In this document: one piece after another, positions 1 to 64,000 of the stretch | Position numbering within the stretch: the first letter of the stretch is position 1 | How the letters are laid out: every line of letters begins with the position of its first letter | From: Hydractinia symbiolongicarpus | Taxonomy: Eukaryota > Cnidaria > Hydrozoa > Anthoathecata > Hydractiniidae | Assembly: GCF_029227915.1 (NCBI RefSeq) | Contig: NC_079884.1 | Coordinates: forward strand, 16,556,001-16,620,000 | Length of the DNA stretch: 64,000 bases | Reading direction: 5' to 3' | Notes under the pieces: model-generated | What the model saw: the letters and a program-made list of their open reading frames with translations, nothing else | The model's database searches: none | What the model was told of the DNA's origin: nothing | Position numbers and translations under genes: made by a program

Positions 1-998
1 TTTGCTGTTGACATTGAGACTCAGCCTGGACCTGAATATATGAAAGAACTGTATAATTTGTTATCAAAAAGAGGTATGAAAATATTTCATCAGAATGTAC
101 GAGGACTGTTGGCGAATATAGACCATGTTAAAGTTTTGTCAGACGAACACAAAAGCATTGACATGTTAACTTTATTCGAGACGCATATAAACACGAAAGC
201 GTACACCTGACCTTTATCATATTCCGGGGTATACTTTTATCTCCCGGAACAGGAAAACGGGACTTTGCGGAGGAGTAGACATGTATATCTCCAACCGTAA
301 TGGAAACGTAGATCTGACTTAGAATATCGTGACTTGGAGTGTATTTGGATTGAAATCTTTCAAAAAAGCTCTAAATCATTTCTTGTTGGATCATTGTACC
401 GACCCCCGGCTGGTTCGAAATACCTACCTCGTAATTTTGAAACATTCCTTAACGATTATCTATGTTATCTATTGTTATGTCTCCATCAAAAGAAGTGAAT
501 CTTTTGGGAGACATAAATGTTAATTTTTTGAAAGCAAACGATAATAAGGATACTAAGGAAGTATTTAATTTACATGGACTAAAACAAATTATTACTAAAG
601 CGACAATAGTAACCGAAACATCAAAAACTTTAATTGACTGCATTTTAACATCTCGCACGGATAGTACTTATGTCAATGACGTAATACAAACTTCTATTAG
701 TGACCACGACATGGTTGGCTTTGTGCGTATATTCAAGAGAGATAGGTTACCGCCGAAAAATGTAAAAAGTAGGAACTACGGAAAGTACAACAGCGACAAT
801 ATAAACGAGGAGCTTAGACATCACTACTGGAGTCCAATGTACGAAATGAAAAATGTTAACGAAGCATGGCTTTATCTGAAGAATACACTTCTTAATGTAT
901 TTAACAAACACGCACCGATAATCGAGAAAAGGGTCAAGGGTCAATTCTGCCCTTGGATTGACAACAACATTAGATATCTCATGATCGAGAGAGATTAA
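1..998 (+). pseudogene. LINE-A 5' region: 2A-like motif and endonuclease domain fragments
   Basis: The first codons read FAVDIETQPGPEY, followed by a short stretch (KIFHQNVRGLLANI) that matches the start of LINE endonuclease domains. The reading frame breaks at the TGA near 208 and resumes in other frames (SLYRPPAG near 395; LLGDINVNF near 490). The stretch 462-998 then reads openly through the end of the endonuclease (TSISDHDMVGFV) and into the linker (NEELRHHYW, NKHAPIIEK). The SDHD motif is the usual catalytic end of the exonuclease-endonuclease-phosphatase fold. The domain is split over at least three frames, so no working enzyme is encoded. Confidence 0.8.
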
Positions 999-1594
999 GC
1001 CCTTAGAAAAGCTCGTAAGACAAACGTAGCAGCAGATTGGAAAGCATACAGAAAAATTCGTAACAAATGTACCACTGACTTACGAACAGGTAAAGGTAAC
1101 TACAGTAGGGATCTGTTAAGTCGAAACTCAAGAAATCCAAAAAAGTTTTGGGACACTATAAAAACCATAATGCCCACCAAGACGAGGAAAGTTACTAATG
1201 ATGCAACTACAACTACCAGTAAATTCGAAAAAGTAAATACATTATGTTTATTTTTCTCCAACGCGGCACATCAGTAAAAATTAAAATCTATTTACCTAAA
1301 AGATTTTATCTGGAACAAACCAAAACAGTCACTTTTAAGAACATGTATGAAATTTAAATTTAACTATATATCACGCATATTTGTTGAGAAAGAACTAAAA
1401 AAGCTTCGGCGTCAAAAGTCAACTGGTTCGGATAATCTCCGCCAGCTTTATTGAAGGACTGTGCATCTGCGATTGCTGAACCACTGTGTTATTTAATCAT
1501 TTAAGTACCATCAGATTGGAAACACGCACTGATCACTCCCATCTTTAAATCAGGATCACCATCTGAACCAAATCGCTACCGACCAATATCTATA

Positions 1595-2836
1595 TTGTCA
1601 AGCCTATCAAAAATACTTGAGAAAGCAGTTCATAGCCAACTTATCAGCTATCTAGAAGACAATAATTTATTATATCGTTCTCAATTTGGTTACTGCAGAC
1701 GTAGCTCCACGGACATAGCTGCGACGTTATTTACTGATAACATCAGAAAAGAGCTTGATAAAGGAAATTTAGTTGGTGCAATCTTCATTGATTTGTCGAA
1801 AGCTTTTGACACTGTTTCACATATCATCTTGTTTGAAAAGCTTTGCGCATATGGTATTTGTGGCAAAGAGTTAGAATGGTTTACCCACTACCTTTTCAAC
1901 CGTACACAACAGGTGGTTATCGATAACATCAAATCTAACACTGACAATGTAAAATGCGGAGTCCCTCAGGGATCTACTTTAGGACCGCTTTTATTTTTAA
2001 TTTTCTTCAATGATTTTGAGACCTCGCTAATTAGAGCACGTACTATCCAATTCGCTGACGACACAGTGGTTTATATTGCTGGAAGCAATGTAAATTATAT
2101 CGAAGATACTTTGAAATCAGAATTAAAAAATATCGAACCGTACCTAATCGATAATGACCTTGTGATTAACTTAAAAAGAGGAAAAACGGAAGCAATGTTA
2201 TTCGGAACTGGTAAAAAGTTGAATTCAGTATCCCACAAGCTCAAGCTATTTTACAATTTTGTGGAAGTCAACACGACAAGCCAGTATAAATATTTGGGTT
2301 CGACTCTGGATTCAAAACTATCTATGCAGATAAACTTTGACACAGCCTACAAGAAAGCTTCAGCAAGGCTTCGTCTCCTATCAGCATTGAGATCGCAAAT
2401 TGATGACAACAATGCTACTATCATTTACAACATGATGATACTACCTCTTATCACGTTTAGCAGTATCATCAACCTTAAATTTACAAATACACAACAGAAA
2501 AGGCTTGTGTCTCTGGACAACAGAGCGAGAAATGTCACGAAAAATGCAAACGTTACATCAATCAAAAGTACGATAATAAGAAATGTGTGTTGCGTAGTTC
2601 GTAAATGTATTGACGAAGAGAGTTGTAGCAGCTTCAACAGTTACTTCGAGTTGATGAATCACGAAAGGGTTACACGGAATAATCAGTTATCATTACGCTT
2701 GCCAAAAGTTAAATTAAAAGTTGCGAAAAGTGGTTTTTATTACACAGGTGCTGACACATACAAGTTGCCATTAGATATTAGAAAAGAAAAATGTTATGTA
2801 AAATTTAAAAAGAAATTGAAGCAATATTATATTTAG
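1595..2836 (+). pseudogene. LINE-A reverse transcriptase ORF (3' part)
   Basis: An open frame of 413 codons holds the core reverse transcriptase blocks: AIFIDLSKAFDTV (motif A, first catalytic Asp), GVPQGSTLGPLLF (motif B) and IQFADDTVVY (motif C with the catalytic Asp pair), followed by the thumb-type region (KYLGSTLDS) and the usual C-terminal tail (LPLDIR). The frame opens after stops in the upstream part of the same domain (PISILSSLSKILEKAVH continues from a broken 5' half), so the listed start is only the first codon of the open stretch. The copy retains both catalytic motifs but lacks an intact N-terminus. Confidence 0.85.
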
Positions 2837-3029
2837 GTGTATGTTATGAAATTTTGTTTCTTTGTTTTCTAGATGTGTCCCATTTGAGTAGCGTCTTTAC
2901 TCTAAGTTTGTGTCCACACTTAATCATTTTCTTTGCCCTTTGTTTCACATTTTCTTCCCATATCCTTTTTATTTAGATTTTAATCAAATATTAACTATTT
3001 TTTAGCTAATTTTTTAAACAGGACGCATT
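2837..3029. other. AT-rich 3' flank of LINE-A, no gene
   Basis: T-rich sequence follows the LINE stop codon. It is probably its 3' UTR and decayed tail. No coding signal is seen. Confidence 0.4.
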
Positions 3030-3424
3030 TGTAAAGCAGATATTTCCTAATATCTCTGCAACCGTTTGTCAAAAATACGCGATCCTATACATTTTCTTGA
3101 TAAGCGTTTCAAGACCTATACAATGAAGGCAGCAGGTATACAAATTTCTAAAAAAAAAATTGGGGGGGGGGGTTTGACTGGCCATTGCTGACATCAGCAA
3201 AATGTTAAAACCTTATGTCTCATTAACTGCTTATCAAAAAGATATGATCATATACATTTTCTTGGTCAGCGTTTTAACATCTGCATAGTACAGGCAACGA
3301 ATAAAATAAATTTCGCCAAATATTTTTGTAATTGCACTGCTGACGTTAGCAAAAAATCTAAAACAACCTACTTTTCCATTGTCCTTCTGCCTAAGTGGAT
3401 TTTTCCACGGGCCTTATCGACTAG
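3030..3424 (+). mobile_element. Non-autonomous Helitron-like element, 3' part ending in hairpin and CTAG
   Basis: The 3' end has the short palindrome GTGGATTTTTCCAC about 15 bp before a terminal CTAG at 3421-3424, which is the classic Helitron 3' signature. The body carries motifs that recur in the neighbouring copy (ctgacatcagcaaa; cattttcttggtcagcg; aatttcgccaaat). No Rep/helicase ORF is present, so the element is non-autonomous. The left limit is where similarity with the copy at 3850-4235 begins, and is approximate. Confidence 0.6.
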
Positions 3425-3595
3425 TCTCTATAATAATAGCCGTCGTCTGTCTGTCTCTGCGCGACCCCCGCTAAGTTAGAAAATGATGTTACGGAAACAC
3501 GAATATCAAATGCGATATATTCTTATCCACTTTGTTGCCACGGGTAAATTCAAAGGACGGGCGAACCCGTGGATTTTTCCACGGGCAACGACTAG
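3425..3595 (+). mobile_element. Second Helitron-like unit, directly abutting the first
   Basis: Starts immediately after the preceding CTAG with TCTCTATAATAATAGCC (Helitrons begin with TC) and ends 171 bp later with the palindrome GTGGATTTTTCCAC and CTAG at 3592-3595. It is therefore a complete short head-to-tail unit with a deleted interior. Confidence 0.6.
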
Positions 3596-4235
3596 TCTAT
3601 ATAATAATACGCTAAGTGTGTCCGTCTGTCTGTGACAGGCAAAGTTGATATGCTTATTTTCCTTTGATGTAGCCGAAAAATTAATGTCTAATATGTTAAT
3701 TTTCTTTTGAGGCCAAATAACTTGGAAATGTGGTGGTGACGTCAATGATTTTTCACCGCGTGAGTAACTAAGGACCACCAAGGACCAATTTGGGTAATTT
3801 TCCCAAACCTGGGTCCCCAAATCCGTTTAGGAATGGACGGGTTAATGACGTCATCAAAAAACCTTCAAACCCTAATATCTCTGCAACCGTTTGTTAAAAG
3901 TACATAATCCTATACATTTTCTTGATCAGCGTTTTAAGATCTATACGATGAAGTTACACAAATTTCTAAAAAAAATTTTTTAGACCTTCACAGGCCATTG
4001 CTGACGTCAGCAAAATCTTTGAACCCTTATATCTCGTTAACCGCTTATCAAAAGTACATGATCATTTTCTTGATCAGCAGTTTAAGCTCTACATATTACA
4101 GGCAACAAATGAACTAAATTTCGCCAAATTTTTTTCTGTATCTGCACTCCAGTCGTCAGCAAAAAAAAATTAAAACAACTTATTTTTTCATTTTCCTTCT
4201 GCCTAAGTGGATTTCTCCACGGGCTTTATCGACTA
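3596..4235 (+). mobile_element. Third Helitron-like unit, about 640 bp
   Basis: Starts directly after the CTAG of unit two with TCTATATAATAATACGC. It ends with the palindrome GTGGATTTCTCCAC and a mutated terminal CTAT at 4232-4235. The right half (about 3850-4235) repeats the body of the first unit at a spacing of roughly 800 bp. An AATAATAACGCC stretch right after 4235 may be the start of yet another unit. Confidence 0.6.
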
Positions 4236-4686
4236 TAAATAAATAATAACGCCGCAGAACCTCTATATCTTTTTTATTATCCAAGAAGACTTTAGAACAG
4301 TTGTCATATCAAGTTTTATATATCGTATTGATATACTTCACCGTTTAATGTCTTTATTATGCTTAGTTGAAAATATACTTGAGCTATACCTTGGGGAAAA
4401 GAGTGCCTTCACACAGCATTAGTATGTAATGTTGTAAGGAATGTTGTTCAACTCGATAGTGCTGAGGGTTTAAAGCAAGATATCGAGGAACACCAATTAT
4501 CAAGGATAGTATGGCTGATTTGGGGATCCTCATCTACTCTGCCTTTAGTAAATTTCTTCCGCTCATTCTCGTTTCCGCTGACACAATCAACCACACTCAG
4601 CAGCTGTCCAAGAGAAATATAAACGGAGAAAATTGAAAAGAAGAAAAAGATAACGGGGAATATTTGGTAAAAGTAGTAAAATAAAT

Positions 4687-5275
4687 GAGCGAAAAACAAA
4701 AACAAGTTATTGCAAAGAAAAAGGTCCCGTTGCTGCCGGTAAGAAACTTGCCGAATGGAATAGGAGGAAAAATAACAAGGGCGAAAGTGGTCAACTACCT
4801 AAAAGTAGTACTTCGTCAAGTACATCAGCAAGTACCTCATCAAGTTCTGGCGCTATGTTAGGAGCAACAGCAGTAAAAGTTGGTATTGTGATAAGCGTTG
4901 GTATTTGTTACAAATTTTTTAAGCAACAAAAACAACAGCAGCAGCCTGAAGAAAAACCATCAGAGCAGCCGCCTTCTGTTGAAAAAAAAGTTCAACATCA
5001 AAAAATACACATTTTTAAAATGCGTTTCTTCTTCTAATATAACACCGTACGAAAAAGAAATAATTGATATGTTATACGAAACCTTGGTAGATCTTGGATT
5101 TACCTTCGATTATGCCCTGACAGGGAAGAAATTTTTAGGGATCACACGACCTTCTGCTAAAATGGACATGAACGATATTTTGAAAATGACAGGCTACTTC
5201 GTAGCAGGGCGTTCAAGTCGGGAAATGGCCGTCAAAAAAGGATGGGTCCCGGCTTCAATTGTTCCGAAGAAATAA
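4687..5275 (+). pseudogene. Polinton small ORF with N-terminal AAGKKLAEWN motif, broken
   Basis: Begins with MSEKQKQVIAKK and after a one-base frameshift near 4724 continues with GPVAAGKKLAEWNRRKN, a Ser-rich stretch, one hydrophobic segment (VGIVISVGICYKFF) and a Gln-rich patch. A second frameshift near 5000 leads into a globular part that starts near TPYEKEIIDML and ends with GWVPASIVPKK at 5275. I recognise the AAGKKLAEWN-plus-membrane-segment layout from ORFs of cnidarian Polintons, where the function is unknown. The frameshifts make the gene dead. Confidence 0.55.
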
Positions 5276-5290
5276 ATAATAATTAACAAC

Positions 5291-5712
5291 GTGGCTACTC
5301 TAGCAGTAATGGCAGCAGGAGCAGTAATAAACGCATTAGCATTTTCCGGTAGTAATTTCTGATTCAGTAAGCTCTCGGGCCATGGAGAAGAAGAACGGAA
5401 AGGATATGATAAAGCGATCCAACAACTACAAGCTGCGCAAGCACAATGGGTACGTGATTGTCACGCAAAAATTGATTGGTATAATCATAAACGAGAGCTG
5501 AAGAGGCAAGCGGGGGAGAATTTGAAGGATTTTGATGAGGGAATGAAGCAATACTACTACATTGCTACGATTCATAAAGCTCCAAAAATTTCCGATTTTT
5601 ATATACCTTCCAAACATCAACAGGATGGTGAAATCACGTTCATTGTAGGATCCCTAGCTCTTCTGGGGTTTGCAGCGTATATATTCTTAAGAAAAAACCC
5701 AAAAAAATACAC
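5291..5712 (+). pseudogene. Polinton membrane ORF (FSKLSGHG family), broken
   Basis: Reads MAAGAVINALAFSGSNF, an in-frame stop, then FSKLSGHGEEERKGYDKA, a helical Gln/Ala-rich part, ISDFYIPS and a C-terminal membrane segment (VGSLALLGFAAYIF). From memory this small protein accompanies the integrase in hydrozoan Polintons. Its role is unknown. The start is uncertain: a GTG at 5291 may be a mutated ATG. The frame runs on without a stop into the integrase fragment, which is probably accidental. Confidence 0.5.
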
Positions 5713-5730
5713 ATTTAAACATGTAAGAAA

Positions 5731-6000
5731 CATGTCAAAACAACATATTCTCACAGAAAAACAGGCAGAAAATTTGAGTAGTATTTACAACAACCCAGAA
5801 CATCTTTGGGTTGGACGAAAAGCCATCAACTTGCTCGCTAAAGAGAGTGGACTATCCAAAAAGAGAGTCTTACAGTGGTTATCTCGGCAATTACTATTTC
5901 TACGACATATTCGAGCCCCAGAAAAGATTGATTATCCCCAGTTTGGCTTTTTTGACATCCCTTCGCACGAAAAATTGGTGCCCCCTTTCCCTTCGATAAA
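5731..6000 (+). pseudogene. Polinton integrase, N-terminal fragment
   Basis: MSKQHILTEKQAENLSSIYN followed by KESGLSKKRVLQWLSRQ matches the N-terminal helical region of retrovirus-type Polinton integrases (an 'LSxIYxxP...V..WLxxQ' pattern). The catalytic DDE core is missing: the frame runs into sequence antisense to the polymerase and stops near 6000. The truncation coincides with the 3' end of the polymerase fragment on the other strand, so a deletion fused the two genes tail to tail. Confidence 0.6.
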
Positions 6001-7756
6001 ATAACATTTTGCTGTGATAGCAATCATTCTTATGCCAAAAAACTCAGATTTAAACAGACCTCCTGTCCTCTTCGAGTAATCGCCCGTTACAAGCCAGTTT
6101 GCCAACTCTTTGTAGTACTCCTCGAGCAACTCAGTACGTACGACATCTCGCAACTTTTTTCCAGAGATAGCAAAATGCGTGCCATCTGTATCCATATAGA
6201 AATACTCAAAATCTCGACGACCTACATACTTGTCCAGGAAATCGTAGTAGAATTCCAGCATACAAAGCATGGCTAGCTGATACATTGCAATCATGCATTG
6301 GTAGGCTCTGTTCGTAACGTTCTGGCTGAGCGCCTTCGGATCCGTCCTGACGGGCACAGGAGCTCCGCGCCAGTAACATCCGTGGTACTCGTAGACAGTC
6401 TTCGTTATAGGCTCATAACCGTCCACTTTCCACTCCTTTCCTTTTTCATCACGTATTACACGTTCACCACCATGCCCACATAAAGCATAATGTCTTCCTG
6501 TTTTCCTCGACATGTGTTCTAACCATTTAGATGCATCATAGCTATAACTTTCACCATAAAATACCTTCTCCGACCTGCTCGGCATATGTTTCACTTTCTT
6601 ACCTTTGCAAATGATGGTCGTCTTGACTCCTTTACATTAGTTCTTCTTGTGCCGCGTGAGATGGCAGGCTTATGTGAAAAGTTGACCGCATACTTCAAAT
6701 TCCAACGTGTTTGTCAACACCTTGATATTTTTCATGTAGAAACAGAGGCCTTCCAGTATTCTAAGAGTGATGTCATCTAACCCTTTTTTATGCTGCTTCT
6801 GACCATAAATAAGTCGCCCTGTTGCTTTCTCGTTGTTTGGTTTAGGTTCATATATTTTGATGTTGATTTTAAAGTGCTTTGCAATACCTTCCATATCCAC
6901 CAGCTTTGTAGGGCGCACGTCCTTACGCTTTAGCTTGGAGTCCTCCTAGTACTCTCAAGCTAATGCAAGAGCTTCCTTTGTTACGCGTTCTGTTCCACGT
7001 TCTACGTTAGCCCTATTTATTGCCGCTAAACATCTCCAGAAGCATAGATTGTCCGTTTTTTCCGTTTTATCATCTATAGCGTAGATACATCTCTTCTTTC
7101 GCAGCCAGTCTGAAAGAGGTCCGCATCCTAACAGAGGCTCACGCGTGCTTATGATCTTGATCTGCACATGATCGAAGATGATTTTCCCTTCGTATGCTCC
7201 TGGGGTCTTTATAGTTCTCACCGCAGGTATATAGGCTTTACTCCAAAATTCACCATCCTCCAGGTCGAGACGCTTCATTTCACATTATGAATGCTTCGAT
7301 GTCGGCGATGCTTGATAGCGACTTGGAGCTCTTAGTTTTGTGGTGGGGAGATACACCACCTCCACCTTGGTGAATATCACAGCTGAAACTGTAAACAACA
7401 TTTACTCGCATGTCTATATGAGATGTGATTTTATCCATGATAGCACGCATGAGGGTTCGTTCAGATTCTTGTTGATTCTCCAAGATTTGACTCTATTTCC
7501 ATCTTCCAACATATTCATGTCATGTTCGTCAAATATGTGTTGGATATTCGGTGTTTGCAGTCTTTTCCTGTGGAAACGGATGCTTGATTTCTTCAACTCC
7601 AGTGTAGTTTTCTTGATTATCTTCCGGCTCATGATAGTCTTCCTGTGCTTCAGCTTCAGCTTCAATTTCATCATGTAGTGTTGGGTTAATTCGATTTTTT
7701 ATTCCGTCCTTTATGTTGTTGTAATAATCAGTAACAATATCCCTCACACTCTCCAC
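5932..7756 (-). pseudogene. Protein-primed B-family DNA polymerase of Polinton A, broken
   Basis: Pieces run in order on the minus strand. 7756-7280 is an N-terminal region of uncertain homology. 7278-6955 contains LLGCGPLSDWLRKKRCIYAI and DNLCFWRCLAAI, typical of the N-terminal part of Polinton polymerases. 6918-6670 follows, then 6594-5932. The last contains DGYEPITKTVYEYHGCYW (inserted endonuclease-like region), MLEFYYDFLDKYVGR and FYMDTDG in place of the catalytic YMDTDS motif, and ends with NFSCEGMSKK. The stretch between the endonuclease-like part and the palm C motif is too short, so much of the polymerase core is deleted. It is inactive. Confidence 0.75.
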
Positions 7757-7849
7757 TCGAGCGGTAAGAGCATAGCGAGTGGCTGCTACTGGCGCTGATA
7801 CAGCGTTGTATATTGCACTGATTGCATTTCTAATTTTTAGATGGACAGA

Positions 7850-8090
7850 AAATTTTGAATTAGGGGATTTCCCTTATTCAACTTGCGCATGATGTTGTCG
7901 GCTGTCGTCAGATTCTGTCGGTTTATCGGATTTTGTCGGCTGCCGTTGGATTTGTTAGATTTTTGCGCATGCGCAGTAACATGTGCCATAAGAAGTGGCG
8001 GATGTCGGAGGATCTCTAGAAAAGCGGGTGGTTTATGCCTGAACCCCAAAAGTGTGTATTGAACCATCCCCGTAATCTACTACTCTGGAG
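7850..8090. repeat. Polinton terminal repeat, copy A
   Basis: About 240 bp (gcgcatgatgttgtcggctg ... cccgtaatctacta) recur in the same orientation at 19935-20265. The block holds many GTCGG/GTCAG words and the shared stretches GTTTATGCCTGAACCCCAAA and GTGTGTATTGAAC. It marks the outer end of the Polinton segment. Confidence 0.75.
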
Positions 8091-8360
8091 AGGAAAAAAC
8101 CACCAACCTTGTTCCAGGAGCTTGTTAGGCATTTTATATTTGGACAAGGCCATGTCCTTGGTCGGTCACGTGACGAATTTGAATGGGCGTAAAAACATGC
8201 ATAATTAAAACGCGTCCAGCGAGTTATATTAGAGGCAAAGTTTTGTGGCGGGTAAAAATCACACTTCGAAAACTTTAAAAATAGTGGTTGTTGCTGTGTC
8301 GTTGTAAGTGTTTCCTGTAGTGAATATCATATAAAATTAAAACAAACATTATTATTGAAA

Positions 8361-8810
8361 CTAGTCGATAAACCTCGTGGAAGAATCCACTTAGGCGGAG
8401 GGAAGGTGGAAAAATAGGTTGTTTTAGACTTTTTGCTGACGTTAGCAGTGCATATCCAAATAAATTGGCGAAATTTAGTTTATCTGTTGCCTGAAATGCG
8501 TACAGATTTAAACGCTGATCAAAATAATGTATAGGGTCATAGGTGTTCGACGAACGCTTAAGGAGATATATAAGTGTTTTAAAGTTTACTGTTAGTAAAG
8601 TCCCCAAAATATATACAAAAATAAATTTCTTTAGAAATTTGCACTGTAAAATCCACTTAGGCAGGAGTACATTGGGAAAGAGAACCGTAATTTGTATTTT
8701 GATGACGTCTGCCAGGACCCGTCAATACACAAAATTTTTTCCCGAATTTTGTTGACATGTGCTTCCAATGGGTAGAGCTTGAAACGCTGATCAAAATAAT
8801 GTATTGAATC
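8361..8810 (-). mobile_element. Inverted Helitron-like 3' end, interrupted by a Penelope-like element
   Basis: On the minus strand the block ends with the palindrome GTGGATTCTTCCAC and TATCGACTAG (CTAG at 8361-8364). The same internal words as in the 3030-4235 copies are present (ctgacgttagcag; aaattggcgaaattt; acgctgatcaaaataatgta). Its far end meets the Penelope-like element at about 8811, which may have inserted here. Confidence 0.55.
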
Positions 8811-8811
8811 A

Positions 8812-9003
8812 TGTATTACAACAATAATAATAATATTACTGTGGAAAGTTTATCATTTCTTGAACATGATAGTTTAGTAGGCGACGTTTCGGGAGATCCT
8901 TCTCCCATCATCGGGCAAAGTAAAATGATGTTGCGCATGTATTTATATAATTGCAGAGGATCGAAATTCATAAAAATTAACCAATCAGAAACGAGCTGAT
9001 AAT
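8812..9003 (-). repeat. PLE terminal repeat, left copy
   Basis: Reverse complement of 11004-11190: shared words include gtttatcatttcttgaacat, tagtaggcgacgtttcggga and accaatcagaaacgagctga. It contains the hammerhead-like core on the minus strand (8880-8917). Confidence 0.85.
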
Positions 9004-9118
9004 TACAAAAGACAGATTCAATGATGATACACAAACGGGTATAGAAAAGAGCAAATGGATTGTCAATCTCTCCAACAGACAACTCACGACAGAAGAAACA
9101 AACCTTCTATCAAAAGGA

Positions 9119-10968
9119 ATGAATTTCTGCATGACACCAGCTTCAATTCCAAAGAAAGAAATAGTTGCGAAAGTGGAAGAGGCAATTAAAGATCTACCAA
9201 AAGAAGAGGCAGACACAGTAAGAGCTAAAGTAAGCCTCACGCTACAGAAAAGCAAAACACCAAAGGACAATTTGCAAAAATCTGAAAGACTGTCATTGAA
9301 GAATCTAAAGAAGGACAAAGATATCATAATCCTACCGGCAGACAAGGGGAGAACAACGGTTATCATGAATACACTTGACTACATCAACAAGTGCAACGAA
9401 CACATCAACAACGGGCCTTACAAACTTCTCAAGAAAGATCCCACAGAAGTCATCAAACGAGAAGCCAGGAACATCTTAATGGAGTTGAAGAGAAAAGAAT
9501 ACATCGACGATAAGCAGTATTACCGACTGAAACCTTGTGACGGACCACCACCGCGATTTTACGGACTACCCAAAATTCATAAACAGGGAAATCCAATTCG
9601 ACCAATAGTTTCCTGCACTGGAACACCGTTATACAACCTATCAAAATTTGTTGCTTCCATCCTCAGCAAATTCACAGCAAGTGACCACAGCAAAAACTCA
9701 AAAGAAATTTCGGAATACATCAGAGAAATAAAGATAGCAGACGACGAATGCATGGTATCATTTGATGTCACATCACTCTACACAAATGTTCCCATAAAAG
9801 ACACCTTAAACATCATTAAAGACATTATCGAAAACGATGCTGCATTCGGTGAAAAGACAAAGATTCCAGTACCGGATTTTCTACGTTTGGTCGAACTTGT
9901 TCTAACCAAAACATGGTATCTGTTTAATAAGAACTTCTACACTCAAACAGACGGAGTTGCCATGGGAGGCCCTGCATCATCAGTAGTCGCAGAAATATAC
10001 ATGCAAGCACACGAGACAACAGCATTAGTCACATCAGACAGACGTCCAAAGGTTTGGAAAAGATTTGTTGACGACGTATTCGCCATAATCAAAAGATCTC
10101 ATCTAGAAGAGTTCCATGAACACATCAACGGCCTACATCGACAAATCAAATTCACTGTTGAGCTTGAACACGATGGAAGTATCGCTTTCCTGGACACTTT
10201 GGTCAAACGCAAGAATGGTTCCATTTCAGTTTCAGTGTATCGTAAACCAACACACACTGACCAGTACCTTAACTTCGAATCAAACCATCAGAAATCTTGC
10301 AAAGAAAGTGTCATATCTTCATTACTGAATCGTGCCAACAGTGTAGTCAGTGACAAACAGGAGAGGAAAATAGAAATTCGACGTGTAAGAAATGCATTAA
10401 TCACAAATGGATACAGTCATAAAGTCATCACGCAAGTAGAAAATAAAATGAAGAGAAGATGCAACGGAGACAACAAGGAAACATCAGAGGAATTTATCGC
10501 ATCAGCATTCCTACCCTTCGTACCAGGTACCAGCGAGATCCTTCGTCGAGTTTTAAGGCAACACAAGATCAAATGCATTCTTACCTCTAAAGACACCCTA
10601 AGAAGCACTTTGTCTAAACCAAAAGACAAAATAAACCTGGAAGAGCAAAACAATGTTGTTTACGAAATCTCGTGTAAAGATTGTGATGCAGTGTATATAG
10701 GCGAAACAAAAAGAAAGTTTAAGCAACGAGTACAAGAACATATGCGCGCAGTGAGAAACGGAGATGTGAAGAAAAACGAAATTGCGGACCACAGCTGGAG
10801 CAGAGTCATCAGTTTAATTGGGATGAGAAGAAAATTATTGACAGAGAATCCAGAACAACGGCCAGGAAGATTAAAGAAACCATCAACAGTGTAGAACGTA
10901 ACAAACACATAAACAGCATCTCGTATCAACTTCCTGAGATTTGGTTACCAGCCCTACAGAAGAAGTAG
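9119..10968 (+). CDS. PLE reverse transcriptase with C-terminal GIY-YIG endonuclease, one frameshift
   Basis: RT blocks appear in order: LPADKGRTTVIM, PPRFYGLPKIHK, RPIVS, MVSFDVTSLYTNVPI (motif A), GVAMGGPASSVVAEIYM (motif B) and WKRFVDDVFAII (motif C, Asp pair), then FLDTLVKR and VYRKPTHTDQYLNF, typical of Penelope-type RTs. A GIY-YIG nuclease follows (VVYEISCKDC, AVYIGETKR, VQEHMRAV). The open frame ends at 10894, but the conserved C-terminus (HQFNWDEKKI ... LPEIWLPALQKK) continues in the next frame to 10968, so one base is missing near 10797. Upstream of the first ATG the frame is also PLE-like (KWIVNLSNRQLTTEE), so the true start is 5' of 9119 and is either lost or spliced. Otherwise the ORF is intact. 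Confidence 0.9.
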
Positions 10969-11003
10969 TTACCTACATCCAGGTCCGAAAATGTTGATTA
11001 CCG

Positions 11004-11190
11004 TAATTAACTGTAATTATCAGCTCGTTTCTGATTGGTTAATTTTTATGAATTTCGATCCTCTGCAATTATATAAATACATGCGCAACATCATTTTACT
11101 TTGCCCGATGATGGGAGAAGGAACTCCCGAAACGTCGCCTACTAAACTATCATGTTCAAGAAATGATAAACTTTCCACAGTAATATGAAT
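11004..11190 (+). repeat. PLE terminal repeat, right copy
   Basis: Inverted partner of 8812-9003, with only scattered differences. It holds the hammerhead-like core in the sense direction of the element. Confidence 0.85.
11104..11140 (+). other. Hammerhead-ribozyme-like core in PLE terminus (degenerate)
   Basis: CCCGATGAT, stem GGGAG, loop AAGGAA, stem CTCCC, then GAAACG. The layout matches the hammerhead CUGAUGA / stem II / GAAA core, with U at core position 4 replaced by C. The same core with a different loop base occurs reverse-complemented at 8880-8917. Hammerhead motifs in Penelope-like terminal repeats are established. I cannot fold stem III and stem I convincingly, so activity is uncertain. 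Confidence 0.4.
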
Positions 11191-11195
11191 ACTGA

Positions 11196-12269
11196 ACAGA
11201 CAAACCGAAATAATATCTTCAATAATAATAATGAAGTCAGAAATAACACATCTCAAATATTTACATCTGATAAAGTGATTACCTTTGATTACGTTGAAAA
11301 CCTTTAATATTTCAATCTGAAGTGTCAAAAAACATCAAATTTATATCTGGAAATTCATTTATTCGGTTGAATACCATCCTGTCCCCGAAATATACACAAA
11401 ATGTAAAAATTAACCGGTTAAGAGTACAAAATATTTTTAGTATGATGATCCGTAGTGACCTTTACCAGCCATTTTAAAGGTAAATGTCAAAAAAGAATGA
11501 GGAGTAAATTTTGAATCAACTAAGATATTATTTTGAAAAACATAATACGGTCCGTCCTAACAAAAGTTTACACAAAATGTAAAACAGATCAGTTTTTGAG
11601 AAGCACATCCAAATCAACAAAAATCAGTTCATTCAGCATGTTCTATATTGCCATTGCGCATAAATCTTCCACAAAAAGGTTATTAAACACATCAAATTAT
11701 AGAAAAATCAGGCATTTCAGTGCATACAGTCTTCGGCCATTAGATTACAAAATATAAAAAAAAGTTTTAGTCAGAATATTTAGCAATTTTTCATCATCAC
11801 CTACAGTTATTAGTACAACTTTAAAATTTTTAACAAAAACGTGAAACCATGGAATTTTCTTCCAGCAAAAATGACATCACATTCAGTTTAGTTCTCCCCA
11901 ACAAAAGTTACGAAATATAAAAAAGCCATTAGCTTACAGAACAGCCTTCAGTGGAGTCCAATTCGAAAAAAATTTGTTCTTTCAGTATACTGCATGTGGT
12001 TTATTGCCACAAAAGTTTACACAAAATTTAACAAAACAGCAGTTTTCAACACAAACAAAAAAACGAGCAACCATACCATCCTCTTATTAATTAAAATAAA
12101 GTCATAAACCCACGTAAAATTTCCACTCCACTAGATTCAGCTTCAAGCTATCACGTACTCTGGCTATCAATTCAACTTTCTTGCCACATCACTTTACTCC
12201 ATTACATTCTAGTTATCTCCTTACTACTGAACTTCTAAACTTCTACTATACGACTGTGTTAACAGCCAC
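11196..12269. other. About 1.1 kb without genes, imperfect AT-rich repeats
   Basis: Only loose repeats of a CAAAAGTTTACACAAAATGT-like word are seen (about 11387, 11560, 11895 and 12006). It is probably decayed Polinton or intron sequence. No ORF here looks real. Confidence 0.4.
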
Positions 12270-12281
12270 AAAGAGTGCTTC

Positions 12282-12575
12282 CTATGCTTCGCTAGCTAGC
12301 AGCGACGATAGTTCTTCGATACATTCAAAAAGTTGATCCTTGGGATTAATCAAGAACACATAGTCAGCTTGCCAAAGCGAGGATCTCTCAAGGTACGTGC
12401 TGTTCCATCGTATAGTTGGACATAGGATAATGTTGTGAAAATATTTTTTGTATTCACCTTCTAAAGATCTAAAACAAGCTGTGTTTTTCCACAGCACTTT
12501 CTAGAAGATCTAAAACACGCTGTGTTTTTTCACAGCCCGTTGGTCCTGAAAATATCGTCGCATGTGGATCAAAAA
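12282..12575 (-). pseudogene. Polinton FtsK/HerA-type packaging ATPase fragment
   Basis: Minus-strand pieces read ATIFSGPTGCEKT (a Walker A loop, with Gly replaced by Glu before Lys-Thr) and then EYKKYFHNIILCPTIRWN and DYVFLINPKDQLFECIEEL, the N-terminal part of the Polinton genome-packaging ATPase. A 40-bp tandem duplication (12459-12495 and 12499-12535) just after the P-loop shifts the frame. The Walker B part and the rest of the enzyme are missing downstream of 12282. It would have pumped DNA into capsids; this copy cannot. Confidence 0.7.
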
Positions 12576-12594
12576 AACAACGTCTAAGCTTACT

Positions 12595-13837
12595 TAATCG
12601 ATCTGCGATTACTCCACACTGTGGTATCTACCATCAAGAATATTCAACTGCGTGTCGCTAATCAAATACTTCCCTCGGCCTTCTTCGTTATGTGCAGAGT
12701 GATACCGTCCGACAATCTCTGTAAAGGTCTTCCACTACCATGTAGACTATGATCAGGAGATTATCATAAATCAACAAAAATTGCGTACCTCTAAGTCATA
12801 AACTGGTGACCGTCGAATAATGGCTACTAAAAAGGTTCACAATTTGCTCAAACTGATCTTTTCTAAGCATTGCATGCGAATAGAGCTCATTAGGCTCACC
12901 CTCGACAGTGATTGATATCTTTTCAATCTTAGGATTGTAGAAAACCTGTTTCGCCCCGGCGTAAGCTTTAACCTTCGATGGGTCTCATCATCATCATCAT
13001 CATTCTCGGCTTAATCAAGTTGTAAATTATAATTTGTTGCATCTTTTTTCATACTGATCACCTTCTGTGCAATACACTTTCGAAAGGCAGTGTTAAGCGA
13101 CCGGGATACCATAGCACTTGCAAGTTCCTCATTATTAACCTTGTCAAATTCTAGAGAAATGTTGCTGATCTTATATACAGCATCCGCAGACTTTGCTGTA
13201 GTAGATCCTGAAGCTGCTGTACCTCCATCCTTGATAACGTCCGCATACGATGCAAAATGGAGAACAAACTGCAATCTATCATGTAACCCGGCTGGTAGAA
13301 AAGTAGGTCTCTAGTCATCTCAAACATCTTCCCCAAGGGTATACAGAAAGTATTACCATAGGCTGCAGCGATCGCCTTCTCTTTGAGTGTGCCCGCATAA
13401 TCGCTAGCTTTCACCTGTAAGGCGCTGAGCGTACCATCATTTGGATTGATCCCCTCTAGGATCAAATTATTTTCAAGGTTGAATTTCGGTAACCACAAGT
13501 CTCTGTAAACCCCTAACACTCTGTAGTCGTTAATACTTTGCACCTCATTACTATTAATTGTGATTTTTAGGTTCTGCACCAGACTCTTCCGGATATTTAA
13601 GACTATGGTGCGTTTTGTATTGGTGCCGCTCAGCTCCAGATCAAACAATAACCGAAGGCTGCATGGGAAAATTACATCATTCTGTCCCATATTGGGTACG
13701 TCCACATATAGGTCCTCATTCTGATTGATCGTACTCGGCACGTGGCTCACCTTTACAAGCTGCTTTTTCCCTTTCATGGCAAAGAGCGTTTTAATCTCCG
13801 CATAGGGATCAAGTGTTTTTCCAAATATATTAGTCAT
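12595..13837 (-). pseudogene. Polinton major capsid protein (double jelly-roll type), broken
   Basis: The N-terminal frame (13837-13290) starts MTNIFGKTLDPY and carries KRTIVLNIRKSLVQNLKI, YRVLGVYRDLWL and GNTFCIPLGKMFEM. A frameshift near 13280 leads to LQFVLHFASYADVIKD and NEELASAMVSRSL. After a stop at 13011 the homology resumes with FYNPKIEKISITVEGEPNEL and ends near 12600 with a degenerate C-terminus containing DTQLNILDGRYHSVE. These match the major capsid protein of cnidarian Polintons as I remember it. The break near 13000 coincides with a short foreign TCATCATC tract. The protein would form the icosahedral shell; this copy is dead. Confidence 0.75.
12986..13017 (-). repeat. Tiny RTE 3'-tail-like insertion in the capsid gene
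   Basis: The stretch catcatcatcatcatcatt plus CTCGGCTTAA matches the 3' tail of the RTE copies at 22282 and 33076 (catcatcattcatcatt followed by CTCAGCTTAACG). It sits exactly where the capsid reading frame is interrupted, as expected for an extremely 5'-truncated LINE insertion. Confidence 0.5.
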
Positions 13838-13876
13838 GCTACTACTTTATTATTAGATGATTTTTCTTCAAATAAA

Positions 13877-14530
13877 ATGAATAATCCAAAATATAAAGGA
13901 GACAGTTTTACACACAAGGAAGATATTCCAGATGTTACTGATGTTAGATATAGTAGACCTGACTACTTTTCTGCCCAGCCTGGTACCAGCTCTACGTTAA
14001 AGGACACCAAACCAACCCAGATGGAAGAAATCAAAAGATCAAAGGTCAACTCTTTTTATGATCATATTGAGGAAATACTGCGGAATCCAGAGAATAATAC
14101 GAGACTTTATCAGAAATTTAAACTTACAGAAGATAATTGGCTATCTTTGATAAAGTAGATGATAAAACCGGCATACATGAGCCAGTAGATATAACCGACC
14201 TGATATATAAACAAAAAGGGGGATTCCGATCAGTCGGTGCAATAAAGACAAACCTACAAGCAGACATCGTAAGACAGCTAGGTTTCTAGGATTATACTAC
14301 TACACCTAATAAAAGGAGCAAGGTCATAGCCCAAAACCTTCTGGGCAAGTAGAAACGCGTCGAGGAGCTTGCTCGGGCTAAAAATGCGGACAATATAGAA
14401 ATGACGCCATTACTCAGGAATGTTGTGGATGAAAAGACGAGCCTCATAGCGGAAACTTCCCTTAATAGGGAGGGGAGAGGGAGGTCTTTAGTAAACGTTA
14501 AAGTAAAGGGCTCAACCTCGAACTTCAAAC
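13877..14530 (+). pseudogene. Polinton hypothetical ORF, frameshifted
   Basis: Starts MNNPKYKGDSFTHKEDIPDV and continues SRPDYFSAQPGTSS, then SFYDHIEEILRNPENN to 14158. A frameshift there leads into DDKTGIHEPVDITDLIYKQK and, after two stops, EMTPLLRNVVDEKTSLIAET, ending near 14530. It lies divergently next to the capsid gene. Its acidic, helical character and position resemble an accessory virion ORF of cnidarian Polintons. Function is unknown. Confidence 0.5.
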
Positions 14531-14543
14531 CATAAAGGGGAAC

Positions 14544-15120
14544 TTGAAACTATTGAAAAGTAAGATGATTTTCTCTGATGATATGATCGCTAAGGCAGAG
14601 GCCAAGGTGAAGAGACTAGAGGAAAAAAAAGCACAGCCTGTACCTGAACAACAGCAAGAGATATGGAACAGAGACATTACGGAAGCCAAGGAAAATCTAG
14701 AACGACTCCAAGGTGAAAAAGAAGCTGTACAAGAAGCACATGGTATACTATCATCAAGATTTAAGGTCAGCTTACTGCTATTAAAGACACGCTGATGAAA
14801 ATCGCGGGAGACGACAAATCACTGGCCGAAAAGCTCAAGATTTTATTCAAGGAATCACTATAGCAAGTATTTTTTCAGCCATAGGCTTGCTAATATTCAC
14901 CATTGTACTAGCAGTTACAGGAGGTGGCGCAGCAGCTGGTGCTGCAGCGGCAGGAAGCGGTGGGGGTAGTAAAAATTTTGTTCAAAAACAATTGGAGAGG
15001 CTTGGAAAATTTTAAAAATATTTGGCAGGGGAAGTAGGTGCGGCTCTTCCTGGTATCATAGGGACGTTAGTATCCTTCTTTTTTTAAGTGGCGGCAAAAG
15101 TTGTTGAATTTATGGCTAAG
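14544..15120 (+). pseudogene. Polinton coiled-coil and membrane protein, frameshifted
   Basis: The first part (MIFSDDMIAKAEAKVKRLEE ... WNRDITEAKENLERLQGEK) is a clear coiled coil. After a frameshift near 14770 the sequence continues LTAIKDTLMKIAGDDKSLAE, then a hydrophobic Gly/Ala-rich region (SIFSAIGLLIFTIVLAVTGG; GAAAAGSGGGS) and ALPGIIGTLVSFFF. The coiled coil followed by Gly-rich membrane helices is a known layout of a cnidarian Polinton ORF, probably a minor virion or membrane protein. This is inference from family memory. Confidence 0.5.
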
Positions 15121-15123
15121 CAC

Positions 15124-16260
15124 CTATACATGGCAATTGCTGGCACTGTTGCTGTTGTAACATACATCGGTAGGAGCAAGGGTAAAAGATCGTAAAAACG
15201 TTGTGTGTGTGCAATCACACACATGACGTTTATTAATTTTTGAGCCATATGTAAGTAAAATAACACCTACCCCTGTTGAAACTAACGCGTCCTTAGTGTC
15301 ATCGTGTTGCTCTGCTTCTATTACCTTGTGTTTAGGGAGTATTGCCTTGTGTTTAGGGATCATGTGGCTCGCCTGTGGTACTCCATGCTTGGTCGAGGTC
15401 CCAACAGGCTTCTTTATCTTGTTGAGATCGACTTGAATCTCTGTGTGCTTCTTCACCTTATTCAGATCGACTTGAACCCCAACGTCTACATTTGCAGGTG
15501 CAAGCAAGACATTGTTATTATACCCATGAATTTTACTAATATGAAGATTCATGTCTGAATGTAACATGTACACGCTGGGCATAACAGCAAAATTGACTGG
15601 AGTTCTAGCATATTGGAGCACTTTTTGGAAACGTGTTATATCTTGCCCTACATTCTCTCCTCTCAGCACCATACTTTCAAACTTTTGTAGCAAGATTTGT
15701 CTCGCTGTATAGTTGTCTGCTCCAGAACCTAGCAAAGATGCTTTTGCTTCCGCCTGTGACCCAAGTATCAAGACCACATGTACACGAACACTTTCACTAA
15801 GTTTTGTCAAACCTTCTGATGTAAGACCCTGGCTTGTTGGCATAATAAACTTTGCATAATCACCATCAACTTGTGGCCACCATTCATCGTTGGTTAGCAC
15901 CTACTGCTTTAAATTTATAAAGACCGTGGGGATCTGCACCAAACTCGCTACATACTTGCGCGTATCCAGATGTGGAATAAGGATTCTTGTATTGACTAAA
16001 CCCATCGTCAAAAGGCATGGGCCCTTTCCTTTTTCCTAATATACGGCGCATATGATAGTAAACATGAAATATAAAGATGGAGTTGACAAGTGGTAAAGAT
16101 CCTGTCATATGTTTAGCAGATATGCTTAATGCTGTTGTCGCGCAATGTGCTGCAAAAATAACTTGAATGTTCCAGTAATCCAATGCTTGCCCATCCCTTC
16201 CAACTCGAACGGGATAGTTAAGGTAAGTCGTTGGAACTTTTGATGGGGTACTTGCTAAGC
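15124..16260 (-). pseudogene. Conserved Polinton ORF of unknown function, one frameshift
   Basis: The N-terminal part (16260-15884) contains DYWNIQVIFAAHCATTALSI, then FHVYYHMRRILG and PFDDGFSQYKNPYS. A frameshift near 15890 leads to DYAKFIMPTSQGLTSEGLTK, LSESVRVHVVLILGSQAEAK and VMPSVYMLHSDMNLHISKIH. The C-terminal part holds short tandem units (QVDLNKVKKHTEI / QVDLNKIKKPVGT) and a hydrophobic patch (STGVGVILLTYG). Proteins with this core recur in hydrozoan Polintons. I know no assigned function. It is convergent with the minor capsid gene to the right. Confidence 0.55.
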
Positions 16261-16414
16261 TCTGGGAATACTACAGGGTTATGTGAATCCGTTGATATGT
16301 ACAGATAATGATGTTCCAGATTTGTGATACACAAAGGCAATTCTCCCCTGTTTGATTTGTATTTTGCTTTGGGGTTATACAAGTGCATATTCATCTTTTC
16401 TTCTACAAAGAAAC

Positions 16415-17072
16415 ATGAAACAATTGTATATCACTGATATCAACAAGCCTACGATTTCTGATGATTACCTAGGTCAGTGCACAAGGATCGCTCTAAAATC
16501 GATCAGTATTCGGGGCGGCTGGTTTATTCTTGGTAATGATAATGATTTCACGATCCGGAAGGCGGAATCTAATCAGCTGGTTACCCAGATCTGGATCGTA
16601 AAAGGTTTGTATCGAGGATCTGGCAGCTATTATCAACAAACAAGTTAATGGAAAGGCAGAGATATTTGTATTGAATAATGGATACTGCCAACTTCGTGTA
16701 AATGATGGATTCAAAGTTGTTAATAACCCATCACTTTAAAAACTCATTGGTTTATCTGACCCTATTGATGGAAAAAATTATACAAAAGACGACTATGATG
16801 TATACTACATGACCAATGTTTATCAGAGATTATGCCCCCAGTTAGATGAGGATGATTGCTTGTTTAATGGTAAAAAATCAAAAATTCTCATTATGCTGCC
16901 CACCAAAGAGTTAGATGCTTGGGGAGATATGCTTACATGGAATTTTGACACACCAGTATATCTTCCGTTAAAAGGGTCGATGGATAGGCTCGAGTTCATG
17001 CTGACTGATCCATATCACCATGAAAAAAATGTAGCTTTTACGGGAATCACGATGCAGTTGCTTATAGAATAA
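16415..17072 (+). pseudogene. Probable Polinton minor capsid (penton) protein, broken
   Basis: Starts MKQLYITDINKPTISDDYLG and contains ALKSISIRGGWFILGND. After a frameshift near 16640 and an in-frame TAA near 16736 it continues ILIMLPTKELDAWGDMLTWN, then FDTPVYLPLKGSMDRLEFML, and ends ITMQLLIE. The C-terminal 'PVYLPL...I..++.D..G..V....+L' pattern is that of the single-jelly-roll minor capsid protein of Polintons. I chose the ATG at 16415 because family-like sequence begins there. Confidence 0.55.
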
Positions 17073-17078
17073 AAGGAC

Positions 17079-17580
17079 ATGGATACTATGAAATTATACC
17101 CAACGTTACAGCCAAGTGCACCTGAGGACGATACTATGCAAGATGAAAGTTAGGTCTATAGATTTAAAAAAAAAGAAGAGAATGAACAGTATCTACGCAT
17201 GGCACCTGGATTCGCTATTGTTACCATGGACTATTAGGTGTAAGCGTTATCACTACTAGCTGTGGAATTGCTTTATTAGCAACAGGTTTTGGAGCTCCCC
17301 TGTCTATTGATATGGGAGGTATTGCATTAGCTATGGGGATCAGGCAAGCCGACCTGAGGAATGCTTCAAAAAGATTAAATGTGAAGTCGCAGAAGCATGA
17401 AAGTATAAGACTGCTCGCCGAATCGAAGTTGAATTCTGTCGTTGATTTTATCTCTAAAGCAATCGAAAAAGGCGTTATCAAATACGGCAACGAGTTAAAC
17501 CTATTGTCAATAATATCAATGAACGGGAGCGTGCCCAGTTAGTTGCAAAAGGTAGAAAAGAAAGTCAAGAGGAAATTTAA
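17079..17580 (+). pseudogene. Polinton hydrophobic ORF of unknown function, broken
   Basis: Starts MDTMKLYPTLQPSAPEDD and has a stop near 17152, then KKKEENEQYLRMAPGFAIVT. After a frameshift it has a Gly/Ala-rich hydrophobic stretch (TTSCGIALLATGFGAPLSID) and KSQKHESIRLLAESKLNSVV, with DFISKAIEKG following. The final motif (KHE.I..LAE.KLNS+.D..SKA) is shared by many cnidarian Polinton ORFs. The role is unknown, perhaps membrane-associated. Confidence 0.5.
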
Positions 17581-17762
17581 AAAAAAATTTAATCTGTGCA
17601 ACATGCCAGCGTTACCTAGATAGGCCTCCACCATATTCGATATAGGTATTAAAGTTTTATAGGAAAATATTCCTATCATCAATGTCGCAACAGATTAGCT
17701 ACAACAAAAGTCTCCAAATCGACCAGTAAGTCTTCATCATGTACTATACGTCGCGATTTTTA

Positions 17763-17957
17763 CTAAAAGTTGTCGCAAATATTTTTCAAGATTTTTTCAT
17801 ATGCAATTTCAACACAGGACTTGCAATAGGGACCATCTGTTTGCATTGGAATGTCCTTGTATTTGATTTTGCGGATTGCTTCAACAAGATCTTCCTTATT
17901 CAGTGTAGAATAACGAGGAGCTTTCATTAATTTGGCTTCTTTTCGAAGTGCATTCAT
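17763..17957 (-). CDS. SAP-like small Polinton protein
   Basis: A 64-codon ORF: MNALRKEAKLMKAPRYSTLN, then KEDLVEAIRKIK. The 'LR..AK....RYS.L.K..L+..I' pattern resembles the SAP/LEM-like helix-extended-loop-helix found in small Polinton ORFs and would bind DNA. A CKSC pair lies at the C-terminal side. The ORF is open from an ATG to a stop and is one of the few unbroken frames here, though it is short. Confidence 0.45.
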   Translation of the reverse strand: MNALRKEAKLMKAPRYSTLNKEDLVEAIRKIKYKDIPMQTDGPYCKSCVEIAYEKILKNICDNF

Positions 17958-18184
17958 TTATTCTCATATAGTTCCTTATAAACTATATAAACTTTATTCA
18001 GAAAAACTCTCGTGCTCATCCTCAGATTCACTCAAATAACTAGCGTCATACCTTTCAACCTCTTTGTATTTACACTCTTCTAGGTAGGTTTGTACATAAT
18101 AATTGCATTTAATGATGGCCGTACATTCGTAAGGTCCTCCTTGGGGCGGTTCCCTTTGCTTATGAAAATTAGCTCTAATTTTAC

Positions 18185-18568
18185 CTACTCCTTCAGTTTA
18201 GGGTTGATATAACAGTCTTTTTTCACAATTATGTTGGTGAAGCAATAACCTCCCAAATCCTTTACTTTTTTTAGGATATTATTATATTTTGCCAAGCACT
18301 CAGGATAGTCACCAAGATCAAACGACATAGTGAACGCGGAATTCTCGCTGTATTGAGATACACCCTGAGAGTAGATATTTTTAGGGGTTTTTATCAGTAA
18401 CAGTGATAACTCGTCTTGGTCATATCCAATCACGAATCTTTTATCCTTGCCTTTGTTTGCAGGTATAGAATCACTCAGCACAAGGTTTTCAAAATCTTTG
18501 ATATTTAGTGGTGTTATATCACTGTAAAATTCTTTTAATTTATCAATTTTGTCTCCAAATTTCAACAT
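18185..18568 (-). CDS. Hypothetical Polinton ORF, 127 codons
   Basis: Starts MLKFGDKIDKLKEFYSDITP and ends with KKDCYINPKLKE at a stop. It has mixed alpha/beta character with Lys/Asp-rich surface (SIPANKGKDKRFVIGYDQDE) and no recognisable catalytic motif. An AT-rich run of about 100 bp lies just upstream and could hold the promoter. It is intact as an ORF. I do not recognise its family; its place among minus-strand Polinton genes is the only clue. Confidence 0.45.
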   Translation of the reverse strand: MLKFGDKIDKLKEFYSDITPLNIKDFENLVLSDSIPANKGKDKRFVIGYDQDELSLLLIKTPKNIYSQGVSQYSENSAFTMSFDLGDYPECLAKYNNILKKVKDLGGYCFTNIIVKKDCYINPKLKE

Positions 18569-18800
18569 GCTATTTTATTTATATTAAAAATTTTTATCAA
18601 TAAATTTTATTTTTGTAAACATGTACAAATACCACCATTATACAAAGTGTATTCCTAATAACAATGCCAACATAAAATTTTCCCTTTCACCACAAGTTTC
18701 CTTCCCCAATTACACCTATCATAGGCATCAAGTACAAATTTACAATCATCGCATTGTTCTTTCATTGTTTTATCTTATGAAAGGACCCTGTCTAGTGTCA

Positions 18801-18983
18801 TTACTCTTCTAAATCACGAACCCTATCCTCCAGCTCTTTAATCAATCTATCATTCTCCTTCTCCTTCTCGCTTTTATGCACAAGATCTATGGCCATAAGT
18901 GGCAGAGAGATACCAATACCAGTCATTAATATCATGACTACTGCATTTTCGAACATTTTGAATGTTGATTGCTGTTGCTTCAT
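18801..18983 (-). CDS. Small membrane protein with C-terminal coiled coil
   Basis: A 60-codon ORF: MKQQQSTFKMFENAVVMILM, then TGIGISLPLMAIDLVH as one membrane helix, then a heptad-like charged helix ending IKELEDRVRDLEE. It begins directly after the decayed end of the neighbouring repeat protein. The layout resembles a small virion or holin-like membrane protein, but no family is recognised. Confidence 0.4.
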   Translation of the reverse strand: MKQQQSTFKMFENAVVMILMTGIGISLPLMAIDLVHKSEKEKENDRLIKELEDRVRDLEE

Positions 18984-19019
18984 TTATTATACCACATCTT
19001 TTTAAGATCATTTTTTTAT

Positions 19020-19410
19020 CCTCCGCCATACACCAATCCCAATATAGAGCTGGATGCTATGTTATTGGAAGCAGCTCTTTCTAGGCATCGAGCAATTTAG
19101 ATTCAACCCCAACCTTCCTACACATACCCTGAGTAACAAACCAGTCTGGGATCCACTCTGGATTGAGCATATAGGGATTCTCTTCAACGGCTCTCATGCA
19201 CATGTCCTGAGTCATGAGATGATCTGCGATCATAGAGGGTTCCTCTTCAACGGATCTGGTGCACATGTCGTGAGTTTTCAACTCATCTGGAACATAATCA
19301 AGCAGGAAGGGATGCTGTTCAACGGCTCTGGTGCACATGTCCTGAGTCATGAGATGATCTGGGACGTACTCGATCAACCAGGTTTCATCCATAACCACAA
19401 CATTACACAT
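19020..19410 (-). pseudogene. DUF4116-like repeat protein, Polinton cargo copy 1
   Basis: Repeats of about 34 residues: YVPDHLMTQDMCTRAVEQHP, YVPDELKTHDMCTRSVEEEP and DHLMTQDMCMRAVEENPYML, closing with IPDWFVTQGMCRK. After the ORF stop (19081) the conserved C-terminal motif HPALYWDWCMAEDKK can still be read near 19020-19055 behind a stop codon. The 'YVP+.L.T..+C..AV' pattern is that of DUF4116-type repeats, known from bacteria, giant viruses and phage-like elements and common in cnidarian genomes. Function is unknown. Its place at the end of the Polinton suggests cargo. Confidence 0.6.
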
Positions 19411-19539
19411 CTTTCGGGTTTTAAAACAATGTGGAAAATTTCTAAACCAATTTATTTTCTCTTTTATATATTTTTAAAAATTTTTTTTTTTTAAATTAGG
19501 AGATTTTTATTAAATTTTTTTGAATTAGGAGATTTCCCT

Positions 19540-19837
19540 CATTCAATGACAAACTCCCACAATTTTGAGATGAGTTCTTTTACATCCTCTGAAAGCACCA
19601 ATCCCAATATCAAACTGGATGCCAAGCTACACAGATTAGCTCACCATGTATTATAGTTTTAAATTTTCGCTTATGATTTATCTTCAGATAGATTTGAAAT
19701 AGCTCTTGAGAAAGGTTGTCATAATATTCCGCTTTATGCATCGATAAATTATAGTCATTGGTGTACATTACAAACAATACCTTTTCATCTAAATAGATGA
19801 ACTTATTATCGGTCTGCCTCATCATCCTTTCCAACAT
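19540..19837 (-). pseudogene. DUF4116-like repeat protein C-terminal domain, copy 2
   Basis: The open part reads KFIYLDEKVLFVMYTNDYNL and continues to LICVAWHPV, followed after a stop and a frameshift by YWDWC and LSEDVKELISKLW. This is the conserved C-terminal module that follows the YVPD repeats in this protein type (AWHP..YWDWC.SED), also seen degenerate in copy 1. The repeat region itself is missing on this copy. Two adjacent copies suggest a duplication of the cargo gene. Confidence 0.5.
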
Positions 19838-19934
19838 CTCCGCGCATTGCTGATCGAAAAAGATCAGCGTGTTTTTGTTGTTTTTGTTTATTATTTTTTT
19901 TTAAAAAAATTGTTTTAAAATGGACAGAACATTT

Positions 19935-20265
19935 AAAAAAACTTTACTTCACTTGCGCATGATGTTGTCCGCTGTTATCTGATTCTGTCAGTTTTATCGG
20001 ATGCCGTCAGATTTTGTCAAATTCTGTTGGATTTATAGGATTTTGTCGGCTGACATTGGATTTGTTAGATATTTGCGCATGTGCAGTAACATGTCATAAG
20101 AAGTGGGGGGTGTCGGGGGATCTCTAGAGAAGCAGCCGGTTTACACAAAATATATACATGATTTTACGTAGTTAAACAGGGTGTTCGGGGATCTCTAGAG
20201 AAGCGGGTGGTTTACGCCTGAACCCCAAAAGTGTGTATTGAACAATTCCCGTAATCTACTAGTGT
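19935..20265. repeat. Polinton terminal repeat, copy B
   Basis: Same orientation and high similarity to 7850-8090 (cttgcgcatgatgttgtc ... cccgtaatctacta). It is longer because GGGATCTCTAGAGAAGC occurs twice, about 70 bp apart, so it carries an internal partial duplication. Confidence 0.75.
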
Positions 20266-20844
20266 GTTTATTTCCCTGCTTGTATCAGAGTTTGTCAGTC
20301 TCGTTCCCTGGGCTTTTTGTGTCTCACCGGCGCTGCACTATGTCTTGTCGTCAGATCAACAAAAAAGAGAAAACAGGCTTTAGGATTAAGGTTGAGAGTT
20401 TGCTTTGTTTTGTTTTTTGACTTTTATTTTTCCTAGGAAAGACCAAACTCGGTATTTTAGTTTGCTCATGCGACAATTTTATTCAAACATTTTCGTAAAA
20501 GTTACATAATTCTCGGAACAAGATATATCGAAACTGTTTTTATCTTTTTTCTTTAAAACGATATTAGCTTTTTCAGTTTGTGTGTGATTTGAAACCGATT
20601 TATTTTAAACAGTGCTTGCTTTGAAAAAAAAAGTTTTCAATTCATCCTTAAAGTGACACGTTGAAAAAGAGAGAAATTTTGAGCGCAATGCAAGCTGATG
20701 AAAATTAGTATTTTTTGAATCTGTTCTGCAATTTGACAAAAATTCGCGTAACTCACAAAAATTACAGTAAAAACTATTAATTATATGCGGACTCTTCAAG
20801 AGAACTAACTAATTACAATGTATTTATTGCTACAAAGTTCTTAC
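20266..20844. other. Intronic sequence, no gene seen
   Basis: AT-rich DNA between the Polinton terminal repeat and PSMB7 exon 6. The next PSMB7 exon (expected to begin with a Gly-Ser-Leu-Ala type motif) is not here. Confidence 0.5.
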
Positions 20845-20960
20845 CCATGGTAACAAAAGGTAGTTTATCTGTACTGCCATGTGCAGCTAGGGTGTACAAG
20901 CAAGGTCCAGTCACATCAACGCCACCCAAAACTAAATAAGCTCCTATATGACCCTGGTAT
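20845..20960 (-). CDS. PSMB7: PSMB7 exon 6
   Basis: Acceptor TTTTAG, donor GTAAGA, 116 bp. It encodes [19 protein letters not shown] through [10 protein letters not shown] and ends with one base of a Gly codon. No later exon is seen in the window. Confidence 0.95.
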
Positions 20961-23900
20961 CTAAAAAAATAGTATATATATAAGGCCTCTAATACTGATA
21001 ATAAATTTATAAATAAACATTATTTATATCTATCTTTTATGGCAAACAAGAAACTACCCAAAAATTTTAAGGTTTTTTTGATACAAAGAAACTTATGCTG
21101 TCTCTTTTGATTAAAATCTTGATTAAAATCTCGACCCCTTTTAAAGTTAAAAAAAGCTGGATCAAGCGCGTTTTGCGACGGCAATGTGTTCAGAAAGTTA
21201 TTCCCGCAAAAAAAACTTCAAGGTTCTGTCTGAATAAACCACAAATTCCAGAATTTTTCCCCAATCTATTTTCGATGATTGTACTGGGTGCTTATTTTAA
21301 CTTCTGTGTCATTTTATTAAGGTTACTGTAAAGGAAAAACTCACTTGATGAGTAGTCTCAGAAAAACCCTTATAATTTATCAATACTTTTATATTCTTTT
21401 TAATTTTTTTTTGTTTCCGAATGTTTTATGAAAGACTATTTTGATGGTGTTATTTTTGTGAGATGTTAATTTTCCAAAAAGAAAATATAATGAGTTAAAC
21501 ACACACCCTTTTTTTTTTCACCGTACGTTTTAAAACGGCTTCTTTTTCCGAACGCGTGGTCACAGACTTCTCGTTTTTGCACTATTACATTCAGCATAAA
21601 TTAAATTCAAAAAGATTCCCGGGTTTTTTTTGTAACAAAGTCGTTATGAAATTATTTGTGATTATATATAATCATTCAAAAAAATGCATATTATTTTCTT
21701 TCTATCGTCATAATTCGCTAATCAGTAATTTATACAAAAAAATCTGGGAACCTTTTGTGCATAATTTATTCAACTTTCCATTACCGAAAATTTCAATGAG
21801 CCAATATGAAGCTTTCGGAAAAAGAGAGCACAAACGTAAAGGCATGTATGCAAAAATTTACTTGTTCAGAATTATTAACAGACAGAAGTCAGGGTTACAA
21901 GAAAAGCTTATATGCATACTCCTTAACTTTGATTTTTTTTTAATGTTTTTTTATACGACAACATTTAAATATATATATCTCGATGGTGAAAGTAAACTAT
22001 CTAAAAAATATTATTATGCATATATTTATTCGGTAGTCTCATATCAGGCATAATGTTTACAAAAAATATGCTCAACTTATTTTGCACATAATTTCTCGAA
22101 GGTGTGAAGGATATAACACCTCTGAAAACGTTTTTTTCAGAAAAAAGGGATGTTCCAAATATTTTCATGGAATATAAAATATGTCATTCGAAAGAGAATT
22201 TTTTTTTCTATATGTCATAATTTTTTTGCAAAAAACCTAAAAAAAAATTTGTTTCCTTTACAGTAACCTTAAGGCAAAAAGTCATCATCATCATCATTCA
22301 TCATTCTCAGCTTAACGACCGTTTTCCATGCTAGCATGGGTTGGACAGGGTATATTAATGACCCTCTTCCAATCTGATCTAGACTGTGTTAGATCTAAAC
22401 TCAACTTCCTCTCTATCAAGTCTGTCCTTATAACCTCCTGCCAAGTCTTTCTCGGTCTGCCTCTGGGCTTTGCCCCAGGAACTATCAAGTCTCTACACTT
22501 TCTTACCCAATTATCCTCCTCCATTCTTTCCAAGTGCCCCAGCCAATTCAGCAAAAAGATATTGTATAAAGTGAGTTAGTTCATATTTTTATGCGTTGAG
22601 TATGTAGACTTTTCTCTTTCTCTCTGCGATGATTTCTTTTTGTGTTTGAATGACATTGTTAATATGATCCAATAATGTACCCAAAACAGTATCGAACAGC
22701 CAGTTGTCAAATATTTCTTTGTTCTTACGCCAGGTGCGTATTCTGAACTTGAGCTCCATAGCACGCTTATTGTGGTACTTACACATGCATGTTTTGAAAG
22801 GAATATTTAGCAGTAAAGAAACTTATAGAGAAGAAAAATATAGCTATTTGTATGCAACTAGCAAATATTATTTTTTAGTTAATTAACTTGGCTTAATCTT
22901 TTTTGAATTGCTGGAGTGTCTTCAGTTTGGTTGCATGGCTTCCTAATGGCTTACTCTTCCTCCCCTCAAACTGTAATTATGTTAAATTACCACAAGAGAT
23001 AACTTGTTTACTGCAAAAGCTAGTTCACAGTCAGTAAATGGCTACAAATGGGTCGACAACATCACATATAAAGTGCATTGAAGTGAGGACTTGGACCTGG
23101 AATCTTATGGTTTAAGCTGAATGTGCTACCAATTCACCATCTTCTGTAAAAAAAGGTAAAAGAAATGCACATAAATCTTACCTATAAAGGTATTGCTTTA
23201 ACAACCTGCATGCAGTTGCAACTCTTGGCTAAAGAATAAAAACTAAACATTGGCAAGCAAATGTAAAAATACAAACGATTTTGTGGACAAGTCAAATCTA
23301 AGTTGTTTATCATTTGCCAACAATTAGTAGTTAAGCTATCTGTAGCACAGTGGGTTCATTTATGCTTGCATTACTAGCAACCTCGGATGAAATCCTGCTG
23401 TCTGCTAGGCACAAAGTAGCAATTCTCTAATTTCATCATATCAGATCTTCTTTTGTATGTATACCTTTTTTTGTGTTTCTAATCGATGTAACTCAATGTT
23501 AGCAGATATAATTTGTGTAGTGTATTCTGTATCAGCAGCCGTCCCAGCACCGCAGCAACTATAAAACGTAGACGACAGTTTGTATACATGCATACAAAAA
23601 TATTATTTGCTAATTAGAAATACTTACTAAATACTTACTAAATATTTGGAGATATGTAATGTATTTTAGAGCAATTCTTATCCGCAACTGTATTTCCCTA
23701 TAAAATACATTCAACTTAATAACTTTAACTAAATATCCTAGTTAGATGGCGTAGAAAGAAGCAGAAATGTTTAAGCAAGTTCCTTCTAATATGTTTTGCG
23801 CGAACTTTTCATAAAACAATTATTTTGCACACACACACTCACTTATTTTTTACTCACAGTTATATCTCTTAGCACGCAATCGCAACCAACGTGTGTGAAA

Positions 23901-26900
23901 ATTAAGATATTCAATATAGTATTACATACTTGTATTACATGCTTGTAAGGCAACTGTCTGAGACATTTTCCTTACATTTAAAGAGAATATGATAAATCGT
24001 GTTTTGGTACTTCAGAAGGTTCTTAATTCTTTTGTAGCTTAACCAGCTTTTTAACCTTGTTTGTTTTTCACCCTTCAGGATTACTCGTGGTAACCTCTCT
24101 GTTGAGGGGGCAGAGGAAAACATCAAATTTCAGGAAAAAATTATCTCTCTAATTTCTAATCTTGTCAAATGCGCACACGCCAACAAGAAAACTTGTGAGC
24201 TTTTTGAGCTATAATAGAAAATGCAGTCAAATGAAAATGCCCCCTGACTGACCTTTCACTGCTCCACTGCTATTACAGACTTCCCTTATTTCAGGCCTTA
24301 GAATCCACCCACTTCAATTTGCGAACACCATCCTGAACTATTGGTTCAAAAAAAATACCACACATCCTCCCTAATAAATAACTAGTGAATAAATATAGTG
24401 GTGTAAACTGAAAAAAGTCATGTAGCCAGAAATTTCACAAAAGCATGGGGTAGCTAATTTTGATATTAAGCACATATTTTGTAAACATACATTATAAATT
24501 CACTTTTACTGCAATACAACGGCTCTTAGCCATTTACTATGCCCAACTTTTGGCCCAATTATTAAAAACATGTAGCCCTGCCATATTAAAATTTTGTATA
24601 ATAAATTGCGGACCTGACGCCTTGTGAAAGGTGAGCTGCTGTATGAAGTTGATCACTTTACAAAAAGATGGGAAAGCAGCATTGCACAGTGTGCGGTTTC
24701 TATAGCATGGTTGCCACATATTGTATAATACAACCAAATTTTTATGACTGGAAGGTTTAACTGTACGAGGTGTGCCATAGTGAAACTCTCAAAGCTATGG
24801 CCTCATTTCTATGTTATTGATCATTGTAAAGACAACTTCAAAAGGAGAAAACCTGACATAAGAAGCTTGCCAGGAAAAGACTCCTTGTCAAGTTATTTAC
24901 ATTTATGTAAAATGGCTAGCCTCGTTTCCATGTTATTTTGTAATTGACAATACCAGATCATAACCATAAGATTTGTTGTATAAACCTTGCATGGTGGAGC
25001 CTTGTTTTCAACTTATTAGCGACCTTTATGAAACAACGACAGGTCATCTGCAACAGAAAAAAACCATCTTGAGATTGTGGGTATAACTTCAAATATTTTA
25101 AACAAGTAAAAATGACATATGGAAATATTATTGCTAAAAGTTAGCAGAAAAGTTGAATATAAGTTATTTTGTATTTAATGTTTCTTTGTCAGTTTTGTTG
25201 GCATTTTTGACAGTAGCCATAGTTGTTTTGGTTTTTTGCCTTGTCACTGCTTTTGTTTGAATTTTCATAATCAATTTTTAGTGCGTTTTTCATGACAGGC
25301 TGTGGTTGTTTCATAAAGTCCCCGTTTAGTGAAAATCTTATGGGACAGTTTTTATCTGCAAAACTGGTCAGCAGATAAGGAAAGAGTACATAATCATCTG
25401 GTCTGTAATAAAAACTACCCCAAAGACTACTCCAATTTGGGTGCTCCATGTTTTTAATTAACCCAATTTGCAATGCAAGTCAAAATAGTAAGAAAGTACA
25501 TGTATATTTACATACATCTGTAGCTCGTGTATCCGCACCAAGAACAACACCATCTTTGTATATGATTCCCGCAATAGTGGTACCAGTCTTTCTAGCTGCT
25601 GGAATCTTAAGATTGCCTACCAATTCCTTTTCAAGTCGTTGATTTCTAGATAAAAAGAAATGCCATAGCTATATATTTAAGGCAGTCTAGACAACTTCAA
25701 GAGTAGCATTTTAGCTAAAGTAAACAAAGTAATTTTAGCAATAATATTGTAGAACATTATAAAAAAACAATAAAAAAAAAGTAATTTGCATCTATGGTTG
25801 CCAGCAATGATTCGGAATACATTTTGATGTTGTTGGAATTTATTATGGAATTAAACATTTTTTTCGCAAAGCCCTAGTGAATGGACCTGGCTTTTCACCC
25901 TCAATGATTCACAAAAAAATACATAGTAGAGGATACAATTGGAAAAGACAGAAGAGAAATTATTTTTCATTCCTCGGCCAAGATTCACGCATGCCTAAAG
26001 ATTTCTTTATTGCACAAAATGCAGTATCAAAAATATCATTCTCAGACACTTTGACACAATATAGCTAGATAAAGTGGGTTGTCATTCTAAAACTATTTTT
26101 CACACACATTTTCTTTCGGTATCTTGAAGTGGGATCCTGTATGGAACATGTTTTCTATGAAAGATGGTAACGTTTGTAACGAAAGATGGTAAAGTTTGAT
26201 GTTTTCATTTTCAGGCAAAAATTTGCATTACATATTCCTATGTATGGTGTTACTTGGTTTTCATTGTCCACTTCTGAATTATATTTATAATTTTTTAACA
26301 AAATAGTGAGGGCTGCTGTGTCCTTCGTGTGCACATGCATGTGATTTTTGGATCTGAAGTTGTTCTTTATGTCAAAAATAAGCAAAAAAAATGGGTGCCA
26401 AAATTTGGTCCTGCGGGAACAAATTAGGTGACGTCTTCAATTTTACGGTCAGCAAAAAACAATTTCAAAATTACATTTTATATTATATATGGCTGGAAAA
26501 AGGAGATCAAGCGGCGTAAAATCATATGCTGAAAATGTATCGTTTGTGAGATATTAACATTTAACTTGGTCATTTGTGCTCTTTCTGTGCTGAATTTTGG
26601 CAAGGTGTAGTATCTTTCTGTTTATTTGAAATTTGTTTAAATCACTGCAGGGGATAATTCACAGACTGAGGCGTGAATTCAATGGGTTTTTTGTTCCGGG
26701 AAACAGGACACCAATTTTATGTGCATCTACTAGTTTATAGAATAGAATTGATTCATTCCAAGACTATATTTAATTGTTTAGTTTCACAGATATAACATTG
26801 AACAGTTTAATTTCATTGATAACATTCCATTGTTCAATTTTATATATACTGTGTAATATTCAACTGTTTGAATTGATAGATAACATTCAACTGCTTGCTT

Positions 26901-29900
26901 TGAAAGTGTTGTGTTGTTATAGTAAATTTATAGTTTATTTCAAACGGGGTATACCATATAGTAAGAAATAAAAAGAAGTGATTAGTAGAAATGGAGAGTG
27001 AAAGTACCTGCAAAGGAAAAAAATTTAAAATAATATTTAGAAAATGCATCATTTGCCAGAACAATGTTCGGAAATATAAGGTTAGTGAAAGTGATAGCTT
27101 TTTCCTTTTTTTTGTTTCACGTGAATGCTTTCAATGGATATTTTCACAAAATTTGCAGGACTCTTTTCTTAGTTAGTCGAATCTCCTCGCTTGGATGGTC
27201 TTGAAAAATTACAGATGTTATGATTACGGACTGCTATCAGAGGCTGTAACATGTTACAGGTGAAGAATTGTTTCAATTTGAGTGTCAATACCATTTACAA
27301 TGTTACAAAGATGTAACGAACATTAATAAGATTCAGAGAAAAAAAATATGTCATTGAATAGTGATGACAAAGAAAACAATAATGAAGTGTGTATTGAAGA
27401 TGTTATCGAAGAAAAAAGGACACTCCAGTCAAATACTGAAGCTTACAACAAACGTCTTTGTATTATTTGTCAAAAGTCAGGGAGAAATTACATCAAGCTT
27501 AAATTGATGGAATTTGCAAGCATATGCTTCAGGTAGCTGAACAACTTTAGGATCCTCAATTTTTGATTCGAATGAAAAATATCCCAAATGCATGCCTAGC
27601 CAACAATGTTTATTATCACCTGACATGTTGGGTGACTATTCAACGGCAAGTTGCAAAATCAACATAAAACTTGCAGAAGTTAAGGGTTAGAAGACATGAA
27701 ACGAGTGATTGCAGATATTGAAATAATAGATACAATGCATCATAAAATAACTTGCTTGAAGAAAAAGACATGGAAGTAAATTATAAGTGATTCTGGAGCA
27801 GTGCTCCTAAGACCACCTTCACGACACTTTTCAGAAAGAGTTTTCACGAGTGATTTCCAAGGAAGGTGATGAAGGAACATTTTAAACATTACAGACGAAT
27901 ATGACATCATTTACAAGGCTGCAAAACTGGTGCGACGAGACATATTACAACAGGAAAATTGGAAGTTCACATTTTTCAGAATTTGAGTCGCCTATTCTCA
28001 CTGATTCGTTGGATTTTAGTAGGTCCTAAAAAATTACTGATCCTAAGTTAAGGAAGAAGCAATTAATTGACAACAAAGTTGATAACATATCACAAATTAT
28101 TATGAAATCAATGAAAACTAACAGACAGGTCTCTAACAAAACATCTTAGAAATTTAGAGAAATTGCAGAGACACCATTTTCAGTTGGTTTAGCATTACAT
28201 TTGCATAAGGAGACAAGAAAAAAACAACTTATCCCTTATGATGTTATGAAAATAGACAAGGATATTGGAATTCAAGTATCGACAAAAGCTGAACATAACG
28301 ATGGAATATATTTGCCACCAAACATAAAAGCTGGACAACCCATCCATTTTGCATTTGAATGACACACCTGATGGTCTGATAGTATTTCAAAACAACACAG
28401 AGGATTCTCATGAACTCTTAGAAATAACTCGCAGCAGTGGAAAAGAATTCAATTTTCAAGAAAACATAATCAGAACTCCAGAACTTTTTGTCATGCCAAC
28501 ACCATTGAGTAAATAATTTCCCACCTTTGAACGACCTATATCCTTGATTGATTTAAAAGTGGTGAGTCAAAAAGGTAACAAGGTCAAGTACAAAGTAACA
28601 GATGTGGAAGATATCACACATGTACCATTACGTCAATTATTGGGTCACATTGATACTAAGGAAGAATTAACAGTATATTTAGCGAAATATACCTCACAAG
28701 CTTTGCAAGATTAAGGATTCCAATACTGGATCACATATAGTTTAGAAATAGTTACGAATATTCAAGATTTTGATGTGGATATGAAGAAACATGACGACGA
28801 AGAAGCTGACACTATTCTCATTCTACATAGAATCGATGTTGCAAAAAGTGATTTGTCTGGGTTTGTTGATATTTCAGCCTGGTCAGTTTTTCTAAAACTT
28901 AAACTTTCTTGCAGACCAGTTTGTAACAAAAATGTGGATATATATTATAAGAGAAAAAATAGCCAATAGCCTCCCTGGTTTTGTTACACAGTTTATCTGG
29001 GATAGAAAGTGACAAAAAAATTTTATTTGTAACAAAAACTACATGAAAACGTGTGCCTTATTAAACGCTTGGTTTACTGGTTTTGTTAAAAACTTTCTTT
29101 GGAAAAAAAGGGATAGTTTTACTTCAAGTTGGAACTACATGAAATTACATGCCCTGGTAAAGTAAAACAAATACCCAAACTATTCACATTTGACAGAGAT
29201 TTTCTTCAGTATATCAAAGAAAAATCGTCAGAAGAGACAACATTATGTTGATTAAATATCCCTTTAGTCCCTGATTTGCTACATAGTTAGCTAGTTTAAG
29301 GGAACCCGAAGTATAAAATGATGTTGGACTTATATTATAGAGCTTAAAAAGTTGGTTAACAAGTCCTTTAAATTTTTAAAAAGCTCTTTTTGTTCTCAAG
29401 ATATTCACATTTGAAGAATTTCCAGATTTAATTATGCTGCATAAATTATGATGTCATATTTAAGAAATAGCTAATTTTGACATTTTTTGTCATCAGTAAT
29501 TTTAGATTAGTTAAGGGATGTGCATGCAAACGTTATTAATGCATGGATAATATAAAGGTGAATAAACTGACACTTGTTGGCTCGTTCCAGGGCTCTTATT
29601 TTCTTTGCTGACGACCCCTTGGGTTCCCTTTAGGCTTACCTACTGCAAAAAAACAAGTTGGGCTAACATTAAAGACCTTAAAGAGTTACTCTTTTTTTAT
29701 TTGAAAAATCTACATTTATTCTACAGATATTTGCCTTAAAAGTTGCGCTAATTATGCAAAATTTTGACATCATGAACTAGCTTAAAACATGTTATTGCTG
29801 TTATTGAGCATATTATAGTAACTTAATATTGAAATTTATGTAAAATGTTTAAAATGACAAACCCTATATGCCTTGTCAAAACTGTTAAATACAACACACA

Positions 29901-32900
29901 TTGAGAGCTAGTGACGTCATGCATAATTAGTGTAACTTCAAAGTTTAAATTAAAAAAACAAATAGAAAAATCATAGACAACTTTTCAAGCTTTTTTATAT
30001 GAAGTTAGTCTGTTTTTTCGTGGGAGGTAAGCTCTGAACAAAAGTGTTTTTCTTAGCTTGCGCTTCATCTGGTTTAAGCTTTTTCAATGGTTGGTGATTC
30101 TTAATAAAACGTTTAGTGTCACTCTCCCCCCTTGTGATGATATTACCATCTTCAAATGGTTTCTGTTCATGAGATATTCAGAAACAGCAGAGGGATGTTT
30201 AATGTTCTTTTCAATTTTTCTAAAATGAAACCGTAAAAAGGTATACGACACCAAAGACTACTTTAATTTTACTCACAATACAGCAGGCTCATTCGTCTTT
30301 ATTATTTGTGTTTTGTAATAAAATTGCAAATAATATTGCACTCAGGATATCCTCAGGATATTGTTTTATCAACAGGTTGCACTCAACAGCAACTGTCTGA
30401 ACATATATGGGAACATATATGGTCTAAGCTCTGAAAAGTAATCTTTTTACAAGATTTATTTTGTACTTTCTTGGAGTGAAACTATATCAGTTAGCATATG
30501 AGCCAGTATGCGTGGGTTTGCAGTATGTTTCGGTTTTAGATTTATTTCCATGTCTTATGACATTGCATGTATAAAAGAAAGTATGAATTAGGAGACGACT
30601 CTACTTTCTTTTAAAAACGTAACGTTCAGATGTACACTGTTCATGTATTCAAACAAATTTCGAGCATCTTTAATCTGTCATCAATGTAACAACAAAGTAG
30701 TAATTGACCAGGAAAAATACTCAATATTTTCTCCTTAAAATTCGTAACCCAAACCAAACCAAAACTGAACCAAACCAAACATCAACTATGGTGTTTAAAC
30801 CGCAATATAGGTTAGTCTACTGCAGTTGAAAATATTCCAGCTCAGCTTTGAAAATATTAACTTTTGAAGTCTGCATAAAAGTGAGCACTGTTATGTTTAG
30901 GATACTGTAATGGGTATGAATAATTTTTTTACAAAAATTTTTTTCTTTAAAAATATGTGGAGTTTGATATTCTCTACCATAATATAAATATTTAATAAGT
31001 TGTCGATAGTTTGCTTAACACCTTCTGCGCACCTTTGAATAGGCTATTGTTGTAAAGGTCAGGTTGTGAAAAACTCTTTTGCAAGGAATTTTAGATGTTG
31101 TTTTTCACGATGTATATGACTTAAAATGTCCAAAAAAACTCCCCTCCACGATGGAGAAACTCAACAAAACTTTGCACACGTGCTCATCCATACCTGCTGC
31201 AAATGACTTTGTCATATTTTATGTATATTTTAATTATTTAAAGAAAAAGAAAGGTTAAAACACAAAAGAGCGAGCAAAAATTCATTTTTTCACAAATTTT
31301 TAAATAAAAAAACAAACAACGCGCTTTTTCGTAAAAATGTGACAAAGTATTGTTGCTATGGTAATGCTAAAGTGATTGATAAATATGACGCAGATAAAAA
31401 TAAAATGGAGGGGAGTTTCGGACATTTTAGTGAAAAACAAAGATGTGGATTTATGGCTACCTGAAAAAAAAATTAAATTACATATTTATATTATCCTATA
31501 TAGACAATTTAATTTGCTTTTATATTCAATAAATAATTTTGAAGAAAAAAACAATTTTTGAGAAATAATGAAAATACTGAATATGTGTCTATACCCTTAC
31601 AGTATCCTTAACGGTTTAACTGTAAATTTGTGCTTGTTATTTTTAATGTCAAAGATGATATTTTAGTTCTTATTTCTACATGTTTTTTGTTTAAAGTGTA
31701 AAGTGTCATGTGTTTCACTTTACAATTTAGTTCCTTTATTTCACTTTACAATTTATTAACTGAACTTTTCCTCCTGTATCAATTCTTTTTTTGGTATTTT
31801 TTGCTGGTGATGGTAACCATTGATTGAACCCGCCAAGACTATTTTTAGTCAAATGAAAACCATTCAATATGGCCAAGAAGTAAATACATTTGTTTAATAC
31901 TTATGTTTAAACATTTTAAGATTAACTTATAATGGGAGTGGGAGGTATAAGCTTTAAAGCTTATCTCCTGTGACATTAAAGGTTTATCTAAATCAACTCA
32001 TTTAATTATATGCAACGCTAACATAAGTCACCTTATAGTTGTAAAGATGTGCTTTGCAAGCAGCTCAAAGTTTCTGCCATCTTGGAATCCGTAGATGTTC
32101 AATGATGTAGTGGGGTATGGCACATAATTTTACATCAGAGCTGGGTCTCAGCGGTTTTGAGATTTTATATAACTCCGTTAAAAAAATAGCACCAACACAT
32201 CAAGGAGAGGGAGTTAGAAAATGAGAGGGATGATACTTATCCTAGTTATTTCGCTGGTGGTCTGGCCGTTTTTTTATGTGAAAGTATTTTGTAGTGATGT
32301 GGACGTGACAAAGCCTGTGGTGGAGGAGTCTGTACAGGAAAAATGCAACAAAAAAAATGAATTAAAAAAATTCCCATATCAATGAGTTAGTGGCTGATAT
32401 CAAATAACTGGCTCAAATCTATGAGACCTGCTCCCACAAGATTTCCATGATTGATTTCAAATTTTATATATCAGCTGTAGAACGATTCTGTCTATTATCA
32501 AACTGTTTCTCAGCTAAAGACTGTTCTCCTCCAAAAATCCTAGTAATTGTGAAAGTGCACCCTTTTGAGAATTTTGATAAATTTGAAGCATCGATGTAGT
32601 GCGATAATTGGAAGGATTACTTGCATCACCAGATTTATGCAATGGTCTGGTTTGCTTTTTTCCAATTTTTAAGCACTTTACCAGATTTAATGGAGAGATT
32701 TAGAATATGACACAATGTTGGAGAAATGTGTTCATGGCAGTCTTTAATAAGTTGGATAGTAAATTGTGCACTCCAGCTTTACGATGAAGATTTTTAACTG
32801 CTTTAGAACAAATACGTTAAAGATGTATTCAAATTGAAGAGCTTACATGTTCTTCTTTTAATAGGACTTGGATATTTCCTACAAAATTCGTAAGCAAAAT

Positions 32901-35900
32901 TGAAAGTCCCAGCAAAAAAGGAACCAAAAGTACCTGCAGTACAGTACAGTCCAGATGAAGCGTATGCTCAACTTGCAAAAATAATTGCTTTCATTCAAAA
33001 ACAATAGATTAGCGAGTTCCTTTCAAATCATGAGAAAATAATTGCTTTGTGTTAAAAACAAAGCATAGCAGAAAATCATCATTCATCATCATTCTCAACT
33101 TAACGTCCGTTTCCATGCTAACATGGGTTGGACGGGGTATATTAATGACCCTCTTCCAATCTGATCTAGACTGTGTTAGATCTAAACTCAACTTCCTTTG
33201 TATCAAGTCTGTCCTTATAACCTCCTGCCAAGTCTTTCTCTGTCTGCCTCTGGGCCTTGCCCCAGGAATTATCAAGTCTCTACACTTTCTTACCCAATTA
33301 TCCCCTCCATTCTTTCCAAGTGCCCCAGCCAATTCAATCTTCTTATCTGGATAACATCTTTAATTCTACGGATACTTAGCCTGCTTCTTAGCTCATCTGA
33401 ACTCCTTCTGTCTCTCAGACTGGCGTTATCCACCTAACCATTCTCATATCACTCCTTTCTAAACGGTCAAGATCTTCCTGCTTCACTGCCCTTGTCTCAC
33501 TACCGTACAACATAACACTTCTTACACAGGCCTCATACAACCTACCTTTTAACTCAATTAACAAGACTCTGCTAGTCAACAAAGGAAGTAACTCTCTGAA
33601 CTTTTTCCAAGCAGAACCTATCCTGCAAGTAACACTTCTTCCAACACCCCCTTCACTGCCCAACATATCACCTAAGTAACAGAAGTTCTCAACTATCTCT
33701 AACGAGCCACTGCTGTACATCATTGAAGCTGGAAATACTTCATTCTCTATAATCTCACCTTTGCAACGCTTACATACAAACTGGATGTCAGCTCTTAACC
33801 TTCCACCAATACTACTGCACTTCTTATGTACCCAATGCTTGCAAGTCTGACAAAAAATGGGTTACTACCAACCCCATTCCTGCAAACTCCAAAAGGCCAC
33901 TTTCCAACTACAAGGTCACACTTGGCTGCAATGCTACTAATCATGACTTTAGACTTTGCTGTGTTCACCCTTAGCCCTTTCTCTTCTAGTCCTTTCTTCC
34001 ACTTCTCAAACTTTTCAACTAATTCTTCCATCGACTCTGCTATGAGAACCAAATCATCTGCATACAATAACTACCATGGACAACCTGTTCTGAACTCCAT
34101 CGACAGCGCTTTTAAGACTAGAACAAATAACAAAGGACTAAGTACAGAACCCTGATGTGCACGAACATTTACACTAAATTCATCACTAAGTGAATCGTTA
34201 ATCCTGACACGACTTCTAGCATTGCTGTACATAGACTGTACCATCGTAACTAGCCACTCATCCACACCTAATAGCCATAGCCCACCAAATAACTTCACGT
34301 GGCACTCTATCAAAAGCTTTCTCTAAATCTACAAAGGCAAAATGGAGATTCTTTCTCTTTCCTAAATACTTTTCCTGAAGCTGTCTGAGTAAAAATATTG
34401 CATCTGTAGTGCCACGCCCTGGAACAAAACCAAATTGCATCTTATCTATATCAATTCTTTCTCTAAGTAACTTATCAATCACTCTTTCAATAGCTTTCAT
34501 TCATGCCCTTGAAACAATTCACTATTACACTCGACTGCCACTCACTCGGAATAGCACCATCCTTTATAATCTGATTAGCAAGACTTGCAATAAGCTCAAC
34601 TCCAATATATCCAGATGCTTTTACCATCTCTGCAACAATACCTGATACTCCTGCAGCCTTGCCAATCTTCAATTTCCTAATAGCCTCTGCTACCCATTCT
34701 GTCTTGATCTGCATAGCTGGCCCTTCTATAACATCATCATTAGACAAACTATCCTCATCCCAATCAAACTCAGTGTTAAGTAACCTCTGATAATAATTCT
34801 TCCAAGCTACCCTTTTCTCCTCCTCTGTGCTAGCCAAAACACCTTCATCATTACGCATACACTTCTCAACATCTTGATTAGTCTTCTTTATTTGCTTTGC
34901 TATCTTGAATACCTCATTGCACTGGTCTTCCCTTCTTAACACATCTGAAAATCTGTTTCTCTCTACTTCTGATTTTGCCTTATACACACCAGCATGACGC
35001 TTAGCTTCTAAGTAAATATTGTTACTACCACCTGACTTCCACTCTTTCCAAAGTTTCCTCTTTCCTTTATACACTAGTCAACCTTATTATTTCACCACCA
35101 GGTCTGTCTATGTCTAGCTGGTCCTTTCGTCCACCCACAGGTATCATCAAAATCTTCTAGAAGGCAATTCTTCAAAGTAGTCCAAGTACTTTCAATATTG
35201 TCACTATCACACTGACCATTGTGGGCTAACTGCTGAACTTTTGCACTAAATTGTCTAGCTACAATCTCTTCCTTCAGCTTCCAGACTTTACGAGGGGCCT
35301 GTACTTTTCCTTGTCTTCCTTAACACTGTTCAAGATAATATCACAAACCAGCAATTTATGCTGGGAAACACACTCTTTCCCCGATATAACTTTCACATCC
35401 TTCACCACTTTCTTGTCTGACTTTCTAATCAGGAAGTAATCTATCTGTGTCTTACAGCCACCTGACTTATATGTTATCAGCCTACTCTGTCTCTTACTGA
35501 CTGATGTGTTGCAAACCACCATGTCCGTTGCCATTCCAAACTCAAGCAATCTCTCCCCTTCCTTATTTCTGCTCCCAAATCCATAGCCTCCATGCACACC
35601 TCTATAACCTTCAGATGGCTTTCCAGCATGACCATTACAGTCGCCGCCCACCATGACAAGTTCAGTATCTCCAAACTTTGATGTGACTGCTATTAACTCA
35701 TCATAAAACTTATCTTTATCTTCCTCACTGAGTCCACACTGTGGAGCATAAACTGACAGAAAAGTGACAATACTACCTATCAAAAACTTTATCACTATAA
35801 TACGACTATTAACACGCATGAGACCTATTACTTTTTCTACCCACTTCTCTGCAACGAATATGCCAACTCCTCCATATCCATCGCTATTACCAATCAAAAA

Positions 35901-38900
35901 AGCTTATACCTTGCCCTCCTACCTTCCACAAATCTCACTGAAGCTCCTCTCCACCTGACTTCCTGAACACAACACATATAACAGATCTACGTTCTAACAT
36001 TTCAACTACTTCACCTGCTCTACCTCTCAGGGTACCAACATTTACACTAGCCATCCTCAACCTAGTGTTATCTACCTTGTGATGTGATAGCTGGGTAACG
36101 ATCTGACGATGCTCACACCTGACATCTGTCCTACCGTGAGCGACACCTTCACTCCTTAGAGTTCCAGCCCCGTTTACGCAGTTTGTCTGATCAACTGTTC
36201 TTACGGCCATTAATAAAGAGTTTTGGCATTGTTTTACAGCTGGATGCCCTTCCTAGCGCCAACCGTTCACAGACCGGACTGGGTGTTTTTTTAAAGTGAC
36301 ACCATCACTATGTGGCATTTCATGGGACTTCTACAATCGCCCCTTTAAACTAAGGTATGGCGGAGGACGTTCAACTCCTCTCTTGTCTCTTAAAGAGATC
36401 CTTCACCCAGGGTCAAACATTGTTTATAAACAATACTCTGTGTAAAATAAATAAACGCAAGGGCCAATGAATTTTTTTTTCACAACGAAACTAATTAAAG
36501 TAAATCAATTTTAATCGTCAATATATTTTAAAAACATTTCAAAGCTCTTTTAAAAAACAACAAATCCAGTGGTCTAAATATTTAAAAAAAAACTAATGCT
36601 GCTACTTTTTCTTTATCATCAAAACATATTTTTTAACATGCAAAACTGTTAAAAGTTCTTCTTATAAAAAGCAACGTTTAAAGGGGAACTCCAGTAAAAA
36701 TCACTTTTTTCTTTTTTGTTTTATACGTACTCAGAAAAGCATAAGAAATAAAAAAAAAACTTACTTCATTTGTTTTCCTTATTTAAAATTGTTGTACTAG
36801 CCTTCGCATATTCAATTTTTTTCTCATAAAAAAAACAGACAAGCGCGATTTCATTTAGGACTGGACCCAATTATAAATAATGACATCACATCTTGCAGAA
36901 AGTTTAAGCGAGCGCAGAGAACGTTCATGTTAAAACCCATAGTTTACATTAAATCGCTTTTTGTATGTAATTTACGTTTAAATCTTTAAAAAATAGTTAG
37001 TTGCTTTGCGTTTCGATGTACCAAACGGCCAGAGAAGTGTAAAGAGGTAAGTTTTCACAGAATCCCGTCTGAAAAAGAGAAAGAACTCAAACAAAATGGC
37101 TAAACAAAATACGTCGTGCAGGTGATCTACCAAGCGATCAAAGTTTTTATATTTGCTTGGCGCACTTCACAAATAATTCTTTTAAAAGAGATCTCCAGGA
37201 AATAAACTTCCATATTAAAATATTGCCACTTTGTAAAAATGCCATTTTAGCTAATGAACGCGATCAAAGTTTTTCATTTCTTCTCATTTCATTATTTGTA
37301 CTTATATCCACAGAACACAACCAAATAACGTTTTGTACATGGCTAAACAAAATACAAAATGGCTAAACAAAATACGTCGTGCTGGTGATCTACCAAGCGA
37401 TCAAAGTTTTTATATTTGCTTGGCGCACTTCACAAATAATTCTTTTAAAAGAGATCTCCAGGAAATAAACTTCCATATTAAAATATTGCCACTTTGTAAA
37501 AATGCCATTTTAGCTAATGAACGCGATCAAAGTTTTTCATTTCTTCTCATTTCATTATTTGTACTTATATCCACAGAACACAACCAAATAACGTTTTGTA
37601 CATTTTTATATTAAATAAAAGAACATTTACCAATTTCCAATACAATCACTGACAAAAAAGTTTTCTAGTTACACATGTATCTTTCGTGGCGCTCAAGTTT
37701 CTATTCTTTGTTTTTCAAAAAAGAAGCTTTTTGATGGAAGGACATGCCGAATATTTTCAGGGGGTAAATGTACCCATTTTCTTCAATCTTTGTTACTGTT
37801 TAAGGCTGCATGTAATGCTGATAATGCAGTTTCTAAAAAAGCTTTGTCAAAACAACCACTTATAAATCAGTAGCTTCTGCAACGCATTTATGACCTACCA
37901 TAATTATAAGTATGATTTTTATTTATACAATATTAATACCCCCGTTTTACCAACTTACCACGACCCGAACATTATTCAATCTTTCAATCACGCATTTCAA
38001 TGGTCCTCTATCACGGAGAAAATTTCAACATTACATAAAATTTGTTTGCATTTGGGCGCAAAAAAGCGTGTGCAGAGGAAAAATATTGCTGAACTGTGAA
38101 ATAAAAATAAATTGGCTTGTATAGTAAGAAAGATTTTTTACTAAAGCAAATGATAAAGTTTTTTACGAATAGAATGTTAAAAAAAGCGATAAAGAATATT
38201 TTTATTTCTTTAAAAAGAAAATATTTTGCTAAGAACATTGTTTTGAGTCAGTAAAAGACAGCTCATCACTTTCTATCATTATTAATTTCTACCTCTTGTG
38301 AGACACAAGAGGTTCGAAGTCGTGAGGCTGTAGCTTTGTAGTCTTTTTCATGAAGAGAATTATCCGATTCTATGTTTTCTAAGTGATGATCTTCGTCATT
38401 ATTACAAAACGTCTTATCAACGAACAATGTAAACAGTAAGTAAACAAACTTTTAGAAGGTGTGCTCTCACGGACTTTCGTGACGTATGCTCATTTATTCA
38501 GACCTAGTCCTCTCGACTTTACGCGACCTTGCAAATTTATTTAAAATTGAAGATGTTTACAGACCCGATTCTGACATATTTATGTTGCAGAAGTATAAGA
38601 TTTCTGTGAGAAACTTAAAAGCTCTTTTTCATGGTGTTAAATTTTTAAGAGAGTATCACTTACGTTTTAAATCTCTATTACAAAACTATAAAGAATGTGG
38701 GGTGGAGAGCACGCTTAGTGTGGAGAGAAATGTTTGATCTAAAAAAGCTTTTTTTTATTTCTTGAGAATGAGTAGAATGCGAGTTATGATGAGTTTTCTG
38801 ACAATTAGAGGTTAAAAATTGTGGAAAAAAATTTAATACTAAATAACTCCAAAAGTAAAAAACATTAAGAAAAAATTAGAAAAAGCGTTTTTAGATCAAT

Positions 38901-41900
38901 GTCTTGTGATCGCAAAAAAGCAGACAACAAACTTGAGAAATTAGTAGTTTTGTAAAAGAGATCGCATTTGTAGGAAAGGGGTCATTTTTTTTTTGTGTGT
39001 CTATTAAACCTTCAAATTTTATTTTTTCTTAATAATTTTATAGCATTATATAGGTAATCATATAGGCTTTCTAAAAATATATACATTAATATATAAAATA
39101 TATACATTAATATATAAAATAAAGTTTTGGTGAATTAAAAGCATTTTAAAATATCACACCTTTTTTGTATACTCGCGCCTTTAAAGAACCTAATACTTAT
39201 GACCTTACTGCACTTACCTGCTTTACTTTTTTCTCTCAATAACAATTCTCTCAATCTCTCTAAAACACGACTCTGGAGATTAAATTTTTTTGTGTTAAAT
39301 GTTATTCTCATCTATTTATAACTTTGCAATCACATTGGACTTATTGAAATGATTTGCTTCTGGTAATAGAGCAGTATGGAAAGTATTATTTTTAGGTGTT
39401 ATTGACAGGTATTTTTAACAAGCTAGTGCCAAGGACTAAATTGATAAATGCTGTTAAAAAACAGTAAAAAACAATTTAGTTTAATAATATCCATTCTTTT
39501 TTTTCTTTTTTATATTCGCAACTTTCAAACACCAGGTGTCCACAAAAAATGTTAAAAAAAAAAATTAATTAATAAGACACATGCAACTTTCTCCTCCCCA
39601 TTACTGCCACCCATTTTATTCTGAACACTATGATTGGTAAGATAAAAATGGATAATAAAATTATAAAAACTTGAGAAAAAATCTTCTGTACATCGTTGTT
39701 ACAGACAATCTGTAATAATTCAATTTTTTTGTTTCTTTTCACGCGTCTTAAAGACGCAAATGCTTGATTCGCACTATTTTTAGATATATATTTTTTATAT
39801 AAGAAGATTGTCACTGGATTTAAAGACTTATTTGCCAGGCACGCGTTTTCTTTTGGTTACTTACAAAACAATTAAATTAAATGTGATTGGCCTAATTTAT
39901 TCTCCGGAGTCCATTGTTTAATTCGTGCATGCGAAGAAAAGGGAATAATGTTTAATGTAGGAAGAAGACATTTAGCTAGGAGAAAAAAGGGTTTCCTCGT
40001 TAATAAGAAATAAAGTATTTAAATGTAAAGTTATAAAAAGCCATTACAGAAAAGTATACATTTTTATGTAAACTAAAGAGAACTTGCTACAACATAAAAA
40101 AAAAATAATGTAAAATAAAATGTTATTTCTTTCGACGCGAAAACGAAGTAAAAGTCTTCACAATGTCTGCAGCAGACAAATGTGAGCTATCGATAAAAAT
40201 TATGCTACAACGAATTCCCGTTTTTTATCTTATGCTCGAACACGTACTCACAAATCATTCACTTATTGTACTCTCATGCGCAAGAGGCTGTACTCGAGGG
40301 TACGGAGTAGTATACTCGCCGATTACTCATACTCGTCTTGCACTGTACTCGTCATTTAATGTACCCCTACTCGTATACTCGTGTATAGCTACTCATGATC
40401 GTCACTGTAGGACAAAGGAAATTACATCATAGTTTCTTGTCTTAGATATATTTGAAAACGTAACATCACCAAAAGTTTTTAGATAGATCATACCTTTGTC
40501 GAGTTTAATGCACTTCATACGCTTTACCAACTTATGACACCTTGACACCTTAATTTATAAAGAGTCTTCTTCAGGAATATTTGACTAGGTGTGCGATGAT
40601 TCGCACATGTAAATCAAGTAACGTGTGCAATGTAAAACACACATGCAAAGAATGTTACGCCTGCGATACCGTCTCCAAGGTTATTCTTGTTGCGCATTCA
40701 TTATGCGGTAGAAAAGTAAGGGACGTTTTAAATCGTGAACCCCAAACACGATGATCGAGCGTCTACTGGTATAGCGACTATCTCAATCTTAATTTCCTTT
40801 TCTACATGTCCGAAATAGTATTCATGACTATACTGCCATTTTTATATTTATTGTTTATTTTTGTTTTTTGATTGGGTGTCCCTACTCTCCAGTGGAGGAT
40901 TCGAAGTATCGTATGTGGAGAAAGGATGTTGTGTGGGTAAAGGGATGACCTAAGAAACAAGGGCTTCATCAGACGCAAAGGCCTTGTTTCTTATACCGCT
41001 TTCTGCTTTGGTAGTGAAATTGATCCGTGATAGAATCAAAACAACCCGACCCGGTGTAAGCAGTCGATCATTCTGAAGGGTCTGTTTATAACGGAAGGGT
41101 TACCTCTATATATTTCTTTTTCGATTTGTTTGTTGGCCATGATTAACAGATTTTGTAAGTAATCAATAACAAACCACGTGCAATGACTAGCGAGGTGAAA
41201 AAGGAAAGGGAAAAGTGTGCTTTCTCATTGCTAAAGAAGACTGAGTCACGTGATTTCATGGGTAAATATAATTGGTAGATGAAAGGCACTTTAATTGGTT
41301 GAGAGCACCACCGCGCCTCAGGTAAGTGACGTAATGTACAGTTTTTGAGTAGCAAATATACAAAAAGGTAGAGGGGCAGTGCTAGAGACATGGAACATTC
41401 GCGCCTGGGTGTAATCTGGATCAATAGAAAACTAGGCTAACAGCCGAGCTAGCGAGTATGTACAGTTCTAAGGGCCGTTAAATGTGCACAACGTTAGTCT
41501 TCAATGTAAAGGGATAAAGGAAATGGTGAAGGTACTCATACACCCTTCCCTCCCATGTATACGGACTCTCGAAACGCGGGTCCACCTGCTATGGTTTCCA
41601 ATTATTTTGTCAAATGAAGAAATTATCTACAATTAAATCCATGATAAAATGTCTATTTCGCCTGTAAGTGCAGTTTTGCAGACTTGCTTCATCCGTGCTC
41701 CGCTGGCGTTCACCTCCGCATTAGCTAAGAACCCCATGGCTGGATTTCTTGTGTAAGACCTGGTTACCAACGACGAAGGGGCCAGGCAAAAGAGATTTAT
41801 GTCTACGTAGTTCTTTTAACTAAGTCAGGAGTCGTTGAATTAGCTAGGATGGTCAGGTTGACTATGAATAGGCTTGCTTGTGGATTAAAAGGACCAGGAC

Positions 41901-44900
41901 TATTCAATAATTTCTGAGATCTAAAAGTGTCTGACCAAGACGGAAATCTATCGGACGTTTTGTCTGCCGACTCTCCAAAAATTATTTCGAGGGCTGCCAT
42001 CGCACGTTACAAAATGGATTTTATAGGTTGATTTTAAAAACTCAATATTTATTTTTCAGGTGTGCGATTAATCACACGCCTGAAACGATTTAGGCATGTG
42101 CCAAGGCATGCGCATGCGATCGCATGCCTCTCCTGAAAAGGACTGTAGAGTCCAATCCAGATGCGTGCGCTCAAGTTTCACACCATTTTCTTGGAGGCAA
42201 AAGTTGTTTGTCTTTTGTTCTTATTAATTATCTTGGGAGTCTTGTAAGTCATTAACTTGCGCGTAAAAGATTCTTGAAGAAAAAATAACTTATTATAATT
42301 GCGCGTAACTATTGTTAAACAGTGTAAAAATAATTATTCCCAATAGCATAATTGTAAATGTTATTAACTCTACCAATGTGACACAAAGAGCCATTGTTAA
42401 ATAGTTTTATTAAACAAAAGTTTTGCGTGGAAACTAAATAGATTATCAAGAAAGCATTGTTGGTTGCACGGGGTAAATAAAGCTTTTATGCGATAGAAAT
42501 AATTATACTTTAACAAAGATTAAAACTTTAATTTTGATAGAAAAGCTTTGTTAGATTGTGTTTTAAAAATTTAAGAACGGTGACAAAAAAGCTTTTTAAA
42601 ATGGCGTTTTAAATATTTAACAAGAAGCCCTGGGGGCTCTAAGAATTTCCGCTCGCTACCAAAATATTTGATGACAACCTGCTAATTCGTTGAGTTATCG
42701 TGCCAAACATTCGAAGAGGTTTGGTGCATGAAGCTTTGAAGATAAAGCACACAAGTGACATTATATCTTACAACAAACGCAAACAAAGCGAAACGTGTCA
42801 TAATAAACTCACACTTTAAAGGAAATTGTTAACAAAAAATACAGCCTATCATTCATGGTTGAAAGTCTTGCGATCGAAACGTTTATGGTCTTAAACGGCA
42901 TTTAGTTGACAAAAAATCAAAATTTTGATGTAACCATCATTTTCAGCATACTTTTTTTATTAACTGTGCCAATTTTTGTCGAAAATAAAGTAGTTTTAAT
43001 TTTTGGACAAATTTTGGCCTGAAATGACATTTAGGTGACAAAAAATCAAACTTGTATCATCATCATTTTCAGCATACTTTATTTGTTAACTGTGCCAAAT
43101 TTGGCCTAAAATGAAGTAGTTTTAATTTTTGGACCAATTTTGGCCTAAAATGACATTTAAGGTGGCAAAAAAAAAAAAAAATTTGATGTCACCATCATGT
43201 TCAGCATACGTTTTTTGTTAACTGTGCCAAATTTTGTCAAAAATAAAGTAGTGTTAATTCTTGGATCAATTTTGGCCTAAAATAACATTTAGGTAACAAG
43301 AAATCAAAATTTTGATGTCACCATCATGTTCAGCATACTTTATTTGTTAACTGTGCCAAATTTTGTTGAAAATAAAGTAGTTTCAATTTTTAGACGAATT
43401 TTGGCCTAAAATGACATTTAGGTGACAAAAATCAAAATTATGATGTCACCATTATGTTCAACATACTTTTTTTGTTAACTGTGCCAAATTTTGTCGAAAA
43501 CAAATACCAATTTTGGCCTGAAACATCATTTAGATGACTTCCCAGTACTTAGGAAACTTGGGTACGAAGTTTAAATCTGTAACGTTGCAATTGACCATTT
43601 GGGACAGGGTTAGTTAGTTAGTCAGTTATACCAATACTATCCTCCTCTCAGAGGAACGCAAAATCCCAAATTTTTCTCAAAAAATGCTCCGAAAGAAAAA
43701 AACGACGGTTTTAAAGAATTTCCTACACCTTCGAGCGCGGAAATTCAAAAACAAAGAATCCTGATAGAAAAGCTCCGTTAGGTCGCATTTTAAAAGTTTA
43801 AGAACAAAAGGCGGCAATAGAAATGCTTTTTTAGATCGTGTTTTAAAAATTTGAGAATGAAGAACGGTGATAGAAAAGCTTCATTAGATCACATTTTAAA
43901 AGTGAAATAACAAAGAGCGGCGATAGGAATGTTTTTTTAGAGATCCCGTTTCAAAAAATTAAGAAGGAAGAACAGCAATAAAAAAGTTTCATTAGATCAC
44001 ATTTTAAAAGTTTATAAGAACAAAAAGTGGTGAGAGAAATGCTTTTTTCGATCGCGTTTTAAAAATTTAAGAACAAAGAACACGGTGATAGAAAAGCTTC
44101 GTTAGATCGTGTTTTAAGTATTTAAAATAACAAAGAGCAGCGATAGGAATGTTTTTTTATAGATCCTGTTTCAAAAAATTAAGAAGGAAGAACAGCAATA
44201 AAAAAGTTTCATTAGATCACATTTTAAAAGTTTATAAGAACAAAAAGTGGCGATAGAAATGCTTTTTTCGATAACGTTTTAAAAATTTAAGAACAAAGAA
44301 CACGGTGATAGAAAAGCTTCGTTAGATCGTGTTTTAAGTATTTAAAATGTTATCCTCAACTGTAACCAATGTGAATAAAAGATTTGCGTGAAAACTATAT
44401 AGACAGCGAGAAGCATTGTTGGTTACAAACATTGTGTAAATTTTTAAGAGATAGAAATAATTATGTTATAAAATGTAAATAATGTTAAAACATTGATTTT
44501 GAATGTTGTACCGTAATTTCTGGTATATAACCCGCACATCGTATAACCTGCAGCTCAGCTTTTTAGGGAGTTATGAACTAGCAGCTATTAGATAGCCCGC
44601 ACCTACGTATAACCCGCATAAAATTTCAATCAATGTGTTTTACTTACCCGCACCTTTGCATAACCCGCATTGTGTTGAGAAAAAAATTCAGTGTATTTTT
44701 ACATACCTTAATCATTTTATAAACATGTGGGTGTGTTCTGTTTTTTTCATGATGGAGACAAGTGGGGGACGTTTTAACTCGTGAACCCCAAACACGAGAT
44801 CCAAGTGTCTGAACTAGCGACTCTCTCAGTCTTAACTTCCTTGTCTCCGATTGCCGAAATAATAATGAATTAAAATTTATTTGACAATGCTCTTTTCCTT

Positions 44901-47900
44901 TTATTTGTAGACATTTGTTTCAGCCAATAATAACTCTTACTTCCTGCGATTAAACAAACAGACAAATAAAAAAAAACCGTGCTATCAGGTTATAAATCTA
45001 AAGTAAAATCTCTGTTTTTTATGTATATTTAAGTTTTTTTGGTATAAAAATAAACATAATAATTATCACGAATTGTCTGTAACAGCGATGTACGGAACGT
45101 TCTTTTCTAATGTTTATAGGATTTTGTTATCTATTTATATCCCAGCAACCACAGTGTGCATGATAAAATGAATGGCGGCAATGAGGAGGAGATAGTTACG
45201 TGTGTCTTATCAATTGTATTTTATATTTATTTTTGATAGTTTCAGTGGCCACCTGTTGCTCAAAGGTAGCGAAGATAAAAAAAGAAAATTATTATCTATA
45301 CTTTAATTTTAACATTTTTTTAATATTTTTAACAGGAATTAATAATTAAGTCCTGAGCACTGGGTTGAGAAATACGTGTCAATTAAACCTAAAAATGATA
45401 CCTGCTATATTGCTCTATTACCAGAAGCAAATCATTTCAATGTGCTCAATGTGATTGCAAAGATATAAATATAGATTTGAATTACATTCAACACAAAAGA
45501 AAAATGATATCCAGAATTGTGTTTCAGAGAGAGCTCGTAATATTAGCGCTGGCAAGCAAAATAAAATTTAAAGAAATTTCACTGTGTGAAAAAAATTAAA
45601 TCACGCAGTTGAAGTAAGATTACGTAGATATAGGATCGTGCATGCAGTTATATTAATGTACGCATTTTATCCTGTTAGTACTGTTTTCTTTATTGAATGT
45701 ATAAACTTTAAATTTTACAATAAATGACAGAAAATATAAAACTTATCACATAACCCGCACCACATTATAACCCGCACCAACAGTGGAAGTCGTAAAAATC
45801 AACTTATAACCCGTGGGTTATATACCGGAAAATATAGTAAATATTAAATATTTTATTGCAGTCTTTTTCAGGAGAGGCGTGCGATCGCAAGCGCACGCCT
45901 TGCGGTTCTTAACTAACGTGGAGGTGAACGCAGATGGAGCACGGATGAAGCAAGTCTGCAAAAATGCACTTACAGGCGGAATAGACATTTTATCATGAAT
46001 TTAATTGTAGATAATTTCTTCAGGTCCGAATTAAATGGATTTTTTGTTTATGCCTGTAAAAACGAAACCCACGTGCGGTGTAAATTTTTTTGAAGTTTTA
46101 AGCCACGTGGATAAAGATTCTTTTTAACTTGAAAACAAAACATATTTTTGCCTATTTGGTTGTGATGGCCTGAAAAGTGAACAATAAATATAAAAATGAC
46201 AGTATAGTCATGCATACTATTTCGGACATGTAGAAAAGGAAGTTAAGATTGAGAGAGTCGCTATACCAGTAGACGCTCGATCATCGTGTTTGGGGTTCAC
46301 GATTTAAAACGTCCCCCACTTTTCTACCGCAAAATGAATGCGCAACAAAATTAACCTCAGAGCCCGTATGCGTAACATTCTTTGCACGTGCGCTTTACAT
46401 CGCACGCGTTACTTGATTTACACGTGCGAATCATCACACACCTACTCAAATATTCCTGAAAAAGACTGTTCTTGCAAAAACCAAAAGTCTTATTTTCTTT
46501 TACGTGTATAACATAATATTATTTCTTTTAATTTTAAAAGCAAGTTGTCATCTCGATGTCGCATATGAAAGGGGATTTGGCTAAAGCCTTGGGTGGAATG
46601 TCCATCACCATTGACTTCAGTCTGACAACATCAACGCAGCAAAATATAACGCTGCACAACCACCTAAGCAGCAACAACAACAAATCAACCAGAAGCCGCA
46701 CTACAGGAGGAAATAAAAAAACACGACTTACTCCCCAGCAAGACCAGCAACCACAAAACGACTCTTTCATGGATGACTTTGATGTTGTAATTCCAGATTC
46801 AATTCATCAACCACCACCTCTGTTTATGTCAAACCATCATATGAATATGCCGCGTACATTGCACCTTATCCACAGCATGGACTGTTTTCTTCACCGCACT
46901 AACCATTCTCTCCACCGCATCAAAAATTTTCTATTCATCTACAGCACAGTTTTCATCATATTCCTTCCAACTCATATTTGACTGACAACGTCATCCTATA
47001 TGCACGCAATGTGGTGGCAAAAATTTTTGCAACAATACAAATGCAGAGTTTTACTGTAGAGGAGAGAAAAGGAAAAAACGTTTTTGGTATGAACAAAAGG
47101 ATGAAGAGTAAATTAGTTCCAAAAGAACCTTTAGACAAGGAAAAAGTAGAGTATATAAAGCAGATTGTTTTTCGGTACTTCAATGTTTCACAAACGAACC
47201 AAAAATCGACTTGGGAAGGCGCAGTTAATGCGATGAATGAGTACTTAAATAACAGTGACCCTATCTAATTTTATAACTCCTTTTTTAATATTTTTAAGTT
47301 TGTACCAACTGTTTTTCCAAAATTTATTTTTTAGAAAAATCGTGTTTTTGACTTAGTACAGTACCGCTATCAGGAAGCCTAACATCGTGATCGTGTATCA
47401 TGCGCGACACCCACGATCCACGATCCTATCGTGTCTGTCATGATTATAAAAATATTAGATATTAGATCGCGAAACTATCGTGGTGATCATGTTCATCGCG
47501 ATGGATCATGAAAACCCTGATAGTTTCGCGATGGAAATCACGATTCATTTATGCAAATTTCTGTTTTTCTTTGATCTACAAAAGCTCTCCTAAATTATTA
47601 GAGTTGCGAAATACGAATCATTCAAGAAGGCTAACGCAAATCTTTTTTAGGAAAGCCTATTTAATTGATTTGTTTTTACTTATGGCTGCACTAGTTATTA
47701 TAGATATGATTAAAGGAATACGACGAATTTATATCTTGCGCTCAGTAGCTTTTTAGTACCTTTAAAATTCAAGCTTTTTAACTTCAAGCTTTTTATAGTC
47801 GTTTTTTGAAAAATAAAACTTGAAAAAATAACTAAAACAAAATAATTAAAACATAAAAAAAATCATTAACAAAACAGAATATTATTTTAAGTAATGATTT

Positions 47901-50900
47901 TCATGATCCATCGCTAGCGTTGTTATCAGCCACCGTTCAACTTCGTAACTTTATTTACATTAAATATTTTTAGTTGCACAAGTAGTAACAAAGTTTAATA
48001 ACTTTAATACTAAAACACTCAAGATTTTTCGGACAAGTGTTTTAATTCCCGGCCGTGAACGTGAACATTGATAGAACATACCCTTCAAGTGTTCCCCACG
48101 CTGAAATTAATAATTTCTGTGGGGTGTACAGGAGTAAAGGAATTGTGTTTTTACTTCTCCTTCTTAAATTTTTTTTTTAAGTTCTAAGATTTTAAAGATT
48201 TAAGATCGCACGCGTGGTAACTTTGATTTTTCGTCTGCGTAAAATTGTAATTTCCCGCTTAAATTTTTTAAATTAAAGTATTTAATAATTTTTGTTTTGA
48301 AAAAATATAGTTTCTACAAGTGAATGTTTTTTATAACTGGTTTCACGCTGCACACTTGCCGTCCTGCTCCAGTTGAACATGATACATTTACGTCATTATT
48401 TGATAACACATTATGTTTAAAAGAATGCCTTCACTATTTGATATGCCACAAATACGTAGTCATTATCAACTTTTGATATCTTAAATGTTAAAAATGGCGC
48501 CTGGACTAAATTTATACTTGAGACAACGTATTGTTAATCTCGCTAATTTAGGAATTAAATTTACTAAAATTTCATCAATATTATTGAATGAAGATAAAGC
48601 TTTGGTATCACGACAAGCAATATCTAACGTATATGCGAAATTTAAAAACACAGGTTCGATTGCGCCAAAATCAAAACCTGGTCGACGCAGGATTTTGGAA
48701 ACAAGACATTATGATTTTATAGACAGTTGCTACGAAAAAAACGATGAACTCACGTCAATAGGTAAATTTTTTAATTAAAAATATTTTTTTATTATTTTTT
48801 ACAAACTTAATAAGCAAACAAAAATTTCACAGCAAAGCCGAAAAACTTCTCTGTCTTAAGAAAAAGCCCTGAGTACGAACTTGTCTAAAGGAATGTTTGT
48901 ATTATATTTTTATCAGAAGAATGAAAAAAAAAATCAATTTAGTAACAATATTTTTATTCGTTAAATGAAAAGTTATATGGTTTAGTTCAATTCTCTCCCA
49001 ATCTTGCTTTTAAAACATATCTAAAATTAAGAAATTAGCATGTCATTCATTATTACGTTTTTTTTTATATCTTTAGAGCTTCAAAAACTTATAAAAGAAA
49101 AATTTGATTTGGAAGTTTCGTCCAGTACAATAAAGAAAACGAGGAAAAAATTAGGATGGACGTTAAGTGGTCCAAAATATTGCCAATTAATAAGAGAGGC
49201 AAACCAGGTCGCTAGACTAGAGTTTTGTTTGGAGTTACAACGAAACAACGAAAAGTTTGACGACATCATATTCACCGACGAATCTACGATTATGATGGAT
49301 AAGCATGGAAAAATATGTTTTCGGAAAAAAGACCGCTTGCCACGCCTCAAACCTACTCCAAAACATCCGTATAAAGTACATGTGTGGGCTGGTATTTCAA
49401 AGCGCGGTCCCACGAAAATAGCAATATTTTCAGGGATCATGAAAAAAGAATTTTATGTAGACATATTGAAAGATACTTTGCTTCCATTTATTAACGAGGT
49501 TTACCCTGACGGACATAGATTTCAACAAGACAACGATCCTAAGCATAAAAGTAAGTATCCTTAAAACGAGAATGTACGTTTTTATAAGAACATGTTTTAA
49601 TTTTTAACACAACCTTTTTTTTATAATCTATCCCCTTTTTTAACTTAGGTAAATTAACCACAACATTTATTCGTTTTATTTTTCTTCACAAGCAAGCCAC
49701 GTTGTTGTAACAATAGCATAAAAAATAACACCTGCTCCTCAAACAATTTACTAAAACAAAAGCTGTTAACTCTTGAGGTTTCATAGTGTTTCCTGCGGCT
49801 ATTAAATCTAACAAAAGGGTGAAAAAAATAGATGGTTTACCCCGTACCTGTTCTCAATTATAGAACCGCTGTCAAAGCTGCTCAAGAGAAAAAACCCTGG
49901 GAAGGAGGTTTTTTCGTAGCGAAATGAATAACTACTTTTGGTGGCAATTTGAATAAAATACTTTTTGCACCTGTAACAAAGCTCTCATGTTTGACTTCGT
50001 CATGTGACAAATAATAGCTAAAATACAGAACGCATCAGTTATAATTCGCAGTTGTTTAAAGTTAAGATTCAATCTCGACTTTCATCGAAAGAGTAAAGAT
50101 GTCCGCACGAAAATTGTTGAAAGTTTACAAAAATGGCTTATTTTATTTTAATTCGGATAAAACATTAATGGTCTTACCAACAAAATACATAAAAAATGAG
50201 ACCTACCAAGTTGGCATGACGGTGGATATTCAGCTGCCAAGACAAATAGAGCAAGCAGAAATCATTGATTTAAGTGGTAATTTATGACTCCAAATTTTAT
50301 ACTATAATTGTGTAAAGCACATAGATTAAAGTTATTTTTATATTTATATTATATATTTTTACGTAGATGACAAGACTAATTTAGAAATAAAGCTTTTGGA
50401 ATATTATAATGACCCTGAGAATAGACAAAAATTTGAAAGCAGTGAAGAGGAGGATGAAAGAGATGACGAGGCAGAAAAGGCATTGGAGATGGTTTTAAAG
50501 TGTGGAAGTAAGAGAAAGAATAAAAATGTAAAAAGTAGCGTTAAAAAAGAGAAGAAGAGGAAAGAAAAGAGAGAACAAGAAAAGAAAAAGAAAGAAAAAG
50601 AAACGAAAGAAAAAGAAAAGAAAGAAAAAGAAAAGAAAGAAAAAGAAAAGAAAGAACAAGAACAAGAAAAGAAAAAGAAAGAAAAAGAAACGCCAACCCA
50701 AAAGAAAACCTTCGTAAAAAAAGAACTGGTTAGTAAAATAAACCTTGTATTTAGGGCTCTAAAAATCTGATATAAAAGAGAAATGTTAAATTTTTAAAAA
50801 GTTATCAGAAAATTACTGACCTAGAAATTTAACATTTTTGCACAGCTAGTAACAATAATAATTTTTTAGGCTACGATGATAACATTTGGAGATACTGGAG

Positions 50901-53900
50901 CAGGCGCGAATAAAAACGACTGGAATGAAAATAATAATGAATATAAAGAAAATAACGGATGCGTCGAAGTGACACAAAACAGATTGCTAGAAAATATAGC
51001 TGGTATTCGTAATGATGTTGTAGAAACTGAAAAGAACAGGGAGAATGAAACAGAATTAATGGATTGTTTACAACCTTTACAACGTACCGGTGATGAAAGT
51101 AGTGGTAAAACAACTGAAATTTTCGAAATACCAGATTTTGATAACGAATCCATCGATTTTGGGGTAAATTAAAAAAATTTTTCTCTATATTTTACTTGTT
51201 CTACAAATTGGTCATGTGTGTAAATAAACTATATTCATATTATAGGTCAAAGAGAGCGGTGTTCAATTTGCAACACAGGTCGATACAGCGGCAACCCAGC
51301 AATACCACAGTGCCTGCTTTTCAAGCCTCCTGCAACAAAACACTCTGCTTGCTCAACAGATTGCTGAAATAAAAGCAAACAATATTTACTTGCAGGGTAT
51401 CCTTCACCAAGTCGTCGCCAATCAAGAACGAATCATTGGGAAATTGGCAATTCTTGATCCGAATAAGGTTGTCTACGCTTCTCCACCAAAAAAATTTACT
51501 ACGAAGCTGACTCCAAAAAATATTTTTAGCACGCCAGCACCATTCGAGCCATTGTCGACATCTGTAGAACCGACTAGCGCAACGGAAGATTTTTTTAACA
51601 TCGAAAATAATTTGCCCGTTTCCGCTATGCAGATGGGAGGAAGTGAGGAAGTCACACCAAACGAAGGAAGAAACGATCTGTCCTTTGCCGAAATACAAAA
51701 AATTTCGTATAGGTCACAATCTATAAAGAATTTTGCGAAGAACCTGGCAGTTGCTATGTTCTCGGAAGAGGAGAGAATAGACAGCAACTGCAGTGGCGCA
51801 AAAGGAAAAAAACCACTCAACCCAGCCAAGTTGGGAAAAATAAGAGAGTACGTGTTTCAAATTAACACTATGAGTTCTAGGGAGGAAGAAGAAACATGGA
51901 GAAAATGCAAAGAGGCAATAAACGAACTCGGAAGAAGAACAAGACGATCAAGATAGTTTTTTCTTTTCTTCACTTTGTAAAGTTTTTGTAAATTTTTATC
52001 ATAAAAATAGTTAGCTACTTTAACATAACATTTACAACTTTTCTTTTCTTGACACAAACCAACTTTTTTCCAAAGAGAGTTTTCAAATTAATTTGATTTT
52101 TATAAAACCATCCTGAGGCATGACTAAGAATAAATGTGCTAAAATAAATAAAATAAATTCTTTCTGCAGATGCAGGAAAGCCAGTCTTAAAACGAAACCC
52201 AGTAAAAAATAAATTTTGTGAAACGTATTAAGGATGAGTGCGAAGTTGAAACAACGTTAAACGCGATGATGTGTTGCCAGATTTGCTATATGTTTTTTGC
52301 ATTAATTCTAGATATTTTTGATTTCTCTTTCCCCTTTTAAAAAGATGTTTTAAACCTTATTCAACATGATTTTTTTGTGGTATTACATCACGAGAACATT
52401 CGTCCGAAAGCTGTATTAAGGTACAGGACACCTAACCTCTCCCATGTTCTGGTTATATTTAACTTGCATGGGTGCACACTCTTCTCGCAGTATTCTCTGT
52501 GACGATGAAGGTCGGACTGACTTGTGGCATGGTTCCAAATGGTCTTCCGTCTTTCGTTCGAGTCTCAGTGTAATGCACCAGCCGAGCATAAGAGTGTCAG
52601 CATGAAGGAAAGGGGCCGACTTTAATGTTCTCTATACCTTACTTTCACAATTCTTCCTAATAACACCGACCGCTTTTTGATCGCAGGCTTCATAAGTTTT
52701 GTGTTTTTGGTGCCTCTTATTTAGCACATTCATTTAAAATATAAGAAAAATATATCGTAGATAAAATAAAATCACGACCGACCGACCGACCGGGTCAGTG
52801 CTGAAACCCTCGCCTCGGTGACAGCAAACAAATTTTTAATTCCAGCCTAACAAGAAATCACGGTTGGTTAAAAATCACACATATAGAAAAAACTAGTCAA
52901 GAATAAAACCTATCGCGGACGTATATTTTGATTGAGATTTTTAAGATGTGAAGAGGTCGTTAAACTTCAGCAAATGAAACTGGCTAAAAAGAGAATACGG
53001 TGATCTTTTTTTAATTGCTTTTGATTTAAATTGTTATTAAAGCAATAAAAATTATATAGCATTTCAGTGAAACAATTGCATCGTGACGAACACGATTTTA
53101 TTTTTTATATGATCGTTAAACTCATGATGCATCGTGACACGATAGATCGTGTCTCCCACGATAGCATTATTTCACCTTTGAGCACAAAGATCGTGGATCG
53201 TGGGTGTCGCGCATGATACACGATACACGATGTTAGGCTTCCTGATAGCGGTACTGTATCTTTTTATTCTTACCAGAACAAAATGTTCCCACAACGAGTG
53301 TTTTAATCTTTCAAGAACATCCAAAGTTTTATTTTTTGTCTTTGGTATTGAAATTTAATTTGTTTTCGAAATCTTATTGTGAATGGAAATTTCTTAAACA
53401 TAGGGTTTTGCTGTTTGCGTTGTTAAACGTTGCTTTTTATAAAAAGAACTTTTAAAAGTTTTGCATGTTAAAAAATATGTTTGAAGTTTTTAAAAGTAGC
53501 AGCATTAATTTTTTTTTAAAATATTTAGACCATTGGATTTGTTGTTTTTTAAAAGAGCTTGTGTTTTTAAAATATATGTAAATGCGTTTGTGATTGAATA
53601 AACACAAGATTTCCGTGCTTAGCTCTCGTTGAGGTCGGACATATCTAAAACGCTCCGGTCTTGGCGCGCTAAGTCGAAGAAAGAAAAAAGAAGACTAAAG
53701 CTTGAAGAGCTCCTGCTTTGACAGCTAAGTCCTTTTTGATTTATTATATATTGTACTGCCTTCTTTACTTCATTTATATCTTTTCATTCCTTAATTTGTT
53801 GTTTTGTAAGTTTTTAAATTATTGTTTTTGTTAATAAATTGTTTTTATCCCAGTCAGTTTTTTATCCATCTATCATCTAATATGGTAGCTTTGCTGTGTT

Positions 53901-56900
53901 GTGGGTTCCTGCTGCTCCTTCTGTGTAACATCGTAAGGAAATGGGCTTGCCTCAGATCCTTCAAACATAGTTTTGGAAGAGCACATAACCGTAGAATGAT
54001 CTCTCTACGACTTAAAAATAACTTTACTCAGGTAGGAAACCCCACATTTACGCTAAAACTGATTTTTGTGTTCGTTGTATTTTTGAGCAATACAAAACCT
54101 TCGTTCAAAAGTAGTTCACCCAACAACAACGAAATGAGTCGACTAGATACGAGTTTCTTTTCTATCTCTTCACTTGATGCCTGCAATAGAGTTTCTGAAA
54201 GCCAGCTCACTCTCCAATTAAAATTAATGGCTTTATCAAAACTTAAGCCAAGCAGGCACAAGTATTTCTATTTTTTAATCCTCTTGTCAGGGGACATCTG
54301 CCTCAACCCAGGTCCTGTTAAGTATCCCTGTTCTTCATGCTTAAAACCTGTGGCTCCCTGTCTTTCTCGTAATTTGCCCTTTGCTAATGAGGAGTCATTT
54401 GGTGACGAAATTCCGGACAGAAAACTTTGATTTTGAGGCAATCAGCAATGGGAAGGGCTTAAAAATGGCCCATCTCAACATTAATGGTCTGTCATCCAAA
54501 CTAGACTATGTTAAACTTCTGCTACATCAAACAAAACTTGATGTATTCTACATCTGTGAAACCAAAATTGATGAGACCATCACTGACAATGACGTTAAAA
54601 TTGATGGCTATGTTTGTTATAGGAATGATCGGAATAGACGAGGTGGGGGTTTCTAATTTTTGTTAATGAAAACTTGGATAGCCCCACCTTTTGAAACACC
54701 TTTACTTCGAAAATGTTGAATCACTATGGGTGAAAGTGTGCCTGAAAAAAACTAAACCTATTTACGTGTGTGGGGTTTACAGGCCACCTGGAGGTAGTGA
54801 TTTGCAGAGTACCGAAAACCTGTGTACTCATTTTAAACAGTGTTTTAACAAGCTCCCAAAAGAAAAAGAAGTTTTTATCTTGGGAGATTTTAACTGTAAC
54901 ATGATTTCAAAATATGCTCTTTCCTCCAAAATAAAGGAATTATGCTCCAGTCTTTTCCTAAAACAACATATTACGGAGCCAACTCGTGTTACTGAAAATA
55001 GTAGCACTCTTATAGACTTGATACTTTCTAACAGTTCTTGTATTTCTAAAACTGGTGTCATGGATTTAGGCATCAGTGATCACAATTTAGTTTATGTGAT
55101 CAGAAAATTCAAAAGGCCAAAATTTAAACCTAAAACATGCAAGCTTCGTAGCTACAAGAACTTCAGTGAAGAGGCTTTTCTGAAGGACCTCAGGAATTTA
55201 GACTGGTCATATTTTAATAATTATGATGACCTTGATGAAGCATGTGAGAAACTGAATAAAAATGTTAAAACAGTGGCTGATAAACATGCCCCTTTCAAAA
55301 CACATAGATTTTCTGGCCGTGTTGAGGCATGGGTCACTGATGAATTAATAATAGCCATCAAAGAAAGAGACTTCTTAAAACGGAAAGCATCAAAAACAAA
55401 ATCCATCATAGACTGGGAAGCTTTCAAACAAAAAAGGAACCAGGTAATAGGTCTCAAAAATCGACTTAAAAACGAGTACTATAATGACGTTTTGCAGCAC
55501 TTTCAAAAACGGCCAAAACAACTTTGGAAAACCCTAAAAAAACTGGTTCCTGATAAGTCAGGCAATACTACCTCGATAAAACGAGTAGTCCAAAACGATG
55601 GTACAGAAACTTCTCACCCAAAAGAAATTTCCAACACATTCAATTCATTTTTTGTCAGTGTTGGTGCCAAACTAGCCTCTAAATTTTCTTCTGACACTAC
55701 TAATGTTAATCCACCTGTTAGCGGACACGATTTTCGGTGGGCTGGTATTGAGACCAAAAGTGTCAAAAAAATAATTAGTTCACTAAAACTTAATAAAGCT
55801 ACAGGCTTGGACGGAATTGGTTCACGACTGCTAAAAGCAGGTTCGTCAGTTTTAAGTATTTATTTATCAAGTCTTTTCAACAAATCTTTATTTACTGGTT
55901 ATGTACCTAAATGTTGGAAGACTAAAAGGGTCTCGCCTATTTTTAAAAGTGGCAATAAAACAGATCCTACTAATTATCGGCCTATCTCCATTTTGCCAAT
56001 TCTTATGAAAATTTTTGAAAAGTTAGTGCATGATCAAATGTCTCATTTTATTTCTGAGCACAACTTCCTGAATGACAGACAGTCCGGATTTCGAAAACTC
56101 TTTTCCACAGAAACTGCAGTAGTCGATGTCTCTGATTTTATTCTTACTGAGCTCGACCAACATAACTTTGTTTGTGCTGTGCTCATTGACCTTAAAAAAG
56201 CTTTTGACACTGTTGATCATAAAATTTTGTTAAAAAACTATGGTGTTTTGGCATCAGAGATGCTGCCTTTGACTGGTTCAAGTCCTACTTAACGGGCCGA
56301 ATGCAGCTGACTCTTGTAAACGACACAGGATAAGATCTGCTTCATGAAGATGCTTTTGGGGTGCCGCAGGGATCTGTGTTGGGGCCCCTGCTCTTTCTTT
56401 TGTATATTGATGACTTAAAATCTGTCATCAATTCAAACTACCACCATCTATATGCAGATGATACAATAATTATTTCGTCTCATAAAAACTTGGATACCCT
56501 TGTCTCCCAGGTCGAGTTAGAACTTTCGCAAGTCGACCTCTGGCTGAATAATAACAAAATGACTATTAATACGGACAAAACTGAAACAATCTTTTTCGGC
56601 AACCACAGCCAGTTAAAAAAAGTTGAGAACAAAACTATCAACTATATGGGTATTCCTTTGAAGAGGAGCGAAAAAGTTAAATATCTTGGGGTAACATTTG
56701 ATCAAAAAATGCAATGGGAAAAGCACATTAATGACATAAATAGAAAAATACTAATTAAATATTCTAAAATTAGAACCATTGCATCCTGTTTAACACCTCA
56801 CACAAAAAACCTTTTAATTAATGCACTTGTCATGCCATATTTCAACTACTGCTCCTTGGCATGGGCTTGTGCCAAAGGTAGATTGGGAAAACTAGAAAGA

Positions 56901-58904
56901 TTAAAATGTGTCCGTACCTTTCTTGGGAAAGAGAGGGAGCATTCAATGAATAATTTACTCATCAAAAACGATGCCATATTAGTTTTCAAAGCCATGAATC
57001 ACATTGCTCCTGATTACATGCGCTCAAAATTCCTTTTGACAAAAAACTGTCATAATCATCAAACAAGAGGAGCTTCAAAAAACAGGTTCACACTTCCCTT
57101 GGTCAACACAGAATTTGGCAAAAGAGCCTTCCCATTTAGAGCTGAAAAAGTGTGGAATAATCTTCCAGACCAATTGACCTGTGATGGAAGTCTGCTTTCG
57201 TTTAAGACTTCCATCTCTAATGTATTTGGCAAATTCTAATGGAGATCACTTTTTAACTTTTTAATTTTTGTTTTTTATTCTTTTTCTTTTCAATTTTCAC
57301 AGATTATAAATGTTACTATGTTTGATTGAGCTGAGGCAGTCTAAGGTTTATCATTTTTTGTTTCTTTTTTGTTCTAGTGGCCCCCAGTGGAAACAATCCA
57401 CTAACTATAGGTTTTTGTGATTTTCTGGGCTAGCCACTTTAAATATTTATTATTATATATGATTATTATTATTATTATTATTATGGATATTACATCTTAT
57501 TTAGGCGAGGAAGTTTCCGCATAAAAACACATGTTCCTTTCATCAATTTTATGTTATTACAGTATAAATTTGGTCACACATCCCTGCTTCTCAGCACTAA
57601 AAAAAGATGCAAATTTCAACTGAAGTGTGTTTGAATTTTGGAATATTTTGCTTTCAACAGTTAAGCGTTAAGCAATTTGTCACTTAAGTGGGAAGTAATT
57701 GACGCGTAATTAAGAGGTGTAGTTTATTTATACTGTAATAACATATTTAAAAGTTTTCCCAGACTGTATATAGATACAAGGGTGCCAACTCGCTGTAAGC
57801 GCCATATATATGAGGGTGGCTGCTGGCGTTTTCAAAGTTTTTTTCTGTAACTGTACGGAAAAGCTTGGTCCCGCCTGAATTGCGCCCGGAATGCAACAGG
57901 TGCAAACTCATTGTTCTCATTTAAATTTTGTCAAAAGAAGGAATGTGCTATTTTGTCGTTGTAATCTCAGTTTATTATTTGTGAGATTTTATTACAGCTG
58001 TTTATAGAATAAGTGATAATAAAATACAGTTTTTTTAGCTCTTCCACTGCCACTGCTCGACATTAAAAGAATAAATTATACTTGGTAAAAAATGTTTAAA
58101 AAAAATGTTGTTTTGGTTGATTCAGGTTTCTCCCGGGCGAAATTTTGCGGGTTTTTTAAAGCGCCGGAAGTTGTCCGACAGCCCCATGGATTTTGCGGCG
58201 ATTCTGGCGAGTCGGCACCCTCGTATAGAGATAGTCATTCTTCTGGCAAAAAAATCATGTGTCTATGTTTTCAACCAATAGGATTATTGCATGTTTGGGG
58301 TAAACAAAGACTGTGTTCAAATGTTCCTAAAACATTATTCTTTGTAAGTCATATGATAAATACACCTTTGCGATAATTCGGGAAAACTAACACTCCATCG
58401 TAGCTTAATTTGCGATTGAAGGAGGTAAACATCACACTTTTATAAGAGTTAATTAAGGAGAAAACATGTTTTTTCATGATAACTTTTCTTGCCGCGTTTT
58501 GTTTTTAAAGAAAAGTACACATAAGTTGTATCTTTTATTATTAACGTTCCTAAAAATTTGAAAGAGATTGATACGAAGGAAGTTAAAAAACTGGAGAAAA
58601 CACGCTTTCTTTCAACAAACTCTTATAAGAACACGTTTTTTACCTAGGAACGCATGTACAATTAAATTATCGTAAAAGTGCTATTCAGGTGAGAGTATTG
58701 TTTGCACCCAGAGATGTGATGTCATCATTGCCACAAGAATAGCTAGCTAGCTACCCCAATCAGGGTGTAATAGCATGATGGAGATCCTTCCCATGTACTA
58801 ACCTAATAAAGTCGTCATTTTGACGCACAAAGAAAATCCATTTACCTTGTACAATTTTCAAAATTAAATCCGGATTGCTGTATGTCTACAAGTGCGGCAG
58901 CCAT
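20845..58904 (-). CDS. PSMB7: Proteasome subunit beta type-7 (beta-2), exons 1-6, 3' end outside window
   Basis: Six exons join in phase on the minus strand: 58904-58846, 25645-25516, 23697-23639, 23558-23465, 23228-23182 and 20960-20845. Exon 1 encodes [20 protein letters not shown]. Exon 2 holds the propeptide end and the catalytic N-terminal Thr of the mature subunit ([20 protein letters not shown]). Exon 3 gives [17 protein letters not shown], exon 4 [15 protein letters not shown], exon 5 [15 protein letters not shown] and exon 6 [19 protein letters not shown] with [12 protein letters not shown]. These are hallmark stretches of the trypsin-like beta-2 subunit of the 20S core. The Lys and Asp active-site neighbours are kept. 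The C-terminal third is absent from positions 1-20844, so intron 6 is over 20 kb or the gene is truncated. Intron 1 is about 33 kb of transposons. Confidence 0.93.
22282..22560 (-). mobile_element. RTE LINE, 5'-truncated 3' end
   Basis: The minus strand reads the end of the RTE ORF ([20 protein letters not shown], then [20 protein letters not shown]) with a 3' tail of ATG/GATGAT repeats at 22282-22305. It is highly similar to the larger RTE at 33076-33330 and clearly of the same family. It lies in PSMB7 intron 5. Confidence 0.85.
22589..22786 (-). pseudogene. Unidentified coding-like fragment, 65 codons
   Basis: An open, charged, helical frame ([20 protein letters not shown] ... [19 protein letters not shown]) ending at a stop, directly beside the RTE fragment. 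Composition looks protein-like, not like AT-rich noise. No family is recognised and no splice context is visible. It may be part of an older transposon. Confidence 0.25.
23182..23228 (-). CDS. PSMB7: PSMB7 exon 5
   Basis: Acceptor CTTTAG, donor GTAAGA, only 47 bp. It encodes [15 protein letters not shown] and two bases of the next Arg codon. Confidence 0.93.
23465..23558 (-). CDS. PSMB7: PSMB7 exon 4
   Basis: Acceptor TTATAG, donor GTATAC, 94 bp. It encodes [15 protein letters not shown] and [11 protein letters not shown], then ETQKK, and ends in phase 0. Confidence 0.95.
23639..23697 (-). CDS. PSMB7: PSMB7 exon 3
   Basis: Acceptor TTATAG, donor GTAAGT, 59 bp. It encodes [19 protein letters not shown] plus two bases of Tyr; the first T of exon 4 completes that codon. 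Confidence 0.95.
23698..25515. other. PSMB7 intron 2, no element recognised
   Basis: AT-rich intron. Two chance ORF stretches resembling exon 3 were examined and rejected. Confidence 0.5.
25516..25645 (-). CDS. PSMB7: PSMB7 exon 2
   Basis: Acceptor TCTAG, donor GTATGT, 130 bp. It encodes the processing site and catalytic Thr in KTGTTIAG, then [11 protein letters not shown]. Confidence 0.95.
26990..28970 (+). pseudogene. Decayed member of a cnidarian multi-copy gene family (CIICQ ... EEADT type)
   Basis: Scattered in-order homology in several frames: [13 protein letters not shown] (27045), again [17 protein letters not shown] (27455), VYYHLTCW (27610), [20 protein letters not shown] (28175), [20 protein letters not shown] (28250), a tract corresponding to 'DTPDGL' (28368), and [20 protein letters not shown] (28785). 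From memory this order belongs to large uncharacterised proteins present in many copies in Hydra, corals and molluscs, probably transposon-derived. The doubled CIICQ motif suggests overlapping remnants of two copies. Many stops make it a pseudogene. It lies in PSMB7 intron 1. Confidence 0.5.
28971..32200. other. Intron sequence without recognisable genes
   Basis: AT-rich DNA with a short open stretch near 29135-29250 ([20 protein letters not shown]) that may be a further scrap of the upstream pseudogene family. A short CCAAACCAAAC-type repeat lies near 30750. Nothing else is supported. Confidence 0.4.
32221..33006 (+). pseudogene. Decayed ORF with N-terminal signal/anchor helix
   Basis: A 54-codon frame starts [20 protein letters not shown], a strong signal or membrane helix, followed by an acidic tail ([18 protein letters not shown]). 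After a frameshift it appears to continue with NELVADIK and [11 protein letters not shown], and near 32900-33006 with [20 protein letters not shown] followed by [11 protein letters not shown] before a stop. I infer a broken single gene or element ORF. No family is recognised. It abuts the 3' end of the RTE element on the other strand. Confidence 0.3.
33009..35074 (-). pseudogene. RTE reverse transcriptase and C-terminal region
   Basis: Ordered blocks: linker [98 protein letters not shown] (motif A); [18 protein letters not shown] (motif B, Gln-Gly pair kept); [12 protein letters not shown] (motif C, catalytic Asp pair). Then [20 protein letters not shown] and the C-terminal [20 protein letters not shown]. 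Each block is in a different frame or split by stops. Confidence 0.85.
35274..36210 (-). pseudogene. RTE endonuclease domain
   Basis: Reads [20 protein letters not shown] with [11 protein letters not shown], then after a frameshift [27 protein letters not shown]-type strand ([20 protein letters not shown]), [15 protein letters not shown] and [10 protein letters not shown]. These are the ordered motifs of the APE-like endonuclease of RTE elements (N, Y-A-P, GDxN, final H replaced in context SQHKL). The catalytic GDFN-type motif is GDCN. Broken near 35900. Confidence 0.8.
36460..36690. repeat. Outer inverted repeat, left arm
   Basis: Reverse complement of about 53400-53590: shared words include gcaaaactgttaaaagttct, agcaacgttta, ctaatgctgctactttt and caacaaatccagtggtctaa. 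The arms lie 17 kb apart and enclose the THAP fragment, the palindromic mosaic and the TIR transposon. Confidence 0.65.
37002..37200 (+). pseudogene. THAP zinc-finger fragment
   Basis: [20 protein letters not shown] followed by [11 protein letters not shown] and, one frame on, [20 protein letters not shown] and [14 protein letters not shown]. This gives the C-x4-C, FHR-P, W and C-x2-H pattern of the THAP DNA-binding domain. A one-base shift near 37096 breaks the frame. THAP domains are typical of P-element-like and related transposases, and the position just inside the left outer inverted repeat fits a transposase N-terminus. No catalytic domain follows. Confidence 0.55.
37091..37613 (+). repeat. 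Recent 263-bp tandem duplication within the THAP region
   Basis: 37091-37353 and 37354-37613 are almost identical; I see one substitution (gcaggtg versus gctggtg). The second half of the THAP finger is included in both copies. Confidence 0.85.
38440..38738 (+). pseudogene. Unidentified coding-like ORF inside the outer inverted repeat
   Basis: Open frame from an ATG near 38486: [20 protein letters not shown], then [40 protein letters not shown]. It is helical and charged, unlike the surrounding noise. It could be a further exon of the THAP-bearing element. The family is not recognised. Confidence 0.3.
39240..39720. repeat. Palindromic mosaic: inverted partner of 45070-45500
   Basis: Reverse-complement similarity to 45070-45500 across several blocks (tgcttctggtaatagagca; tttgcaatcacattg; catcgttgttacagacaat; ccattactgccacccatttt). 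Confidence 0.65.
40270..40400. repeat. Degenerate TACTCG-rich simple repeat
   Basis: Many spaced copies of TACTCG/TACTCGT (gtactcgagggtacggagta ... cgtatactcgtgtatag). It overlaps a chance ORF. Confidence 0.5.
40561..40857. repeat. Long inverted repeat, left arm
   Basis: Pairs with 46181-46468 in inverted orientation (gcgatgattcgcac; ttgcgcattcattatgcggt; gaccccaaacacgatgat-type block; gaaatagtattcatgactat). A shorter direct copy of part of it (gggacgttttaa ... accccaaacacga) lies at 44767-44850. Confidence 0.75.
41615..42160. repeat. Inner inverted-repeat blocks, left
   Basis: 41615-41725 (aatgtctatttcgcctgtaa; gcagacttgcttcatccgtg) pairs in inverted orientation with 45910-46025. 42060-42150, with its self-complementary GTGTGCGATTAATCACACGC, pairs loosely with 45860-45905. 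Confidence 0.6.
42890..43530. repeat. Minisatellite, about five units of roughly 125 bp
   Basis: Each unit holds tcaaaattttgatgtcacca, tcatgttcagcatac, gttaactgtgccaaattttg and attttggcctaaaatgacat. Units start near 42907, 43031, 43153, 43295 and 43423 and differ by substitutions and small indels. Confidence 0.85.
43740..44350. repeat. Satellite-like array with 220-bp higher-order unit
   Basis: Basic unit of about 50-60 bp (gatagaaaagcttcgttaga plus tcgtgttttaaaaattt and aagaacaaagaac). Longer blocks repeat almost exactly at a spacing of 220 bp: gcgataggaatgttttttta occurs near 43920 and 44140. A stray basic unit lies at 42536. Confidence 0.8.
44509..45839. mobile_element. 1.3-kb non-autonomous TIR element with ATAACCCGCAC subterminal repeats
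   Basis: The left end TACCGTAATTTCTGGTATAT and the right end (reverse complement TACTATATTTTCCGGTATAT) form imperfect TIRs. Inside each end the word TATAACCCGCAC recurs: several times between 44522 and 44670 and three times between 45750 and 45815. Clustered subterminal repeats of this type are typical of hAT-like elements. No clear target-site duplication is seen and no transposase is encoded. Confidence 0.6.
45070..45500. repeat. Palindromic mosaic: inverted partner of 39240-39720
   Basis: See the partner. It lies inside the 44509-45839 element, so the left partner is probably a remnant of a second copy in the opposite orientation. Confidence 0.65.
46181..46468. repeat. Long inverted repeat, right arm
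   Basis: Reverse complement of 40561-40857 over nearly the full length. Together they form a 5.9-kb palindrome-flanked block. Confidence 0.75.
46981..47268 (+). pseudogene. BEN-domain-like C-terminal fragment
   Basis: Open frame ending in [20 protein letters not shown], then [20 protein letters not shown] and [14 protein letters not shown]. The pattern '[FL]T.EE..GKN..G...... LD..K...I+..VF..F .......W...V.A+NE' parallels the BEN domain of the intact gene at 50099-51956. The frame opens only after a stop at 46980 and upstream Gln/Pro/His-rich sequence is broken. It lies about 90 bp left of the TIR transposon boundary, outside the element. A second frame in the same DNA (near 46985-47105) is Cys-rich and may be coincidental. 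Confidence 0.45.
47359..47425 (+). repeat. Left TIR of the BEN-carrying transposon
   Basis: CAGTACCGCTATCAGGAAGC followed by GATCGTGTATCATGCGCGAC and CCACGATCCACGATC. It matches the reverse complement of 53189-53256 with one small indel. Confidence 0.9.
48485..49550 (+). pseudogene. Tc1/mariner-type transposase, two exons, third catalytic exon not found
   Basis: Exon 1 (48485-48761) encodes a helix-turn-helix DNA-binding part ([51 protein letters not shown]). Exon 2 (49077-49550; acceptor CTTTAG, donor GTAAGT) joins in phase and holds [20 protein letters not shown], the first catalytic Asp in IIFTDEST, the [20 protein letters not shown] strand, [20 protein letters not shown] and the second catalytic Asp in QDNDPKHKS. 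The third acidic residue and the usual 'SPDLNPIENLW' region should follow in the next exon, but I find nothing like it up to 50098. The open frame is otherwise undamaged. Presumed inactive alone. An intron-containing Tc1-type transposase is unusual. Confidence 0.8.
50099..51956 (+). CDS. BEN-domain protein, four exons, 514 codons, carried by the TIR transposon
   Basis: Exons 50099-50276, 50367-50728, 50870-51163 and 51246-51956, with GT..AG introns, join in frame from ATG ([20 protein letters not shown]) to stop. Domains in order: an N-terminal folded part (about residues 1-60); an acidic then extremely Lys/Glu-rich helix (about 75-175, [13 protein letters not shown] type); an acidic linker; a Gln-rich coiled coil ([20 protein letters not shown]); a Ser/Thr/Pro-rich linker; and a C-terminal BEN domain (about 430-514) with [51 protein letters not shown] and [18 protein letters not shown] domains bind DNA and act in chromatin and transcription. 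It sits beside the transposase on the same strand, inside the TIRs. It may help or regulate transposition (inference). Confidence 0.8.
52505..52600 (+). other. Possible tRNA-derived (SINE-like) internal promoter region
   Basis: TGGCATGGTTCCAAATGG (52525-52542) resembles a polymerase III A box and GTTCGAGTCTC (52556-52566) a B box, at the usual spacing of about 30 bp. The surrounding 200 bp is more GC-rich than its setting. No intact cloverleaf is seen. Confidence 0.3.
53189..53256 (-). repeat. Right TIR of the BEN-carrying transposon
   Basis: Inverted copy of 47359-47425. The ATCGTG-rich words continue inward for another 100 bp on both sides (subterminal repeats). Confidence 0.9.
53400..53590. 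repeat. Outer inverted repeat, right arm
   Basis: Reverse complement of 36460-36690 (gtagcagcattaattttt; gaccattggatttgttgttt). LINE-B begins at or just after its right edge. Confidence 0.65.
53822..54430 (+). CDS. LINE-B 5' ORF: hydrophobic N-terminus, 2A-like peptide, zinc-finger start
   Basis: 202 codons. Membrane-like helices near the N-terminus ([28 protein letters not shown]), then [20 protein letters not shown], matching the 2A-type peptide pattern (G-D-x-x-x-N-P-G-P) known near the N-terminus of several APE-type LINEs. [14 protein letters not shown] then looks like the start of the CxxC finger that often follows. A frameshift near 54370-54430 leads into the endonuclease frame, so the listed stop is an artefact of the break. 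The true start is uncertain; M at 53881 (MVALLCCG) is as likely as 53822. Confidence 0.6.
   Translation: MFLLINCFYPSQFFIHLSSNMVALLCCGFLLLLLCNIVRKWACLRSFKHSFGRAHNRRMISLRLKNNFTQVGNPTFTLKLIFVFVVFLSNTKPSFKSSSPNNNEMSRLDTSFFSISSLDACNRVSESQLTLQLKLMALSKLKPSRHKYFYFLILLSGDICLNPGPVKYPCSSCLKPVAPCLSRNLPFANEESFGDEIPDRKL
54421..57239 (+). pseudogene. LINE-B endonuclease and reverse transcriptase, broken by two frameshifts
   Basis: Part 1 (to 54656): [40 protein letters not shown] (endonuclease). A frameshift follows, then 54691-56292: [43 protein letters not shown] (end of endonuclease), linker, [77 protein letters not shown] (motif A). After a second shift, 56361-57239: [20 protein letters not shown] (motif B), LYADDTIII (motif C), [17 protein letters not shown], and the C-terminal [10 protein letters not shown]. 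All catalytic motifs are intact, so only the two shifts separate it from an open pol. Confidence 0.88.
57486..57775. other. Short intron stretch, no gene
   Basis: AT-rich DNA between LINE-B and the MITE. Nothing is recognised. Confidence 0.4.
57776..58226. mobile_element. Small MITE with imperfect TIRs (AGGGTGCC...)
   Basis: The left end AGGGTGCCAACTCGCTGTAA and the right end (reverse complement AGGGTGCCGACTCGCCAGAA) form TIRs of about 35 bp around 450 bp. No ORF with support. The target duplication is not clear. Confidence 0.5.
58846..58904 (-). CDS. PSMB7: PSMB7 exon 1 (coding part)
   Basis: ATG at 58904, 59 coding bases, donor GTAAAT after ACAAG. The phase leaves two bases (AG), completed by the first A of exon 2 to give Arg. 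[10 protein letters not shown] matches the conserved N-terminal propeptide (F-x-F-[DE]-N-C) of beta-2 subunits. Confidence 0.9.
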
Positions 58905-59138
58905 GATGAAACAACGATCCATGCGAATCGAAGTGGCTACAAGTACGTGACCGTATTTTAATTTTTTTTTGCTACAATTACGTGAATGCGTAAAATGCTG
59001 GTCAGCGTACATAAAATCACCGCTGACGCCCTTTGTGCGTGGCGTGGAGAATTTTGCAGAAGGTGCGAAATAGCATTCCTCGTGAGTTATTTACAAGTGA
59101 AAGAATTGCTGTTGATTAAAAAAATTAATTTATTGAAA
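58905..59138. promoter_or_regulatory. Divergent promoter region between PSMB7 and the ZSWIM-like gene
   Basis: About 235 bp separate the PSMB7 ATG (minus) from the first plausible ATG of the plus-strand gene (59139). Head-to-head layout at this distance suggests a shared bidirectional promoter. No TATA box is evident. Confidence 0.4.
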
Positions 59139-60240
59139 ATGAATGTTGGTAGTTTTCTAGTTTTGACGAATTGCTAAAGGCTATTAACGAGCATGAAAAG
59201 TCAACTTTTACACAACTGTATGTAAGGAGTTCAAGATCAGTAGAAAGTGGAGCAAAAAGAGCTAGCAAGAAAGTTTTTAAGGAAGAGTTGAAATATGCAG
59301 AAATAGACTACGCTTGCATTCATGGGGGGAAAGAATTTAAATCAGCTTCTACTGGAAAGCGCAAACATAATGCGTAAGTTTTTTTTATATATATATTGCT
59401 ATCCGTATTTTTTTCGTTTTAAAAATTATTTTTCTGTGAAAAGATTACATTACTATCACTTTTTTTGCAACTTATTAATTATTACCTGGGATAAATAGAT
59501 TATGTAATTTCTTTACCAGTGCACTTGCCAATACTTGTACCTTCTGAATTATAAATTTTAGAACTTTCAAAATGGGATGTACATACCTTGTCAAAGTGAG
59601 GGTAAAAAGTTCTGGACAAAAACTGTATGTGAAATCAATTACAGGAGAACATAATCATCCTGTAACTAAAGTAAGTCACCTTGATTGTATGAAAATTGTA
59701 AAAAAATCCGACCGTATATCATACTTGCGGCGAGTCAAATATTCTGTTTTTTCTTACAGGAATGTTTTGATGAAAACCTTTCGCTGCAGGCATCACAAAT
59801 GTTAAAAGTGAAAGCCAAAAAAATTAATTCAAAACCATATTTCCAATCTGTGTGGGAAAAATGTTATCTTGAAAGACCTTCATAACATGAGCTCAAAAAA
59901 CAACGAGAGTGGCCGAAATAATGTACAACAGCTACTCGAAGAAATGAAAAGTGTGCCAGGTAAATTTGAATGAAAGTGAGTGTAGCTACTATTCTTCCAT
60001 AATAAAAAAATTCCGATGCGAAAATAAATGTAAGATAATAACTAACAAATTTTCTTTAGGGGCAACTGTGGTAGCTGGAGACATAATCTTTATTTCAATC
60101 GTCACAGCGACGAAACAATTAAAAAACATCATCTGGCACATTACTTTCATAGTGCAGCGTTTACTGAATCACAATTAGACACATGCATGAAGTGGCTGTG
60201 TTCTTCATTCCCCACATTAACGCTGAACTATTTGACAAAG
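59139..60240 (+). pseudogene. FAR1/ZSWIM-like zinc-finger gene, several short exons, two homopolymer frameshifts
   Basis: Likely start MNVGSFLV at 59139, then (after a missing T in a T run near 59165) FDELLKAINEHEKSTFTQLY and YAEIDYACIHGGKEFKSAST to a donor at 59373. Exon 59562-59670 joins in phase: NATFKMGCTYLVKVRVKSSG and KSITGEHNHPVTK, completing the FAR1/FLYWCH-like C-x-n-C-x-n-H-x-H finger of ZSWIM-type and MULE-derived proteins. An exon from 59760 (ECFDENLSLQASQMLKVK) changes frame at a run of seven A (near 59820) to KKLIQNHISNLCGKNVILKD and LHNMSSKNNESGRNNV, ending at a donor near 59959. The exon at 60060-60240 is not family-like and no transposase or SWIM domain follows. The gene is either a truncated or decayed copy, or carries assembly errors in homopolymers. 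Confidence 0.6.
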
Positions 60241-60479
60241 GTACACATATTTTCGTTGCAGCCTCAATGTTCTTTTTTTTTGACTAATATGAGCATCATA
60301 TCTTCTTGATAATATTCTTAACATGACCGTAGCCTGAAAACATATAATCAGCCTTGCAACATACGTAGTCAAAGTTGTAGAGATGTAAATAAAAGCTCCT
60401 AGTTCAGAGAACCCTAAAAAGAAAATATCTTTTCATCGTCAACTCTCCAACCAACCCGCTGGCCAAGCGACTTCTAGAA

Positions 60480-60600
60480 AAAAGAAATGCGTGAGTGCCG
60501 TACTTCCAGCAAAAGAAAGTAAAAATACGTAAATGCCGTACTTTTAGCAAAAAATAGTAAAAATACGTAAATGCCGTACTTCTAGCGCCACTTCGCTAAA
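60480..60600. repeat. Minisatellite, about three units of roughly 42 bp
   Basis: The block agtaaaaatacgtaaatgcc plus gtacttctagcaaaa recurs near 60490, 60520 and 60560, the first copy more diverged (gcgtgagtgccgtacttcca). Confidence 0.7.
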
Positions 60601-61425
60601 CAATATTCACTTAGCTGGAGCGTGTGTACTTTTCGGACCATGTATAAATGACGTAATGTGCCGCCATGCACGCATGTGATTGGTTGTCCTCGCTTGTTCT
60701 CATAATGGCCACCGTGAAATTGGTGTATAAATTTTTCGTGTTTAAATCTAGCAAAATTTATCTTGCCGGCGGGCCATGTATTTTCCAAAATATGAACAAT
60801 AATCAAATCCCTCAGAAATATCTCTAGCAACCAGCTAGCTACAATCGTGGTCACAATATGTTGGGACAAGACAACGAATTTCGAAGTTCGCCACCACAAG
60901 TAATTGCGTAGGCTCATTCTATATTAGATTTACACATCTTGAACTTGTCAAAGTTCACTTGTCAATGTTCAGAGTGGACTTAGGATCTTAGGTTATTTGG
61001 TAAATACGAAATTCTTAAAATGTGCTATTTGTTGCTGACGTCAGCAATGCCATTAATCACAAATTGCGGGGCCTTCGTGGTCCCCGACGTGAATTATGTC
61101 GGTGTGCGGGCGTGCTAAAGAATGTGACTAGCAACTTTGCAACACTCTCTGCCTGGCCTGCTTGTGTGCAAAAGTAGCGACTTTGCAGCCTGTCGGCTGC
61201 AGAGTATTGACTATTTGACTCTTTTGTCCATATTTGGATAATAAGTAAAAGAACTGCCTTAGTCTCAATACTTTTGTCCATGATTGTAGCTAACAATAAT
61301 TTGATCTTTGTAATGCAGGTCATTCCAGCTGAAGTTTCGTAGAATTGAAATGCCAGAATTATAAAGATTTAAAAAATATCGAGTTTACCCAGTTAAGCTG
61401 GCTATAGCTACAGCTAATATTAAAA
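60600..61425. other. Intergenic, no gene supported
   Basis: Slightly more GC-rich than its surroundings, with TGACGTCAG and GACGTAAT words. ORFs here lack protein-like character. Confidence 0.4.
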
Positions 61426-61427
61426 TT

Positions 61428-61485
61428 AGACCCCCCCCCTCAAAAAAAAAAGAAAAACACACACACACACATACACACACATTTG
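61428..61485. repeat. Simple repeats: poly-C, poly-A, (CA)n
   Basis: Runs of C and A followed by cacacacacacacat. Confidence 0.9.
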
Positions 61486-61624
61486 TCGCTTTCATGGACA
61501 TAAAAAACTGGTAAAGTGGTTGATATAGAAAATTGACGAGACACAAAAGTTGTAAAATGTTTAAAATTAAATGTTAGAAAAACTAATCATTTTTTCTACT
61601 TTTCTTTGCTCACTTTTGATTTTT

Positions 61625-61812
61625 TTGGACTGTCCGCTAATTGAAGAGAAAAAAAAGCCACATCTGCTCTTTGGTGCAAATAATATAGTCCGCTAATTAG
61701 AGTTTCCGCTAATTAAGGGGCTAGAGTACGGCCAGTGTATGACCAAAGTGTTCGCTAATTAGAGGTGTCCGCCTTTTAGAGTGTCCGTTAATTGGAGAGA
61801 ATACTGTATTGT
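61625..61812. repeat. Subterminal-repeat block of a Tc1/pogo-like non-autonomous element
   Basis: Six variants of GTCCGCTAATTAGAG occur at about 61633, 61688, 61702, 61748, 61764 and 61780. The block closes with GAGAATACTGTA, an end typical of TA-inserting elements. The opposite end is not seen, so the limits are partial. Confidence 0.5.
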
Positions 61813-63020
61813 TTGTCTCAACAGTTTTTTTTTACTCTCTTAAGTATAGACGAAGTTTGTAAAATGCTGTTCTACTATAGTCAAAGACCTTAATTTTGAT
61901 GTTTACTGGTAAGTACATCAAACTTAGGACGATATATGGATACTTAGTTATGAAATATAGATATTCATTTGTTATTGTAGTACTTATCTTAATAGACTTT
62001 AGGATTTAGAAATCTATAAAAAAATTTCTCTCGCTAAAATTTGTTGTGTGGCTGCCACAAAATAGTCTTTTGTTCCTATGTTCTTTAATTCGTCAATACA
62101 GATTTGTTAGTTATTTTTTTAAATTCGCCGCAGAACATCCTGGCGAACTAGGTGCTTTATTAGTCTTTGTTTGGTCTTTCGTGTGTTATATAAAATTTTG
62201 TTGTGCGTTTATCTTTAAGGCTATTTTCCACTTCAAGAAAATTTTCCTCGGAACAAAATTGAAAGGAACAGAACAACGCAAAGGAAAAGTTGAAGTCAAT
62301 TCTACTTTACCCGCAACAGACAAGAAAATGTTCCATTCACGTGTTATAAACATCTTAAGCACGCATGCTCAAGAAACTTAGTTAGCTAATCAGATTATTC
62401 TATTTCGTGAGAATTGCGCAAAGTGCATATACTTTTTGTATTAAAATATACGCAATATGAATTGGAAATTGTCAGCAGAACATATTCTGTTCTGTTTTGT
62501 TCTTGTCCGTATCTTTCTTGAAGTAGGAAACAGCCTTTAATGGCTTCTTTACAATCCCAACTCAATAGAACATATACCATTGTTACATGTTCATAAAAAG
62601 TATTAGGTTTTAGATACCCTGCTGCATAGATCTGAAAAGATGACAATGGCACAGTTACCGCAGAAACTTAAAAAGTGCAATATTTTTGTGTGACATTTAA
62701 AGAAAGTTGTAAATACGTTAGAAAATAGATTTAAAAATTGCGTCATTTATTGTTGACTTGTGACATCTAACTTTGCGACATTTATTGTTATCCATGGATT
62801 ATGTGGATTGCAACATTTATTGTGGGTAACACTTCACCATATATTGGACATCTTGCATCTTGTCATGAGTTTGCAGCCAAGTTCTTCGAACATAAATGTT
62901 GTCAGATGCAAGAACAGTAAATAGCATGTTCTTCATCTACACCTCTGAATCTTTTACAAAGTCGAATCATTTAACAATCAAATAATCTGTAAAGTCGAAT
63001 CATCTACACAGTCGAATCAT

Positions 63021-63311
63021 CTACACAGTCGAATTATCCATATTTTCTTCTTCTTTTTCCTCATTGATTGCATTGTTTTCTTGTTCCAGTTGTCTTCTTC
63101 TCGATGTTTCTTCGCGCAATTTTGTTTGCAAGCGATCCACGAGTTTTTCTAGCATCATTCGTCTTTTCTGCAGCTCTTCACATGATGTCTCTTGGTTCAA
63201 AATCTCTTGTTGTTGCTTACTGATTCTTTTTTGCAATTCAGAGTTCTCTAAGCATAATCTTCTCACCGTGTCTTGAATCTCGTTCACTTCTGCTTCATGG
63301 AAACCATCATG
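63021..63311 (-). CDS. Terminal exon of a coiled-coil protein gene
   Basis: The minus-strand exon has acceptor TTTTCAG and starts HDGFHEAEVNEIQDTVRRLC. It is followed by a continuous coiled coil (NSELQKRISKQQQEILNQE; CEELQKRRMMLEKLVDRLQT; REETSRRRQLEQENNAIN) with regular Leu spacing and an acidic end (EEKEEENMDNSTV) before the stop. Codon use and lack of stops over 96 codons contrast with the flanks. The rest of the gene must lie to the right, beyond the window. The protein family cannot be named from this helix. Confidence 0.65.
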   Translation of the reverse strand, partial: HDGFHEAEVNEIQDTVRRLCLENSELQKRISKQQQEILNQETSCEELQKRRMMLEKLVDRLQTKLREETSRRRQLEQENNAINEEKEEENMDNSTV

Positions 63312-64000
63312 CTGAAAATCAATAGCGTTACTTATTCATGTTTTTCTTAGAGCAGGCTAAACCACCCTCCGCATCCTATGTCACTGTTACATGTTTTTAT
63401 GCGGAGTTGCTTTTATTTTTGTCCTTTTTTATTGCCTTGGCGAAGACCTGAAAGGTACCTAATTCATACGCAGATCATACCCCTGCCTAAGAATTGTTTT
63501 TAGACATTAAGGTGTTCATCTCATGGCTGGCAGGGACTGGCTTAAGTAGGCGGCTTGAAAAAGATCACGAACCTTTATAAATATTTTACAGAGCGATCTG
63601 AAGTAATTTGAATCACAATATTTTTTCCAAAAATGTAAAACGTTTGTTAGTAAATAAATTTATGCTTACTTTGTCGAGATAATATTTTCTTCTCTCTCTG
63701 AAGTGTCTATGTATTTACTAATTTTCTCAAATCATGCACAGATATCAAAAAAACTCAGCCCTGTTAGCCGGTATGGAGCGATCCCATGAGAGATTTCTAG
63801 CCCGTTACACCAGGATTTAAGTTGAACAAAGCGAACCGGGCTGGCTCGTTTCTCATGATTGCATGTCACTTTTTAATAGAAGCAAAGTCGGGAAAGTGAG
63901 CCCAGCCCTCTTAACTGGGATGGCTCGCCTCATCTGATCACCCTTCTTAGGTGTTTTTTTTAAAACAAACGTTAGACATTGTGCTTAAATATCAGCAACT
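63312..64000. other. Intron or flank with a GC-richer repeat near 63755-63950
   Basis: The stretch agccggtatggagcgatccc and the later agccctcttaactgggatgg look like loosely inverted copies of one word, as in a small repeat element. No exon is identified. Confidence 0.3.

What the first reader, a model, noticed from the sequence alone, without database searches (positions are those of the whole stretch)
47359..53256. TA-flanked TIR transposon carrying an intact, spliced BEN-domain gene next to a Tc1/mariner-type transposase
Seen: near-identical 67-bp inverted ends starting CAGTACCG, a TA on each side, a two-exon HTH-DDE transposase fragment, and a four-exon 514-codon BEN gene with no disabling change. 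Known: classical Tc1/mariner elements are 1-2.5 kb, usually intronless, and carry one gene. A 5.9-kb element with introns and a chromatin-type accessory protein would be a new architecture. BEN proteins bind DNA, so the product could target the TIRs or silence or insulate the element (inference).
Basis: partly seen in the sequence, partly recalled or inferred. Interest (0 to 1): 0.88.

Follow-up and report, generated by a model that had tools for sequence, protein, structure and literature searches.

The report
Jumping gene carrying a BEN partner
In the hydrozoan Hydractinia, a lineage of cut-and-paste jumping genes carries, besides its own transposase, a second gene for a BEN-type DNA-binding protein, and the ends of the element studied hold dense arrays of one short CpG-containing motif that this protein may bind.

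Summary
Window 47359-53256 is a TA-flanked element with 67/68-bp inverted ends, a transposase and an intact four-exon BEN gene (514 aa). The genome matches Hydractinia symbiolongicarpus. Sister copies show what is missing: transposase exon 3, with the catalytic glutamate, so this copy is transposase-defective. The family is Tc1-type (DD34E) with introns. Chance capture is excluded: the BEN gene lies between the same ends in another full-length copy, and in a diverged lineage (transposase 65%, BEN domain 47% identical) it follows the transposase with conserved intron positions. A third group (transposase 47-48% identical in its best copies, apparently intronless) has a BEN gene head-to-head with the transposase at 13 of 22 loci. 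The two ends together carry 17 ATCGTG/CACGAT hexamers within 200 bp of the termini, none in the interior; the diverged lineage's left end has an array too. I infer that the BEN protein (long helix plus a BEND3-like domain) binds these arrays as a transposition or silencing cofactor, working like TnpA of En/Spm; binding is untested. Multi-gene Tc1/mariner elements were known; a BEN partner I did not find in the papers searched.

The parts
47357..47358 (.). TA target site, left
   Evidence: sequence; TA on both sides in 12 of 14 copies tabulated (exceptions: right end of L021; L023, whose right end was not found)
47359..47425 (+). left terminal inverted repeat, 67 bp
47384..47544 (.). left array of ATCGTG/CACGAT (7 hexamers at element positions 26, 32, 54, 61, 70, 119, 181)
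48494..48761 (+). transposase exon 1 (paired-type HTH)
   Evidence: Pfam PAX 24.7 bits (cut-off 22) for the ORF 48485-48778
49077..49550 (+). transposase exon 2 (second HTH, DDE domain with the first two catalytic Asp)
   Evidence: Pfam matches for the ORF of this exon alone are below the cut-offs; recurs in other copies
49652..49656 (.). junction at which transposase exon 3 is missing; L009 has about 340 bp more here, L023 about 320 bp, L017 (whose upstream part is deleted) about 280 bp
50099..50276 (+). BEN gene exon 1 (conserved N-terminal stretch, no Pfam match)
   Evidence: 35 of 59 residues identical in the C13 lineage
50367..50728 (+). BEN gene exon 2 (acidic, then Lys/Glu-rich)
50870..51163 (+). 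BEN gene exon 3
51246..51956 (+). BEN gene exon 4: long predicted helix, then C-terminal BEN domain
53080..53231 (.). right array of ATCGTG/CACGAT (10 hexamers within 177 bp of the end)
53189..53256 (-). right terminal inverted repeat, 68 bp
53257..53258 (.). TA target site, right

Best explanation
The window holds a transposase-defective copy of a two-gene Tc1-type (DD34E) DNA transposon. Shown: another full-length family copy has a three-exon Tc1-like transposase gene and the BEN gene between the same TA-flanked ends, and the two kinds of gene lie side by side in diverged lineages of this genome. Inferred: the BEN protein is an element-encoded accessory factor. It oligomerises through its long helix and binds the arrays of CpG-containing ATCGTG motifs at both ends. 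There it helps assemble or regulate the transposase complex, or occupies the ends and changes their chromatin or methylation state, as TnpA does for En/Spm. Defective copies such as this one may still supply BEN protein in trans. My odds: two-gene element about 0.95; BEN protein binds the end arrays about 0.5; positive cofactor rather than repressor about 0.35.
For: Copies with the same ends. Exon 3 and DD34E spacing; Sleeping Beauty alignment E 5.6e-18 spanning all three catalytic positions. Pairing: 11 of 31 BEN loci have a transposase within 6 kb, all 11 on the same strand and upstream, against about 0.0018 expected per locus; 4 of the 11 are the window's family and two others are near-identical duplicates. 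D group: 13 of 22 BEN loci paired, all 13 head-to-head. Conserved introns. An annotated protein joins C13-lineage transposase to BEN exon 3 (P0006). Constraint: dN/dS 0.44 [0.29-0.65], window against L023, 340 codons. Arrays: 17 hexamers near the two ends, 0 in the interior; 9 lie outside the repeats, against 0.10 expected; the C13 lineage's left end has 11 CACGA/TCGTG in its first 185 bp (positions). The BEN domain's best solved relative is BEND3 (E 1.4e-6), a binder of unmethylated CpG; BANP senses methylation only when oligomeric (PMC11472053, passages). Long helix at residues 2-70 of exon 4, block pLDDT 65-91.
Against: No binding, expression or transposition data. 20 of 31 BEN loci and 9 of 22 D-type loci have no transposase match within 6 kb. 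At least three transposase loci close to the C13 lineage (C5:27187205, C1:31040737, C10:22709875) show no BEN match; internal deletion could explain that, untested. L023, the diverged copy with both genes, has no exact hexamer at its left end, and L021, L022 and L025 keep only 5-8. dN/dS against the four other copies measured (L009, L017, L027, L015) has an interval that includes 1. The ends of the D group and of the C1 elements were not seen, nor the right end of the C13 element. The transposase's own HTH domains could bind the arrays.
Confidence: 0.6

Rival explanations
1. The BEN protein is a self-regulator: it binds the ends to silence, insulate or mark the element (limiting copy number or host damage) rather than to help transposition.
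For: BEND3 and BANP act at unmethylated CpG, BEND3 as a repressor (PMC11472053, passages); this copy keeps an open BEN gene after losing transposase exon 3; short end-bearing deletion copies are common among the fetched ones.
Against: A pure repressor gives the element little reason to keep it through long divergence, yet the pair is found in several lineages.
Confidence: 0.3
2. The hexamer arrays are bound by the transposase's paired-type domain, and the BEN protein acts elsewhere (target choice, chromatin, escape from host silencing).
For: Tc1-type transposases bind their own ends through paired-like domains (recalled); PAX and HTH matches.
Against: 17 hexamers in the window copy, and 11-17 in ten of 14 tabulated copies, are more than the two sites per end of Sleeping Beauty (recalled); a BEND3-like CpG-binding domain in the partner fits them better.
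Confidence: 0.25
3. Chance capture of a host BEN gene by one element copy, or a host BEN gene that merely lies between two ends.
For: Other BEN-like loci exist in the genome without a transposase nearby; a distant BEN-like ORF lies 90 bp outside the left end.
Against: BEN sequence in 6 of 20 fetched stretches around other copies; same gene pair and intron places in a diverged lineage, and further pairs.
Confidence: 0.03

Closest known systems
Tc1/mariner superfamily, Tc1-like DD34E (Sleeping Beauty; cnidarian transposases labelled Tcb2)
   Same: TA flanks, terminal inverted repeats, paired-type HTH, DDE domain with 34 residues between the second Asp and the Glu; the C13-lineage transposase is 56% identical to an Exaiptasia protein labelled Tcb2 transposase
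   Different: 5.9-6.1 kb, three-exon transposase, second gene for a BEN protein, hexamer arrays at the ends
TBE elements of Oxytricha (Tc1/mariner with three ORFs; PMC4724952, passages)
   Same: Tc1/mariner transposase plus additional element-borne genes
   Different: extra genes are a 22-kD ORF and a zinc-finger/kinase ORF, not BEN; ciliate germline
Fanzor1 and methyltransferase mariners (PMC3627910, passages)
   Same: mariner transposase with captured extra genes, TA flanks
   Different: different genes, several of them in virus genomes; no BEN in the passages read
En/Spm (CACTA) TnpA and subterminal repeats (PMC2613891, passages)
   Same: element encodes a second DNA-binding protein; short motifs repeated near both ends; deletion derivatives mobilised in trans (only inferred here)
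   Different: unrelated proteins, CACTA ends, different target duplication
BEND3 / BANP BEN-domain proteins
   Same: BEN domain (best solved match BEND3); BANP joins a coiled coil to one BEN domain (PMC11472053, passages)
   Different: host chromatin proteins; not described as transposon genes in the passages read

Membership tests
Tc1/mariner superfamily (DD34E, Tc1-like) | TA target-site duplication | tested here: met
   TA both sides in 12 of 14 tabulated copies
Tc1/mariner superfamily (DD34E, Tc1-like) | terminal inverted repeats | tested here: met
   67/68 bp
Tc1/mariner superfamily (DD34E, Tc1-like) | paired-type HTH plus DDE transposase | tested here: met
   PAX 25.0 bits (cut-off 22) and DDE_3 47.6 bits (cut-off 28.6) for the C13-lineage protein with X at its stop; the window's exons 1-2 reach the cut-off for PAX only
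Tc1/mariner superfamily (DD34E, Tc1-like) | complete DD34E triad in the family | tested here: met
   34 residues between second Asp and Glu in the C13-lineage protein; aligned to Sleeping Beauty
Tc1/mariner superfamily (DD34E, Tc1-like) | complete DD34E triad in the window copy | tested here: not met
   exon 3 absent: a defective member
BEN-domain proteins (PF10523) | score above the curated Pfam cut-off | tested here: met
   34.4 bits (window protein) and 30.5 bits (C13-lineage exon 4), cut-off 23.2
BEN-domain proteins (PF10523) | sequence-specific DNA binding | not testable with these tools
   needs EMSA or DAP-seq
En/Spm (CACTA) | CACTA ends | tested here: not met
   ends CAGTA with TA flanks, Tc1-type transposase; works-like only
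Autonomous two-gene element | one copy with both genes intact | tested here: inconclusive
   none among the seven BEN regions compared has both; at D-group loci, open frames of up to 359 codons (transposase) and up to 344 (BEN) without stops are reported, sequences not seen

The most novel reading that the evidence does not exclude
A clade of Tc1-type transposons has an obligate BEN-protein partner that reads the methylation state of CpG arrays at its ends: the oligomeric BEN protein binds only unmethylated arrays, so excision is licensed or marked by chromatin state. Gene order was remodelled (tandem with introns, or head-to-head) while the partnership was kept.
Probability: 0.25. Interest if true: 0.85.

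Novelty: new variant of a known kind. Interest (0 to 1): 0.7.

Why it matters
Animal Tc1-type transposons are usually thought of as minimal one-protein machines. A lineage that keeps a chromatin-type DNA-binding partner, with motif arrays at its ends, would be an animal counterpart of the TnpA/TnpD division of labour in plants and a tractable test of how a transposon uses or evades CpG methylation. It also offers a possible mobile source of BEN genes in animal genomes. Hydractinia is kept in laboratories, so the tests are practical.

Tried and rejected
BEN relatives in public proteins: two searches gave none (E 1e-3, 8000 candidates scored, where the Lys/Glu-rich stretch may have crowded out others, residues 279-514, 542 candidates, E 10). 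Viral contigs: none. A structure of exon 4 without an alignment was weak (mean pLDDT 62.9, pTM 0.32), so only the long helix is used; the fold search did not complete. Literature: searches naming 'BEN domain' together with transposon terms listed no paper whose title or abstract start describes a BEN gene in a Tc1/mariner element; the lists were capped (for example 15 of 144, 12 of 1,017, 12 of 643). Three listed papers with one mention of 'BEN domain' each (PMC9579193, PMC5704228, PMC11075544) were not opened. Most subscription papers and Repbase reports are not in that library. dN/dS for the transposase was not obtained: the script stopped with an error after printing five BEN rows (codons 100-180, Lys/Glu-rich, were dropped beforehand) and was not rerun. 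Chance capture and a host gene between two ends were rejected (see rivals). The right end of the C13 element and the ends of the C1 and D-group elements were not reached.
Full report
What is there. The element at 47359-53256 has ends of 67 and 68 bp that differ by one inserted base, with TA outside each. Inside lie, on the + strand, two transposase exons and a four-exon BEN gene, with GT/AG borders and phases that fit; the BEN reading frame is 514 aa without a stop. Pfam gives a paired-box match for exon 1 and BEN for the second gene, both above their cut-offs.

Which genome. The window is C10:16556001-16620000 of a 480.9-Mb assembly. Two annotated proteins hit lie on contigs of 42,572,105 and 28,449,500 bases and are named as Hydractinia symbiolongicarpus; these are the lengths of C1 and C13. 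I therefore take the host to be that species.

Other copies. A 101-base end query gave 40 matches, 40 of 143 candidates being scored. I fetched 20 stretches. L009 is a 6051-bp copy with both ends and both genes in the same order. L023 (73-82% identical in pieces of 100 bp or more) has the left end, transposase and BEN gene; its right end was not found. L017 has both ends and the BEN gene but a large deletion in the transposase; L015 and L016 have both ends and BEN fragments; L027 has a right end and repeated BEN copies. The remaining 14 show no BEN match and are internally deleted or broken copies or single ends. TA flanks stand on both sides in 12 of 14 tabulated copies. Left parts of L011, L013 and L016 are 99.1-99.6% identical to the window copy, so the family moved recently (inference). 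Of the seven BEN regions aligned, counting the window's, only the window's reads through; the others carry stops, shifts or deletions by that alignment.

What the window copy lacks. L009 has about 340 bp more at window 49652-49656. In L009 it encodes the transposase C-terminus with ESPDLNTIEMLW, itself with a stop and a frame change; L017 and L023 have corresponding stretches. In the C13 lineage three exons are seen with GT/AG borders, one stop in exon 2, and 34 residues between the second catalytic Asp and the Glu. The only solved match up to E 0.1 is Sleeping Beauty, E 5.6e-18, aligned over all three catalytic positions. So the family is Tc1-like DD34E, and the window copy has lost the last exon.

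The BEN gene belongs to the element. A genome search with the BEN protein gave 84 matches (84 of 138 candidates scored), and one with transposase exons 1-2 gave 112 (141 of 141 scored). They merge into 31 BEN loci and 74 transposase loci. 11 of 31 BEN loci have a transposase within 6 kb; in all 11 it is upstream on the same strand; chance is about 0.0018 per locus. Four of the 11 are the window's family, and C1:28455331 and C1:30757905 are near-identical duplicates, so the number of independent cases is smaller. In the C13 lineage the transposase (159 of 245 residues of exons 1-2 identical) precedes a BEN gene (44 of 93 over the BEN domain, 35 of 59 over the N-terminal exon). No array of end motifs and no inverted copy of the left end was found between them, but the right end was not reached. 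An annotated protein, P0006, joins C13-lineage transposase to BEN exon 3, matching adjoining hits at C13:24327401-24327940. BEN introns 1 and 3 and both transposase introns are at the same places in window and C13 lineages. The C13 BEN copy reads through only if exon 2 ends at an earlier donor; that is a reading by eye, and one search found stops with the donors it tried.

A third group. With the C13 BEN protein as query (92 of 98 candidates scored, 71 matches), 22 rows show a more distant BEN ORF, 35-38% identical over the BEN domain, 20 of the 22 without stops, with open frames up to 344 codons (321 at seven loci). At 13 of the 22 a transposase lies within 6 kb, and all 13 are head-to-head (31 of the 112 transposase rows were typed in, and I saw no other row within 6 kb of the remaining nine; one, C10:16998216, has a transposase 6.6 kb away on the same strand). 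In the five best copies the transposase is 47-48% identical with open frames of 353-359 codons, and the match runs unbroken across the place of intron 1; intron 2 lies beyond the query. I did not see these sequences or their ends.

The ends. A pattern taken from the first two families, TACAGTA-N16-TAACATCGTG with up to 2 mismatches, occurs 406 + 392 times, against 33 + 59 for the reversed control; the 84 matches whose letters were printed fall, by eye, into three main sequence types. The window element has 17 ATCGTG/CACGAT hexamers within 200 bp of its two ends and none in the interior; 9 of the 17 lie outside the inverted repeats, against 0.10 expected from the rest of the window. Of the 14 tabulated copies, ten have 11-17 such hexamers near the ends, L021, L022 and L025 have 8, 7 and 5, and L023 has none at its left end; one interior hexamer occurs in L017 and three in L023. 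The C13 lineage has 11 CACGA/TCGTG in the first 185 bp of its left end and three elsewhere in the rest of the 8.6 kb examined inward of it (positions).

How it may work. The BEN domain's nearest solved relative is BEND3 (E 1.4e-6). According to passages of PMC11472053, BEND3 and BANP prefer unmethylated CpG, and BANP tells methylated from unmethylated tandem CpG only when oligomerised, through its coiled coil or its C-terminal domain. The element's protein joins a long predicted helix to one BEN domain, and its ends hold tandem CpG motifs. From this I infer that it binds the ends as an oligomer. Passages of PMC2613891 describe TnpA of En/Spm doing such a job: binding subterminal repeats, required for transposition and also a suppressor. 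Whether BEN helps or represses cannot be told from sequence. Purifying selection on BEN is supported by dN/dS 0.44 [0.29-0.65] against L023 (340 codons), although L023 is itself broken; for L009, L017, L027 and L015 the interval includes 1.

What is new. Multi-gene Tc1/mariner elements exist (PMC4724952 and PMC3627910, passages), so extra genes as such are not new. A BEN partner, found in several lineages and in two gene orders, with motif arrays at the ends, is what I did not find in the listings.

Against this reading. 20 of 31 BEN loci and 9 of 22 D-type loci have no transposase match within 6 kb; at least three transposase loci close to the C13 lineage show no BEN match, one of them between two ends 3.2 kb apart (C1:31039085-31042256); no intact two-gene copy was read in full; nothing about binding, expression or movement was measured.

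Noticed in passing
window 46903-47268 (+): A second, distant BEN-like ORF ends 90 bp before the element (Pfam BEN 19.6 bits, below the cut-off of 23.2; 26.5% identity to the element's BEN). It may be a host gene or a relic; the insertion next to it may be coincidence.
   Followed up: partly
G000:C2:27300140-27313291 (L027, L038-L043, L048-L050): Tandem array, spacing about 2.4 kb in part, of a unit with transposase exon 2 and BEN gene pieces, ending at a family-A end.
   Followed up: partly
G000:C1:28.45 and 30.76 Mb; C1:11.855 and 15.44 Mb: Pairs of BEN loci with identical or nearly identical scores and spacings, suggesting segmental duplications on C1 or an assembly duplication.
   Followed up: no
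L054:2577-3620: About 450 bp downstream of the C13-lineage BEN gene starts a coding stretch that by eye resembles a THAP/P-element-type transposase (label recalled, not scanned; one search failed). It may be an insertion between the BEN gene and the element's right end.
   Followed up: no
L045:3176-3670: Downstream of the C1-lineage BEN gene lies an ORF with zinc-finger-like cysteine/histidine spacing; by eye it may belong to another mobile element.
   Followed up: no
window 8981-10894 (+) and 54682-57239 (+): Long reverse-transcriptase-like ORFs; by eye a Penelope-like element with a GIY-YIG-like end and a LINE (labels recalled, not scanned).
   Followed up: no
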